Made by a program: the position numbers and the translations under genes. 64,000 nt of DNA. Source: Tilletia caries (Eukaryota; Basidiomycota; Exobasidiomycetes; Tilletiales; Tilletiaceae). The stretch covers positions 1,054,001-1,118,000 of the forward strand of contig JALUTQ010000040.1 of the NCBI GenBank assembly GCA_032718865.1, read 5' to 3'. The notes under the pieces were generated by a model that was given only the letters and a program-made list of their open reading frames with translations, was not told where the DNA came from and searched no databases. This document shows positions 1-64,000 of this stretch, piece after piece. How positions within the stretch are numbered: the stretch's first letter is position 1; every line of letters starts with the position of its first letter.

Positions 1-484
1 CATCGGCCACATCCGTTCCGTCAGAGGAAAGAGCGGAAGGAGGAGGGAAGAAGTGGCCAGTCATTCCGTATGTATCTCGTATTTTTCCTTTCCTTTCTCC
101 TCCCCAATCTCTTTCCTTCCCTCTCCTTTCAATTCTTTTGAATTCTTCCCCTGTTCCCTAACTTTCCTCGTGCCCAAAATTCATTTCCCATCCACATCCT
201 TTCCTGTCTCGTTTCTCACTGGTTGGCCTTGGGCCTTGTCATGGGAGCCTGACGAATGGGACTATGGAAGGGTCAATGAGGGCTGTGGATTCTGTGGTCT
301 GTGGATGGCGAAGCCAGGTCCTGTTAACGGTGACCATAGGCTGGGGTTAGCGCATGACGCAGAGAGGTTAGGGGGTGGATGGGTGGGAAGACACTCGAAA
401 TCATATCCTAACCACGTTCTTACCTCTTCGCTGTAAGGGCTAAGATGACTGATCACGGATGCTATTGTTTCCCTTTGTTTTTAG

Positions 485-1823
485 GTGGAAGGAAGACGAA
501 TTTGCTTTGGAGCACAAGCTCGTTACCCTTCTCCATGAATTCGACGCGTATCGCAAGGTCTGGTTCTGCCACAAGAACGAAGCACACTCGAACGAGAACA
601 AGTCTTCTGCCGGCAAGGGCCTTGCGGTGCAGCTTCTGAAGGATACCGTGCTCAAGAAGCACGTTGCAGACCCTAAAAGCGCGAGTCTGAAGCACTATGG
701 ATCTCGTATTGTGCAGAAAATTGAGTGAGCAGCCCCCCTTCCCATTCTCCCCTGGCTCCTACTCGTCCTTGTCCTCTAGCTGCTCCCTGCACCTGCATGT
801 GGATCGTGGTGCTGACACTGCTGAGCGCTGACGGTGTTTCTTATCCTTGATTCAGTCAGAAGACCGGCCGTGGCCTTCTGACTCTCTTTTATCAGGCTCG
901 AACGGAGCTCAAGATCACTGGTAACGGTGTGAAATCTGAACATGACTTGAGTGACGAGTCTAGCAACCTTTGGGGTGAGCATGGGAACGTGTGGATCTAT
1001 CTGCAATCTTCATCGATCGTTGTGGTTTTGTTGTGTTCACGTTTCTTTTCTTTCATGTCAGTTCAAGTCCGTAAGAGGGTGCCCTGGTACTTCGAGCTGG
1101 CCTCTCTCGTCGGTTCACGACTAGATATCGGCACTGCCGCCGTCACGAACAGCTCTTCGGACGGCGCGAGCACAGTCTTGGATGCCCGCAATAAGGCAGG
1201 TAAGAAGCAGAAGAAGAAGAAGGGGACGAAGGAAGGAGAGGAGAAGAGCGACGAAGAGGAATCAGGAGAGGAGAGCAGCGAGGACGAGGAGGACAGTGAG
1301 GGAGATGATGAGGAAGAGGAAGAGGAAGGCCTGGATGGAGAGGGTGGTGCGATTCAGGAAGGAGATGGTAGTGGTGGTGGTGGAGAATCAAGCAGTGATG
1401 GGTCGGGAGCGAAGGGCAAAGGCAAAGTTCCTGCGACTCCTGATCGCCATGGAGCTAAGAGGGTGAGAACCATGTTTCTATGGTTTGAAAGTTTCTATGG
1501 TGTGGAAGAAGACGACCGCGCTGCTCAACCTTACCTCTGTCTTGTTTCCAGTCTCTCCCTGAGGGAAGCAGCCCTGGCGGACCGAACCCCCCAAGAAACG
1601 CAAGCCAGTTGATTCGATGAAGGAGATGGTCATGGCTCGAATGGAGGCCAAGGAGAAGGAGAGGGCAGATCTCATCGCCCACGAGGCTGCCAAGCAGGAG
1701 CGGGAGCAGGAGATGGAGCGACTCAAGCACCAGACCGAGGTTCAGAAGCAGAAGACGGCAGAGCTCGAGATCGAACGGCTCCAGCTTCAGCTGCGTCTCA
1801 GGCAGATGCAGCGTGACATCTAG
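485..1823 (+). CDS. Myb/SANT-like accessory protein of a PIF-Harbinger transposon
   Basis: Multi-exon gene with exons at about 485-724, 856-974, 1062-1462 and 1552-1823, all with GT-AG borders. An AG at 483-484 means the exon carrying the start codon lies further 5' and was not identified. The N-terminal part (RWKEDEFALEHKL..., then KTGRGLLTLFYQARTELKITG and VPWYFELASLVG) resembles the trihelix/Myb-like DNA-binding proteins that accompany Harbinger transposases. It is followed by a long Asp/Glu/Lys-rich stretch, a PKKRKP nuclear-localisation-like motif and a C-terminal coiled coil. It converges on the transposase at 1944-3719, as expected for the two-gene element. The frame breaks at the C6 run 1587-1592; one more C would join the acidic region to the NLS and coiled coil. 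The family call rests on recalled sequence style, not a search. Confidence 0.6.
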
Positions 1824-1943
1824 GCACGAAGCCTCTTCTCCATGCCATCTTCCCACCATGCAATCTCACTTTCATCTCACGATATGTCTCTCCTGGAACG
1901 TATGGACTGAAAGCAGTCAGAAGAGTGATGTGTCGTTTCATTG

Positions 1944-3719
1944 TCACGAGAAAGAACGTTTTTGCAGATCATAGAAAGCGTGGTCAGAACGTTCTTCGAG
2001 ACTGACGAGGGGGATGGCTTTGCAGAGTATAGCCATGAGCCCGTCTCGGAACTTGTGCGCTCGAGCGAGCTGTCGCGCTCGAGACTCTCCTGTTGCAGCG
2101 TTGCCGGTGCCTCCCTGTTCTTCAGCATTCTCATTGCGAGCCCCTACGGCCTGGTCCCCCCGGTCCGCCGCTTCCCAGGCCGTACCCGCCGCATAGAACG
2201 GGTCCATCGAGGCATCACCCTGCTCCACCCACTTGGCCGTCTGGTGGAGCAGTACCGCAGCACGAAGCCACAAGCAAGCGTATTGTACATCGTCCTGTGA
2301 AGTGTAGTAATTTTTAGACGTCAGAATTTGCATCGTAAGCTATGCCCCTGCCATCCTGATGTAACTACTTGCCTCAGTTTTTGATTCTCACTCGCAACTC
2401 TTTCAGACATTGGAACCGACCCTTCAGCCACCCAATGGTGTGCTCAGAGCTGATTCGGATTCGAGACAGGTGATAGTTGAAGTGACGATTGTGCGTCGGG
2501 TCTTTGAGAGGTCGGGTGAAAGGGAGAACCTGAACAGAGAGAACGTACATCAGACTGAGGCCTCCTCATTCATCGCGTTCATAACGCATACTCACCAACC
2601 AGTCCTGTCTCTTATAGCCAGCGTCTGCCCAGCACCATTCTCCAGCTTCCAGCATCTCCGAATGACGTTGGGCCAGTCGCGTGTCCTCAAAGGCAACAGA
2701 GTCACAGCGACTGCCCGTCCTGCCCACAGAGAAATCGATTATATTCATCTGGTGATCATTAACAATCTGAGAGATAGATACATGTCAGCGCAAGCCGTTG
2801 TGTGAAAGGAGAGCACGGAGGGTAGCATCTTGACTCACTTGGACGTTCATGCTATACCTTCCCTTGCGATCGAACCAAGAAGGTCCGTACAGGTACGGCT
2901 TCTCGGCCAGAGGCACCGTCGTACCGTCCACCCCACACCAACCTCCTCTCCATTCAGGTGTAGATCGTGCCGCGGCCTCGTTCTTAGAGGCCTCACGTGG
3001 CTCCCCTTTCGCTGGCCATCGTACACTGTTCCTCAGTGTCTCCGACCGTAGTACCGCCTGTAGAACCCTATTCGTGCATTTGACCACAGTCCCCCTGCCT
3101 AATCCAAACCGCGACGCAATTGAACCCTCAGTAGCCGCATTCCCATAGTGCCCCAGTCTGTAGAGAAGCACGGCAAGCTGAACCTCGACTGAGATTTGCG
3201 TCTTTCCGGGCGCCGTATAAAAACATCGTCCCCTTTGATTTGATCGAGGATGAAGTCGAATGCGGGACCCGAGACGCGCAGCTCCTCACGAAAAAGCACT
3301 GGGACGGCTAACAAACACATGGATAGGGAGGATTTCAGTACAGAGTAGTCAGCATTGGGCACATTAGTCCTGCATAGGCAACGCAGAAGTAGTAGTAGAG
3401 GTGTAAATAATACCCACTTTTTCTTATGATCAAAAATGATATCTATCAGATCACCTGTTCGAGGCACAGGTTGACGAGGCTCGAGATACCGATGCGTATC
3501 CGTGTAAATATATTCATCCACGAGCTCGTCCCTCATGGCCTCCGTAATCGTATTGTCTGACGCAGCTCTGAGAGAAGGAAGACGAAGAACCGGAACCGAG
3601 CGAGGCAGGGAAAGAGAGTCCTCTTCGTCGCTGGAAAAAAAAGCGTCCATGACCTCGGCAGCATAGAATGCCTCCCGGAGGTCATCGTATGCCGTCTGGT
3701 GGACAGTCCTCCTAGGCAT
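1944..3719 (-). CDS. PIF-Harbinger DDE transposase
   Basis: DDE-superfamily (DDE_Tnp_4 type) transposase in several exons. Start taken at the second Met (MPRRTVHQ, 3719) rather than 3737. In order: acidic N-terminus, a helical N-terminal domain ending QLAVLLYRLGHYGNAAT, first catalytic Asp in GVDGTTVPL, second in GSRCDSVAFEDT, WCWADAGYK, then SEHTIGWLKGRFQ carrying the last acidic residue, and a C-terminal tail ending at 1944. Introns follow GTGAGT donors after YSMNVQ, KRQDWL and near the end of the SEHTIGWLKGRFQ exon. The frame slips by one base at an A5 run on the plus strand (3219-3223); a sixth A would join DDVF to YTAPGKTQISVEVQLAV. Otherwise all family motifs are present, so the copy is either recently inactivated or intact with a sequencing error. 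Confidence 0.8.
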
Positions 3720-3739
3720 GATGAACTGAACAATCAAAA

Positions 3740-4832
3740 CAGACGCGTCAATACTGCAGCATACGGGTAGGTTCGCGCATTAGGACCCCTAGCCCTAAGG
3801 CTGAAAACTCACGCCCTGATGTCTGACGCCGATGATTCACTGCACACAAACAATAGGTAGATATGGCATGTGGGATTAGCACGCCAAAAACACTGAGACG
3901 GGGCGCGTGACCATTGACTGCGATGTCAGGCCGCACCGACGACGCACTCACACCAGCAACCAGAGACTGCTAAACAACACTTCCAGGTCACACAGAGGCG
4001 CGAAAAAGAAACGGGCAATGAATCTGATGGAAGGGTATGAGAAAGAGGAGCTCGAGAGCGTCAGCCACGGACGCGCAGAGTGTTGATCTTCTTAGGACTC
4101 ACTGAATTGCTGCAGAAGGATGGCGAAGGTAAGTGGTGACCGCCAGCAGCATAGGTCGACGCGTGCCGGTGTCCGTGACGCGTTTTTCCATGGTGGAACA
4201 CCCCGAAGGATGCGCGAAATCGCCGAAACCTTCTGCGGAGAGGGGCTGGTCACGCACCAGGCTCCTCCAAGCCACTTTCGAGCTCTAATTGCTTACATAA
4301 TTAAATGAAAGACATGGCATTTCTTCGGGTTCCTCCGTCTGCGTGACAACCCCTATTCGGCGCAAGGGGCCAAGCAGGGGTCCCGGCCCTTGAGGCGATT
4401 TCCTCCCGCGCTCGGGTGTCGACAACTTAAGTGCAAAGCACAGCCCCGCGGCTCATGCGCTCATGAGTCGCGACCCCGCCGGCCCTTCTTCACCTTTGCG
4501 CTCGGCGCTCGCTGTCTTGACGCTTGACGCGCTTGACGGCTGACGCGCCTGCCTGGGGCCTGGGGTGGATGACCGAAGGGCGATTTTGGTCTCAAAAAGT
4601 TGTTGGGGACGGGAGGAAGTGGTTGTGGGTGTCCTGTGCGAAAGCCACGTGTGGAAATACATAGGATTACGCTTTTGGCTATACAGATTCGGCTGACCGG
4701 ACCGGTGGTGCCATAAATCATCCCCAACGGCCTTCGGCCTTCAATAGCAGTTTTTCGATTCCGCCTATGTTTTTCAATGTGACGTCTAAATCAATGTGGA
4801 CGATGAGGGGGGGGGGGGGGGATCCCACAACG
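3740..4832. other. Intergenic flank, no gene recognised
   Basis: No convincing gene. Several short ORFs have no recognisable domain. The segment ends with a run of 15 G (4807-4821). It abuts the 3' end of the YR retrotransposon, so before that insertion this DNA was probably contiguous with position 20161, the upstream region of the lipase gene. Confidence 0.5.
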
Positions 4833-4950
4833 AGCCGTCCTCGCACCTTTACTGAGGACAATAATCAATGCAAAGAGAGAGAAAAACTTGCGAGAACTTG
4901 GGGGGTTGAGCTGAAGAGCTCGAACGACGCGTCCGCCGCTGCGTGCGGTT
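4833..4950 (-). repeat. Split direct repeat B2 of the YR retrotransposon
   Basis: 118 bp identical to 5248-5365 (offset 415). It forms the 3' terminus of the minus-strand element and meets flanking DNA at 4832. Confidence 0.85.
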
Positions 4951-5000
4951 GGGACTAGCGACGCTATTGGGGGAGGGACCACCGCACGGGGAGGTGGGTG

Positions 5001-5250
5001 GGAAAGCGAAGAGAAAGGACGCGACACGGAGCACGATGCTTCAGCGATGGAACGATGGTGGAAGAGCGCCAGAAGCAGCGGCTGGCTCTCCAGGCGGGTC
5101 GAGGCAGCAGAAATTTTCACCTCATTATCAAAGATCATTCCGCTTCATTTTACCGCGGGACTGCGTACGCCGTGAGACTTGGCAGAGGAAGAACGTGACG
5201 GTCTCGGGCGGCCCTACGTTACCGCCCCTTCCTGGCGGAAACTGACCAGC
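5001..5250 (-). repeat. Split direct repeat A2 of the YR retrotransposon
   Basis: 250 bp identical to 19911-20160. It abuts B1, sharing the three bases AGC at 5248-5250, which is where the recombinase would join the ends of a circular intermediate. Confidence 0.85.
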
Positions 5251-5365
5251 CGTCCTCGCACCTTTACTGAGGACAATAATCAATGCAAAGAGAGAGAAAA
5301 ACTTGCGAGAACTTGGGGGGTTGAGCTGAAGAGCTCGAACGACGCGTCCGCCGCTGCGTGCGGTT
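5248..5365 (-). repeat. Split direct repeat B1 of the YR retrotransposon
   Basis: 118 bp identical to 4833-4950. It lies between the YR gene stop (5644) and A2. The 278 bp between B1 and the YR gene hold no recognised gene. Confidence 0.85.
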
Positions 5366-5643
5366 TCCCAGCCGGCCACAGGCCACGGCACGGAAAGGCG
5401 GACAGCGGCATCCCCCAAGGGCGAGCGATAAGGCGTCAAATGAGAAAAGGATTGCAGCGACCGGCCGACCGCATGCCGCAGAGCGCACGCAATCTGCACG
5501 CACGGACAGGAAAAGGAATGAGATGTCGATCGTCGATTAGCCGGAAAGGAAGCAGGAACAGAACTCTGGAACGGGAGAGACGAAGCAGTGGGGTTAAGGA
5601 AGAGAACTGAGAGGCAGAGAAAGAAATGAAGGGAGTGGGATTG

Positions 5644-7314
5644 TTAGCCGTGAGTGGGGTCGACATCGGCAAAAATACGACCGGCAGAGACGTAGAGCCG
5701 TCGGAGGTAGATCAGGTACGCATCTGAGGCCCATCGCCCGTGGCGTCGGATATCAATATCAGGGACGCCCGCCGCCAAATAGAACGTCGTACCCCCAATG
5801 CGGAAGCAGTGCCCTGTGATGGTGGGACGGCCGGCGGCTTGTAGCGCTCGATTGACCGTGGTGGTGCAGAAGTCAGAGGTCATTTCTCGCACCCGGCCAT
5901 TTTTGTCGATGTATGCGAATGCACCGGCCGAGGCAGGAACAGCCTCGTTGGCCCGCAGATGGAATTGGACGGCCGCCACTGGACAGAGGTCGGGAGAGGG
6001 AGCCTGTCGGGCAGCAATTAGATCAGAGCCGTCCGTACCCTGGACTTTGTCCTGTGGCAAATGAAGGACAACCGTCGGGGCAACCGACCCGCTTTCCGAG
6101 CGCAGCGTCCAGTGTGAGCGCAATGACCGTAGAGCTGATAAAACCTCTGGCTTATGAGACTCGACAGTGAGCTCTCCCAGCCGAGCGAGTCCGAAAAAGG
6201 CAAACGACACACAAGCCCACACAGCTGCGTGTGCTCGATCCGAGTTGACATTCAGAGCCGCCCGGATAATGCGAAGGTCGTCCAGGCGCACAGGATCACG
6301 AGAGGGAAGCGGCTCTGGTTGGAGGATCTTTGCGGCCCGACCCAGACACTGACAGGTGTCGTCGTCGATGTTGAAGGGGAAACCGTGTATTTTATGCCAG
6401 AGTTCTAGGGCCGACCGCCGCTTGGACTGCGTCGAGGCCCGGAATTCGTCTAGCTCGGTCATGAAAAACCGGAGAAGTGCGGGCTCGGACGTGGGAAGAC
6501 GTTCGATAAGCGGAACGTCGTTTGCATCGCACCACCGCAGGAAAACACGGACACCGCTGGCGTATTTCTTGAGAGTCGAGACAGCGACCGAGCAGGACAA
6601 AGCCACCTGCAGGCGCCAACGATCCGCAGGCAAAAGACGCGCCCATCGTTCGCTGACCTGTTCCGGCAACGGACCCATCAGAAGCAAGACGTCCTCGGCC
6701 GCAAGAGCCTCAGCACGAGCTGCGGACAGAGGAGATCCTGGAAGGACAGCCCGCGCGGCTTGATGAAGCCGCTTAGTGGCGGCGGAACGGCGACGGGTGG
6801 TGCGGGCAGGGGCCAGGGGAGCAACTGTGGACGGTTGCGCACGTAGAGGCCGGGAGGATACCCGCGAAGCTGTCGGGGCCTGTGGCAGGGGCGAGGTGGA
6901 GCCAGAAGCAGCAGGGGCGCGCGAGGACGTCGCCAAGGAAGAAACGGAAACGGGAGATGCTTCTGCTAGGGAAGATGGAGAGACCGACGCCGCACTGAAG
7001 GAGATGGATAGGGAAGGGTAGAAAGTAGAAAAGGAAGAAGAGGAGACGTCGTAGAGCACTGTGGTGTGGAGGGCAAGCGAAGGCTGAAAAGATGAGTGGT
7101 CGAAAGACAGACTGTGAGAAGGCGAAAGTGGTGCATGGAGGGAGTGATGTGGCATCATGATGGAAGGGGTGAAGGCGAGATCTGCCGAACCGTATACCGG
7201 AACGGGCTGGTCTATCTGGAGGGATAGAACAATGGGAGCCATTGATGGGTCGGGACTGTCGACGCATTCCTCCAACGGCTCGGACAAGAGGAATGGCCGC
7301 CCGAGAGCGCTCAT
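5644..7314 (-). CDS. Tyrosine recombinase of the Ngaro/PAT-like element
   Basis: 556-aa integrase-like protein that would insert the circular DNA copy of the retroelement by site-specific recombination. A low-complexity Ser/Ala/Pro-rich N-terminus of about 190 residues precedes a core-binding region (CSVAVSTLKKYASGV..., about 240-350) and a catalytic domain. The catalytic set is visible: Arg in GLARLGELT (about 375), HxxR in GHCFRIGG (about 500), HGRW (about 524) and a Tyr in the following SDAYLIYLRRLY (531-538). The ATG overlaps the stop codon of the RT-RNase H frame as ATGA (7311-7314), suggesting translational coupling or one polycistronic mRNA. The frame is intact. Crypton recombinases share the fold, but this one is directly downstream of an RT gene and the element has split direct repeats. 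Confidence 0.9.
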   Translation of the reverse strand: MSALGRPFLLSEPLEECVDSPDPSMAPIVLSLQIDQPVPVYGSADLAFTPSIMMPHHSLHAPLSPSHSLSFDHSSFQPSLALHTTVLYDVSSSSFSTFYPSLSISFSAASVSPSSLAEASPVSVSSLATSSRAPAASGSTSPLPQAPTASRVSSRPLRAQPSTVAPLAPARTTRRRSAATKRLHQAARAVLPGSPLSAARAEALAAEDVLLLMGPLPEQVSERWARLLPADRWRLQVALSCSVAVSTLKKYASGVRVFLRWCDANDVPLIERLPTSEPALLRFFMTELDEFRASTQSKRRSALELWHKIHGFPFNIDDDTCQCLGRAAKILQPEPLPSRDPVRLDDLRIIRAALNVNSDRAHAAVWACVSFAFFGLARLGELTVESHKPEVLSALRSLRSHWTLRSESGSVAPTVVLHLPQDKVQGTDGSDLIAARQAPSPDLCPVAAVQFHLRANEAVPASAGAFAYIDKNGRVREMTSDFCTTTVNRALQAAGRPTITGHCFRIGGTTFYLAAGVPDIDIRRHGRWASDAYLIYLRRLYVSAGRIFADVDPTHG

Positions 7315-8483
7315 GCACGGGGCAGGACCCCAGCGATATAAGGCCAGGGATCCTGCAGCTGGAAGGGAAAAGGTAGGTAGCCGCTGACGTCGCCCCGAGA
7401 GACGCGATCGGCGGGGTTTGATTTGGTGTCGACGTACGTGGCGCTGATCTCGATGCTCAAGGACGCGACCCGTGAGAACATTCGGCTGAAACAGTCATTG
7501 ACCTCACCAGAGGCAGAGCGTCCCTTCATCCACCCGTGTAAGACGCCCTGATTGTCCCCGAGGATGCGAAGTACACAATCGGATTCTCCGAGCAGGATAG
7601 CGGCGTTCACCAGCGCCTCCATGGCCCACGCCTCCGCCGGGCCCATGTCATAGCCCTGAATCTGCTTCCAGCCAGGCGGGAGAGGCCAGAATTTGGCGAA
7701 CTGACCACAGGTGATCCCCAAGCCGACGTCGCACGCATCAGATGCGTATAAGGTCGAGGTGACTCGGGCAGGGGGGAGAAAGCAGCGGCGGATGGGCGTG
7801 GTCGACAGGAATTGTTGCCACGCCTTCAACTCGGCAAGTGGGGATGATGGCAGGTGTAGGTGGACGTAGGGTGCGTGGAGTCGACGACGAAAGCCCAGAA
7901 GGTGGTGCAGCTGACAACGCTGACCTGGGGCAAACTGGCACACTCGGAAAAGACAGCCAATCAGCTTGTCCATTTCGGTCCGGTTGACTTTCCGACGGGG
8001 ATGATCGATGATCTCGGTCGCTCGTGCGAGGTATTTGGTCCGTTTATCCTCAGGAAGCGTCATCGTCATTGTGTCCAAATCCCACTCGACACCAGTCATG
8101 GTGAACTGCCGCGAAAAATTGAATCCTTTCTTTTCCGGAGGGTGCAGTGGCCATCCCAAGCGCTGGAGTTCGGAACGAACCTGAGCTTCTGTGATGCCGG
8201 AGGCAGGACCACCAGGCCGGATCGAGCTGATGTCATCCACCCAGGCCCTCAGCTGGATTCCGGGGAGGCGTACCGAAACTATGTCCGACGAACAGTCGAC
8301 GCTCCGACCAAAGATGGCGCAGATAGCCTTGTGCCCAAACGGACTAGATGCTCGCACGTAGTTGCGATTCTCTCCAAGCCGCACGCAGAGATGAGGACGC
8401 TGAGTGGGGTGAGTGGAGATGTTGTAGAAGGCCTCTTTGATGTCGACTCCCATAACATCGGCCTGCCGAGGGAGGGATCGATA
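7311..8483 (-). CDS. Reverse transcriptase / RNase H, 3' exon
   Basis: C-terminal two thirds of the retrotransposon polymerase, 390 codons, starting after an AG at 8484-8485 (minus-strand CAG). It carries RT motif A in ADVMGVDIKEAFYN, SPFGHKAICAIFGRSV, and the catalytic box as AWVDDIS. RNase H follows with LYASDACDVGLG (Asp), AWAMEALVNA (Glu), LGDNQGVLHGW (Asp) and SNPADRVSRG (Asp). The phase-0 join to the upstream exon (16945) reads INEQIEL-YRSLPRQADVM, matching the run into motif A of DIRS-type RTs. The frame ends in the ATGA overlap with the YR gene. Without splicing, this exon is cut off from the rest of the RT by 8.46 kb. Confidence 0.85.
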   Translation of the reverse strand, partial: YRSLPRQADVMGVDIKEAFYNISTHPTQRPHLCVRLGENRNYVRASSPFGHKAICAIFGRSVDCSSDIVSVRLPGIQLRAWVDDISSIRPGGPASGITEAQVRSELQRLGWPLHPPEKKGFNFSRQFTMTGVEWDLDTMTMTLPEDKRTKYLARATEIIDHPRRKVNRTEMDKLIGCLFRVCQFAPGQRCQLHHLLGFRRRLHAPYVHLHLPSSPLAELKAWQQFLSTTPIRRCFLPPARVTSTLYASDACDVGLGITCGQFAKFWPLPPGWKQIQGYDMGPAEAWAMEALVNAAILLGESDCVLRILGDNQGVLHGWMKGRSASGEVNDCFSRMFSRVASLSIEISATYVDTKSNPADRVSRGDVSGYLPFPFQLQDPWPYIAGVLPRA

Positions 8484-8491
8484 CTGTCGAG

Positions 8492-8570
8492 TGTTGTGAA
8501 CATTCTACCACTATACTAAAAGGTGAGACCAGTCTCGACCCAAGTGTCATGGATGATGCATATATCCAAC
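8492..8570 (-). repeat. 79-bp direct repeat, copy 1 (tRNA-like A-box segment)
   Basis: 79 bp matching 16146-16224 with one mismatch. On the minus strand it contains TTTTAGTATAGTGGTAGAAT, which resembles a tRNA D-arm/A box. It lies immediately 5' of the RT acceptor, and the Plavaka element begins 3 bp after its far end. Confidence 0.75.
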
Positions 8571-8599
8571 ACTCATCAGGGATATGATAGGGTCTCGCG

Positions 8600-9269
8600 C
8601 AGCTCCGGACGACGTCTGGGCGAGACCCCCTCGCGCAAAACCCGTGTGAAACCCGCGCGCCGCACCCTGGCGCAACGGTCGCACAGAGCAGGGCGAGGTC
8701 CTTTCCTCGCACACGGGCTCGCACTGCTTTGCGCGAGGCCAGCTCTCACACTGCTCGCACTTGCATCGCACACAGCACTCTCTCAACTTTCTTCGGGCTC
8801 GCACAAGCCTCGCACGCGCATCGCACACAGCATTCAGGGCTCGCACACGGCTCGCACACGGCAGTGCCAGATCCAATCCATATTCCATAGCATCATCCAG
8901 GGGAAGTGAGAACAAGCAGATGCGGAGATCGGATTCGGAAGCTTGCAAGCATCCTTATTCCTTGCGAGGAAAGAGGCCCGCGAGTTGATGTCGATCTGCG
9001 CGGAGAATCGGAAAAGGAAAGAACAAGTCAGTGTCATAGCTCATTGACCAGAGACCCAGAGCCCAGATGCGCGAACCTGCTTGTCAATGGAGAGGAGAGC
9101 GCTGACTGCTGAGGATGGGAAGGAGAAGGAGTGAATATAAGCAGACATGTCCTCTTGGATGTGTACTCTGGAGCTACTCACCCCTCTAACCTCTTCCCTC
9201 ATCCTGTTTCACCCGATACCCAGTACCCAACAGATACACACACCTTCTCAAAAGGGCCTGGAGGGAACA
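8600..9269. other. Plavaka left subterminal region, no gene
   Basis: Non-coding. About 8690-8860 is packed with short GC-rich words such as CTCGCACA and ATCGCACACAGC in tandem and scattered form. These are candidate transposase-binding subterminal repeats. The remainder up to the start codon at 9270 is presumably the accessory-gene promoter; no clear TATA was singled out. Confidence 0.5.
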
Positions 9270-11842
9270 TGAGAGGAGCAGGTCGAGGTAAGCATGGTCG
9301 TTTCTCAGTTCTCAGAGCTTTGACTGACCTTGCTTGATGATTCGTTCCCAGCTACCGCGCGTGGTGGTGGAGGGTTCCGTGGTGGAGCCTCTGCTGCCCG
9401 AGGTGGAGCCGTCCCAGCTGCGCCGTCCCAGCTGCGCCGTCCCTTGCTGCGATGCAAGCAGCGTCTGAAGAGGAGCAACGAAAACGTCAGTACTTCATCG
9501 AGTGCAGGGACGGCCTACTTGCCGATCTGTCCACACAGCTGCAAGAGAAGGCCACAGAGATGCAGAACGGATTGAAGGAGCACATCGATGCGGCGTTGAA
9601 CGACTATCACGAGGCCGCCAAAACATTCACTGCAGCTCACCAAGTTGTAGACCTCGACGATGTCGACCATAGCCAGGTTAAGGACGGAAAAATCGTCCTG
9701 GTCCTGAACGATATACAGCTCGACGAAGTGCAGCACGCGTTGCGACGACACCGAGAGACAGAGGGAAGGATCGAAGAGCTCGAGCGCGAGATGAACGCGC
9801 TTCGGACCAAGCTGGAGGAACAGCGGAGGGAACAACGTCAGCAACCGGCGCAGCGAACTCAATCTCGGCAGTTACCTGAATTCACCGACGAGGAAGATCT
9901 CGAGAGCGGACCAGTGCGCGATGCCGATCGCTCCCCTCCTCGAAAGCGGAGTAGGTCTCGGAAGGTCGTCGGGCCCGGTCGACCAGACGCGAAGATCCAG
10001 GAAGCCTTCGAGGAACTGGTGCGAGAAGGGTTTGGAATCGATCCAGATGAGCCGTGGCCTGACTACCCATCGATATCGAGAAACTCACCCGAGTGGCCGC
10101 GATATCCACCCACGGCTAAACCGATTCGATCCGAAAATCCCGACGACAGCGAGGAAGACGATGCTGACGAAGAAGGAGAATTGATGGATCGTCTGGATTG
10201 GGTGGGAGGGAGGATGGACGATGCAGAGTTCAGATCAATCCTACGCAAGCATGCGAAGACACTCACGGACGAAGCGGACGCATACCGACTGCCGCCGAAG
10301 GAGCAAATGCGTGAATACGACTACATCTATCGTGCATGCGCTCGCACGCTGGAGAACATCAAACGCACCTGTCGGGAGCGGAAGCAGAAAGACGCTGCGA
10401 CACTGCTGTCAAAGAAGGAGACAAAGGGTCGGTCAGATCGGCGGCGGAACAGGAGGAAGGGGAGGGTCAATGCGCGACTCAACGTGACGAAGAGGCACTC
10501 ACAGCTTCAAACCAAGGCCTCGCTCGACATGGTCACCTACGACTGCGTGGAGGGCGACGAAACCGAGTTTGAGGATCTTGAGAGCAATAGCGACGACGAC
10601 GAGCCACGCCCAGCTAAGAAGTACCTGAGGGTCATAATTCCAGAATGGTGGTCAGACCAAAACTATCAGCTTCAAGAGCAGCTCGATTCTAGAGTCCCTC
10701 AAACCCCTTCCGGCTACCCGGCAAAGCAGCCCAGCTTTCTTACCCGTCATACCGCAGCCCTTCCTTCGACAATTCCCCGCATCGCCGTCAGCTCTGAGTT
10801 TGCCAACAAGCATCCAGACCTGGTCGTCGCAGTCCACAAGAACAAGCCTCCCTTCAACCCCGACCGTGGCTCTTTTGCGGCAGATGCAGACGCCTGGGGA
10901 AACCCACTTACACACTTGTTCTTGCCTGATGCTGCGCGAAACGACAGAGGCGCGAGACGCGACGAGGGCGGAGAGGATGTTGAAGGGCAGAGTGCCGCCG
11001 CCGCCGAACGGGATGCTGCTGCCGAACGAGACGCCGCCGCCGCCGCTGAACGAGGTGCTGGTGCTGCTGGACGAGGTGCCGCCGCTGGACGAGGTGCCGC
11101 CGCTGGACGAGGTGCCGCCGCTGAACGAGGTGCCGCCGCTGAACGAGGTGCTGGTGCTGCTGGACGAGAAGGAGTTGCTGAACGAGGTGCTGGTGCTGCT
11201 GGACGAGGCGCTGCCACTGTGGGAGGAGGTGCTGTCACTGTGGGAGGAGGTGCTGCTGCTGCCGAACGAGACGCTGCTGCTGCTGAACGAAGAGGAGGTG
11301 CTGTGGGAGGAGGTGCTGCTGCTGGGAGGCGAGACGCTGCTTCTATAGGACGAGGCGGCACCGGACGAAGTACTGCGACCGCTGGAGGAGAAGATGCTGC
11401 TGTTCGAGGAGGAGGCGCTGCTGCTCAAGTCGGAGGAGCTGCTGCCCGAGGAGGAGCTGCTGTTCGGGGTGAAGAAGCAGTTTCCCGAGGAGGAGGAGCT
11501 GCTGTTCGGGGTGGAGGACTTACCCGAGTCGGAGGAGCTGCTGCTCGAGTCGGAGGAGCTACCCAAAGAGGAGGAGCTGCTGCTCGAGGTGGCGGAGTTG
11601 CTGTCCAAGGTGGCGGAGGAGCTGCTGTCCGAGGTGGCGGAGCTGCTGTCCGAGGGGGAGCTGCTGCCGCAGGGCGAGGAGGAGCTGATGGACGCGGAGG
11701 AGAGGTTGCTGGACGAGTAGTAGCTGCCGATGACCAAAGTGCTGCTGGGGGAGGTGCTGGGGGAGGAAGTGTTGAGGGCCAAAAGAGACGCACCCTCGAT
11801 CTTGATCTCGACAGCCAGATGGACGTCGAAGACGACCATTGA
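9270..11842 (+). CDS. Accessory protein of the Plavaka element (coiled coil plus Ala/Gly/Arg repeat)
   Basis: Exon 1 9270-9288 (MRGAGR), intron 9289-9351 with GTAAGC...CCCAG, exon 2 from 9352. Exon 2 opens with an RGG-type segment (TARGGGGFRGGASAARGG). The long 796-codon frame starts at 9452 (MQAASEEEQRKRQYF). The two frames differ, but a 14-bp tandem duplication (9411-9424 and 9425-9438) lies exactly between them; with one copy they would be continuous. The long frame has a coiled coil (EGRIEELEREMNALRTKLEEQRREQ), acidic and basic stretches (RSPPRKRSRSRK), and about 250 residues of degenerate Ala-Gly-Arg-Glu repeats ending in SQMDVEDDH. It converges on the transposase. Plavaka elements often carry an extra gene of unknown role; I assign no function. 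Confidence 0.6.
9411..9438 (+). repeat. 14-bp tandem duplication breaking the accessory gene frame
   Basis: Two perfect copies of GTCCCAGCTGCGCC followed by a partial third (GTCCC). Fourteen is not a multiple of three, so the extra copy shifts the frame between the RGG-like N-terminus and the coiled-coil body. Confidence 0.85.
10980..11725. repeat. Degenerate triplet-phased minisatellite in the accessory gene
   Basis: About 740 bp of GCTGCTGGACGAGGTGCCGC-like units with 9- to 30-bp periodicity. In the sense frame they encode Ala/Gly/Arg/Glu repeats (AAAERGAGAAGRGAAAGRG). Other frames are also open over hundreds of bases (Leu/Glu-rich on the plus strand, Ser/Gly-rich and Pro/Ala-rich on the minus strand), a by-product of the repeat lacking stop triplets. 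Confidence 0.8.
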
Positions 11843-11919
11843 TCATGCGGCGATGATGGAGCAGCTCTGAAGAAGGTTGAGCAAAAAGGTGTGGTCAAAA
11901 GGAGGCACTCGTACTAGCC

Positions 11920-14900
11920 TCAACGCCAACAAAACACTCGTGACTCACATTGATGTTGTCTTTGGTCTTCACCCGGAGACACTCCGGTGAGCGAATCAAG
12001 TGTGACGGTTAGGGCATCAGAGGCCAATCTGGATACCGGAAGAAGCTCCTCCTCTCCCCATTGATTTGCGTCGGTCCAAAAGTACTTCAGATACCGCTGA
12101 AGTCGAGGGTCTGACATTGCCTCATCGAATCCGGGTACTGAGACCTTTGACGCGCGACGACCGAGCAGATACACTCGTGTCTCCGTACCGGAAGCGGCTC
12201 GGAAGTCGTGGCTAAGAATGTTCGCGATCTGGAAGAGATCCAGAGTCCCCCCATCCGCTTCGACGACGCAGAAGGTTCGGCTGACGTTGGCATTGACTCG
12301 CGATCCAGAACCGCCTAGAAGAACATGACCGAACTTGAGGGAATCGTGTCGCTGCATTCGCTTGATCACCTTGGTACCGTCGGACCGAGTCGACCAAGAT
12401 GGCAGAGCCGTGGGGTTGGTTCGTCTAATGTGATCAAGAAGGTGAGCGTAGAGTCGGGAAGGTATGTCGTATGGCTTACCGACGGACATGACCACGCTCA
12501 CGTTCCCCTCGCGACCGAGCACCGACCTTGAGTCTAATCGTGAAGGGATGTCGAGCTTGATGGGGGTATACGATCCGCGAGCGAGGCCGCTTCCGCAAGA
12601 GACTCGTTGCGACTGAGGAACATCTCAAATCGACCTCGCGTGCAGAACGCATTCGTGTAGGAAGATTCGATCTCTCCGTTCCGATGGCGATTAGTTCCGG
12701 TGTTGCTCAGTTGGCCGTTCATGCGCTCGAAATGGTAGGCAGAGAAGTGCCACGCAGGGCCAAACCGCTTGATGTGCTCCGGAACATGAGTGGCGATGTG
12801 AGTGTTATACACAACCCACTTTGGACCATACAGGGCTGCCTGACCGGCACCGAAGCTTCGCAAAAAGTCGTCAAGGTCGGAGATCTCGTCGGCGTTGATG
12901 GAGTGTCGAGCGGTCAGAGTAGCTGCGGCAGCTAGCTCCGCGGTGTTGATGAGTACCTCTCTCGCGTTGAGGACAGCGCGCGGTACAGAGGCAGGGTCTG
13001 GGGCATTGATGACTTCGTCGTCGGGGTCGTCGCCTTCTTCGACTTCATGCGCGTCGTCCTCGGGATCCACGAGATTGAGATCGTCTGCCTCGTCCTTGAC
13101 CTCGCCTCCTGCTGTAGGATGGTTCCGACCTCTCTTCTTGCGCTTCTTGTTCTTCTTGACCGGTTCGGGATGTACGAAGAAGATGGTCTCGTTGGAGTCG
13201 ATCTCGTTCTTCCATGCCAGGTATAAAGCCAAAACGAGGATACGCCGTCCGAGAGTGGACCATTGCGCTGCGGTAGCCGAACCTCCGCCTGGATCTCCTA
13301 GTCGATGATCGGGAGCTTCTTCGGAGGCCGGTATCTGACTGTTGCGAAGTAAGCTTTGAACGACAAGGAGCTGCTGTGGTGTGATTGTCGTGCCTTCGAT
13401 ATATGTCCGGTGGAAGAGACGCTTGACCACACCTAACTCGATGCAGTGCATGGCGTCGACCGGCGAGCGCGATACCGAGTTCCAGTACGGCAGGTCGTTG
13501 AGGGCACTTGCCCGAGCTCCTGTTCGCCGCTCATGTCGGGTTTGTGCAGCTTTAGAAGTGAATGGCTGAGAGCAGCGGACCGAGTCGCGTTTGTGCTGTC
13601 TTGGATCCCGCGAAGGCAAGGGCTCGTCGAAAGCGCTAATCCTGGTGGAGAAGGTGACGGGACAGAAGCCGCAGAAGTCTCCCTTTCGGACAGAGTGAGG
13701 GGGAAAGCCGCAGATCTTGTTCCGACCGACCGAGTCTCCGCAGAAGAACGCAACTCGAAGACGGACCTTGCGACCGTTGGGAGCGGTGCTTGTCGGAATG
13801 ATCTTGCCATCGACGAATTCCGCGAGCTCTTCCATCAGAGGTTGCACGTATTGGCCGACGCGAGTTGCCGAAGGTTCCTTGGGGCCCGGCGTGCATCCAG
13901 AAAGGTATGTACTCGCCTGCATGTATCGTAGGCGCTGAGGAAGATTGAGAATCGTCATCATGATCGCTCCTGTCGAGTGCCACGAGGTATATTGAGAGCG
14001 AAAAGGAGAGAACCAGTCGATACCGAGCGCCGTAAGAAGGGAGAGGGTGTGGTCGGTGAATGGCCTACCGTTGACGTCGCGCTCTGACTGCCAGGCCGCC
14101 CCATCGTAAACGTCCCGCATCGCAGTACTGGGTGGCTCGTCTCTCCACTCTTGGAGGGCGGCTTCGATGCCTGGTTGCTGAAGTAGCCACGAGAGCCAGC
14201 TCGTCAGCGTTTGGTAGACGAAAAGGATGACCGGCTTCCCTGCTCGTTCGTAAAGAATCTCGCCGCAAGCCTGGCATTCCTCCGAGGCATCGGCAACAAG
14301 AGAAAGTCGTTCGCAGGCTGGACACACTGCGTAGTGGACGAGATGTGGAACCAGACCGAGCTGCTTGCGGACCGTGGCAAGCTGGCGAGGGGGAGTGCTG
14401 CCGGGAGTCGCGAGAAGGGGGCTGATGACCGTGGCGAAGAAGACGAGGAGAAGACCGGCAGCTTGTCGTCCGAGCCCGAAGAAAGAAGAAAGGGCAGCAA
14501 CCAGCGTCATGAATGCCCTGCATGTATCATGATAATGGTCCAGAGAATCTTGCACCAGGTCGTCAAGGGAGAGGCGATGCGCCGAGGTCGGCAGATTTGA
14601 GTTGGTCGAGGATGGTATGGGAGGCTCCTCGGGCTCGACGTCAGGTAAAGCTGGTCTTTGGGGGTCGAGAACGCGTTCTGGTTCCACGCCGTCGCCGAAT
14701 TCGTCCATGTCCTCCTCATTACCACCGTCTGACTCGTCCTCATCGTCAGTCTCCCGATCCGCCGCATTTATCCCGTCGATGTCCAGACTTGGACCACCTT
14801 GACTGTCGTTGTTGCTGCCGTTGTCTCCAGGATCGAAGTCGAGGTGCATGCTGTCCTCGTTGTAGTCGGATGGCCCAGAATGGAAGGCGTTTCCGCCCTC

Positions 14901-15243
14901 TTCTCCGAAGGTGTATGCACCACCATGATCGGACGGGTGCTGATGGCCAGAGCTTGAGGAGGCTGACTGAATGCGGGATTCTTGAAGGATTCCGCGCGAG
15001 GGGATGGGATCGGCGCGTTCGATAGCCTGCCGTAGCTCGAAGAACTCTTGATCCCTTTTTGTGGCTGTGCCACGTACGTTTGGAGACGGGCGAGAGGGCT
15101 TGGCCGGAAGAGCTGCAACCGTTTACTGCGCAGCCGCACCAGTACTGCTTGGTGATGGAGTCGTATCCGGGCCTTCGAGGTAGGGTGAATAGGGACGCGT
15201 GAGCGGCGTCAGGCACGCTCTTCTTCTTGCGGTGAGCCGGCAT
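11920..15243 (-). CDS. Plavaka (CACTA-type, Tnp2-like) transposase
   Basis: Begins MPAHRKKKSVPD at 15243 with a zinc-binding-like CGCAVNGC and the RTWHSH segment. The frame then shifts at a T5 run on the plus strand (15056-15060) into TKRDQEFFELRQAIERADPIPSR and the long frame ending at 12534. Features of the family: CPACERLSLVADASEECQAC, WLSWLLQQPGIEAAL, DVYDG, CGDSVGRNKICGF, SPVDAMHCIELGVVKRLFHR (the DxMH catalytic segment), and near the end NTHIATHVPEHIKRFG and HFERMNGQLSNTGTNRHRNG. A G5 run (12562-12566) shifts the frame again; one more base would connect it to the last exon-like frame 12522-11920 (GKPYDIPSRLYAHLLDHIRR...). So the gene is full length but interrupted by two single-base slips and would excise and insert the element if those are errors. 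Confidence 0.8.
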
Positions 15244-15940
15244 TATGAGGGGATGATGTCTGTAAAAATGGTGAAAGGGAAACGCATGATCAGCAAAAGG
15301 ACCTCACAGATGGTGGATGACAGCGTTTCTGCTACTCACGACGCGAGACGTAAACAGAGAGTGCTCCGACCCCTCCAAGTGCTTCTGATCCACCGCAGTG
15401 TTCTACATAAGGCAGAGAGAGCTTCAGTGTCAGCGTCGAGACGTGAGGAAGTGAGGAACGGGTACTGAATGCTCACAAGTTGACAGAGGGCGGAGCCAGT
15501 GGGGATGTGGAGGATCGCCGGATTGGCGTGCTTGAAGTTCGTGGGGATGTGGAGGATCGTCGTGCTTGTAGGTATCGCTGAGTAGTAGGGCTGCTTGTTG
15601 GAGGTGGCTGCTTGTTGGAGGTGGGGGTTGGAGGCATGCTTTCTGGTAGGCGTGGGGCGTGGGCGGGTGGGTGAAACCCGACAAGAATTCGATAAGGGAG
15701 GTCGCGCAGCAGCGGGCGAGGCGGGCGCGAGAGCCAGGTGGGTGGGGTCGGAGGAAAATGTCGAACGTCGAGATCGCACGCAGTTGCGCGATGCTTGCGC
15801 GAGGTGTGATTGGGAAAGCCGTATGGGCGAGGTCCGGCGAGGTTCGTGCGAAGATTGCTCGCACAGAGTTTCTTGCGCGCGACCCGCACGAGGAGGCGTC
15901 TCGCAGACCTCGCCCCAACAAGCGCGAGAGGCCCTCAAAT
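15244..15940. other. Plavaka right subterminal region, no gene
   Basis: Non-coding. It contains short tandem duplications (GTGGGGATGTGGAGGATCG at about 15501 and 15541; GAGGTGGCTGCTTGTTGGAGGTGG-like unit at about 15590-15625), GC-rich words ending in GCGCGAG, and the right TIR. It also holds the promoter side of the transposase gene. Confidence 0.5.
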
Positions 15941-15951
15941 CCCTGATGACT

Positions 15952-16145
15952 CCCTCTCATCATCATGACCCTTTGGTCTGAGACGCGAGACCCCATAGGA
16001 CTAGGGGTGAGACTCTTTCGGCCCGGAGTACCCGGAGCACGTGCTGTGGAAAAACCCGACAAGCACCCGACAAGAAAATGGTCGGAAAAGAAGTCTGGAG
16101 ATACCGGGAATCGAACTCACGACAGAGTCGATCAGACTCTTAATC
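15952..16145 (-). ncRNA. tRNA-like sequence between the two 79-bp repeats
   Basis: On the minus strand the junction of this segment with the 79-bp repeat reads like a degenerate tRNA: an A-box-like D arm (in the repeat), a CACAACAG...CTGTCGTG hairpin with one mismatch, then a T-loop-like GAGTTCGATTCCCGG (B box) near 16095-16110. The T stem does not pair well and the anticodon arm is oversized, so this is a tRNA-derived repeat or pseudogene, not a working tRNA. Confidence 0.4.
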
Positions 16146-16224
16146 TGTTGTGAACATTCTACCACTATACTAAAAGGTGAGACCAGTCTCAACCCAAGTG
16201 TCATGGATGATGCATATATCCAAC
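16146..16224 (-). repeat. 79-bp direct repeat, copy 2
   Basis: Same orientation as 8492-8570, one mismatch. Removing the Plavaka element places the two copies about 200 bp apart within the RT intron. Confidence 0.75.
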
Positions 16225-16944
16225 ATCGAGGAAGGAAACAAAAGGAAGAAAGGGACAAGGAAAGAAATGAGCACAGTGCACACCAGGCAGATGAAAGGAG
16301 AGCACCAAGGATGAGGAGACCACGACAGGGAAGCACTGGAGTCAGGGGTGTAAGGGGATGAGCTGCTCTGGCATCCCAGGGCCCAGAGGCGGCGCCCAGC
16401 GGTAGTGAGTAGTGACTCTGAGATGCGAGTAGGCGGCGAACCGCCAGGAGCAGATTGGCGCGACTGGCATAGACCCGCGTCCTCAGCAAGGACTCGGAAG
16501 CGGAAACGGTGAAGGGTGACTCCGGAGGGAATCCGAATTCCAGCGAGAGCACGACCCACGCGCACATAGGCGGCAAGAGCATGATGAACTCTGAGAAGGA
16601 GGAAAACACCAGCGGCATGAGGACGCCAGTGGAGGTCAAGGGAGGGTGTGAGAGGGACGCAGCCCAAGGGCGGCATAAGGAGCCGTGAAGACGCGAGACA
16701 AGGCAGGCAGAAAGTCGCAGCTGCGAGGGGTGCCACGAAAGCAGATGCAGGGGAGGCAGCAGTCATGACGACGGCATGAGGGGCCGGAGGGATACAAAAA
16801 AGGGAACACAGCCCGAGAAAACGATGCAGAGCCGGAGGCCCGGAGAAGCGACGAAAAGGAAGGGGCAGGTGCGATGGGAAAGGGATGTATGCAGAGGCAG
16901 AGCATTGGCAGGGGAGAAAGGAAGACGAGAAGACAGACACTCAC
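16225..16944 (-). other. 5' part of the putative RT intron
   Basis: Begins (minus strand) with the donor GTGAGTGTCTG directly after the RT exon. The sequence is pyrimidine-rich and open in two frames, but none of the translations shows a recognisable domain. It is interpreted as intron; a second small insertion cannot be excluded. Confidence 0.45.
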
Positions 16945-17481
16945 GAGTTCAATTTGCTCGTTGATGGTGAACCACCGACAGAAGAACAGTTTGTCGGGGA
17001 CGAGAGAATTGATGGAAGGCACTTCTTGAGCAAGTCGAGACTGAGAGGAGGAGGGACGCTCCCGCTGGAACCGGGGGTGACCCAGGTCTTCGACGACCCG
17101 GTCTTTGGCGGCTTTGTGTGTCGTGGCAGGAGTGTGGATAACACTAAGGGGCGCAGAGCGCCAGGGACCCACTGCCGCCATGTTTGTGTCGGTGAACGGG
17201 CCAAAGGCACGACCGAGCTGGATCTCGGCATCCATCCACTCTTGAACGACCCGAGTCTCGCGCTCATCCAAACGGTTCTGTGGAAGGAACTGGTGGACGG
17301 GGGGAGGGGGGAGACCAAGCCAAAATCCAAACTCGATCTGATTGGGTATATCGTCGTATTCGAGCTGCAAATCCAGAGGAAGCTCTGCGATCCCCTTTCG
17401 CCACTCGACGTGGTCGAGGGGGGTAACCACTGTCGTGTATGCGGCTCGCACCGCCTCAGGTCCTCCCTGCTCAGAAATTAG
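16945..17481 (-). CDS. Reverse transcriptase, 5' exon
   Basis: About 179 codons of RT N-terminus: GLPPPPVHQFLPQNRLDE, WMDAEIQLGRAFGPFTD, MAAVGPWRSAPLSVIHTP, and SINSLVPDKLFFCRW before the exon ends at CTC|GTGAGT. This is the fingers region preceding RT motif A of DIRS-like polymerases. It joins in phase 0 to 8483. The frame overlaps the last codons of gag in the +1 frame and has no nearby ATG; the reading frame is open far upstream inside gag, so start by internal initiation, frameshifting or splicing is undecided. Confidence 0.75.
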
Positions 17482-18754
17482 GCCCTGGGGCTGGCAGAAA
17501 GGAATTGCCGGCGCTGCCGAAGGCTGCAAGCACAGTGGTGCCAAGAGGAAGAGGTGGTTGCTGAGATGAGGTGAACGCAGGACCAGATGAAACGGTCGGC
17601 ATGTGAGCGTTCGTGCTTGAGGCAGCATACTGGGTGCAAATTCCCGTGCAAGAACGATGTTCCAAGCCACATTTCGAGCAGTAGTGACCGTACGGGCACT
17701 GGAGGGTGCTGGAATCGACGGAAGATGGACCAAAGGCTCTTGGACGGTTTGAACTGCACGCCTGATTGCTGTTGAAGTTGAGACAAACGTTTTTCTCCTT
17801 GCTGAGCATGCGCCAGCCGTTGTTGCACCGATACAGAAAGGAAGAAGCCGGAGAGTTGCACGTCTTCCAGCGATGCGTTGTTGTGTAGGTGCAGCATATG
17901 GGGCACCAGATGGGTAGTGCAGGGTATTGAGAGCTGGAGGATGAAGCAGCTGGAGGATTGCCAAAGGAGACGTTGTTGATCCGAGGCGCTTTTCGCTTCG
18001 GCGAGGATGGCGCAGTGACAGACTGGCTGAGAGCTTGGACCGGTGCCGTCCAAGACTGGTGAATTTTCGCTCGATCAACGTATGGAGCATCGAAGAGGCG
18101 ACCCCATGGAGATTGGAGCACGCCTTGCATGTCGATGGTCTCTCCGCAAGCCCCACGGATTGCGGATGCGGACAGGATGAGCAGGGGCTGATTGATGCTT
18201 CGGATATCGAATCGCATCCGAGTTGATGTTTTCCGACAACCGGCAACTTCTTGGCGGACTCGACGATCGTACTCCCGGAATATGTCCCAATTTGAGCCGT
18301 GAACGCGCGTCTGGACCGCGAACACATGACCTCCGTAGACGGCAGCCTCGTGAACGCCGAGAGCTGGATTGTCCGCGGCTTTGTTGAGCAGCACCGTGTA
18401 GAACGAACTTGCTTGAATCCACTCCGCGAACGGGAGGAAGCGGTCGGTGTTGAGCCACTCGTCCAGGGCCCGCGCAGAGTTTGAGTGGGCCGAGTTGGAG
18501 TCAAGCGGGAGCGAGAAAGGCATCCGAGATCCGAGGACGTAAGCGGAGATTCCGTAAAGCGTGAGGAGAGACAGGGGAACTTGGTGACCGCCGCGGTGAA
18601 GCTCGATGAGATCGGGGGGAATCGGGTATGGACAGTCGGGGAAGGGGTAGACCACAGTCGATGATGCTGCGGCAGAGTTCGGGTCGAAGTTGAAAATGCT
18701 GTCAACTGGACCAGAATTAGAATGGGCAGTAGAACCTGACCCAGAACCGCCCAC
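17471..18754 (-). CDS. Gag-like nucleocapsid protein of the YR retrotransposon
   Basis: About 427 codons. The frame at 18754 opens with GTG and stays open upstream (NPTQSQNG), so the true start, probably in an upstream exon, is not fixed. A Ser/Asn-rich N-terminus, a conserved body (LLTLYGISAYVLGSRMPFSL; EWIQASSFYTVLLNKAADNP; REYDRRVRQEVAG) and a C-terminal cysteine/histidine cluster (CPICC...C, CLNFN...C, CPYGHYCSKCGLEHRSC) match the zinc-knuckle region of DIRS-type Gag proteins. It would package the RNA template. The stop is at 17471, overlapping the RT frame. Confidence 0.7.
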   Translation of the reverse strand: MGGSGSGSTAHSNSGPVDSIFNFDPNSAAASSTVVYPFPDCPYPIPPDLIELHRGGHQVPLSLLTLYGISAYVLGSRMPFSLPLDSNSAHSNSARALDEWLNTDRFLPFAEWIQASSFYTVLLNKAADNPALGVHEAAVYGGHVFAVQTRVHGSNWDIFREYDRRVRQEVAGCRKTSTRMRFDIRSINQPLLILSASAIRGACGETIDMQGVLQSPWGRLFDAPYVDRAKIHQSWTAPVQALSQSVTAPSSPKRKAPRINNVSFGNPPAASSSSSQYPALPIWCPICCTYTTTHRWKTCNSPASSFLYRCNNGWRMLSKEKNVCLNFNSNQACSSNRPRAFGPSSVDSSTLQCPYGHYCSKCGLEHRSCTGICTQYAASSTNAHMPTVSSGPAFTSSQQPPLPLGTTVLAAFGSAGNSFLPAPGPNF

Positions 18755-18785
18755 ACCATTTTGGCTTTGAGTCGGGTTACACCGC

Positions 18786-19910
18786 CACGTTCCCAGGATT
18801 TTTGTAGCCTATCCTCAAAATTTCCTAGGAGCCTCCTGAAACTCATAAAAACTACCAGGAGACCATATTGACCAGAGGAGAACACATGTCAGGGAGGATC
18901 CTCAGACCAAAATGGAAGCATCGGAATTTCCCTCAGCGCTGCTCATGTCCTCTTCTTTCTTGTCAGACTGAGTGTGTTGTGATACGGAGAGGAGGAGAAA
19001 TCAAAGGGGCATCGATTGCGCGACCAGAATGCAAACGACATTGATAGAGAGAAATTCGCAGAACAGCAGAAAGGTAAAAGGAACTTGGGGAGCAAAGTTG
19101 CGCGTTGAAGATGAAGAAGTCCTGATGGGAAACGCGCAGAGTCTGGATGAGGAGGGCGAGAGAAGACATCAGATCAGAAAGGAAGAATGGCTGGGGGACG
19201 ATGGAAGATAGCAGTCAGCACTCAGCAGAGAGAAACGGCTGTGAAAGGAAGCTGCGAGTGTGGGAGAGTGGAGACAAGGTCAGCAGTGAGAAGTAGTCAG
19301 TGCTCGGGAGGTCAGGGTTCGGGAATCAGGAGACCGAAGGAGCGAAGACTGCAGGAGAAGAGAGAAGTAATGAGGGAGGGTCGGAGGGAGGCGAGGATGA
19401 GCGTGGCTCGGAGAGGGAAGTGCAGTGGGAAGATACTGGTGAGCTGCCGCGCACTGCGCGCGCGATGGGTGACGGAGCTGCCTGTGGAAAGAATGGGGCT
19501 GCTGTTGATGGACGCGTGGTTGTTGGCTGTGCGAATGAATGTGGTGGAAGAGGGTAAGTACAAGCAGCTGCTCCTCCTGTGAGCCTTTGGGGAGAAGAAA
19601 AATTTTCAGTCTTCAAATTATTCGCGACACCGTGTTGCCGACCTCGCGACACCGTGTTGTGAGGGTCTGCCAAATTCTCTGTGTGGATCCTGACCCAGGA
19701 TACCCCAAGAGACCAGTGGGGAGACTCCTCAACATAAGGCTTCTAGGATAGTAAAATTTCATCCTGAGGAGTGTTCCCAACTATCTTCCAGGATTGAGAT
19801 TACGCATCTTGGGCAGGAGGATCCTAGCTTAGCCGTTCAGATTTGGCGGTGTACCGGAAACTCCAAGACCATCGGGAGCTGAAGCAGAGGTGCTTGACAT
19901 GGAACGATTT
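18786..19910 (-). other. 5' leader of the YR retrotransposon, no gene
   Basis: Lies between repeat A1 and gag. No ORF shows a recognisable domain. It holds several AGGATCCT/CCTAGGA-type words in both orientations (18780-18920 and 19660-19840) that hint at a secondary structure or a small decayed insertion. It presumably contains the promoter and possibly an upstream gag exon. Confidence 0.4.
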
Positions 19911-20160
19911 GGAAAGCGAAGAGAAAGGACGCGACACGGAGCACGATGCTTCAGCGATGGAACGATGGTGGAAGAGCGCCAGAAGCAGCGGCTGGCTCTC
20001 CAGGCGGGTCGAGGCAGCAGAAATTTTCACCTCATTATCAAAGATCATTCCGCTTCATTTTACCGCGGGACTGCGTACGCCGTGAGACTTGGCAGAGGAA
20101 GAACGTGACGGTCTCGGGCGGCCCTACGTTACCGCCCCTTCCTGGCGGAAACTGACCAGC
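19911..20160 (-). repeat. Split direct repeat A1 of the YR retrotransposon
   Basis: 250 bp identical to 5001-5250. It is the 5' terminus of the minus-strand element and meets host DNA at 20161, 65 bp before the lipase ATG. Confidence 0.85.
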
Positions 20161-20225
20161 CTCGCTGAGTCGTTGGTCGTGAAGGCAGTCCTCCATACAG
20201 ATTCCCGTTGCATAGAATCCAGACA

Positions 20226-23200
20226 ATGTCGAGCTCGCTGCAGGACCGCCGCTCGCCAGTGAAGCACATGCGGCTGAGGAATCTGCGAGGCAGCAGCGCG
20301 AAGAACAGAGCAGGTGCCGCCCAACAGCCATCGGACGATGACGACGGCGGGGAGCGCGCCCCGAAAGCATCGCGCCCAGACATCACCTACACCCGACAGC
20401 AAGTAAGGGGCCAAGTCCGGCAGGCGCAGCGCGAGGAGCTCAAGCACAAGCTTGCGCCTGGCGGACAGCTCCAGCCGCATCAGCACCGCAACCTCGATGA
20501 GGACCCATCAGCCGAGCCAAGGAGCCCCGGCGGAGGAGCATGGTCCACGTCGTACGATTCCAAGGAACCCCACCCGCTGGTCACCGAGGTCTTTCCAGAG
20601 CCACAGCACATTGCTGCGTTCGCTGAAGCCCTCCGAGTCGACCTTGGACAGCAGGACGTCATCTCGCCCCAGCTGCTCCTGTACGACGACCACTCGGCTA
20701 TTCAATCGCCACGGCGAGGCTTCATGTCCCCGCGGGAAGAGCGCCATTCCGCGGCGCAGTCAGCTTCATTTGCGAGCGCTCTCTGGCAGCGTCTCTCATC
20801 TTCTCGATCGGACAGGGATCGCCCTGTACCGTCAAGTCAGCCTCCATCACGAGACGGTGCTCAGACTCCATCGCCACTGGACAAGGACGCGTCAACCCAG
20901 CCGGGACGCTCTGCGCAGGCCAATGCCGACAGCTCTCTCAATTCGGAGCGTCAGAACAAAACACTGCTTAGTGCGGGTCGGAGCGACGAGCCTTCCCTGA
21001 CGCGCACCAGTCACCCGCGCAATGTGGGCCGGATCAGCGCAGCTTCGGACTTCGCACCTGTACATGAGCGCGTTCAAAAACGGTCAAAGAGGCGGAGAAA
21101 GACTGTAGACAGCGGAACACGGGAAGGGCTTCTATACCAATTGCTCCGCTTCCCTCTGCTCGTCGTCATCTTTCTGCTCATCGCCATCGAATTCGGCCTC
21201 TACGTTTTCGTCCGGCAGTTAGTCAACGTGATTGAATACGCCTTGGCATTCCGCGGCCGGAAGGGTCGTCTTCGGAAGAATCTTCGCGCAGCGCGGACCT
21301 GGGACGAGTGGAAAACGGCCGCCCTCAAATTGGATCAGTATCTCGGCCTTCAGCGGTGGAAGGAGGAAGACGCAAGTGGTTTATACGACTGGATTCTCAT
21401 CAAGAAGGTGGTCGCATCATTAAGAAGTGAGTGTTTGCGTATCGGAAACAGAACCAGATGTCAATGTTGGCTCACCTATAAATCAATCCCAATCCGTAGC
21501 ACACCGCTCCAAAGGCGATGCTGATAAACTTATGGAGGTCCTCGAGCTGTGCCTCAAGAACAATTTCGCAGGAGTGGAGAATTTCAAACTATTCTCGCAC
21601 ACGTACTTCGGTAGCAAGGTGAGCATGGTTTGGTAGAGTCACTTTGGGGACGCGAACGATGCTTACTGATAGTGTCTGAATATAGAACCTCGTGGAGCGA
21701 TTCACGACGGAGGCGGAAGAGAGTTTGCGCTTTATTCACAATACAGACAAGGTGAGTTTCGCCTCCCTGTACGCAGATCGAGCACCTTCCCTGACCAGGT
21801 GCCAACGTATTTCCGCTTCTACAGGTCTCGATCGATGAGAAGAGGCAGTTTTATCGGAGAGTGGCCAAAAACATGGGCAAGAGCGCGCTATGCCTGAGCG
21901 GCGGTGGTAGTTTTGGGTACTGTAAGTCCTTCTCAGCGCGACAAAGCAGAGTATGAGTAAACTGCTGAAGTTTCCGTCCCTCAGACCACGTCGGTGTCGT
22001 TCGAGCTTTGCTAGACGCTCGCCTCCTTCCAACTATTGTCAGCGGAACCTCGGCGGGAGGACTGATCGCTGCTCTTGCATGCACACGCACCGACGAGGAG
22101 CTTAAGGAGCTACTCGTTCCAGCTCTGGCCGACCGCATCAGTGCGTGCGAGGAACCGATCCGAATTTGGGCGGTCCGAGCATACAAGACCGGGGCCCGGT
22201 TTGACACGGTGGCATGGGCGAGCAAGGCGTCGTTCTTCACTCGGGGCAGTATGACGTTCATGGAAGCCTACCAGCGGACCGGCAAGATCCTCAACGTCTC
22301 CGTCATCCCGGCCGATCGTCATTCTCCGGTCAAGTTGCTAAACCACATGACAGCGCCAAACTGTATCATCTGGAGCGCCCTGCTCGCGAGCGCTGCCGTT
22401 CCAGGGCTGCTCAATCCCGTCTGCCTGATGCAGAAGACCAAGGACGGAGAGGCGATTCCTTACAACTTGGGCCATCGCTTCAAGGATGGAAGTCTTCGTG
22501 TGGACATCCCGCTTGAAGAGCTTCACGCGCTCTTCAGGGTGAACTATCCGATTGGTATGCATACTCTTTGGGCAGTGCCACACTGACTCAACGCTGATCC
22601 CCCTCCCCCCCATTTTTATCACATTTTGTACAGTGTCCCAAGTCAACCCGCACATTCATCTTTTCCACTTCGCCCCTCAAGGAACGCCTGGCCGTCCTGT
22701 GGCGCATCGTCAAGGAAGAGGCTGGCGCGGAGGGTTCGTCCTGAGCGCCGTAGAGCATGTGTACGTTGTCCGCGTTGGACTTGCTTCACAGCCCTGGTGT
22801 GATACTGATTCTGTCTATCTGCACTCCATAGTCTTAAACTGCACCTCGCCATGAACTTCAGTGAGTTGAAGTGAGAAGGGCCTCTCAAAAGTTTACCTTG
22901 GCTGACTATATGAACCATTCAGAGATCATTCGCGACCTTGATCTGCTGCCACGTCTGCTCGGCACCGACTGGAGCTCGGTATTCCTCCAGCGTTTCACTG
23001 GTGCAGTTACCATCATTCCAAGGACGGTAAGCTTCACCACAGCGTGACAACCTCTCTTGGAGTCATTCTTTCTGACTTCAACTGGCTCTCCTGCAGCGAT
23101 TCCGGGATTGGCTTCGGATCCTGAGCGACCCGGACAGGAAAGAGCTTGCCCGGATGCTACGCATATCACAAAGCGTTACTTTCCCCAAGCTTCATATGAT

Positions 23201-23966
23201 CGAGAACCGGGTTCGCCTCGAGAATGCGGTCGAGGCGGGACGACGTGCTTGCCGGCGTGCAGCCAGATTGCGACAGTTGGAAGAAGGCGGAAGTACCCCA
23301 GTAACGCCGAGCGAAGGCAACGGACGACCCACGCTTGTCGCGTTGCCATCCTACATTGGCTCTGACACGGATCACGATGATCTATTCAACGCTTTCAAGA
23401 CCCGCCCCGGCAAAGGAGAAGGACGGGGTGCTCAGGTACGTCTCCGCGAATTGCAAGATGTCGACGATTCGTTCGAGGACGGGACTCAGGCAAACGGTGC
23501 GAGCACATCGGACGAACGAGACGGGGCTATGCAGCAGCGAGGTCTCAACTACCGTCGTGCTGCGGGTACAGACGAGGAAGGCGGTACCTCCGAGGATGGC
23601 GACCACAAGTTGACCGGAGTCATCACCCCGATCCGCCGGCCAACCTGGTTGGATCGAGGCGACGGCCTGAATTCGGATGACGAAGATGCTGATATTGAAG
23701 AGTCAGAAAGACCCGCAAGGACCAATAACACCCCGAGCAACGGAGACGGTCCGCAAACAGAGACGCGACGAGGAGCTCGTACTCGGACATGGTCCATTGC
23801 CAGGGCATCTGCCGCCTTCCGAAATACGTTTTCGCCCAACAAGGCTGGGTCTTCATCCCCAGGGATCGCGGACGGTGATCGTTTGGCGGCACCGCATGAC
23901 GTGAATCAAGACCGACTAGATATCGAGGATGAGACTAGCAGCGGCGAAGACGAGGCGGAAATCTGA
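20226..23966 (+). CDS. Patatin-type triacylglycerol lipase (TGL3/4/5 family)
   Basis: Nine exons: 20226-21426, 21500-21618, 21686-21751, 21825-21921, 21985-22554, 22634-22760, 22832-22860, 22923-23026 and 23097-23966, all GT-AG and in phase, giving 1060 aa. The first ATG (MSSSLQDRR) is used because nothing in frame upstream is ATG. An N-terminal disordered region (about 1-295) is followed by a hydrophobic segment (FPLLVVIFLLIAIEFGLYVF, about 307-328) and a DUF3336-like region (ARTWDEWKTAALKLDQYLG). The patatin domain has the oxyanion loop LCLSGGGSFGY (about 485), nucleophile motif GTSAG (about 516) and the catalytic Asp in KDGSL (about 659), then IVSQVNPHIH. The acidic C-terminal tail is disordered. 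It should hydrolyse storage triacylglycerol at lipid droplets. The upstream region was interrupted by the retroelement ending at 20160. Confidence 0.9.
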
Positions 23967-25275
23967 CGGCCCCCCCGCGCGTGGACCGAGTTTTTCGTGC
24001 CTGACGCCCGACGCCCCTGACCCGAGCTCGTTTCTCTGATGGAACACGATTAATAACAACTCGCTATGTTACACGGCCTCGACATATGCAGAACATTTTA
24101 TTCCCTATTCCGTCCGGTCAAGAGTCCACACAAGTACATATACCACTATGACCGCGGGACTTCAATACCAAACTCCAGTAATGTTCTCTTCTTTCTTCTC
24201 ACTCATCTGCTGCACTGCTGACAGCAACGAGCTGGAGATTCTTTCGAAGGGCGGACTTCTGACTGCGGGGGCGTCAGAGACAGCCGCAGGGGGACGTCTT
24301 ACCTCGCCTCAGCCGGCCTCGCTCAGTCTCTCACACACACTTTACAAAGAGCTTCTTGAGTCGCGACTACTCGGCTCGGTATTCAAGGTTCAAGACCTTT
24401 GTGAGATGTGAGACTGCGCTCGAAGCCGACTGACTACTTGCGGACTTGCGGTACGTTTGGTGCGCTCCTGCTGAACGTCTTGCACGAACGCGTTTGCAAC
24501 GCTTTCCCTTTGTTCGGCTTCGCCCGGGTTTCGGACCCAGCACTCTGGAAAACTGGAACCGTGTCCATCGAAGAGACCACCACCTCCTTGCACCGCGTGC
24601 ACCACGAATTCACAGGTTCGGACGCGCGGAGGTGTAATCCGCAGTACCAAGGTCCACCGACCAACCCGACTGACCGGCTCCAGTGGAGTCTAGCACCCCC
24701 GGTTGACAGGTCCGCTTTGGAGAGGTGTCGGGATCTTCGGTGCGATCTGCAAAAGCTCACCGTCCCCATTTTCCAGCTGTTGACGTTTGAGCCCCGGTTT
24801 TTCCCTCTGACCTCTCTGACTGCTGACATTGTGTCTTTGACGTCTTCCATCTTGTTGGCTTGCAGGCTTGCAGGCTGGAGTGCAAGGGACAAGGCACGAC
24901 GACCCGACCGTGTTTCTTGATCCCGACTCAGCTTACAGTCTCGCTTCCCCACAGGTCCTTCACACATCCTTGTCTCTGATGGCTCGAGACTGCCATCGCT
25001 GCGTCGTCGAGGGCGTTCAGGTCGACAATCTCAGTCCTTCCACAGCGCGTTACAGCAATCGAGGTAGGATGCGAGTACACCCCTCGGAAAGCCATAAAAG
25101 GCTGCGGTCAAGGTGCCAACTTCCCTTCTACTGATTCCTCATCCACCCCACCACTCCTCACTCCTCACTCTACACTCCTGCCTCCGTTTCAAGAACACTC
25201 TTGACTCACCTTCTTTTCCCCAAGCCCCTCCCCTGTTTTCACCCTTCAAAACCCCCCATACTCTCATTCTTCAAG
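23967..25275. other. Intergenic, no gene recognised
   Basis: Holds the lipase 3' end and the HsbA-gene promoter. ORFs of up to 177 codons overlap on both strands without recognisable domains. A TATA-like CATAAAAGG lies at 25092-25100, 176-184 bp upstream of the HsbA start, followed by a C/T-rich leader (25130-25270) typical of highly expressed fungal genes. Confidence 0.5.
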
Positions 25276-25937
25276 ATGCAGTTCTCCTCCTCCAACCTCG
25301 TTGCTCTCCTTTCTTTGGCCACCGTCGCCATGGCGGACTACGCCTCCCTGGCCTCCAACATCAGGGCCATCGACACGGCTGTGGTTTCGCTTAACAACCA
25401 GCTTTGGAGCTCGAGCGTTGCTACCTACTCGGGCGCGCTCAACGTCGACTCCTCCGCCAAGGCACTCGCTGACAAGCTGGACGCGTGAGTCAAAGGCACA
25501 GGTCCGATGTGGTCTATTCCTTTCTGGAGACTCATCCATCGCTTCTCTTGCTCGCAGTGCGGCTTCCGATGCCCGCGATGAGGCTGTCTTCAGCACCTCG
25601 AACGCAAATTTATGATTGCTTCCGTCAAGGCGCTCTACCCCAAGGTCAACAACGCAACTACGCGCGTCTCGGCCCTTGAGCCAACCTTCGACGTGAGTCT
25701 ACAGCGTTGATCATGATGACTGTTTTTCGCTCACACATCACCTTCGTCCTCTTACAGCGCATGGGCGTTGCAGGCATCGCCAAGTCCGACGTCGGCAAGC
25801 TTGCCACCGGTACCAAGGCTTTCGCTCAGGCTCTGGTCAACGTCACTCCGACCTCGGCCAAGGCTACTGCGACCTCTCTTGCTGCCAACTTCAACGCTGC
25901 CATGGCCAGTGCCGTCGCCGCTTACGCCTCGGACTGA
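25276..25937 (+). CDS. Secreted HsbA-like (hydrophobic surface-binding) protein
   Basis: Three exons: 25276-25484, 25558-25692, 25758-25937, GT-AG. The signal peptide MQFSSSNLVALLSLATVAMA is followed by a small helical Ala/Ser/Thr/Asp-rich protein: NIRAIDTAVVSLNNQLW, SAKALADKLDA, SVKALYPKVNNATTRVSAL, ATGTKAFAQALVNVTP, and ending MASAVAAYASD. This spacing of Ala- and Leu-rich amphipathic helices matches the HsbA domain family, whose members coat hydrophobic surfaces outside the cell. The summed exon length is one base short of a multiple of three. The break is at AAATTTATG (25606-25614), where a fourth T would keep the frame; it is a real null allele or a base-call error. The C/T-rich leader suggests strong expression. 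Confidence 0.75.
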
Positions 25938-26539
25938 GAGCGGGACTGGCTCCCGTCCGCTTCGTCCAGAGGAATCGTCCGTGCCACGCTCAACGGCACA
26001 GGTCTCCTTCACTTTCATGTTCTCTTCGGGGTTTTCTGGTCACCGGTCTATCATCATCATCGTTCTAAGATCATCAGCTTCGCACATCCTTCTCCCACTC
26101 AACCGCACCATCACCATTCTTCGATTCAAACCCACTGTATTCTCTCATTCATCCTTCATCTTTGGGAAATTCAAATTCAAGTCTACCTCCCTTCACCTCT
26201 TGGCTGTCATATTGATTCCCGCGGCCGTTTCCTCAGGGCTCGTTGGATCAGGTTTATGGCTGCCTCTCGTTGCAATCCTTCCCGCGTTCCTGATCCTGGG
26301 CTAACAACGCTTCGACCCACATCTCACCTCGCCTCCCAAGTCTATCCCTTCTCTACATGTGTCTACCAAGTCCTAGACATGTCAAAGCTGTAATCGGCGT
26401 TCTTGCCTCATGCTCACATCATAGGATGAAGAAGTCATTCGCAGTGTCCAGCAATTATTTGGGAGTTCGACAATGGTGATATTATTGATACAGTGACGGA
26501 GCTGGGAGAGACAGGGTCCTTGAAGTCGAGAAGAGTCTT

Positions 26540-27354
26540 TCACTGAGAGAGCTCAGTGCCATCGTAGTTGAGGTGCTTGACATCCGGTTTGCCGCTTACA
26601 ATGTGAGCCTTGACCGTCTTCACGATCGCGTCCGTGCTCTCATCGATGGTGAGGGCCGGGATCGAGTTTGCCGGGCTGGCTTTCTCCAGCACCTCTAAGA
26701 ATCCGTTGGTCATGTCGGTGCGGACCAGACCGGGGTGAACGAGGAGGACCGAGAAGCCTTCGGCGGAGAGCTCGGAGTAGAGACTGATGCCGATAAGGTT
26801 GAGGGCGGTCTTGGTGGCCCCGTACGGACTGCTGGGAACGGGTACTCGCTCGTCAGCCGGTTGTCGGGCATTATCCAGATTGAAGCCGATGGAACCAAGG
26901 TTGCTGGTGATGAAGACGATCGTCTTCTGCTTTCCTTTCCTCAGCGCGGGCAAGAAGGCCTGTGCAGCGGTGAGAGGGCCGACGACATTGCTGTTCAGAA
27001 GGCCCGGTGATTATCGGGCGAGATGGTGGTCAACGCAATGTCGCCGGCGATCGCACCGCTGACGATGAGAAGATCCAGCGAGTCGAAGTTGGCGGCAGCT
27101 GCTTTGACACTGGCCGCGTCCAAGTCGGTCAGGTCGACCTGAAAGGTGTGATCGTCCTTGGGCTGGGAGCGGATGGTACCGAAGGCCTCGTATCCTTCGC
27201 GGGCGAGCTTCTGGAGGAGTCCTTGGCCGATATACCTGTTTGAATTCAGAGTTTAGGGTCAGAACAGGCTCAGACTCGGGCCAAAGTAAATTCGGGACTA
27301 CGTGAGGTACTTACCACGCGAGGCGCCGATGGCAATTGCCTTGGGTTGGGACAT
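26540..27354 (-). CDS. Short-chain dehydrogenase/reductase (SDR)
   Basis: Two exons, 27354-27315 and 27235-26540, split by a 79-nt intron with donor GTAAGT. Rossmann start AIAIGASRG (nucleotide-binding GxxxG), then IGQGLLQKLAREGYEAFGT, a VDLTDLD acidic segment, NSNVVGPLTAAQAFLPAL, ITSNLGSIG (catalytic Ser region), and the YxxxK pair in SPYGATKTALNLIG followed by VHPGLVRTDMT. This is a classical NAD(P)-dependent oxidoreductase; substrate unknown. Two oddities: the GTAAGT donor does not keep the frame with the AG at 27236, whereas an alternative GTACCT donor 4 nt downstream does (giving RGKYIGQG). Near 26995-27003 the frame slips by one base (TTCTGAAC) between NHRAF and LNSN. It is transcribed away from the HsbA-like gene's 3' end (convergent). 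Confidence 0.75.
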
Positions 27355-27588
27355 GGTAGAGATGGGTCGTTTGTGGGAGAGGCTGAGTTGGCTGGAGGAA
27401 GAAGGTGAGCTGGATAAGGGGAGGATAGATGGGATGCTGTGAATGGGAGAAAGGGGAGGAGGATCAGCAAACGAGCGTCCGCCTTTATAGCTTCTGGGCT
27501 GAGTGTCTGCTTCCTCCACGACTATCGATTGCTGCCTTGCGAAAGCCTGCGAACGATGGGGAGTGTAGATTGGGGGAGATGGTGGTGG

Positions 27589-28070
27589 TACGAGGTGGAG
27601 GACGAAAGTCTTCGAACGCACCTCAATTTTACTTAGTGTTTACACTCAAATCGCTCCTTCGGAGCTCTCAAAGGAAGTCCACAACCAATACAACAACTTG
27701 CGAGCGGAAAGCTGGAAATCATACAGCGTGTACTTGAGCAACTTTTGTTCTTAAGTTGTCGGACCGGTTTCTGTCTGGGAAAAAGACGACTCTCAATAGG
27801 GTTAGGAGCAAAATGAAATCACTTAGTAATTTACTAATTGAATAAAATCTCGGATTTTCACACTTTGCTCACGTACCCATTCGCAGACAAAAAGCAGTCA
27901 GCTCTGAAGAGCAAAAAGGTGCCTATTCGTGTGTTCTATGCTTACCACCTTTCAGCTCACAAGTTGTTTGACTGGTTGTGGACTTCAATTGAGAGCCAAG
28001 TTTGAAGATTCTGAGTGTAAACACTAAGTATTTCAGAAATCATTCGAAGACTTTCGTCCTCCACCTCGTA
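27589..28070. mobile_element. Foldback/MITE-like element with long interrupted inverted repeats
   Basis: 482 bp. The outer inverted repeat TACGAGGTGGAGGACGAAAG...CTTCGAA (27589-27616) pairs with 28043-28070. After a non-matching gap, an inner 19-bp repeat TACTTAGTGTTTACACTCA (27629-27647) pairs with 28012-28030. The 360-bp centre is AT-rich and non-coding. No target duplication was identified with certainty. It lies directly upstream of the SDR gene and would include part of its promoter. Confidence 0.65.
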
Positions 28071-28395
28071 GGAAAGAAGGATCACTACAGGATTTCAAAC
28101 CCAATAAACCGCACTCCCACTAACTCAGGGAGTAAAATCGGGAGACAGATTATTACGGCCGCAAGCTGAGGAAATGCCGAGGGAACATCAGGGAAGGACG
28201 AGCTCATCCACACAATGCCCCAAGGTGTATACTTCGAGCATAGGGACGGGAGCAAGGATCGCTGCGTCGTTGGCATCTACATATGTACACACCTTCGACG
28301 CGGGTGAACCTACCAAGTCGACAAAAAAGGCAGCACCTGTACACTTGGGAAAGCGGGTGGTTGAGTGTGTGAAGGAAAAAAAGTCCAAAAATATG

Positions 28396-28490
28396 TGATG
28401 AGAGTGGGATTCGAACCCACGCCCTTTCGGACTACGGAAGCAATTAAGAAGAACCTTAACGTAGCGCCTTAACCGCTCGGCCATCTCACC
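28396..28490 (-). tRNA. tRNA-Leu(UAA) with intron
   Basis: Minus-strand cloverleaf: acceptor GGTGAGA pairs with TCTCATC (one G-U) with discriminator A at 28396. D arm GGCCGAGCGGTTAAGGC, anticodon loop with TTAAG (UAA), an intron of about 17 nt before the CCGTAG 3' half, a class II variable arm CCGAAAGGGC, and T arm GTGGG-TTCGAAT-CCCAC fully paired. Its 3' end (with CCA added) is complementary to the primer-binding site of the LTR element at 31863. Confidence 0.9.
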
Positions 28491-29058
28491 TCCGCTTTGA
28501 TGCCTACAATTCCACTCAGTAAAATATAAAGAGCCATGCAAATTATAAAGCAGGACAAGGAGCAGGAGCTCCTCCCCCATGGCACCATCCCACATTCCCA
28601 CCTCTCCATCATGCCAGCAGAGCACGTTCATTCTCCGCCCGACGACGTGTCGGCGACTCATCAGTAGGAGAGGTCACGAGTTCACGACCAAGGGGACGCC
28701 CATATGGACGCGCAGCGCGCTTATTTCCTCCAACTGGCAAAGGCTCGAGAACAAGAAATTCTATTCCCCGAACGGCCGAACTCTTTAGGCCCTGTCCAGT
28801 TGCGACTTGCGAGCGCCCCCACTTTGAAAAATGAGCGCGCGCTCTGCGGGCCGACATTAGGGCAGTTCACGCGTCGTGAAAAATCCACTCCCAGAGCCGC
28901 CCATTTCTGCCCATTCTCGCCCAGATCCGCCCAAACCCGCCCAGAAAGTCTGATGAAGAATGGACTCGGCGGGTCGATTTTGACCCGCCCAGTCACTCCC
29001 ATTTCATCCAGTGATCATTATGATGCATATATGACAATTTTTTGGGCGATGTCATATA

Positions 29059-29626
29059 CACTGCCAATCGTCCATGAAGAACTGGGGATAGTCCTCAGCA
29101 CGACACGTGAGGATCATCCTCGACGATATCGTGCGATCATCCTACAACCCTCGTGGGATCCACGAGATCTGAGGAGATCCTCAGATAAATGAGCACCGCC
29201 TGGCATATTTTTGTACAACGTTATTATTTCTCAACACCAGGTCCTAATTGAGCGCGTCAGCCAGCATTTGAATCATCCCCATGCCCTGGATTCGTGTTTC
29301 CAAAATTATGTGACATTATATTATTTTGAACTGGAAATGGTTACTATGTGCTGCGGCGCTCGTGGTTTAGTGGTAACACCGCTGGATTTCGAAAAAAAAG
29401 TCCCGGGTTCGAATCCGGGTGTGAGTATTTTTATTTTTTCCCCTCATTTTTTCTCATTTTTTGGAATTTCTGAGGATGATCGTGGGCTTACCATCTCGTG
29501 CAACTCTCAACGATTGAGCCCAAAATGATCGTGGGAAATCCTGGGTCGGGTTAGCCTCACTCAGCCTCACGATGATCCTGCGAGATCCTCGCGATGGGTG
29601 AGGATCCTCGCAGCCGACTGGCAGTG
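29059..29626. mobile_element. Tc1/mariner-type MITE nested in the hAT MITE
   Basis: 568 bp with TIR CACTGCCARTCG (29059-29070 and, inverted, 29615-29626) flanked by TA on both sides (29057-29058, 29627-29628). Subterminal palindromes (GAGGATCATCCTC, CTGAGGAGATCCTCAG) fold back on themselves. It carries a tRNA-like segment in its middle. Confidence 0.75.
29356..29428 (+). ncRNA. tRNA-like pseudogene inside the MITE
   Basis: A box TGGTTTAGTGGT and B box GGTTCGAATCC are at the right spacing and the T stem CCCGG/CCGGG pairs, but with an 8-nt loop. The acceptor arms pair poorly and the anticodon arm contains a run of eight A. Not a functional tRNA; possibly a retained pol III promoter. Confidence 0.45.
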
Positions 29627-31595
29627 TATCTGCATTATGACAATCTAGTTTTGGGAAGGCGATGTCATATATATGCATTATGCAAATGTCATTTTTCTGT
29701 CATATGAAGTCATAAAATTGTCATATTTCTGTCATATTTCTGTCATATTACGTAAGCAAACTTTCCGCCTCTGAGTAGACCGTAATATCGCGTGGCGAAG
29801 CGCGTCTCGCCATGTGGTGAACCGCGAAGCGCGTCAAGCCGCGTCGCCGCGTTCCCTCTTTCAGGTTGGCGCAGTTTTTACCTCATATCCAGCCATCCAG
29901 AACAGGCGCGTGAATCTTGCTGCGGAACATGTAACATGTTGGGAGCCATCTTGAGCTCCGGAGCGTTTTTATTTTTGTATCGGGAGAAGGGGCAGGGCCC
30001 AGGGGGACGCCGGAGACACGGAAGATGCCAAAACGCTTAATTTTATTCTGAAAATGCCAGGCACTCGGCGCCTGAGCGGTGAGCCTGACCAGAATTTAGA
30101 GCTCAGGTCATATAAAATGTCAGATTTGCCAAGAATATGACATGATTATGCACGACCATATGACAGAATTATGCATCTTTTTTCGGCCCGGCTGTGGACG
30201 TTTTGTCAGAATACTGTCATACATAAGGCATATGTTCTGCATTGTCATATGACAGAATATGACAGAATTTAGGGCGGGAAAATTATGTCATATTTCTGTC
30301 ATAAAGCTGTCATATGACAGCCACGGGAGGCATTATGGCCATAAATATGACAATGAGACTTTGTCATAAACCTGTCATATGACTATGACAGTTTTCTTGT
30401 CATAATTCTGTCATATGCATAATATGACTTCATATGTATGACAAATGGTGATGATCACTGATTTCATCCCAATCCTCGCTCATTCACTCCCAGTCACTCC
30501 CAGTCACTCCCAGAGCCGCCCAGACCCGCTGAGCCACTCCGGCAAGATTCTGAGTGGTGAAATGAAATAATTTGCCAAAAATGTTTGCATGAGCTGTGGT
30601 TCGATCCCACGAGTGTACAACTGTGTCTACCACTGTACTAAACCAAGGTTTGTACATTTAGCCACCCATTTGATAAAATATAACCGCTTGCAATTGACAG
30701 TTTTCTCGGCATGGACTGGCCTCGCCACGCCTTCGTGAGGGCTCAAAGGCTAGGTTCAATCCAGGTTTGCACTCGCAGTAAAAGGTGCAACACTCCCCAG
30801 AACTTATTTACAGGCGTTTTTATCATCTACAAGGTGCTGCGCTACGAGAAGAAGACAGTGCTTTCGCGCAGTCGTTGCGGTGGTTCTGGGCGGATGTTGG
30901 TTCTCGGCGGGTCTCGGCGGGTTTGAGCGAGGATGGGCGGCCAAAAATGGCGCAAAAGCCTGACGCGTGAACTGCCCTATTGTGCTGGCAGGTAGCCAGT
31001 GACTAAGGCGGTGTTCAGTTGAAGGGCCTGATCAGTATCAAGCCCGCGGGCTTGCGTGCGGGCTTGAGTGGGCCAGAGAAATCAAAATGAGATTTGGCAT
31101 GCAGTCTGCAGACCCGGGCAGACCCGGGGAAAATGAACAAACAGGAGTCAGGAACTCAGGACACGGGCTTGGATTCCACATGATCATTGCAAGAACTATG
31201 ATCGCGTGTTGTGCCACGCGTCGCGCTGTCGCGCACCCGCGCACCGGCGCACCGTGTCGCTTGACTCCTCTTCATCCCACACACACACTCTCTCTCTCTG
31301 ATGCTGATCTCTCACACCGCTCCCACACCATCTTTCATATAAGGTACGTATCATGTTTATGTGATGCATTGGGCCTTCTTCCTGCTCGTTCTGAAGAATC
31401 TGACCTGCGCTTTCTCTTACCTTGCAGCTCTCCATCACATACACGATCCAGCACGTCTCCCTCCTCGTGGGCCGTGACCTTGCCCGGCTTTCGTCGCTCT
31501 TCTCTCCCCCGCCCTCGCGCGTTGGTGAGTACCCTCCTCCCCCCTTCTCTGTGTCGTGACTCGTGGCTGTGGCGGTCTTGTGCGGGAGTCAGAGG

Positions 31596-31862
31596 TGTGC
31601 TGGCAACACGTGGCTTCGCCACATGGCCAGTTATCTTATCTATTATCTTTATCTTCCGCTCTTCCTTTTCCCACACCTTCGCATAGCAACACTTCCATCC
31701 TCCACATTTCCCACGCCATTCTTCCAGTCACCTCTTTTCTCTTCCTCATTTCCCCCTCTTGTAATTAGTCCGACACTGCATACTTGTTTCATCTCAGTTC
31801 TCTCCGAACACAGTCCTTAGTGAAAGCTAGGTGATTAGATTATCTCGGCCTGTGTTCGCACA
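31596..31862 (+). repeat. 5' LTR
   Basis: 267 bp, direct copy of 33858-34124. A C/T-rich centre is followed by TTGTAATTAG and the conserved end CTGTGTTCGCACA. Confidence 0.9.
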
Positions 31863-31880
31863 TGGTGATGAGAGGGGATC
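31863..31880 (+). promoter_or_regulatory. Primer-binding site matching tRNA-Leu(UAA)
   Basis: TGGTGATGAGAG directly after the LTR is the exact 12-nt complement of the 3' end (CTCTCATCA plus CCA) of the tRNA-Leu at 28396-28490. Similarity continues as GGGAT after a one-base gap. Confidence 0.8.
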
Positions 31881-32210
31881 TTTCACTGACTTGAACCGAT
31901 CCAAGTACAGTGACCCCCACCCCGAGACGGCCCCACAGTCTACCGACTAAGCGCGCCTCTCGACCTCTTCGTCCTCGCACTCGACGGCCTCCCAGTCTGA
32001 CGACTACAGTGCCTCCAGTGCCTCGACCACCAGAACACCGTTCTCAGCGAGCATTCTCTTTCTCTACCACACACACCTTCCTCTCTTTTCACACCGCTTC
32101 TTCTCCTCTCTTCAAACCGCTTCTTTTCTCTCTCTTCTACAGCAGCTGGCCTGTTTAGTGTCCCCGGCGCGTGCGCTTCAAGGACCTGCGCCGACCACCC
32201 CAGCAAGAGC

Positions 32211-33227
32211 GTGAAGTCGAGGCATCTCCTTCTTTTTTCCTGGACGGACGGGCCCAGCAGCTTCGCGTCACGCGACCGGTCCACATCGACTCCGCGGGTC
32301 GGGCCGGTTTCCTTCCTCTTCGTGCGCTGGCGTCTGGACGCCGGCTTCGACTTCTCTTTCAACACTCTCTTCCATCTACCACCTCCATCCTCGCCCGTCT
32401 CCGACCCGTGCTCTCGCTCGCCGCCGCTCCTCGAAGGAGTATCAAGTCGAGGCATCTCCTCTGCTCCCACGAGTTCGACAGCAGGCGCAGCACCGTCAAG
32501 ACGTCAAGATGGATTCCTCCACCTCTGGTTGCAGCGACCGAGGAGGCCGACCCCCCTCCGACGCCTCACACACCTCATAGCGCGCTCCCCACCCCACCAT
32601 TTCTACCACTCCGGCTACGCGCCGCACCACCGCCGATCCAAACGCCCTGTCCAGCATCGCAGAGGTCCGCTACATGCGCGCCGGCCTGGAGGTACGGCTG
32701 GACGGGTTCGGCGAGCGCCTTGGCGCGATGGAGCGATGGCAACGGGGACAGGAGGTTGCCGTCTTGCCGAGGATGAACGAGCCGACCACATCGATCCAAC
32801 CGCCCGACAGGAGTCTGCCGCCGTTGAGGAGCAGCATGAACGAAGATCCGACTCCGAGGAGCTCGGCATCACCAACTTCGGCTTGCAGACTCCGGCCTTT
32901 GTAAACACCCGTCGGCGCGATTGCGCTCCTCTCCCTCACGAGCTTCGCGACCGCCAAGAGCTTAGCAACCAGCGCCACATCGACTCCCGTGAAACGCCGC
33001 CAGCCGGCTCAAGTTCCCGGCGTCCTACCACTTCTGCTGACGGACCAAGCCGTTCTTCCCTGAAGGCCCAAGCAGTTCATCGCCAACTATTGCGCGGGCT
33101 CGGCGACTCGGAACCTGCTTCAGACGCGGGCGAAGAAAAGGCAGGTTCTTATGCGCGTATCTTCGACCGCACCTCGCCACTCCGACGCCACCCCTTTTTC
33201 GGCCTCACCTATCACCACGGCGCGTGA
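32211..33227 (+). pseudogene. Gag-like remnant of the LTR element
   Basis: The longest open frame of the interior begins with a GTG rather than ATG. Its later part (HERRSDSEELGITNFGLQ..., RGLGDSEPASDAGEEKAGS) looks coding, as does a stretch in another frame at 32670-32800 (MRAGLEVRLDGFGERLGAME, a short coiled-coil-like segment). The switch between frames suggests a decayed gag. There is no zinc knuckle, protease or polymerase. It may equally be non-coding packaging RNA. Confidence 0.35.
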
Positions 33228-33857
33228 AGAGCGCACGGATGCTGAAGCTGCTAGTCCAGCGCGCGCGGGACGGCCACGCGAAGCATTCGGCTTGGACGGC
33301 GACGACTTCGTCATCCAGAGCGAGAACCAGTCGAAAGGGCCGAGACGTCCGATCTTCCTGATCGCACCGCCGCCGCCGCCAACAGCTGAAGGATCGGACA
33401 CGTCGCCTCTCAACCCCCTCGCGTCGGATCAGCTACCGGTGACGACTGACGATCACGGATGACTCGCATGCGGAGAACGGGCACAGTTTCTCGCTCTTCT
33501 TCCACGGCCTCGTCTCCGCGCTCTCCGGACTCCGACTGCAAACAGCACGGCGTAATCTTCCCCTCAATTAGCTGGCCGCGCGTTAGGTCTCGCTGGCGTT
33601 GCTTCCGCTTATTCAGAGCCACTCTCCCACAACAACGACCAGCCTGATACCAACTTCGGTATCGGCCTCGGTACTCGGTCCGGGAGAGCGCACTTCACAC
33701 CACTATTGCCTTCGATCCACACAGCTTCAACATCCTAGTTCTACGCACATCCCTTCCCTCCCTGCGCATCTCGCTCCCTCTCTCATTCACTTCGTGCCCG
33801 TTGCAGTTCGTCCCGCCCATATACAACTGAGGACAGTTGTCTCTTTTTGGGTGGGGA

Positions 33858-34124
33858 TGTGCTGGCAACACGTGGCTTCGCCACATGGCCAGTTATCTTA
33901 TCTATTATCTTTATCTTCCGCTCTTCCTTTTCCCACACCTTCGCATAGCAACACTTCCATCCTCCACATTTCCCACGCCATTCTTCCAGTCACCTCTTTT
34001 CTCTTCCTCATTTCCCCCTCTTGTAATTAGTCCGACACTGCATACTTGTTTCATCTCAGTTCTCTCCGAACACAGTCCTTAGTGAAAGCTAGGTGATTAG
34101 ATTATCTCGGCCTGTGTTCGCACA
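33858..34124 (+). repeat. 3' LTR
   Basis: 267 bp, same as the 5' LTR; followed by the AGAGG target duplication. Confidence 0.9.
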
Positions 34125-34129
34125 AGAGG

Positions 34130-35142
34130 AGGACCGAGGAGGGCACCAGTGTGGGCCTCGTTGCCGGTTACGTGCGTGAACATCAAACACAAGTGACAAG
34201 GGGAAACGCTGTCATTTTTTTTCGGTACCGTACTGACTATGATTACGCTGCTTTATCCACATCCAGACATCACCCACATCCAGACATCATCACCAGTAGC
34301 TCGTGAGTCGTGCCCCCTCACCCCTGCGCAGCTCGTTCTTGTTTCTTTGCGGGTCCAAAGCGTGCTGTGGTCCGTTGTGAGTAGTTTCTACTAGGGAAAA
34401 TGCTGACATTTTTTCCGAGGCTGCTTTCTCATCACTGCCATTCAATTCCACATCTTTATCATATCTAATACTCAATAACAGCACATGTACTGGCGCTGCG
34501 TGGTATCTCAACTGAAGAGAACGGTTCATAGTAGACTCATCAGTCATCTCTAGTTTAGTATAGAATGAGACGAAGGCTTCTCGTAGCGTGTCAGACGCGG
34601 CAAAGATCTCTCTCTCGGCATTAATGCAGATGGATCAGGATTCTTTTTGCAAGTTAGTGGAATGTCCCCCAGACCTGTTCGCTCACTCGAGCAAATTTCC
34701 GTCGATCCTTTAAGACAGACATCCGTTGATCCTGTACCGAACCTGTTCCTGCCCCGCTCGGCGACGCTTGCAACCCAGCAGCGCTCTCCGCTCCATTAAA
34801 TACATACGACCGAACCTACTTTGTGGTGCACTCAGCCCCATATCGTAGATCCGCACGGCCATTAAGAGCCTACTCCATAATGTCACAGCACCTCCATCTG
34901 ACCTCCAAAGACATCCGCTCCCCAGTTAAGAGATCGAATTTAAAGCTGTCGCAGTCTGGATTCTGGAGACAACGATGTCAATATCGAATTACAAGACCAA
35001 TCGAAATCCAGATGCGGCGAGAGTCAGGACTAAGGACTCAGGCCTCAGCGTCTCAGCAGTCAGGCTTCAGGGCTTAGATCTTAGACTCGAGTCACGACCA
35101 ATTCTGATCAATGAGGATTGAGGAGTGAGGACATGAGGTGAA
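34130..35142. other. No gene recognised
   Basis: AT-richer spacer without a recognisable gene. It contains at 34661-34690 a 30-bp sequence found inverted at 45435-45464, possibly the terminus of a decayed transposon. Confidence 0.4.
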
Positions 35143-36502
35143 TTAAAAGAAAGTTTGGGCAACCTTCTCCCTCATGTCCTCCCCCCGCTCCTTCTCCGCT
35201 CGCGTTGTGCCCGCGGTGTTGCTGAGCTCGCCTCCCGCCGTCTCCAAGCTAGGCTCGCCTATCCACTCCGCCATGTCGTCCGGGTGGATCAGGTCGTCCG
35301 GGTCGTTGAGGCTGATGAAGTTGTGGATGACGGCGAGGGCGGGGAACACGTTTGCTTGAAGTTGAAGGTCGTAGTCGCAGCCACTGATCAGAATCTTAAA
35401 CCTTTCCTGGATCACACCAAAAATTTGCTCAACCACGCTGCGGAGAGAGAGGCATGCTTTTTGTTGTAGAATTCATGTGCATTACGAGATCTGAATGATA
35501 AGAACGAAGTGTTAGCGCTGCGATACATGGAGCGCAGAAGAGAGAGGGTGAAAGGGGCAGTTGAACTCACTGCTCCATCGCTGTTCCCCATTCCTTGAGG
35601 TGGTACCTGACACCACGGAACGGCACGAGCAAGGAGTCGCAGGAAAGAAACCCTGCGTCTCCGAGCCAGACACGACCTTCTGGAACACGCCAGCTAAGCT
35701 GACGTGCCCTATGAAAGATCATGGAGTCCGCAGCGCTCCCTTCCCATCCCGTGTAAATGTATTGGAATAACATGTCGAACGAGCAGGCGGCAAGGACGTT
35801 GAACGAAAGTGTTCCCTTTCTATTTCATAATCGTTGTCTGAGAGCGGCGGGTGGGCGTCGGACAAGCAGGGAGGTGGGCGTCGGGCAAGCAGGGAGATGG
35901 GTGCCATCTACTGCACCTACCGCAGACAAAAAGGCACGGACGTTGGTGTCCGTCCGAATGCGATCAGGAACCGGAGAATCTGACGTCGGCATGCGAATGA
36001 AATGCTTGTACATTCCTGGTTTGAGCAGGCAGGCAATGGTGCGACAAAACGATCTGTGGAAAAATTAAAAGGTACTGTTGAGCTTGAGACTCTCTGACTG
36101 ATGATAACCACAACACGCGGCTAACATCACTGACCCTGCTATTGTACTGATGCTGTGACCGAACGTGGAGGCAGCGAGCCTACACGTGGCCGCCCATCGA
36201 GCAATGAAGAGAAAAATGGCTAAGTGTTCGCGTGCGGATATGTTCCTGGTGGGGCCGAAGTTGTTACGGGTCTGAAGTTCGCTGAGAAGGACGCGGAAGG
36301 CCCGCGGTCGAACGCCTAGGACCTCTCGAAAGGCGGCACTACTTCCTTTGAGAAGGCCTTGAATATATGCCTCCCCATCCGCGGTGTATTTTGGCTCTTT
36401 CAAAATGTATTGTCGTGCGTACCGAGCTGGCACGACAAACACAGCAGCGAGCGCGAGGCGACGACGACGACGTGAACACTGAGCGGAGGCCGCCGGTGTC
36501 AT
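35143..36502 (-). pseudogene. Decayed PIF-Harbinger DDE transposase, copy 2
   Basis: The N-terminal exon (MTPAASAQCSRRRRR..., AYIQGLLKGSSAAFREVLGV, REHLAIFLFIARWAATCRL, FGHSISTIAG) matches the DUF8040-like N-terminus of fungal Harbinger transposases. Next exons carry SPVPDRIRTD and AVDGTHLPA (first Asp), GWEGSAADSMIF (second), WLGDAGFLSCDSLLVPFRG, and SLRSVVEQIFGVIQERFKIL with ALAVIHNFISL. An in-frame TGA (35824-35826, minus) interrupts ALRQRL*NRKGTLSFN, where a related copy at 46.5 kb has an Arg/Asp-containing sense stretch. A 23-bp imperfect tandem duplication (about 35861-35906) lies just before it. Introns near 36120 and 35570 keep GT-AG. Inactive as read. Confidence 0.75.
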
Positions 36503-36814
36503 TTGTTGTATGTTTCGATAGCATGATCTGAAGTATGAAAGAAGTGTGACTATGGTATATGAGTCATGGGTTGTCGATTGTCATGTCTTTCTCTCTGAGC
36601 ATTCATAATTCATTCATCATTGATCATATACGCACCCAACAAGGAACAAGCAGCCTCAGAAGACGCAGAGGAGTGTCGTACCAAGTACCAACGCAACGTA
36701 GATTCGGAACAAGGAGCTGTGTGATTGAAACGAAGTATATTGTGTGAAAGAGAGAAGTGTAAGACATGTGAAGTGGAAAAAATGCCAGCATGATCCCTGT
36801 AAACTACTCACAAG

Positions 36815-37501
36815 TCACAACGAGCCACAGCGACGAGCCGACGACACCAGGACTCGCATATGCTGACCGAAGAGATGAATGAATGTCCCAGTAAGCCGCT
36901 GTCCAGGACGCAGAACAACAAAGTCTATGGCCATCAGATGCGTGCCTGAAAAAGCAGCCACCTGGACAAAGAGCGTCTCCTTTCCTCCATTCTGCATTGA
37001 CGCTATCTGCCGCTCCAATGCGTTGATGTTGTGGCCACGGCCGGGGAGACTCGGAACGACCACGGAACCAGCCGTCTTGATGTGAATCTCGCTGAGTGGG
37101 TGAGGGATCGGAGGAGACGGGTCCCGGAGTCGGTGTGGCTGCGTGGACTTCCAAGGCTGGTCTTTTTTGCGTCCTGGCTTGGCGGAGAACCGGAGGTGGG
37201 CGCTGCTTTTTTCTTTGTCGGATCTGGGTTGACGTCGATGCAGCGGCTTGGTCTTTGGCGGTCGTCCAGAACTTGGTGGGGTGGTGATGAAGTCTGCCTT
37301 TACATCACCGCTGCTCTTCTGACCCGGTTCATCGCTCAAGGCTCTCCCTCCCTCCCGTTTACCCTTTTGCTGCGATCGTTCGTCCTTTGGCACAGTCGCT
37401 CTGGGAGGTCTGGTCAGGGCCGCCAGCACTGCATCGATATCGGCAGAGATTGTGGCATCTGACAACGGCGACAAACGTCTCGTCGCGCACATCAGTGCCA
37501 T
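36815..37501 (-). CDS. Hypothetical protein
   Basis: An ATG-started frame of 228 codons (MALMCATRRLSPLSD...). A Lys/Arg/Ser/Pro-rich central part (PKDERSQQKGKREGG, RQPRSDKEKSSAH, KPGRKKDQPWK) precedes a more ordered C-terminus (GRGHNINALERQIASMQNG, IDFVVLRPGQRLTGTFIHLF). No domain recognised. It lies just upstream of, and in line with, the decayed Harbinger transposase and could be its accessory gene, or a chance frame. Low confidence. Confidence 0.3.
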   Translation of the reverse strand: MALMCATRRLSPLSDATISADIDAVLAALTRPPRATVPKDERSQQKGKREGGRALSDEPGQKSSGDVKADFITTPPSSGRPPKTKPLHRRQPRSDKEKSSAHLRFSAKPGRKKDQPWKSTQPHRLRDPSPPIPHPLSEIHIKTAGSVVVPSLPGRGHNINALERQIASMQNGGKETLFVQVAAFSGTHLMAIDFVVLRPGQRLTGTFIHLFGQHMRVLVSSARRCGSL

Positions 37502-38256
37502 GCTCGACTGACTCTCTTTCCGCTGTTGGCCGCTATAGACTACATGAACGCATCATCGCATGTGGCAGTGAGTGTGCAGACTTCACGAGACTGGCTCACG
37601 CGCGCGTGTGGCTGCTGTTGATTGCTGACATCGTTCCTCACTCCCTTCTTGACTCTTTTCCTATCTCCTACAGTTACAGAACGAACTGCGGACCTCAGCC
37701 GCTTCCTCTTTCTGGCGGTCGCTTCCTCTTCCTGGCGCGCATCGCCACGGCTGGTGAGTAAACTCGGTGCGGCGCCATGAGGAGTGAACCAACGGCAGTA
37801 CTGACTCATGTTTCTTTCTTTTTCATCTAGGATAGTATAAGCGCAAGGCTACTGGCGAGGAGCTCTTCTGGCGGGGCCGCGGGGGTGGGGTTGAGACGGC
37901 GTCAAGGGGGTACATGTGCTGATGGACCGTGGCCGAAAACCACGAGAAGGAGGAGAGGGGAAGGGGGTTTGGCACTTGTGTTTGTGAGTCTCCTACCCAT
38001 GGCCACGACGCTGCGCTGCGCTGCTCATATACACTTGTCTTGGCTGCTGACTTTCCTTCTTCACCGACTACTTCAAACTTCAGACAATCTTTCGCTTCAA
38101 GCAAGCGCATCGTCTCATGGAATTCAACGATCATCATTCAACGTCACTGAGTGCATTCTGGACGCGATGCGACTGATAGAAGCGATACAGAGAGGAACGA
38201 AAGAATATACACAATTGAGAATACAGCAATACAGCCACCACCGATACTACTACTAG

Positions 38257-41200
38257 CTACACGGTACTGAGAGAAAGATCTGGATAGGACAGCTCCTTGC
38301 CCTCGCGTATATGATCCGAAAGTTTGGCTAGCGACTTGTTCGCAAGTTGATTCCGAGCATGCTCCAGCAGCACCAGTGCGACCTTCTCGGACACCTTCTT
38401 CTCCACAGCCAAATCCTTGATCTTGCCAATGATGCGCATTCGGCGCTCGTAGTGTTTCCGATCTTTCTCGGATGCCCTCCAAGCTGCGCCCCATTCCGAG
38501 TCCATGTGCTCTACCGAAGGCATCCCCTTGAGCCCGTCCTTGTACTCCCGCCAAAGCTCAGCGCAAGAGCTAATGCCCCTGTCCTGGCTCATGGCGGGCA
38601 TCATTCTTTCCGCAACGCGGACAGAAGAGGAGCGCGCGGCGGAGCCCGATCGCTGGCCGATGCGTGGGACGGCGGTGTCTGTTGTTGCTGCTGCCACTAC
38701 TGTCGTTGACGTGGGGACGAGTGATGAGGAAGAGGATGAGCTGCTGATGGAGCCTAGGAGAGTGGTAAGAGAGGAAGCTGGTGAGGGGGAAAAGTGAAAT
38801 GCGCAAAATAGATCAGCGAGCTGGCCGCTCAACACAACACAATGCTCACAGACTACAACTCACGCGATGAAAGAGACGGACCGCCGTTTGCGGCGAGAAG
38901 GAAGCCTAATATCCCACGCATGGTTGCGTGCATCTCATTCATCTGCTGCTGCTGCTGCTCTCTGATCCCCTGCAGCAACTCGACGACCATCTCGAGATCC
39001 CGCTCGATGTCTTCGCGAAGATCCTTGAGTCCCTCGTCAACGTGTTGCTGGGTCGCAGAGGAATGCGCCTGGATCTGCTCGGCAAGCAAGGACAGCACCG
39101 CGCGAAGCTGGTCGTGGCCCGAAGTGTCTGGCTTGTCGAGGGCCTTCAGCAGCTCCGTCTCGTACTCGACGAAAGCTTCAGAATGGAACATCGCGTGGCT
39201 CCAAAGGTAGAGTTGGGGGTACTCCTTCTTGAGCAGCACCGCGTCCTGTAGCAAGACGGGCCGTAGCCGAATGAGGAGGCGCACAAAGGCTCGAGATGCA
39301 ATGTTGATTTGGACGGGCGAGCCATCGGCAGCTTCACCGCTTGCAATGGCAATGTCCCTGATGACAAGGCGAGATAGAGAGACGTGTCAGCGCCCATCCA
39401 ATCAACGAACAATCTACCCAGTCGTTCCATAGCCCAGCCCAGCCCCGTCACGTCACCACCACACCAGCATACGGTTTACGTTAACGCTGCTTCTCTGATC
39501 AGCGCCAGCCAGATGCCAGCTAGTAGGATGGGAGATGGGAGAAGGGGAGAAGGCAAGGAAGGGAGGGGAACCGAGACAGGAGAAGAAGGGAGGAGGCGAC
39601 GCAGACACACAGCTACTCACCAAGCATCGGCTTGAGGAAAGATGCGCTGCAGGAGATCTTCAGGAGGAGCAACGTCGCGGCGGAGGAAGTAGGACCCGCC
39701 GTCCTGATGGAAGCCGGCATGGACGCGCAGCACTGGTCGTGGTAGGCGGGTCAGGTAGCATGTCTCCATTGTTGTCTGGTTCCACCGACCTGCTCTCCGC
39801 ACCGAAGCCTCGTTTGCACCGCCGGCCTCCGCGAGTTGGGCTCCAGACTTTCGAGCAGCGTGGGTCTTGGCCGTAGTTAAGACACCGCACGCTTTGAAAG
39901 CGGCGTCCAACGCCTTGCTGTGTGTCTGCTCATCGATCGGCTCGCTGCGACTCTTTGGCGCTTTGATGACTTTCAAATCATACCACAACGAAGAGGAGCT
40001 CAGGTTCGGAAATGGCTCGGCACTGTGATGGAATCTGAGCAATGAATTGACCAAGCGTGCATCAGTAATCAGAGGAGCTAATATCGCACCAGGCCCATCA
40101 CCAAATAAGTGAAGGTCATGGTGGAGACTGAAGCACTGGGGAAGGAGTACGAGAGAGATGGAGATGAGAGATCATGGATACTCACCTGGAGAACAGGTAG
40201 AGCGCCAATCCGCCAATAGGACAAACACGAACGTCTCTGTTGCGCAGGAATGAGCCGTACTCGACGCGACCTGCTTGGTTGGCCTTCCCGTTCGCCAACA
40301 GTAGCACGACGGCGAAGCAGTCGGAGGGGCCTTCTCCCTCCAGATCAAGATGGTGCAGATCCGCGAGCTCCAGATTCCGAGCGTTCTCGCCCCGCAATAG
40401 AGCATAGTGAGAGATCAAAAACGCCAGTCGATCCCGGAGCCCAGTCTCGTTGTTTCGAAGGAGGAAGTAGTTGCTGACGTTGCAGAACTGGCTTTGGTTG
40501 TATCCGTCGAGAGCGGTACCTGTTCAAACGCATGATTTGGGACAAGAGAACAAAGAACTCAGTCAAAATCATTGACCACACCAGAATCCAGACGAACAGC
40601 ATTCATCGGAGAACAGGAGGAGATAGGAGAGGAGCAGCTCACCAATGCCACGATCCACATGCTCGCGCTTCTTGCGATCGCGCTCCTCAAGCTTCCGTGT
40701 CCCAAGCAGCATTCGAACCGGACCAGGACGTGGATGAGCGGAGGAATTGACACCGCGAGCTTGCTGTTGAGTGTAGAGATCGGTGACAGCTGCGACATAG
40801 GACCGCACAGTGCTCTCGGACAACGTCTTCTTCGTGACCGTTCCATCCACGTTGGTCGTTTTCTTCTGTCGTTTCGGCTCTCTGTGTAGGACGCGCTCTT
40901 CAAAAAACAAATGCAGCTTTGTGGACGTGACTTGATAGCTGCTCATCAATGGCATTAGTATGAGAGGATCAGAGAGCGTCGCGACAAGAATCAACGTAGC
41001 ATCCCTTCAACTACTCACCGCGACATCTCTTCAAAGCCCTTGTCCTCGCACCATTGCCTCCATTCCTTCTGCTTTGACTCATAGGTGCGCGTAGTATTGA
41101 CCGGGCGGACCTCTACTGCCCGCGTGACAGTGCGCAGCACTGATTCCTGCATCTCCATGTCCAGCTGGGCTGTAGTGCGCGGAACTGGAGCAGACACGGC

Positions 41201-41293
41201 TGTAGTTGGGACATCTTTGCTGGTACTGGCGGGGGACGTGCTGGTATTGGCCGTATTGCCTTTCTTGCGTTTGCCTGCCGCCTTGGCCGCCAT
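38257..41293 (-). CDS. Crypton tyrosine recombinase with GCR1_C DNA-binding domain
   Basis: Six exons, all GT-AG and in phase: 41293-41019, 40938-40643, 40519-40186, 40034-39621, 39357-38864, 38777-38257 (777 aa). The N-terminal core-binding domain (TTRTYESKQKEWRQWCEDKG; TVRSYVAAVTDLYTQQ) is followed by the catalytic domain with Arg in LLRGENARNLEL (about 230), HxxR in THAARKSGAQ (about 356) and GRWNQTTMETCYL with the Tyr nucleophile (about 390). A Gln-rich coiled coil (DEGLKDLREDIERDLEMVVE, QQQQQM) and a GCR1_C-like domain (CAELWREYKDGLKGMPSVE..., RRMRIIGKIKDLAVEK) end the protein. This recombinase plus GCR1_C architecture defines fungal Cryptons, which move as circular DNA. No frameshift or stop was found, so it may be functional. 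Confidence 0.9.
38257..41293 (-). mobile_element. Crypton DNA transposon (coding extent)
   Basis: Cryptons have no inverted repeats and only short direct repeats at their ends, so the termini cannot be set from this copy alone. The extent given is the gene. Confidence 0.7.
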
Positions 41294-41359
41294 CTTGACT
41301 GGATGATGGGCCCAAGCAACGACGAGAGCTGGGATGAGTGTCTGGTGTTGAGACTCGAC

Positions 41360-42043
41360 CAGGGCTCGGCTCCGACTATAGTCGCACGTTTTTTGGCATA
41401 GTCATAGTCGTAGTCGTAGGCGTTTTTTGAAAATTCAAAATAGTCATAGTCGTAAGTCTGACTATAGTTCCATAGTCGACTATAGTCGCAGGCTTTTGCG
41501 CAGCCAAATTTTGCACTATAGTGTGACTATAGCCAAAATTGTAGCGCCTGTGCGCCACTATAGTCGGACTTTGGGACAAATTTTTTTGCACTATGGTTGC
41601 ACATGAAATTTCAGACTATGATGAGTTACAGTGTAGGTCGCCTTCCATTGCCGAAAATTGGACATAGTCGAACTTAGGTTCGACTATCCAACAATAATAG
41701 TCGCACTATGACTGGCTATAGTGTTTCATGGGCAATGGTTGTCATAGTCTAACTATAGCGGTGGCGGTTGGGCCTACGGCTATAGTCGCAACTCCGAGCT
41801 ATAGTCAGACCATGACATACTATAGTCGGACTATAGCCGAACTGCTTGCTGCGACTATAGCCTTGACATCCAGCTATTGTCCGACACTCCGACTATATTT
41901 GCAAAATCAATTTTAGACCAGATTTTTGACGACTATGGCGACTATTGTCTTACATTTTCTGGAGCATAGTCATAGTCATAGTCATAGTCGTATGAGGCTA
42001 TAGTCGTAATAGTCGTAAAATTCCATAGTCGTGCCGAGCCCTG
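41360..42043. mobile_element. hAT-type MITE with CTATAG(TCG)-word interior
   Basis: 684 bp with TIR CAGGGCTCGGC (41360-41370 and, inverted, 42033-42043). The exact 8-bp target duplication GACTCGAC lies at 41352-41359 and 42044-42051. The interior consists of dozens of scattered ACTATAGTCG/CATAGTCGTAG-type words in both orientations. Non-coding. It inserted about 60 bp upstream of the Crypton start codon. Confidence 0.85.
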
Positions 42044-42278
42044 GACTCGACCTCCTCTCCCTCTCTCTCCTCTCTTTCTCTCGCTTTCTGTGTCTCTTCG
42101 TAACGATCCAACTGTACAGTTTCCTTAGGAAGTCTAATCTCCAGCATTAGAAATTTGTAGGGCTTCGCTGCGCGGCTCTCGTTGGTTCGTTATTAGAAAA
42201 CTGTAAGGACTCGTCAATGGACTAAGTCCGGACACACCCAGTCACCCCAATTGATAATTGTCAGGTATCAGTACCTTG

Positions 42279-42925
42279 CAGTGTTGAACATACTATTGGA
42301 GTATGGAGTATTCCTATATACTATAGTATATATACTATTTGCAAAAACATACTATATAGTATATACTATCGGGTCCCGGGAGAATTTTTTTGGAAAACTT
42401 ACTATATACTATTTCAAAATATGGCGGAGGTTATAGTATACTATAGTACCAATTTTAATCCGCGACCCCGAGCACGTCGTCTCAAAGTACTATAGTATAC
42501 CCATAGTATACTATACTCCCTGAAAGCTATACTATACTCCTACGATTAACGATAGTATAAACTATAAATTAGCACTATAGTATACATATACTCATCAGTA
42601 TACTAAAATACCTCCAATTATACTATACTTCTACGATACTATATGGTAGTACTGTAGTATGTGCCTGGATTGCGTTTGAGAAGGAAGTATTTAAGTATTA
42701 TACTACTACTACAGTATGATGGAAAATTTGCGCATGCTATAGTAGTAATATCATAATACTATAGTACTACCCCTTTTGGCCTTGGAGTATAGTAGTATTA
42801 TAGGAAATACTACCATACTATCCTATCCTATATACTACCTTCGCCCTCCCGACGACCAAAGTTAGTATGGAGTATACTACCCGAGCCCCTGAAAACAGTA
42901 TACTATAGTATAATGTTTAACACTG
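42279..42925. mobile_element. hAT-type MITE with TATAGTATACTAT-word interior
   Basis: 647 bp with TIR CAGTGTTRAACAT (42279-42291 and, inverted, at 42913-42925). The exact 8-bp target duplication GTACCTTG lies at 42271-42278 and 42926-42933. The interior is a dense field of ATAGTATACTAT and ACTATAGTA words. Non-coding. Confidence 0.85.
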
Positions 42926-43628
42926 GTACCTTGTACTCAATGAATGACGTGTCCTCGCATCTCGGAATCCTACTCACCTTTGTCGTATCGAACCTTGAGA
43001 CCGCGATGGCGTTCGTGTAGTTGGTTGAGTAGGTAACCTGAGGATGAAAGACAGGGAGTGAGGGAGGGAGAGAACGATGGATGATGAGTGTCGAGTACCA
43101 GGCTGAGACGGAATTGATGTCAATCTACTCACAACAACGGAATCCTGCGGTCCTGTGACTTGAGGAGACCCGCGCCATGTTGCCACCATGCTGGTAACAC
43201 TATTCCTTACAAGCAGGTTGTGTCGACGCCAGTGCAGGACCCGAAGCGGAACAGCAACCCTCCAACTGTGGGTCTGCGTTCTAATCCAAACACTGGCGTC
43301 TGGCGCGCACAACGCTACGGCAAGGATGTGAAACCAGAGGCGGCAATGATAGGCAGCAGGCGGTTGACCGTTGACGGTTGTGTGTTGTACCTGGCGTGAT
43401 TGATCATTGATGTATGGGTGATGGTCAAATTACTGAGCTGCTGATGCCAGGAAGGAAGGAGTAAGAAGTCTGAGTCTCGTAACTGAGTTCGGAGACGAGA
43501 GTCTGATGAGTGATGTCTCATGCTTGAGGCAATGGCAGTGAATAAATTTGTCTTCTGTGCGTAACCACCACCACCACACACACCAACACCGTCTCGCCGT
43601 TTGCGCTCGCGTCTGAGCTCTTTCCATC

Positions 43629-44398
43629 ATGGTGGATGGAAAAGCGAGGCGCTTGCGCCGAATTGCAGGACGCGCAAAGCGACGAGAGGACCAGGGTCAG
43701 CCTCCCTATGAGCCTCCAAAGACTGGTCCTGAGGCACCGAACCCCTGGACGTTCAGACGTCCTTCCGCGAGAACGCGCAGGCGAATAGCCAAAAATTGGC
43801 TGACAAAAATCATTCCTCATAGTCGCAGGAGCAAAGTTGCCAAGGTCCGGGTGCTGTGGGCACTGGCACGCGCAGTCAAATCAACAGGACGGGGGGGAAC
43901 AACGAAGCATGTCGGTGCCACAGCTCCTCAGCAAACACGCAGCCCAAATCGGTACATAGATGACGAGGTGGAGGTCAGCGGATCGGACTCTGGAGATGAG
44001 GCGGAACGCGAGCACAGAGGGGAGGAAGTGACTGCGGCGGGTAATCTGCGAGGGTTCGTGGTGCAAGATAGAGCCCACAAATTGAACAAAGTTGGGCAAT
44101 GCATGCAAACAGCCAGGTGAGTATTGCCAATTGTCATCTTGGACAGCAGAGCCTCAGTTATCGTCATTAAATTAATTGACTCGTTTTGTTTGTTTGTCAA
44201 AGTCTGCGACCGGGTGCATCGGCAACGCAGCTTTCGCGGGCCTCGCAGCGAGCTGACGTCCACGACCGGCACGTTCGAGAAGTTCAGGATGCGCTCAGCG
44301 TATTCCAACCCAGCGCAAGGTACCATCACTGGGAGGATCGAGTTCCGAGGACAGCTACTCAGCGGGCACGACAAAGAAGGCTTGGTCTCATCGAGTAG
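43629..44398 (+). CDS. Hypothetical basic protein
   Basis: Exons 43629-44116 and 44203-44398 joined by a GTGAGT...AAAG intron in phase, giving 227 aa. The N-terminus is strongly basic (MVDGKARRLRRIAGRAKRRE, RRPSARTRRRIAKNW), then an acidic SGSDSGDEAEREHRGEE, then a short C-terminus ending RARQRRLGLIE. No domain recognised; composition suggests a nucleic-acid-binding protein. It lies between two hAT MITEs and converges on the decayed Harbinger copy 3, so it may be that element's accessory gene by analogy with copy 1. This is inference only. Confidence 0.45.
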
Positions 44399-44720
44399 CT
44401 ATCCGTCTCAGTTCTTTTCTTTGCTTACCCTCTCTTCAGTTGTTTGTGTCCACTGCCCCGGAATCTCAACAGTTGGCTGTCAGAGTCGATCTCGGATACC
44501 AGGGAGTAGGGACTGAGACGCACGCAAAATTTCGGTATGGGGTTTGTGTCAGTTGCTTGATGAGGGAGCGGACAGTGGACGAGGCCAGGCGAACCAGTCA
44601 TGTAGGGCCAACGGGCCTTGTAAGTTGGAGGTTCAACGACTGGAGCCTGAATGGGTAGAGAGTGCGCCAAAAGGGGGAACGGTGAATATACTAATGCTTT
44701 TTCCAGGTTCAACGGATGAC

Positions 44721-45356
44721 CAGAGGTCGGCGTGGGTATGGGTACATCTTGGGTATACCCAGTACCTACCCTGTGGGTACAGGTACGGTATTGGGTATGG
44801 GGTCCGCTATACCCAAGAGGTTGGGTATTGTGGGTATGACCTGAGTATACCCACCATACCTGACTTGTACCCACCTTATACCCATCTGGACGTTCTTCCT
44901 GGTATACGCAGGTATAACTTGGGTATACGCAGGTATATCTTGGGTACACGTAGGTATAAGCTGGGTATACGCAAGTATAATCTGGGTATGCACAGGGTAT
45001 TCCAGGTATACACAGAGTATTGCTTGGGTATACTTGCGTATACTTGAGTATAATTATGGAATGCAGGGTATACGGTATACCTACGTAAAGGTGTACAAGC
45101 TGAGTATGTGTACAATAAAGGTCAGACGCCAGACAAGATGGGTATACCTAGGTATACGTGAATATACCCGGGTTCAACGCAGGTAAACGTAGGCAAACAC
45201 AGTCTAAAAATGGCCAAAAATCGGTTGATTACATAAGCAGGTATACCCTGGGTATACCCTCGGGTATGGGTATGGGTCTCGTCGAAAAAAAGGGTATACC
45301 CTCGGGTATGGGTATGGGACCCCAAATACCCAATACCTAACCCATGCCGACCTCTG
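44721..45356. mobile_element. hAT-type MITE with GGTATACC-word interior
   Basis: 636 bp with TIR CAGAGGTCGGCRTGGGT (44721-44737 and, inverted, 45340-45356). The exact 8-bp target duplication CGGATGAC lies at 44713-44720 and 45357-45364. The interior is made of GGGTATACC, AGGTATA and TTGGGTATAC words in both orientations. Tyr/Cys/Val/Pro-rich ORFs through it are artefacts of the repeat. Confidence 0.85.
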
Positions 45357-45849
45357 CGGATGACAGTTACAGGGCAAGAGAATGTTATTTGACTTGTGGG
45401 ACAGGGTAGTTATCGGGTCAAAGGTCTGACGTCCGAGTGAGCGAACAGGTCTGGGGGACATTCGCCCATTTTGCATTCTTTTTCGGGAGCCGAGCTAGGC
45501 GTCATCGCCTTCGTGGTGACGAAGGCGCCTGCCTTGCTATCCACCTGGAGCGCCCTTTCCCAGCTCCCCGAGCCGCGCATCGGATTCCTGCGACAGATCC
45601 TCTCCAGTGCGGCGTCCCCCATGTGACCGACCTAGTGGAATTCCGCCCTTCCCCTCCCCTCCCCTTCCTTCCAAACAAACACATAAACACATGCACTCCC
45701 TCCCTCTCTCTTTTTTCCCTTTGCAATACAAACCCGCATTAACTTGACCAATGCACACTGATACACAAGCAACTGGTGGATAATAGTGACTAGAGCATAG
45801 AAGTGCATACGAGGTTATATTACAGTTAACTGTTGTAAGCAATCCACAT

Positions 45850-47170
45850 GAGCTGAGCTCTAAGTGTACGACTCTCCTCAACCCCTTTGTCGTGTTTGAA
45901 AGTTGGCTCCCCTCCGTGGCCCCGGAGCTGCTGTCGCAGTGAGCCGCTATCCAGGCGTCGATCTCCGGGTCAGACATAACGTCGTCGGGGTCCACGGTGC
46001 GGATGAAGTTGTGCACCACTGCTAACGCTGAGAAGATAGAAAGTAGAAACTTGCATCTTCAAGAGAAAATCAGACCAAAGCACCAGAACCTTGAACCGCT
46101 CCTTCATGATGCCAAATATTCGCTCGATTACACTGCGCAGACCTGCATGTCGCCTGTTGTAGAGCTCTTTGGCAGTACGACTACGAGGCCTGAGGCAAAC
46201 ACAATAGAGAACGTTAGACAATAGGGAAGGAAATTGGAAGCACCGGGAAAATTGAACTCACTTGGCATTTCCTGTGGCCCACTCTTTCAAGTGATACCTA
46301 GTCCCTCGGTAAGGCACCATCACACTCTTGCTGAGTGCGAGCCCTGCATCCCCCAAATACGCTCGTACCTGTGGTATTTTTAGGGATGTAGCCAGAGCTC
46401 TTCCGAGGACATGGCTATCGGAAGCACTGCCTTCCCATCCCGCAATCACGAACTGGAAGAGCAAATCGAATGAACAGCCTGCCATGATATTGAAGGAGAC
46501 GTTCCCCTTCCTGTCCCTGAATCGTGCTCGTTCGGCGGCAGGAGGATAGGCGGGAAGGTGGGTCCCATCGAGCCCGCCGATGTCATCTTTGAAAGTGGCC
46601 TTCACCTTGGGATCGTCCTGAATTCGATCCGGTACTGGGGCATCCGCACACAAAGGCTTTACATTGCCGTCTCTATTAGACAGCCCACAGTGCGCCGAAA
46701 CGATCTGCAGGCAGTGGCTGGATTTCAAAATATGAAGATTAAGTCATAGGAAGGTAGCCATAGATTGGTCACAGCTTCAATGTATGCGCACAGAGAGACA
46801 GTTCCTCTAGCGTGACCGAAAGTATGGGACAACAGCCGGCAAGCAGCACCCGAGCGACAGGTGTACAGGAACAGGGCCAAATGTGCCCGGGCCAAAAGCT
46901 TTTTGGTGTCTCGAAACCGAGTCCGTGTTCGAAGCTCCTTGACGAGCGCGAGAAAAGCCCCTTTGTTCATGCCCAGCACCTCGCGACAAGCCAGACCGTC
47001 ACCCTTCAGCAGGTTCTGAACGAAAGCGCGACCTATATTTGTTGACGATCGCTTTTGTTTACAGTAATGGCGCTGAGTGTAGATTGAAATCGTAGCCGTG
47101 GCCGCAGATAGAGCTGCCAACAAGCGTCGACGGCGAGCTGTTTGCTGCTTCCGTCTGAGATCGGCTGTAC
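45850..47170 (-). pseudogene. Decayed PIF-Harbinger DDE transposase, copy 3
   Basis: Starts after an AG near 47171 with RRKQQTARRRRLLAALSA, FVQNLLKGDGLACREVLGMN and ARAHLALFLYTCRSGAACRLL (N-terminal domain). A later exon has APVPDRIQDDPKVKATFKDD, GGLDGTHLPAYPPA (first Asp), RDRKGNVSFNIMAGCSFDLL, GWEGSASDSHVL (second Asp) and YLGDAGLALSKSVMVPYRG. Then come SLRSVIERIFGIMKERFKVL-like sequence and VVHNFIRTVDPDDV. Frames shift near 46659-46662 (one base) and near 46030-46045, where CTTTCTA is duplicated. The 3' end is uncertain. Related to but clearly diverged from copy 2. Inactive as read. Confidence 0.7.
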
Positions 47171-47339
47171 TGTAATAACCGGAAGAAAGGAGCCAAAAAT
47201 CGTGACATGTCAGACTAAAAATGAGAGAGAACCCCACGCCTGAAATTCCCCAACATTTCACAGATCTCACGCTTGTGACTTCAGGGGCCGCTCAAAGAAA
47301 AATGTGAGAAGTTTGCCAATTTACTCACAAGCATCCACA

Positions 47340-48070
47340 TCTCCGCTTCTCACAGTGGACTTTGAATCCCCCTCAGATACACTTAAGTTACGAAGAAACA
47401 AGTTAAATAGCAAGCACTTCGCCTTCCCTTTTTTCAAATTCATGTATTGGCAGATCCGACCACTTTTTATACTTCTTGAAGCACTTGGGTGTTTCTTGAA
47501 GGGCGGGGACCTTCCCTTCTTTTGGATCGTCGGAGATAGAAAAATTGGAAGCATTAGGTTACCTTGACTTATTTTTTGCCTTCTTTTAATGATGAAAGCA
47601 ATGGAAATCTTAAAAAGGATGTCCTTCGCTATAGTACACATAAATTTAGTCAATTTACATAACAACTGTTAAAATTGATTAAAAAGCATGCGACTACGCC
47701 AGCTACATTTTTCAATATTGGTAATCGAAAAACAATGATAACAATACCGCATTAAAATGATTATGTATTGTCACCTTCGACCTCTTTTTTTGTTGTTCGT
47801 TGCCAAACAAATTACCTATTATATGTTCTCTTTACTCAAAAAATATCACAAAATACAAATGGTGGCACGAAAATTTCTGGTACAGTACTCCCTGGCTAAT
47901 TTAATACTGCTGAAGCTAATATCCTGGTTACTTAAGTACGATGCGACTGGGACGAGCTTGTGACGTATGTAATTATTTGATAACTTGCCTAAGCTAATAC
48001 ATTAGCTGGGATCGGCCTCATGTTAGTTTAAACAGGTGGCCATGTGACTCCACGCGGGAATCATGTGGTG
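47340..48070 (+). repeat. AT-rich dispersed repeat, copy a
   Basis: AT-rich block, out of line with the surrounding GC-rich DNA. Its part from about 47525 matches 59388-59945 inverted at high similarity; its first part matches 50788-50890 (inverted) and 60420-60560 (direct) more loosely (e.g. TTCTTGAAGCACTTGGGTGT). Confidence 0.65.
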
Positions 48071-48384
48071 CCACTGAGTGCAGATTTTGCTAGCCCAAAG
48101 TTCTCACTCCCCACCACATCTTCCGCATCCACCATAACTCATAAGTCTCATCTTCAGTGTCTTCCAGCGCACACACATCACACACACATTTTTACAGTCA
48201 GCGCTCAGATTCAATTGCCACTTGCCAGTTGCGCGACCGACTTTAACATGCGGAGAAGCATTACTCTGCAGTTAAGACACCCCCTTTTCATCTTTCATCT
48301 TTCTGTTTTCTTCCTCCTATTTCTGCAACGCAACCTGTTGACATTGAAACATGGTAGGGCCCGACAAACGGAAAGTTTCTGACT

Positions 48385-48723
48385 CTAGTGGAAAGAGCAC
48401 GAAGTAAGGGAAGTGGGACGATAGCCTTCGTCATGCTCTTTGTGTCTATCACGAAAAGACCCGTCTCCCTCAAGAGGAATTGATGCTTCGACTTGCCGCT
48501 TGAGCAGGAACATGGGGTTAAAAGTTTCCAAGGAACCGTCTCCAATACGCTCGCCAAGGGTAAAGCTGCTTTTACAATCTCTGACAGTCAGAGGCATTGT
48601 GAGGCCGAATGGCCACTCGTTGAAAAAGCCCTCTATGAGTTGATTGTTGCCTGTCAGAACAGCATTGGTATTACGGGAGAAATGGTGAACACAAAAGCTG
48701 CCATCTTCTTTCAAGGAATGCAT
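48385..48723 (-). CDS. Hypothetical ORF downstream of the left inverted arm
   Basis: 113 codons starting ATG (MHSLKEDGSFCVHHFSRN...). Mixed composition, no domain recognised. It lies downstream, in reading direction, of the TATA-bearing leader repeat at 49130-48980, so it could be an exon of whatever that promoter drives. Low confidence. Confidence 0.25.
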   Translation of the reverse strand: MHSLKEDGSFCVHHFSRNTNAVLTGNNQLIEGFFNEWPFGLTMPLTVRDCKSSFTLGERIGDGSLETFNPMFLLKRQVEASIPLEGDGSFRDRHKEHDEGYRPTSLTSCSFH

Positions 48724-48979
48724 TCTGATGGTGACAAGAAGAAGTTCTCTCGAAATGGATAGTCCAATGGCTGTGTAAGGTTTCCCAACTACAAGAGAGC
48801 AATCGACCTGGTAGATTCGGTGTTGGACAGTCTACGTATAGTACCGCTTGTTGTATAGAGACAGAAGTGGCACGCTGCTAGAACTTTGGCCTATGTCTAC
48901 TGGGTTGATCACTGATCTAGATGTTAGTAGTCCTACAGCAGGTGTGGTGTATAAAAGTGATAAAGTGTATGAGACTAAA

Positions 48980-49756
48980 TGTTGAAAGTTGATGAGACTC
49001 AGACTTCACAAGTTTGACTTAGCTCTGCAATGTTATGTGATTGCCAAGTTAGGTGTCAAGGTGTGTGAAAGTATAGCGCTGGGGGGACAGAAAGGGAGGA
49101 AAGGCTGAGAGGGGCGCTCCTTTTATACCTTTCAGGTTTCCCTGGTGCGCAGCAATGCGCAGCACACTGTGCGGTGCAAGCTGCAGATATTTTGTGTGGC
49201 GAGAGCGCGTTTGACTGCTGGTGACCCGAGTAAGTCACAGCCACGTCAAGTCGCACAGTCACCATTAAGCATCTATGAGTCAAAACCCAGTCACTCCTCT
49301 TGGCACAACTTAATTACAAACAGAGATATCGGGACATATTGATGACTTTAGACGCTTAAGTCAAGAAAAAGAAAAAGGGAATGGGGGGGGGAGTCGAGAG
49401 AGTCAGAGTGGGCAGACAGAGAGTGAGAGAGAGGATGAAGCGGTGAAATGGTGATTGCGCCATACGGCTACCGTGCGGGTGGTGCACGGGAGAGAGAGTC
49501 AGAGATAGGGGCGAATCAGTGAGAGGAGATGAAATGGTGAATGGTGATTGCGCCCCGCGGTTGTGTGCGGTTACGCACGGACGCACGACACGCGTCGCGG
49601 AAATAGCGGGTAGCGAGTGGTGAGTGAAGAAAACAAATGCAGTGCAAAAAAATGGATGACCAAAAAGTCTCCGACAAAAGGATTAGAGCATACGACCTTT
49701 TGTCGACACAAATTTTAGTCAACCATAATACCAATTGGACTATGCTGTCATAAGTT
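48980..49756 (-). repeat. Long inverted arm, left (promoter plus leader)
   Basis: About 780 bp nearly matching 57519-58310 in inverted orientation. Read on the minus strand it holds a GC-rich block, a TATAAAAGG box (at 49121-49129) and a conserved leader CAATCACA...CATTGCAGAGYTAAGTC. Read outward, similarity to copies at 58.2 and 62.8 kb continues weakly into CCTGTAGGAC. Confidence 0.7.
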
Positions 49757-50429
49757 GGAAACAATAACCAATTGGTCATTATACGCCACCATGCTCACAC
49801 CCACTATTCACTAAGTGAAGGCGCAACAACAATTCAGCATTGATGCCCACGTTGGAGGGCAGCGCCATGTGACCCCGCGTGGAGCAGGCCATTTTGTCAC
49901 CGGAAGGCAAGGAGCTTGACGTACGTGTTCAGTGTTGAGGTTATGATTAACGTTATATAGCTTTCTAACATCAATGTCATCATTGTCTCTTCCAGCGCGG
50001 TCGCCCATCCCAGGTGCGAGGGGATCACGAACTCGCCCGCACGACAGGGGACGACCTGGGCGTCCGGTACAATATTCCACCCAACTTCAAATGTTCGTTC
50101 TTCACAGCCAAGTGCGCAGAGCGGAAGATAGCAAGGGAGACAAAGATGCACGAATTGATCGGACGTTAGGGAGGCGATTCTGAAGCAGTTGCGGTAGAGG
50201 CATGTAAAAGAAAGCAACCATTGAGTCAGCTACTGCCGCAGATGAAAGATGCTGCAGCGGTACGATGGAATGTGGATGATGGCTCACAACGTATGTTGGG
50301 ATGTATTTTCCATAAAAATTCTCTTCGAGCATGAAAAAAAATCGGTCAAGCGAGAAGTGGAAAGACTGGGCTGAGAAGTATAGGCAGATGACTTGTCTCT
50401 TTTTTCTTTGTTTCACTTGAAAATGCTGT

Positions 50430-50990
50430 TCAAAAAGGCATCATTTTTTTTATTGATGATGAAAAAAGGCAGGAAGTTGGAGGTATTATAATATGTAATA
50501 ATTTCAATGCAGTATTGCTATCATTGCTCTTTGATAATACATAGTAGAAAATAAACTTGCCGTAGCCACATGTTCATTGATTAATTTCAACGGTTGTTAT
50601 ATAAGTGAACTTGATTATAACAGAGTACAGACGTTGTATACATCAAAAAATATTGACACTCTAGGCTGTAGCCAAGGCATGATTGTTTTAGACTGATACT
50701 TTTTTGTCATGATGATAGCACAAGAAAAACAAGGTCACCTAACGCTCCGATCTGTTTCATTCTCGAAAATAAGAAAGGGGTTGTGAAGAAACACCCAAGT
50801 GCTTCAAGAAGCATAAAATTTGGTCGGCTCTGCCGATGCATTGATCTTTTTTTTTGGAATAAAAAGGCGACGCACTTGCTATTCAATTGTTTTTTCTCAT
50901 ATAAGGGGTAAGTTCATAGATTACAGAATTTTTAGATTAATTTAATATGGCTCGGGACGCCGGGGGGGGGGGGGGTCGACATTGTATTAG
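50430..50990 (-). repeat. AT-rich dispersed repeat, copy b
   Basis: Lies in the 3' part of the pogo-like element; diverged and inverted relative to copy a (shared: ACACCCAAGTGCTTCAAGAA at 50793). Followed by a G-run (about 50964-50975). Non-coding. Confidence 0.5.
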
Positions 50991-51771
50991 CTCAATCACG
51001 ATATTGGTATAGGGAGGGTGGCATATTTCAACAGAAAAAATACTTTAAGTTTCCTAAAGATCTGAACCCAAAGTGTCAACTCTTTGGGGCTTCACCGGTG
51101 ACTGGACAACTGCCTCGCAATGCACCAAGGTACATCGCGGGACGCGTGTTATGAGTTATTACATTTTTTAATCGGTTTTGAAGAAGGGTCAAGGAGGCAT
51201 CAGAGAGAGAGAGATATATAGAGAGAGAGAGGAGAGGGGGGCTCAGAGCGGCTTGAAGAAAGAGGTGATGGTGGTCTGAGTTGCCCCAGAGCAATGTTCA
51301 CCTTGGGCGGTGTTTTGATGATCATCATGGTGATTGGTGTTTCGGACTTTAGCCGCGGAGAACTCGATAAGGCTGGCTTGCTCTTAGGCCCATTGCTCCA
51401 AAACGCGAGCAGCCTTTAGAGCCTCCCTGGACCTAGCTTTCGGCTTTGGGTTCCATCCCCCCATGTCCAAAATGTCGTGCTCTGTTTCCTCTTCGTTGGG
51501 TGTCTAGCACTGCTGCCACAATCTCCACTTCTGTTGGCACAGCCTCTGTGACCCTTTCCTCCGGATGAGTAAGTAAGAAATTGATCTGCATCCTGTTTGC
51601 ATATCCTAGAAGATACTAGACCTAGAATGACACGGTCTAGTTCCTGCTCAATCTCCTTCTCCTCAGGAAAGCCCGGCTCGGGAGACTCAATTTTAACTAG
51701 GGCATGCCCATCAGCGGTGACAGTCACCTGTTCTCCTCTTCCATTCTTCGCAGTAGCTCTACATGGTAATT

Positions 51772-52434
51772 TTATCTGTAGTGAGCTTTAAAGCTGCGAA
51801 TGATGCCTTGGTCCATAGGCTGAAGAACAGAAGTGGTATTTGTAGGCAGAAAGTGGAGAGTGGTCCACTTCAACTCAACATCAATTGTGTGAGAAGAGGC
51901 ATTGTCTAGCAGTAGAAGAACCTGTCGACCAGCCATCCGCTTGTCAGACCACTGCACCCATTCAGTGAAAAAGGCACCTGTCATCCAGGCTTTAGCAGTG
52001 TTTCTGTAATGACAATCCAATGTCTTCAAGTTCACTCCCTTGAACGCGCGAGGAGACTTAAATTTTCCAACAATCCACAGGTCCAGTTTCTCTGTTCCTT
52101 CCATGTTGGTGCAACAGACAACTGTGACCCTAGTCTTGTCTCTTTTGGTCCCTCGCAGCTGCTCAGTAGATAGGCCTGTATCAGGCTGCAATCTCCAAAA
52201 AAGTCCGGCCTCATCCACATTGTAGATATCTCTGGTACTATGTTTAGAAAGCACTGACTGAAACTTGGGACGCTGAACAGTGATGTCTGCAGCCTTAACT
52301 GAGCCGGACTCTCCATGACGGCGCCAGTTTTTGATGCCATGGCGTGTCTGGAAACCTTCCAGCCAGCCTGTAGGGATCATGGTCGAGTGTGCTAATCTCT
52401 CGCAGCCACTCTTCCATATCCTACAGTTATACAA
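51772..52434 (-). CDS. DDE_1 (pogo/Tigger-type) transposase, catalytic part
   Basis: 220 codons in one frame. Start of the frame as read is MYNCRIWKSGCERL. It contains the tail of a CENP-B/Tc5-type DNA-binding domain (FQTRHGIKNWRRHGESGSV) and the full catalytic triad: Asp in IYNVDEAGLFW, Asp in LLLLDNASSH and Asp in NTTSVLQPMDQGIIRSFK. Most of the N-terminal helix-turn-helix expected in the family is missing or in unseen exons upstream of 52434. The frame stops at AHYR*, where the family normally continues. A further frame at 51727-51416 may be the remaining C-terminus. Flanked by perfect TIRs, so this copy moved recently, perhaps with help from elsewhere. Confidence 0.75.
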   Translation of the reverse strand: MYNCRIWKSGCERLAHSTMIPTGWLEGFQTRHGIKNWRRHGESGSVKAADITVQRPKFQSVLSKHSTRDIYNVDEAGLFWRLQPDTGLSTEQLRGTKRDKTRVTVVCCTNMEGTEKLDLWIVGKFKSPRAFKGVNLKTLDCHYRNTAKAWMTGAFFTEWVQWSDKRMAGRQVLLLLDNASSHTIDVELKWTTLHFLPTNTTSVLQPMDQGIIRSFKAHYR

Positions 52435-52904
52435 GATTACTACTTCTCACCTATCCTATTAGTCTCCCTCGATGTTCATATTAGTGTGGGCATCAATGCT
52501 GAATTGTTGTTGCGCCTTCACTTAGTGAATAGTGGGTGTGAGCATGGTGGCGTATAATGACCAATTGGTTATTGTTTGCACACAGTCCAAAGCCGAGCAC
52601 GAACCACTACCGCTCTGGGAATGAGGCGTACGTTTATCATGAGTCCAAGCCTATACCAGGACAATTGCGACGAGAGGAACTTGATGATCAGGTTGGAGAA
52701 ATCGTATGAGGGCAAAGTGAGTAGCAACCTGCACCAGATCATGTATGTCCGCATTCTTGTCAAGAAGCTCCTGTATCTGACGTCTATCGTTGGAACCCAT
52801 TGCTTTGCAGTCTCTCCTTCAGCAACATCAGATCCTGACTAAGTATGTTGTCTAAGGTAACTAAGGAGTAACGAGCCGTAGCGTGAGGATAATTGTGCAA
52901 GACT

Positions 52905-53473
52905 CTACTGATGCTGTGAAGAAGAGACATAGTATGACTGGAGTCTCAGGCGCATCTGGTTCGCTTCTTCTTCGGAGATGAACTGGGAGCTGAGAGCGCA
53001 GTTCTTCCATGTGGGATCCTTGCCTCTGAACGCAGCTTCAACGACCATACAGGTCACGATACCGCAGCTGTAGCTGTCGTCTTGTCTAGGATATATCGTG
53101 CCTTCGTCCGTGTCGCTTCGAAATGTCCAGGCATCCGCAGAGTCGGCTTGAGCCACCACCTGATGGCCACGATCGAGCTCAAATGCCGCCCTCTGCGACA
53201 TGAAGCGCCCGAAGAACGACTCTACCTTCACGCGTCTTGCTTCCGAGGGCATCGAGTCGATGCATTGGATCGTTTTGGTCACCACGTGACCGTTGAGAGA
53301 GGAGAAGAGAAGCTCACCAGGGTCCAGGCACCGGTTGTGCTGCGGCTGACGGCTGACCGCGCCTCGTCTGCCTTTCCTCCGGGGCCTGGAGCCCTGACGC
53401 GTCGAGAAGTGAGAGTAGCTGACTGTGGGAGGCGCAAGAGCAAGCGTCAGAACAGTAGGAACCTTCAGGAGCA
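52905..53473 (-). CDS. ULP1-like (C48) cysteine protease fragment associated with the MULE
   Basis: 189 codons. The C-terminal half has the C48 signature: IQCIDSMPSEARRVKVESFF (substrate-pocket/Asp segment, usually yDSl) and YPRQDDSYSCGIVTCMVVEA, with the oxyanion Gln and the nucleophile Cys. The catalytic His would lie in the poorly conserved GELLFSSLNGHVVTK region or in an upstream exon; a possible one is at 53962-53640 (NGLAFFDNQLARTPKADN). Plant and fungal Mutator-like elements are known to carry ULP1-like proteases. Here the gene is divergent from a MULE transposase. The start codon is not secure. Confidence 0.6.
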
Positions 53474-54298
53474 TTGAATGGACTTACTTGGGTAGGGGAA
53501 AGCACAGCAGCCGTCGAGGTCGGTGTGCTGATGAGATGGGGCGAGGAGTGAGCTGTAGCTGTAGCCCTGTAATCAGTCACTGAGCTGTAATCAGCAAGTT
53601 GTAACTGTCTACAAGAGAAGCTGGGCCCTCCTCACCTTCGGGTGATAATCGAGATTATCTGCTTTCGGCGTTCTGGCTAACTGGTTATCAAAGAAAGCGA
53701 GTCCATTTTGGCCGAGTCCTGGCTGGTGGACTGAGTCCGGAGCTCTCACTGAAAATTTGTGACTGACATTTGACATAACGACAACCACTTCTTCCTTCCC
53801 AGGAAAGCCCTCGCTCTCCATTTTCAATTCCGTTCGACCGGTACTCTGGGCTCCGCCTACACCTCTCGCTTTCGTCAGTCCGGCGATCGTCTGGGTCCTC
53901 TGCCTCTTCGCTCTCGTTCGTCCGACGCCCGTCCGGCTCCTCTGCCCCGGCCATTCGCCCACTTTCTCCTCGGTCTCGTTTGTCCGGCTCCCTCGCTTTG
54001 TACAACCGGTACCGCCCGGGTCTCTGGCCGTCTCTCCGCTTTCGTCTCCTCGAGCCTCGGTCTCGCGTGGCCGTTGTCTCTCTCGTCTTCCTTTCCGGTC
54101 CCGCCCGACCGCTGCCCCGCTCTCGTTTGTTTGGCGCAGCCTTACACTACCTTCCTCTCGTCCATCGGATCCCGATCGAGAGCAGGATCCCGGCTCGCTC
54201 TCTCTTTACTGCTCGCTCTCTCGGCAGTATTCTGGCTATCGGTCATCTCCTTGCTCTCACTCTCTTCACCACCCCTGCATCGTATCTCGCGGACAAAC

Positions 54299-57200
54299 AT
54301 GGTCCTTTCCAATTCCACAATGGAAGGTGACAGATCCGATGACAGTATGCGTAGCATGTCTGTCATCGACACGGACGAACAGGGCACAGATCTGGGTTCA
54401 GCAGACGAGGGATCGATGGACGAGCAGCAGAAATCGGACTCAATCAGAAGCAGAGCGAGGATGCTCGCTGCTGCTGCCCATTATCAAGCCCTGACTGCGA
54501 CTCAGCCAGCGCTCAGCGGCCTGCACCTTGACCCCGCTCGCCCCTCGAACGGGCTCGAAGGAACCGAAACAAAGACGCGTTGTGAATGCAGAAAGCTGTG
54601 GTTGCGACGCGACAGCTGTATCAGTGGTTCGAGGCGCAGGTGCGTATACTACCTTTCAAGCTCCGTATCTCCGGCTCTCCGACCCCTTGATCTTACAATC
54701 CATTTCCATCTTTTGAATCCATTATCCAGAAAAACTACTACACGTCTCATGACTTCAGCATCTGTGACTTCGTTGACATGGTGTGGACCGGGCATGGGGG
54801 CGACTCGCCACGTGGCGCATCGGCGCGCTCTTTCAGAGCGGAGTTCGCATCCACAGTGCACAAGAAAGATCAAGCCACGCTGGTCAGCACTGGAGGTGCA
54901 GTGTACAGACACCACTTCGAGTGCCAAGGCCTTTGCTCCACATCTGCCGACACCGAAGACGAGCACACTGAGGACGAGGACGGTGATAACGTAGGGGAAA
55001 GAGACACAGCTTATGATGATGCAAGGGCATGGCGCGGTGCCAACGCCAAGAAAGCGGAGAAGAAGAGGGTGATGTGCTCGACATCTGTCAGGCTGCTGGT
55101 GAGTTCAAGCGTGTGACGTGTGTACCGTGCCAGTCTCTAGACCTCACTGACTTGATATCTCCGGTTCTTTTTCGTCTTCAGGTTGAGGCCGGTGCCAGAG
55201 ATATTGAGAAGTGCACCATATATCAAAAAGGTTCCCATGCCAAAGCCTCAAGCACCAAAGCGCTACGGTACAGCCGGAGGCTACGACTTCATATCATGGA
55301 GCAAGATTGTCAGTCCGGGGTCACCGAAGCACAGCTGAACTAAAAAAACGTGAGCCGCGAGCTGTTCAGTCCTGTATTGGCATTCCTCGCAAGTAGTGCT
55401 GACTGTCATCCTCAATGACCTGATTTCCCTTCTCATTGCCTCAATGTTGCTCAATGGACTTGACAAGCTGGCGGACACCGGAGCGACTCCAAGAGCGTTC
55501 GCCAGGCCGTCTTGTCGGATGCTTACACCCCAGCAAGTGGATCGCCTGGTCGCTGGCTTGGAACAAGCAACGCGTCTACATGCAGATTCTTTTGTAGCCG
55601 TCGACCGCTTCGTGGAGGTCAACCCGGACAGCATCTTTGCCTACCAGCCTCTGAAATTACCAAGACATCCAAGCGGTTTACGGTAGGGGTCAAGTCTACA
55701 TGGTCCATACAGAATCTTATTCGATGGAATGGCAGAGCTGTGTTCATGGATTCTTCGTGGAGAAACAAGAACGAGAACCGGGCTCCGCTTACGTTCGTCA
55801 CAACAACCAACGCCGCAGGCCACATGGTTCCTTGTGAGTTCTCCCCAGCTCTGAAGCGTGTTTCCCATAGTTCATCATCATTGACAATTGCTGTTCTTAT
55901 TCCTGTTTAACATTAGGTGTCGCGTACTTGTCAACCGATACAACTTCGCGATCTTTCCAGCATCTCCTGCGCGCCCTGGAGAACGAAGTGGTTGCAGAGG
56001 CGGCACGTGTCTGCAGTGATGACGATCGTACGCCACGTGAGTAGCCAATATGTACGGATCTGTGGTCTATACTAATTACTAAACGAGATCTCCACTCTGA
56101 CAGTCTGACCGATGGTGACTTCTCCAGAAGCAAAACTCGACACAGCCGACGTTCTGCTGGCCAACGCCCGACGCATATGCGAGGAGAGGAGCTGGAGGCC
56201 GTCGACAGTCATGGTCGACAAATGTAGAGCAGAGCTCAATGCAATCAACGAAGGTCAGTTTGTTTTCACAGACAGAAGCTTGTGAGCTTTCCGAATCAGG
56301 AGTTCTGACGAGGGACGACCTGTTTCTAATGCTTGCCTCTCCACATCTTTATTCTTTCAGTTTGGCCGGATACACAGGTCAGGTTGTGCCAATTCCACAT
56401 CATGCAGGCTATGCCGGTGGGACGCGGAGGAAGAGTCAGCAACCGCCAAGCCCCCTTCTGTTCCTCGGAGCCTCAAGCCAGCTATATGCATCGCATTCCG
56501 CGAAGCTCAACACTGTCGCGATATGAAGGACTGGCCTACTACTCTCGTCAAGTTCGAGGCCGCCATCAAGGAAATCCTCTCCAAAGAGAGTGCAGCTACG
56601 GTCAAGCAGGTGCTGACGTACTTCACTGTAAACTGGTGGTCTCCTCCTTGGCATGGTGAGCCACGTTCTGCTCCTCATTCTGGCTAGGTGTCAGTCTTAC
56701 TGACGTGCCACTCATTTTTTGGGCTACAATTCTACCATGGAACACTAGAGCTGGCCACCGACATTGGACTACAATCGGGGAAGACGAGAGATGGCATGAA
56801 CACAAACAATACGATCGAGCGAGCCTTCAAGACCTTTGACGAGGTCTTCTTGGCCTGCAAAGTCAACAAACGGTGAATTTCGAACGCAAATCAAGAACTT
56901 GACGACGCGATTCTCGAAAGACTGACAGTATGTCGAGCTGCCACCTGTAGAATCGATCGGCTGGTTCAGATCCTCGCTTGCGACTGGCTCGTTTACTACG
57001 AGCACTACAGCAATGATTAGCCGCGCCTTTCTGCTGTCGATCGCAACGTGATGCTGGATGCTCATCGACTATGGGAAACCGGCAACGTTATTCGAGGAAG
57101 TTCAACCTCGTACCGAGTCTTGGGACTGCATCCAAAGTAAGCTCAGAAGACTCATCTATGTCCCATGACTATGAGGATCACTAGTGACATGAACGTTGCG

Positions 57201-57447
57201 CTGACCAAGTTCTCTTTGGGTATCAGCTATCATTGACGTGAGCAGCGGCGACGAGCTCAATCACTATGTTCTCACCTTGGCGGCGTCAGGTTTGAAGTGC
57301 TCGTGCACGCGTTGGCAGCAGACTGGAAAGCTCTGCGCACACATGAACGTCGCCAAGATGCATTCTGCAGTGGGTGACGTTTGTCACTATCAAGGTATGT
57401 CGCTCCACGATATGGTCACGGAGCGACTGCATCAGACCATTGACTGA
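54299..57447 (+). pseudogene. Mutator-like (MULE) transposase, broken
   Basis: Begins MVLSNSTMEGDRSDD with an acidic N-terminus. A likely exon border at 54642 leads to KNYYTSHDFSICDFVDM, then MLTPQQVDRLVAGLEQATRL and VEVNPDSIFAYQP. The MULE catalytic region reads NGRAVFMDSSWRNKNENRAP, TTTNAAGHMVP, AYLSTDTTSRSFQHLLRALE, STVMVDKCRAELNAINE and WPDTQVRLCQFHIMQ, followed by KDWPTTLVKFEAAIKEILSK and TYFTVNWWSPPWH. A SWIM zinc finger CSCTRWQQTGKLCAH (57297-57341) ends the protein. Frame slips occur near 55655, around 56415 and near the N-terminus, so it is broken as read. Introns at 55834, 56038, 56252 and others keep GT-AG borders. Confidence 0.7.
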
Positions 57448-57518
57448 TACCTGATCTTGTATTGAGCAGACGCAGAAGAAGAGGGCCTTCCTCGTCTCAG
57501 AACAGGAAACAGCGATCG

Positions 57519-58310
57519 AACTTATGACAGCATAGTCCAATTGGTATTATGGTTGACTAAAATTTGTGTCGACAAAAGGTCGTATGCTCTAATCCTTTTG
57601 TCGGAGACTTTTTGGTCATCCATTTTTTTGCACTGCATTTGTTTTCTTCACTCACCACTCGCTACCCGCTATTTCCGCGACGCGTGTCGTGCGTCCGTGC
57701 GTAACCGCACACAACCGCGGGGCGCAATCACCATTCACCATTTCATCTCCTCTCACTGATTCGCCCCTATCTCTGACTCTCTCTCCCGTGCACCACCCGC
57801 ACGGTAGCCGTATGGCGCAATCACCATTTCACCGCTTCATCCTCTCTCTCACTCTCTGTCTGCCCACTCTGACTCTCTCGACTCCCCCATTCCCTTTTTC
57901 TTTTTCTTGACTTAAGCGTCTAAAGTCATCAATATGTCCCGATATCTCTGTTTGTAATTAAGTTGTGCCAAGAGGAGTGACTGGGTTTTGACTCATAGAT
58001 GCTTAATGGTGACTGTGCGACTTGACGTGGCTGTGACTTACTCGAGTCACCAGCAGTCAAACGCGCTCTCGCCACACAAAATATCTGCAGCTTGCACCGC
58101 ACAGTGTGCTGCGCATTGCTGCGCACCAGGGAAATCTGAAAGGTATAAAAGGAGCGCCCCTCTCGCCCTTTCCTCCCTTTCTCTCCCCCCAGCTCTTTCC
58201 TCTCACACTCTCAGACCACCAACTTAGCAATCACAGATCATTGCAGAGTTAAGTCTACGGTGTGAAGTCTGAGTCTCATAAAGTTTCAACTAGTGATTGA
58301 GAGAGCTTTT
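57519..58310 (+). repeat. Long inverted arm, right (promoter plus leader)
   Basis: Inverted copy of 48980-49756. Holds TATAAAAGG at 58143 and the leader CAATCACAGATCATTGCAGA. Together the two arms could be the long TIRs of the MULE, each pointing transcription outward. Confidence 0.7.
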
Positions 58311-58610
58311 TTTCACACACCTGTAGGACCACTAGTATACTGGTTAGTTATCCTTCGCCGCGTAGCTGAAGCGCAGCTCCTGCAGCACACCATCGCTGGG
58401 TCACAGAGCAGGATGGGTCAGTGATGAGTGAGTCGGGTCAGGGGATGATGTGGATCTGCGCTCACCTGTTTGGGGCCATGAAACGACCGTGGTCGTCGAG
58501 CGTCGCAGCGTTGAGGCGGTCGAAAAACCTGTTGCCCTGTATGTAGTCCGGCTGCGTCGTCTGCGTAGCAACAAACGTGACGATCTCGATCGGGCGGATA
58601 CAGCCAAGGA

Positions 58611-59072
58611 CCGTATCGCCCTCGTCAATTTTCCACGTGGATCCGGTGATTCGGAGTTTGAGCGCGCCTTGGCGCGCTTTGATTACTATCTTTTCACGCG
58701 ATCGTGTAAGGATTGTTTATAGTGCGTCACAAATCAAACTCTGCATCAACTTTCCCTCAAAGCTGTGCGGTTAGTGATATGGCTTGCTATTCTGCAGGTC
58801 CACGGTTAGAATCCTTTTGCTATCATTCTTTTTTCCCTTTTTATCGACTTGGTTGCTAAGTTAGGATCGTGTTGACCATTTTGCGGGTTAGAGTTAGCGC
58901 GTAGCGAACAGGATTAAGCATGACAGCAATGGAGACGGAGAGGTTGTCCTTTTGGTTGGGGGGGTTCCGGGGGGCAAAGCCCCCCCGCCGAGCTGGAAGT
59001 GGGGTTGAATGGACAGTGGGGTCACGTGATCCAGTTTCGCCGCCACGTGGAAAAATGACGAGGGCGATACGG
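58611..59072. repeat. Small inverted-repeat element
   Basis: 30-bp inverted pair (58611-58640 and 59043-59072, one mismatch; core TATCGCCCTCGTCA) separated by about 400 bp, with weaker similarity beyond on both sides. The interior holds a GGGGGG...CCCCCC hairpin (58971-58987). Non-coding, MITE-like; no target duplication determined. Confidence 0.55.
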
Positions 59073-59387
59073 GCGTCCGATACAGCCCGTAAGGTTTCGG
59101 ACCTTCCATGGCTTACTGAACATACGAAGCGGGGTTAGTACAACACTGAGCACATGGCCGAGCCGCGAGGCTACACTCACATGAGGCTATCCTGGTTCGG
59201 GGTGGGGCTCTTGCGGCGGGAGTATTCCGCTGGATCTTCTTCGCTGAGGAACGCCGGCTCATCGTCCCACTGCCCGTCGTCCCCGTTCTGAAGCCCAAAG
59301 TGTGAGCCTTCTGAGGGAGTCCTCGGACCCATTTTGGGCAGGAGGATCTGGAGCAGGAACAGTAGCTGTTCCGGACATTTTGCAGGC

Positions 59388-59945
59388 GCATGACCACATG
59401 GTTCCCGCGTGGAGTCATATGTTCACCTGTTTAAACTAACATGAGGCCGATTCCGGCTAATATATTAGCTTAGGCAGGTTATCAAATAATTACACACGTC
59501 CCAAGCTCGTCCCAGTCGCATCGTATTTAAATAATCAGAATATCAACTTCAGCAGTTTTAAATTAGCCAGGGAGTACTGCCCCAGCAATTTTCGTGCCAG
59601 TATTTGTATTTTATGTTTACTTTTCAACCAAAGGGAACATATGAGAGATAATTTGTTTGTTAACGAACAACAAAAAAGAGGTCGAAGGTGATACAATACA
59701 TAATCATTTTAATGCGGTATTGTTATCATTGTTTTTCGATTACATATATTGAAAAATGTAGCTGGCGTAGTCGCATGCTTTTTAATCAATTTTAACAGTT
59801 GTTATGTAAATTGACTACATTTATGTGTACTATAGCGAAGGACATCCTTTTTAAGATTTCCATTGCTTTCATCATTAAAAAAAGGCAAAAAATAAGTCAA
59901 GGTAACCTAATGCTTCAATGTTTTCTATTTTCGACGATCGGCGCA
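59388..59945 (-). repeat. AT-rich dispersed repeat, copy c
   Basis: Inverted match of 47525-48070 over about 550 bp with few differences. Copies a and c enclose the pogo/MULE complex. Confidence 0.7.
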
Positions 59946-61578
59946 CAGGGGCGGCAGCGGCGAGCACTTCTGTGAACTGAATTCGATTGGAAGAGGCAGG
60001 AAAGAATTTGAGGGAGTCAGGTCGAGAGCCCCGAATGGCAAGATTTTTTCTTCGGTGAAAGATTCGTACTGCGCTCCTCTCCGTCGCCTTACAGACCATG
60101 CCACCGCTTCGTATCACTCCCGGCCTCGTGATTGATGACGGTTCTGATGACGAGGAACGATCCACGCCTCCGCCTCCCCAGTCCCCATTCAACAAAAATT
60201 TTGCGTACCTGCTGGAATGCAGCATGTTGGTGATAGTGCATGTATGCCTGATTATTCATTACGCGTTTTTTTTGGATAAACTTAAAAGTTGAAAACTAAA
60301 CAAATGAAAAACAAACCAGTTTCTCGCAGAAACTTTTTTGAACAAAAAAAAAACCACATATCTAGGGACTGCCGTGATGTGTTTTTGTTATCAATCAAAA
60401 GAAAGGACCTAAGTACGCTTGACTTACGATCAAAGAAATTGAATAGCAATTATGTCACCTTCTTTTCTTCCAAAAAAAATGTATCGACAACGCCGAAAAC
60501 TTTCATATTTCTTGAACAATTTTGGGATTTTTTGTTAAAGGGCAGGTCCCTTCCCTTCTATGTTTTTCATTCCCGAGAATGAGAAATACTAGAGCGTTGG
60601 GTGACCTTGTGGCTTTTTTCGTTTTTACGATGAATAAGTATAAGCATACGAAAGTATGGCCTTGGCTAGAGCTTGCATCATTCTTTTGATTCATGTAACA
60701 GCCATTGAAATCAACAATAAGTATATTGCTATTGCAAGTTTATGTTTCACTATATATTATAAAACGGCGATGCTTTAATTTTAATACCGTGTTAAAAAAA
60801 TTACATATTACAATACCTTCGATTTCCCTTGTTGTGTTTCATCACCAAGTAAAATGTCATGCTTTTATTTGTTATTTTTGATTGAAAAAACAAAAACAAG
60901 ATGCAAATGGTGACACAAAGATCGCTGGTGTGAAGCAATCGTACTCAATTTCGACGCGTCCCGAGACAAACCTCATTGATACAAGACAGCCCTTATAAAG
61001 TGGAAAGGAGTCCGTTCGCACTGGACACCGCGAGGCAAGGGCGAAGCCAGGATAAAATCACCTCAAGGACAACGCTCTTGCAGTTCATCTTAATCCTCAG
61101 CTGGCTGGTACTACTGCTCGAATTCCAAGTCGTTCATACCATCTGGTGGAAAATGAGCCTTTACATTGAGAAGAACTGATGAAATCGGTCCTGTAGTAAA
61201 CTATAATCCCCGCCAAGTTTTGAAATAAAATAAAGTATGTTTTCCAAAAATTTCTTCCGGGCCCCGATGGTATTTTTATGTTTTTAAGTGTGAAGAATGT
61301 GTTTATGGCGAAGGAAGAAGTCTAAGTACAGGGAGGAGTGCGAGGGAAAAAATGTCATCGAAAGAGAAGAGCGTGGGAAATGTGGAGGTTGCTACTGTTG
61401 CTGTGCGAATGCGTGGGGAATGGCATGAGAGAAGGGTCTAGCATACCTTTGCAGTCTGAAAGGAAAAATCTCCCTTCCCAGCTCCTCATGTTCTCATAAA
61501 CGTAGAAAGCTATAAAGAGAGCCGGTTTTGACATTGAGACAGCTTTATTCCCCATTGACACCCCCATCCACACTCAAC
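59946..61578. other. No secure gene; contains AT-rich copy d and an LTR-like fragment
   Basis: A 64-codon ATG-started frame at 60098 has no recognised domain. At about 61340-61430 the minus strand resembles the middle of the 31.6-kb LTR (CACATTTCCCACGC, TTCGCACAGCAAC), suggesting a degenerate solo LTR. A TATAAAG at 61512 precedes the ORF at 61579. Confidence 0.4.
60290..60930 (+). repeat. AT-rich dispersed repeat, copy d
   Basis: More diverged direct copy of the 47.4 kb block (shared: ATTTCTTGAA, GGGCRGGTCCCTTCCCTTCT). No coding capacity recognised. Confidence 0.5.
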
Positions 61579-62154
61579 ATGTCTACCTACATCGATCCCT
61601 CTCTTACTTGGCCCCGCACCGCCAACAACAACACCCCCTTCCCTCACCACGACTTGATCGACACCCCCACCTCGATGTTCTCTCACCCTTTCGAAGAACT
61701 CCCTCTCGATCCCCAGTCTTTTGGTCTCGCCCTCACTCACTTGACTGCAGACCTCCCGCCCTTTCAAGCTCCCCTCTCTCCCTCGATCATGAGCTCGGGC
61801 CACAGTGATGCTTTTTCCACTCCTTATGTAGAACCCACCCTCTCCTATGATGCTGCGATGTTCTATGTATTTAATCGCCTCTCACACATGGACGATTTGT
61901 CCCGGGCTGGATGGTTTACTTACATCCGCCCGTGGATCAGCCGGGAGATTGACGACTTTGTCAATCGGGCCACCCAATCCCTCACTCAAGGAGTCGATCG
62001 ACTTACGGGCGAAAATGAAGCCATCGATCGGGCACTTCGCTCCAAGGTCCGGCTCGCCGCCAACACATTCAACTTCTCGGCCGAAGCAGCCTGGTCCGCC
62101 AACCCGATCTACGGCAAATGCCTCCTCCACTTCTGCCCCCGTTCCGACCATTAA
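61579..62154 (+). CDS. Hypothetical protein, possible gag of an LTR element
   Basis: 191 codons from ATG (MSTYIDPSLTWPRTANNN...). A Pro/Ser/Thr-rich N-terminus precedes a more ordered C-terminus (YDAAMFYVFNRLSHMDDLSR, REIDDFVNRATQSLTQGVDR, AANTFNFSAEAAW). No domain recognised. A TATA-like box lies 67 bp upstream, and a purine run directly followed by TGTAAGGG lies downstream (62396-62414), as a PPT and LTR start would. Could be a small non-autonomous retroelement gene. Confidence 0.4.
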   Translation: MSTYIDPSLTWPRTANNNTPFPHHDLIDTPTSMFSHPFEELPLDPQSFGLALTHLTADLPPFQAPLSPSIMSSGHSDAFSTPYVEPTLSYDAAMFYVFNRLSHMDDLSRAGWFTYIRPWISREIDDFVNRATQSLTQGVDRLTGENEAIDRALRSKVRLAANTFNFSAEAAWSANPIYGKCLLHFCPRSDH

Positions 62155-62406
62155 ATCCGGCCCCGTTCCTCCCGACAAAAAATCATTTGCTTTATATCTT
62201 TTCCCTGATAAAATTCCAAACAAAGCCCCACAAAAATACCACTTCTATAAAAAAATCACTGTTCCCACTTTCCCGAGCTTAAGATTATCATCCACCCACT
62301 ACTTGTACACATATCCCTTCACATTCTCCTTTTACCTCTTTGCCAACCAAGAACCTTCCAGTGATGGATCGTAGTTACCGAGTAACAACGATCCAGAAGG
62401 GGAGGA

Positions 62407-63030
62407 TGTAAGGGTTTGGCCCTTTTACTTCCGATGTTACTTTTACTAGCATATGGTCTCAAGTGGTGTTTTCATTAGCTGTGTACTCGCATAGGTTGTG
62501 GCTATTCCAACCTTATGCTGAGCGCTCCCGTCCGCAGTAATGCGCAGCAGCGGGCCTACGTCATGCGCAGCAAGCGCAGTCGCCCGCAGCTGTGCGCAGT
62601 AGTCGACCAACTTAATGCGCAGTCAAGCGCAGTCAAAGCGCAGCGCTGCGCAGTCGAAGCGCAGCAACTCTGCTCGCTCGGAGCAAAATCTGAAAGGCAT
62701 ATAAAGAGCCAGCCTCCAGCTACTCCTTCACCTTTCGGTTCTCCCCGGCGTTTTCATTCGCATACCTCAGACACCTAACTTGGCAATCACAGAACATTGC
62801 AGAGTTAAGTCTACCGTGTGATCGACTGAGTCTCATCTCCTCTATCCTTAACTACTCTACTCCCTCGACTGCTACCTCCTCACCCGCATACTTCCTGTCG
62901 GGACTACTGGTTACGCTTGTTAGAGGAGACACACAGGCCAAAGTTCTTGCAGCACGTCCCTTCTGTCTCTATACAACGAGCGGTAGTACGTGCTAACTGC
63001 TAAGTACTGTCCAATACCTAGTCTACTAAC
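62407..63030 (+). repeat. LTR-like or leader repeat, third copy of the arm leader
   Basis: Begins TGTAAGGG after AAGGGGAGGA. A field of GCGCAG words (62530-62660) and TATAAAG at 62700 precede the conserved leader ACTTGGCAATCACAGAACAT (62778) shared with the two long arms. The later part (62938-63020: GGCCAAAGTTCT, CTTCTGTCTCTATACAAC) matches 48905-48840 inverted. It is thus a third member of that family, in plus orientation. Confidence 0.55.
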
Positions 63031-63033
63031 TAC

Positions 63034-63823
63034 TTGTTAGACAGAAGACTTCCTCAGACCGGGAATCTTTACACTCAAGGCTTCGAAAGGGAAGAGATCG
63101 AGCCGCTGGTGAGTGGCACGGTGGACTTCTCTCAGGCTCAGCCTGCTGGTTTCATTACAGCGTATGTGCGCTGGAAGTCTGAGCTTGGAGCTATGGTAGG
63201 GCTGACTAGCGATACAGCGAGCGCTGCCGAGCAAGAGGGGTGTGCCCTAAGCGGCGCTGCGTTGATGAAAGGTTGTCTTTTTCACTTCCTTCAGTTTGTG
63301 CAGCGCGTCCAGAGACCAGAACAACGGAAACTTCGTGCCGAAAGAGAAGCAGGAGAAGTTCGAGTGGCTGACTGCGGGGTTGCTCAAGGCCATGACCAAG
63401 GACCCCATCACTGACTGTGCCGCACAGTTGTTCGATCAGTTTCCAGATTGCTGCTATTGATTGTTGTGGTGGCTGGCGTGCGACACGACGGCCATGCTCT
63501 TTCCAGGTCTAAGTGTGATGCCGCTCTCGCAATGAAAGAGTCTGCTGTCGAGCATTTGAACTCTGGAGAAATTACATTCCATTTACTACCTGTGCTGCAG
63601 GACAGAGATGGATCATATCTCTGGCTTACAGTGCTTACAGAAACTCGCGGAACTGTTACAGGCCGAGCACGTTGCTGAAGAGAAGGGCAGGGCCACTCGC
63701 TATGGTAAGAGCGGCATTCCACCGACTTTAAAGAAAGGCAGAGGAGCTACGAAGAACAATGCTAACGATGGAAGGGCACCTGACGCTAATAAGTTCCTGA
63801 AACGTAAGCGTGCTGAATGCTGA
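63034..63823 (+). pseudogene. MULE-type transposase fragment, copy 2
   Basis: DTASAAEQEGCALSGAALMKG and GCLFHFLQFVQRVQR resemble the segment after the MULE catalytic core. They are followed, in shifted frames, by VPKEKQEKFEWLTAGLLKAM, a WWL segment with an in-frame TGA (63458-63460), and a basic tail RYGKSGIPPTLKKGRGATKN ending at 63823. At least one frameshift and one stop. It lacks the N-terminal part and is closely preceded by the leader repeat. Assigned from motif style only. Confidence 0.45.
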
Positions 63824-64000
63824 TAAGCACAATGATGCTGACTCTGACCTTGTTGATAATGTAGATGCCGATGCCAAGTCGGGGAAAGTTCCGGGCAGTC
63901 GTGCCAATAAAAGGCGCGACCCAACGGTAAGAAAAGCACAACGATGACCACCACGTCCTCCAAGTCAACTTTTAAGACAAAACGCTCCGTCATTGGTAAG

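What the first reader, a model, noticed from the sequence alone, without database searches (positions are those of the whole stretch)
41360..45356. Three neighbouring hAT-type MITEs, each filled with its own palindromic-core word
41360-42043, 42279-42925 and 44721-45356 are each bounded by an exact 8-bp target duplication (GACTCGAC, GTACCTTG, CGGATGAC) and a CAG-starting TIR, and have near-equal length (684, 647, 636 bp). Their TIRs and interiors do not resemble each other. Each interior is a field of one short word in both orientations with a self-complementary core: CTATAG+TCG, TATAGTATACTAT, GGTATACC. The boundaries are sequence facts and hAT-type TSD length is established. The idea that hAT MITEs here repeatedly acquire or amplify a private palindromic word (by binding-site selection, replication slippage or as structured transcripts) is inference and may be undescribed.
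Basis: partly seen in the sequence, partly recalled or inferred. Interest (0 to 1): 0.88.

Follow-up and report, generated by a model that had tools for sequence, protein, structure and literature searches.

The report
Jumping-gene stubs packed with binding sites
Three short parasitic DNA elements in a fungal genome are each packed end to end with one short mirror-image word of their own, the same word that flanks the transposase gene of the full-length jumping gene that most likely moves them, so each word is best read as that transposase's landing site.

Summary
All three elements have exact 8-bp target duplications and CAG-type inverted ends, and belong to multi-copy families: 34 of 44 copies checked have a perfect duplication. 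Five copies have paralogous empty sites with a single target. Word density far exceeds shuffled controls. A fourth such element lies at 29009-30460.

Each family has a longer hAT partner whose end matches it (91/87% at both ends for element 3; one end each for elements 1 and 2). In the partners the same word flanks a transposase gene with a hAT dimerisation domain and a BED-like CCHC finger. Best reading: the words are subterminal half-sites for the transposase finger, often paired back to back, and the MITEs are little more than binding-site fields. Inherited changes avoid the word more than private ones do, a moderate signal. Sister transposases (48-54% identical) carry altered words.

Limits: binding is inferred; palindromes are not universal; many hATs here show no field; two partners' 3' ends were not found. 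Subterminal repeats are known for Ac, Hermes and Kat1: a new variant of a known kind. Host: most likely the Tilletia caries group.

The parts
41352..41359 (.). left target duplication GACTCGAC of element 1
   Evidence: exact match to 42044-42051
41360..42043 (+). element 1: 684-bp hAT MITE, TIR CAGGGCTCGGC, half-site ATAGTCG, palindrome CGACTATAGTCG
   Evidence: 40 places scored of 171 candidates, full-length rows 85-100% identical; word statistics
41360..41533 (+). part of element 1 (1-174) shared with the 5' end of hAT elements at C27 (L092, 92%) and C33 (L093, 84.5%)
42044..42051 (.). right target duplication of element 1
42271..42278 (.). left target duplication GTACCTTG of element 2
42279..42925 (+). 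element 2: 647-bp hAT MITE, TIR CAGTGTTGAACA, half-site ATACTAT, palindrome ATACTATAGTAT
   Evidence: 40 places scored of 81 candidates, 22 rows cover 1-647
42737..42925 (+). part of element 2 (459-647) shared at 93.7% with the 5' end of the hAT element in L059
42926..42933 (.). right target duplication of element 2
44713..44720 (.). left target duplication CGGATGAC of element 3
44721..45356 (+). element 3: 636-bp hAT MITE, TIR CAGAGGTCGGC, half-site ATACCC, palindrome GGGTATACCC
   Evidence: 40 places scored of 45 candidates, 10 rows cover 1-636
44721..44862 (+). left end of element 3, 90.8% identical to the 5' end of the 5,086-bp hAT in L055
44901..45033 (+). 21-bp tandem array of the word inside element 3 (6.3 copies); TRF finds no 21-bp array in L055
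45239..45356 (+). right end of element 3, 87.3% identical to the 3' end of the hAT in L055
45357..45364 (.). right target duplication of element 3
29009..30460 (+). fourth TSD-bounded hAT-like element in the window (TSD ATTTCATC, TIR CAGTGATCAT, word GTCATATGAC), with what looks like a nested insertion

Best explanation
The three elements are non-autonomous hAT transposons (MITEs) moved in trans by their own hAT transposases. Each word is the half-site read by the N-terminal BED-like zinc finger of the cognate transposase; two half-sites back to back give the palindrome, which two fingers could occupy together as in Hermes. In the full-length element the half-sites form sections at the two ends around the transposase gene; the MITE has lost the gene and kept, and in element 3 enlarged, the fields. 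Copies that keep many good half-sites are mobilised more often, so the word is maintained by selection at the transposition step, and different families show different words because their transposases read different sequences. Shown here: boundaries, families, partners, word fields in the partners, finger motif, tandem arrays in two cases. Inferred: binding, cooperation on palindromes, and the transposition advantage.
Against: No binding was measured. Pfam's zf-BED is below its cut-off in el3 (13.4 against 20.6 bits) and not listed for el1, el2 or the sister; the sister has DBD_Tnp_Hermes below cut-off (17.5 against 20.5). The 3' TIR of the element-1 and element-2 partners was not found within two mismatches in the stretches held, so a match at both ends is shown only for element 3. 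No clean empty site was found for element 1 or for the three window copies themselves. The selection signal weakens with stricter controls: random 5-mer masks themselves give a median OR of 0.63, and 3.4% reach the observed 0.39; shared alleles of elements 2 and 3 alone are not significant with the union mask (p 0.27, 0.10), and element-3 singletons are also low in words (ratio 0.41-0.45, p 0.07-0.11). Gaps are more frequent in words than outside in elements 1 and 2 (0.0183/0.0019, 0.0339/0.0092) though not in element 3 (0/0.0020). By a 6-mer criterion 26 of 65 hAT 3' flanks (65 of the 74 hits) show a field, at least two of those because a MITE lies next door; 39 do not, including five with open frames of 1,150-1,197 aa (L048, L054, L062, L066, L072).
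Confidence: 0.83

Rival explanations
1. The words are a by-product of replication slippage: simple-sequence-like arrays grow inside MITEs without function.
For: 21-bp array in element 3; a 39-bp unit 5.4 times in L078, where the sister L059 shows only arrays of 11-33 bp in its fields; more gaps in words than outside in elements 1 and 2.
Against: TRF arrays cover only parts of the elements and words stand in both orientations (22/11, 17/24, 16/32); the same word occupies the ends of the partner hATs; inherited substitutions avoid words.
Confidence: 0.1
2. The elements are kept for the structure of their transcripts or single strands (hairpin RNAs, small-RNA precursors).
For: RNA folding z-scores of -11.1, -5.9 and -11.2 against dinucleotide shuffles (20 each).
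Against: Scrambling words and TIRs removes most of the stability (z -11.5 to -14.3), while shuffling the spacers costs little (z -2.0 to -3.4), so folding largely follows from words present in both orientations. In the L058 field the word is 12 to 1 in one orientation, and el3 sisters have non-palindromic words. Compensatory changes were not tested.
Confidence: 0.04
3. The words bind a host protein (for example a transcription factor) and the MITEs spread its sites.
For: Palindromic 10-12 bp sites resemble transcription-factor sites (recalled, not tested).
Against: Outside the family GGGTATACCC is not above the reversed control (10 against 14); the families differ in word; in element 1 singletons, mostly post-insertion changes, are not significantly fewer in words (ratio 0.75-0.98, p 0.15-0.49); the partner hATs carry the same word at their ends.
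Confidence: 0.03

Closest known systems
Ac/Ds of maize: AAACGG subterminal repeats (PMC3260210, passages seen)
   Same: Short hexamer repeated in the ends, bound cooperatively by the transposase; Ds1 and Ds-like elements keep TIRs and hexamers with unrelated filler.
   Different: Here the word runs through the whole MITE (top 6-mer at 38-44 per kb), is often paired as a palindrome, and several families with different words sit in one genome.
Hermes of the house fly: STR1-STR2 quasi-palindrome bound by two BED fingers (PMC10368747, passages seen)
   Same: Half-sites in back-to-back pairs, BED finger, hAT dimerisation region; the L059 transposase model's best fold matches are Hermes.
   Different: In Hermes only two pairs of STRs form palindromes, as the passage says; here the core palindromes number 14 CTATAG in element 1, 7 CTATAG and 7 GTATAC in element 2, 15 GTATAC in element 3; half-sites differ.
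hAT-derived CGG-binding proteins with diverse DNA preferences (PMC8097297, passages seen)
   Same: The paper reports that motifs of four hAT-encoded proteins with zf-BED and Hermes-type DNA-binding domains match the subterminal regions of their own elements: one word per hAT is a known pattern.
   Different: Mostly fish, insects and domesticated genes; no MITEs filled with the word in the passages seen.
Kat1 of Kluyveromyces lactis, a domesticated fungal hAT (PMC4763223, passages seen)
   Same: Fungal hAT with TIRs and a repeated subterminal hexamer (TGAATT/AATTCA) reported as important for cleavage; a non-autonomous target.
   Different: Six exact copies of the repeat in one locus, not multi-copy MITE families filled with it.
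Internal-region MITEs of corals, CMITE (PMC2872659, passages seen)
   Same: Conserved MITE interior suspected to help transposition.
   Different: piggyBac-related, interior shared between families, tandem arrays of whole elements; here hAT, and the interior differs by family.

Membership tests
hAT superfamily | 8-bp target duplication | tested here: met
   34 of 44 copies 8/8, 4 at 7/8, 6 lower; control starts give 0 in the window
hAT superfamily | short TIR beginning CA(G) | tested here: met
hAT superfamily | insertion into a site that exists empty with one TSD copy | tested here: met
   for elements 2 and 3: of 24 joined flanks searched against the loci held, 7 gave junction-spanning paralogues (15 rows); single-target sites for L010, L011, L015 (element 2) and L021, L023 (element 3); L014 imperfect; L002, the only element-1 case, not clean; none for the window copies
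hAT superfamily | related element with a hAT dimerisation domain | tested here: met
   L055, L059, C33:750371 and C27:533419; ends shared
hAT superfamily | N-terminal BED zinc finger in the transposase | tested here: inconclusive
   CCHC motif in five frames of four families, strands and helix predicted in el2, but Pfam zf-BED below cut-off or not listed
MITE derived from an autonomous hAT | short, multi-copy, both ends shared with the longer element | tested here: met
   both ends for element 3; for elements 1 and 2 only one end, since the partners' 3' TIRs were not found in the stretches held, so inconclusive there
hAT subterminal repeats (STRs) | repeated short motif at both ends of the full-length element | tested here: met
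   for elements 1 and 2 the 3' field is seen but its outer end is not
hAT subterminal repeats (STRs) | bound by the cognate transposase | not testable with these tools
   needs a binding assay

The most novel reading that the evidence does not exclude
This genome holds a natural code table: several hAT lineages whose BED-like fingers and half-site words changed together, with MITEs acting as super-substrates that outcompete their parents by enlarging the binding-site field. Reading words against fingers across the genus would give the recognition code of BED fingers and show how a transposase changes its specificity step by step.
Probability: 0.35. Interest if true: 0.72.

Novelty: new variant of a known kind. 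Interest (0 to 1): 0.5.

Why it matters
How hAT transposases change DNA specificity, and why some MITEs spread far better than their parents, are questions that these elements make testable. Several families with different half-sites share one genome, with related transposases whose words differ by one or a few letters, so both can be approached by sequence comparison alone. It also warns annotators that these low-complexity-looking stretches are transposons with exact ends.

Tried and rejected
L056 was first taken as the element-1 hAT: it carries an element-1 end, but read by eye the hAT inside has another word (GGAGATCTCC) and seems nested, so it was dropped. L058 was considered for element 1 because an element-1 TIR lies downstream; its own section has a sister word and it is kept as a sister. 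Helical phasing of words: same-strand gaps of 11 bp are the commonest in L061, L058, element 3 and the 29009 element and second in L059, and a period of 10.5 stands out in L059 (0 of 300 random placements reach it, both strands together), but not in the element-1 and element-2 MITEs, so it is not claimed. Origin of the interiors by local alignment against mononucleotide shuffles: element-3 interior to the inner left field of L055, 36 against 23 (about 40 bp), to the inner right 28 against 24; element 2 (1-400) to the L059 3' field, 53 against 30; element 1 (175 on) to the L061 field, 45 against 27 (reverse 36 against 29), to the inner left of L093, 31 against 29. Shared words alone raise such scores, so no origin is claimed beyond the BLAST-matched ends. 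The Foldseek list itself had no match at E <= 0.001 (best Hermes, E 0.11); the second aligner, working on Foldseek's own candidates, puts Hermes first. The finger was not searched as a model of its own. Sequence search of the el3 N-terminal piece against solved structures gave nothing meaningful. Papers: nine searches, two of which returned nothing, and passages of six papers; in these I saw no description of MITEs filled with a family-specific palindromic half-site, which is no proof of absence.

Controls that cut against the reading: random 5-mer masks, hATs without fields, union-mask results for elements 2 and 3, gaps in words.

Full report
What is there. A scan of the window for 8-bp duplications around CA-starting inverted repeats finds these three and a fourth at 29009-30460, while five other start dinucleotides find none. 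Each is a repeat family: 40 places were scored for each element, of 171, 81 and 45 first-look candidates, so copy numbers are lower bounds. Of 44 copies examined (28, 8 and 8, chosen from the best near-full-length hits), 34 have an exact 8-bp duplication, 4 have 7 of 8, and 6 have fewer; two of the six, L012 and L013, share their flanks. Joined flanks of 24 copies were searched against the loci held and found paralogous junctions for 7; in L010, L011, L015, L021 and L023 the empty site carries exactly one copy of the 8-bp target. L014 is imperfect, L002 is not a clean empty site, and the three window copies gave none.

The words. The top 6-mers occur 30, 28 and 24 times against shuffle maxima of 5, 11 and 8. 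Each is absent or nearly so in the other two elements (0 to 1.5 per kb), with the caveat that elements 1 and 2 share the core CTATAG. Genome-wide the 10-bp palindromes are enriched over reversed controls, 375/21, 517/25 and 47/14, and the listed sites cluster: 45 of 50 near element-1 TIRs, 45 of 49 near another element-2 word, 37 of 47 in element-3 places. The basic unit is a half-site (ATAGTCG, ATACTAT, ATACCC); part of the half-sites pair back to back. Three other TSD-bounded elements behave alike: the 29009 element and L021:862-1458 (both around GTCATATGAC), and L084:1235-1441 (ATACTATAGTAT), the last found by reading. L034:2532-2848 does not, and three elements with CAAGG-type TIRs (L013, L058, L021:268-2248) are weaker or carry nested elements.

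The partners. Element 3 shares its first 142 and last 118 bp with a 5,086-bp element (L055) that has its own perfect duplication and two reading frames, kept apart here: one with the CCHC motif, one with the hAT dimerisation domain; its words sit at the ends. Element 2 shares 190 bp of one end with L059, in which a 1,183-aa hAT frame is flanked by word fields. Element 1 shares 174 bp with L092 and L093, hAT elements whose 3' flanks (L068, L061) carry a field of the same word. The 3' TIR of the element-1 and element-2 partners was not found within two mismatches in the stretches held. L059 shows arrays of 11-33 bp in its fields, its sister L078 (92% identical transposase) a 39-bp unit repeated 5.4 times, so fields can grow by tandem duplication; element 3 has a 21-bp array where L055 has none.

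Selection test. If the word matters for transposition and not afterwards, changes inherited by several copies should avoid words while changes private to one copy should not. For element 1 (28 copies) the ratio of word to non-word rates is 0.33-0.37 for shared alleles (p 0.016, 0.008) and 0.75-0.98 for singletons (p 0.15, 0.49). Pooled, OR 0.38 (p 0.0066) and 0.44 (p 0.0077). Of 1000 random 5-mer masks 0.7% reach the shared fraction and 3.4% the odds ratio. Elements 2 and 3 alone are weak, element-3 singletons are also low, and gaps are commoner in words than outside in elements 1 and 2. The signal is moderate and should be repeated on all copies.

Rivals. Folding is strong but follows mostly from the words. 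Slippage explains some growth, not the shared word at partner ends. A host factor would not explain a different word in each family.

Host. A comparative genomics paper on these fungi counts hAT among its transposon superfamilies, and words beginning 'MITE' and the phrase 'DNA transposon' do not occur in its main text (PMC9172201, passages).

Verdict. Real, exact and well explained by known hAT biology, with an unusual degree of binding-site filling and several different words in one genome: a new variant of a known kind, useful as a natural experiment.

Noticed in passing
window 29009-30460: A fourth TSD-bounded hAT-like element (ATTTCATC; TIR CAGTGATCAT; word GTCATATGAC). Its interior holds what looks by eye like a nested TA-flanked element, about 29059-29626, with CACTGCCA ends and a tRNA-like stretch near 29355-29425; ARAGORN finds no tRNA there.
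   Followed up: partly
L094 (C3:416836-418900): A tandem array with a unit of about 1.85 kb carries an exact 29-bp copy of the left end of element 2 at both unit positions seen; similarly spaced CAGTGTTGAACA matches recur on C1, C3 and C5, so part of that TIR count comes from tandem arrays.
   Followed up: partly
L056, L085, L087, L089; L042, L029, L033, L080: hAT flanks with fields of GGAGATCTCC-type or CTCCGC-type words: further word types in the same genome.
   Followed up: partly
L084:1235-1441: A 207-bp TSD-bounded element (GTTAGCAT) with the element-2 word but a different TIR (CAGTGATGC/CAGTGGTGC).
   Followed up: partly
C3:1866233-1872596: Three element-1 TIR pairs, each spanning about 1.77 kb, follow one another, flanked by ordinary-length copies, as if element 1 sits inside a duplicated or nested stretch.
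   Followed up: no
L015:2264-2521 against L002 flanks: The site aligned to the L002 insertion point carries extra bases resembling an altered double target, possibly a hAT excision footprint.
   Followed up: no
C21:1100331, 1120183, 1140042: Three hAT dimerisation hits of equal score (59.7 bits) spaced about 20 kb apart, suggesting a 20-kb tandem duplication.
   Followed up: no
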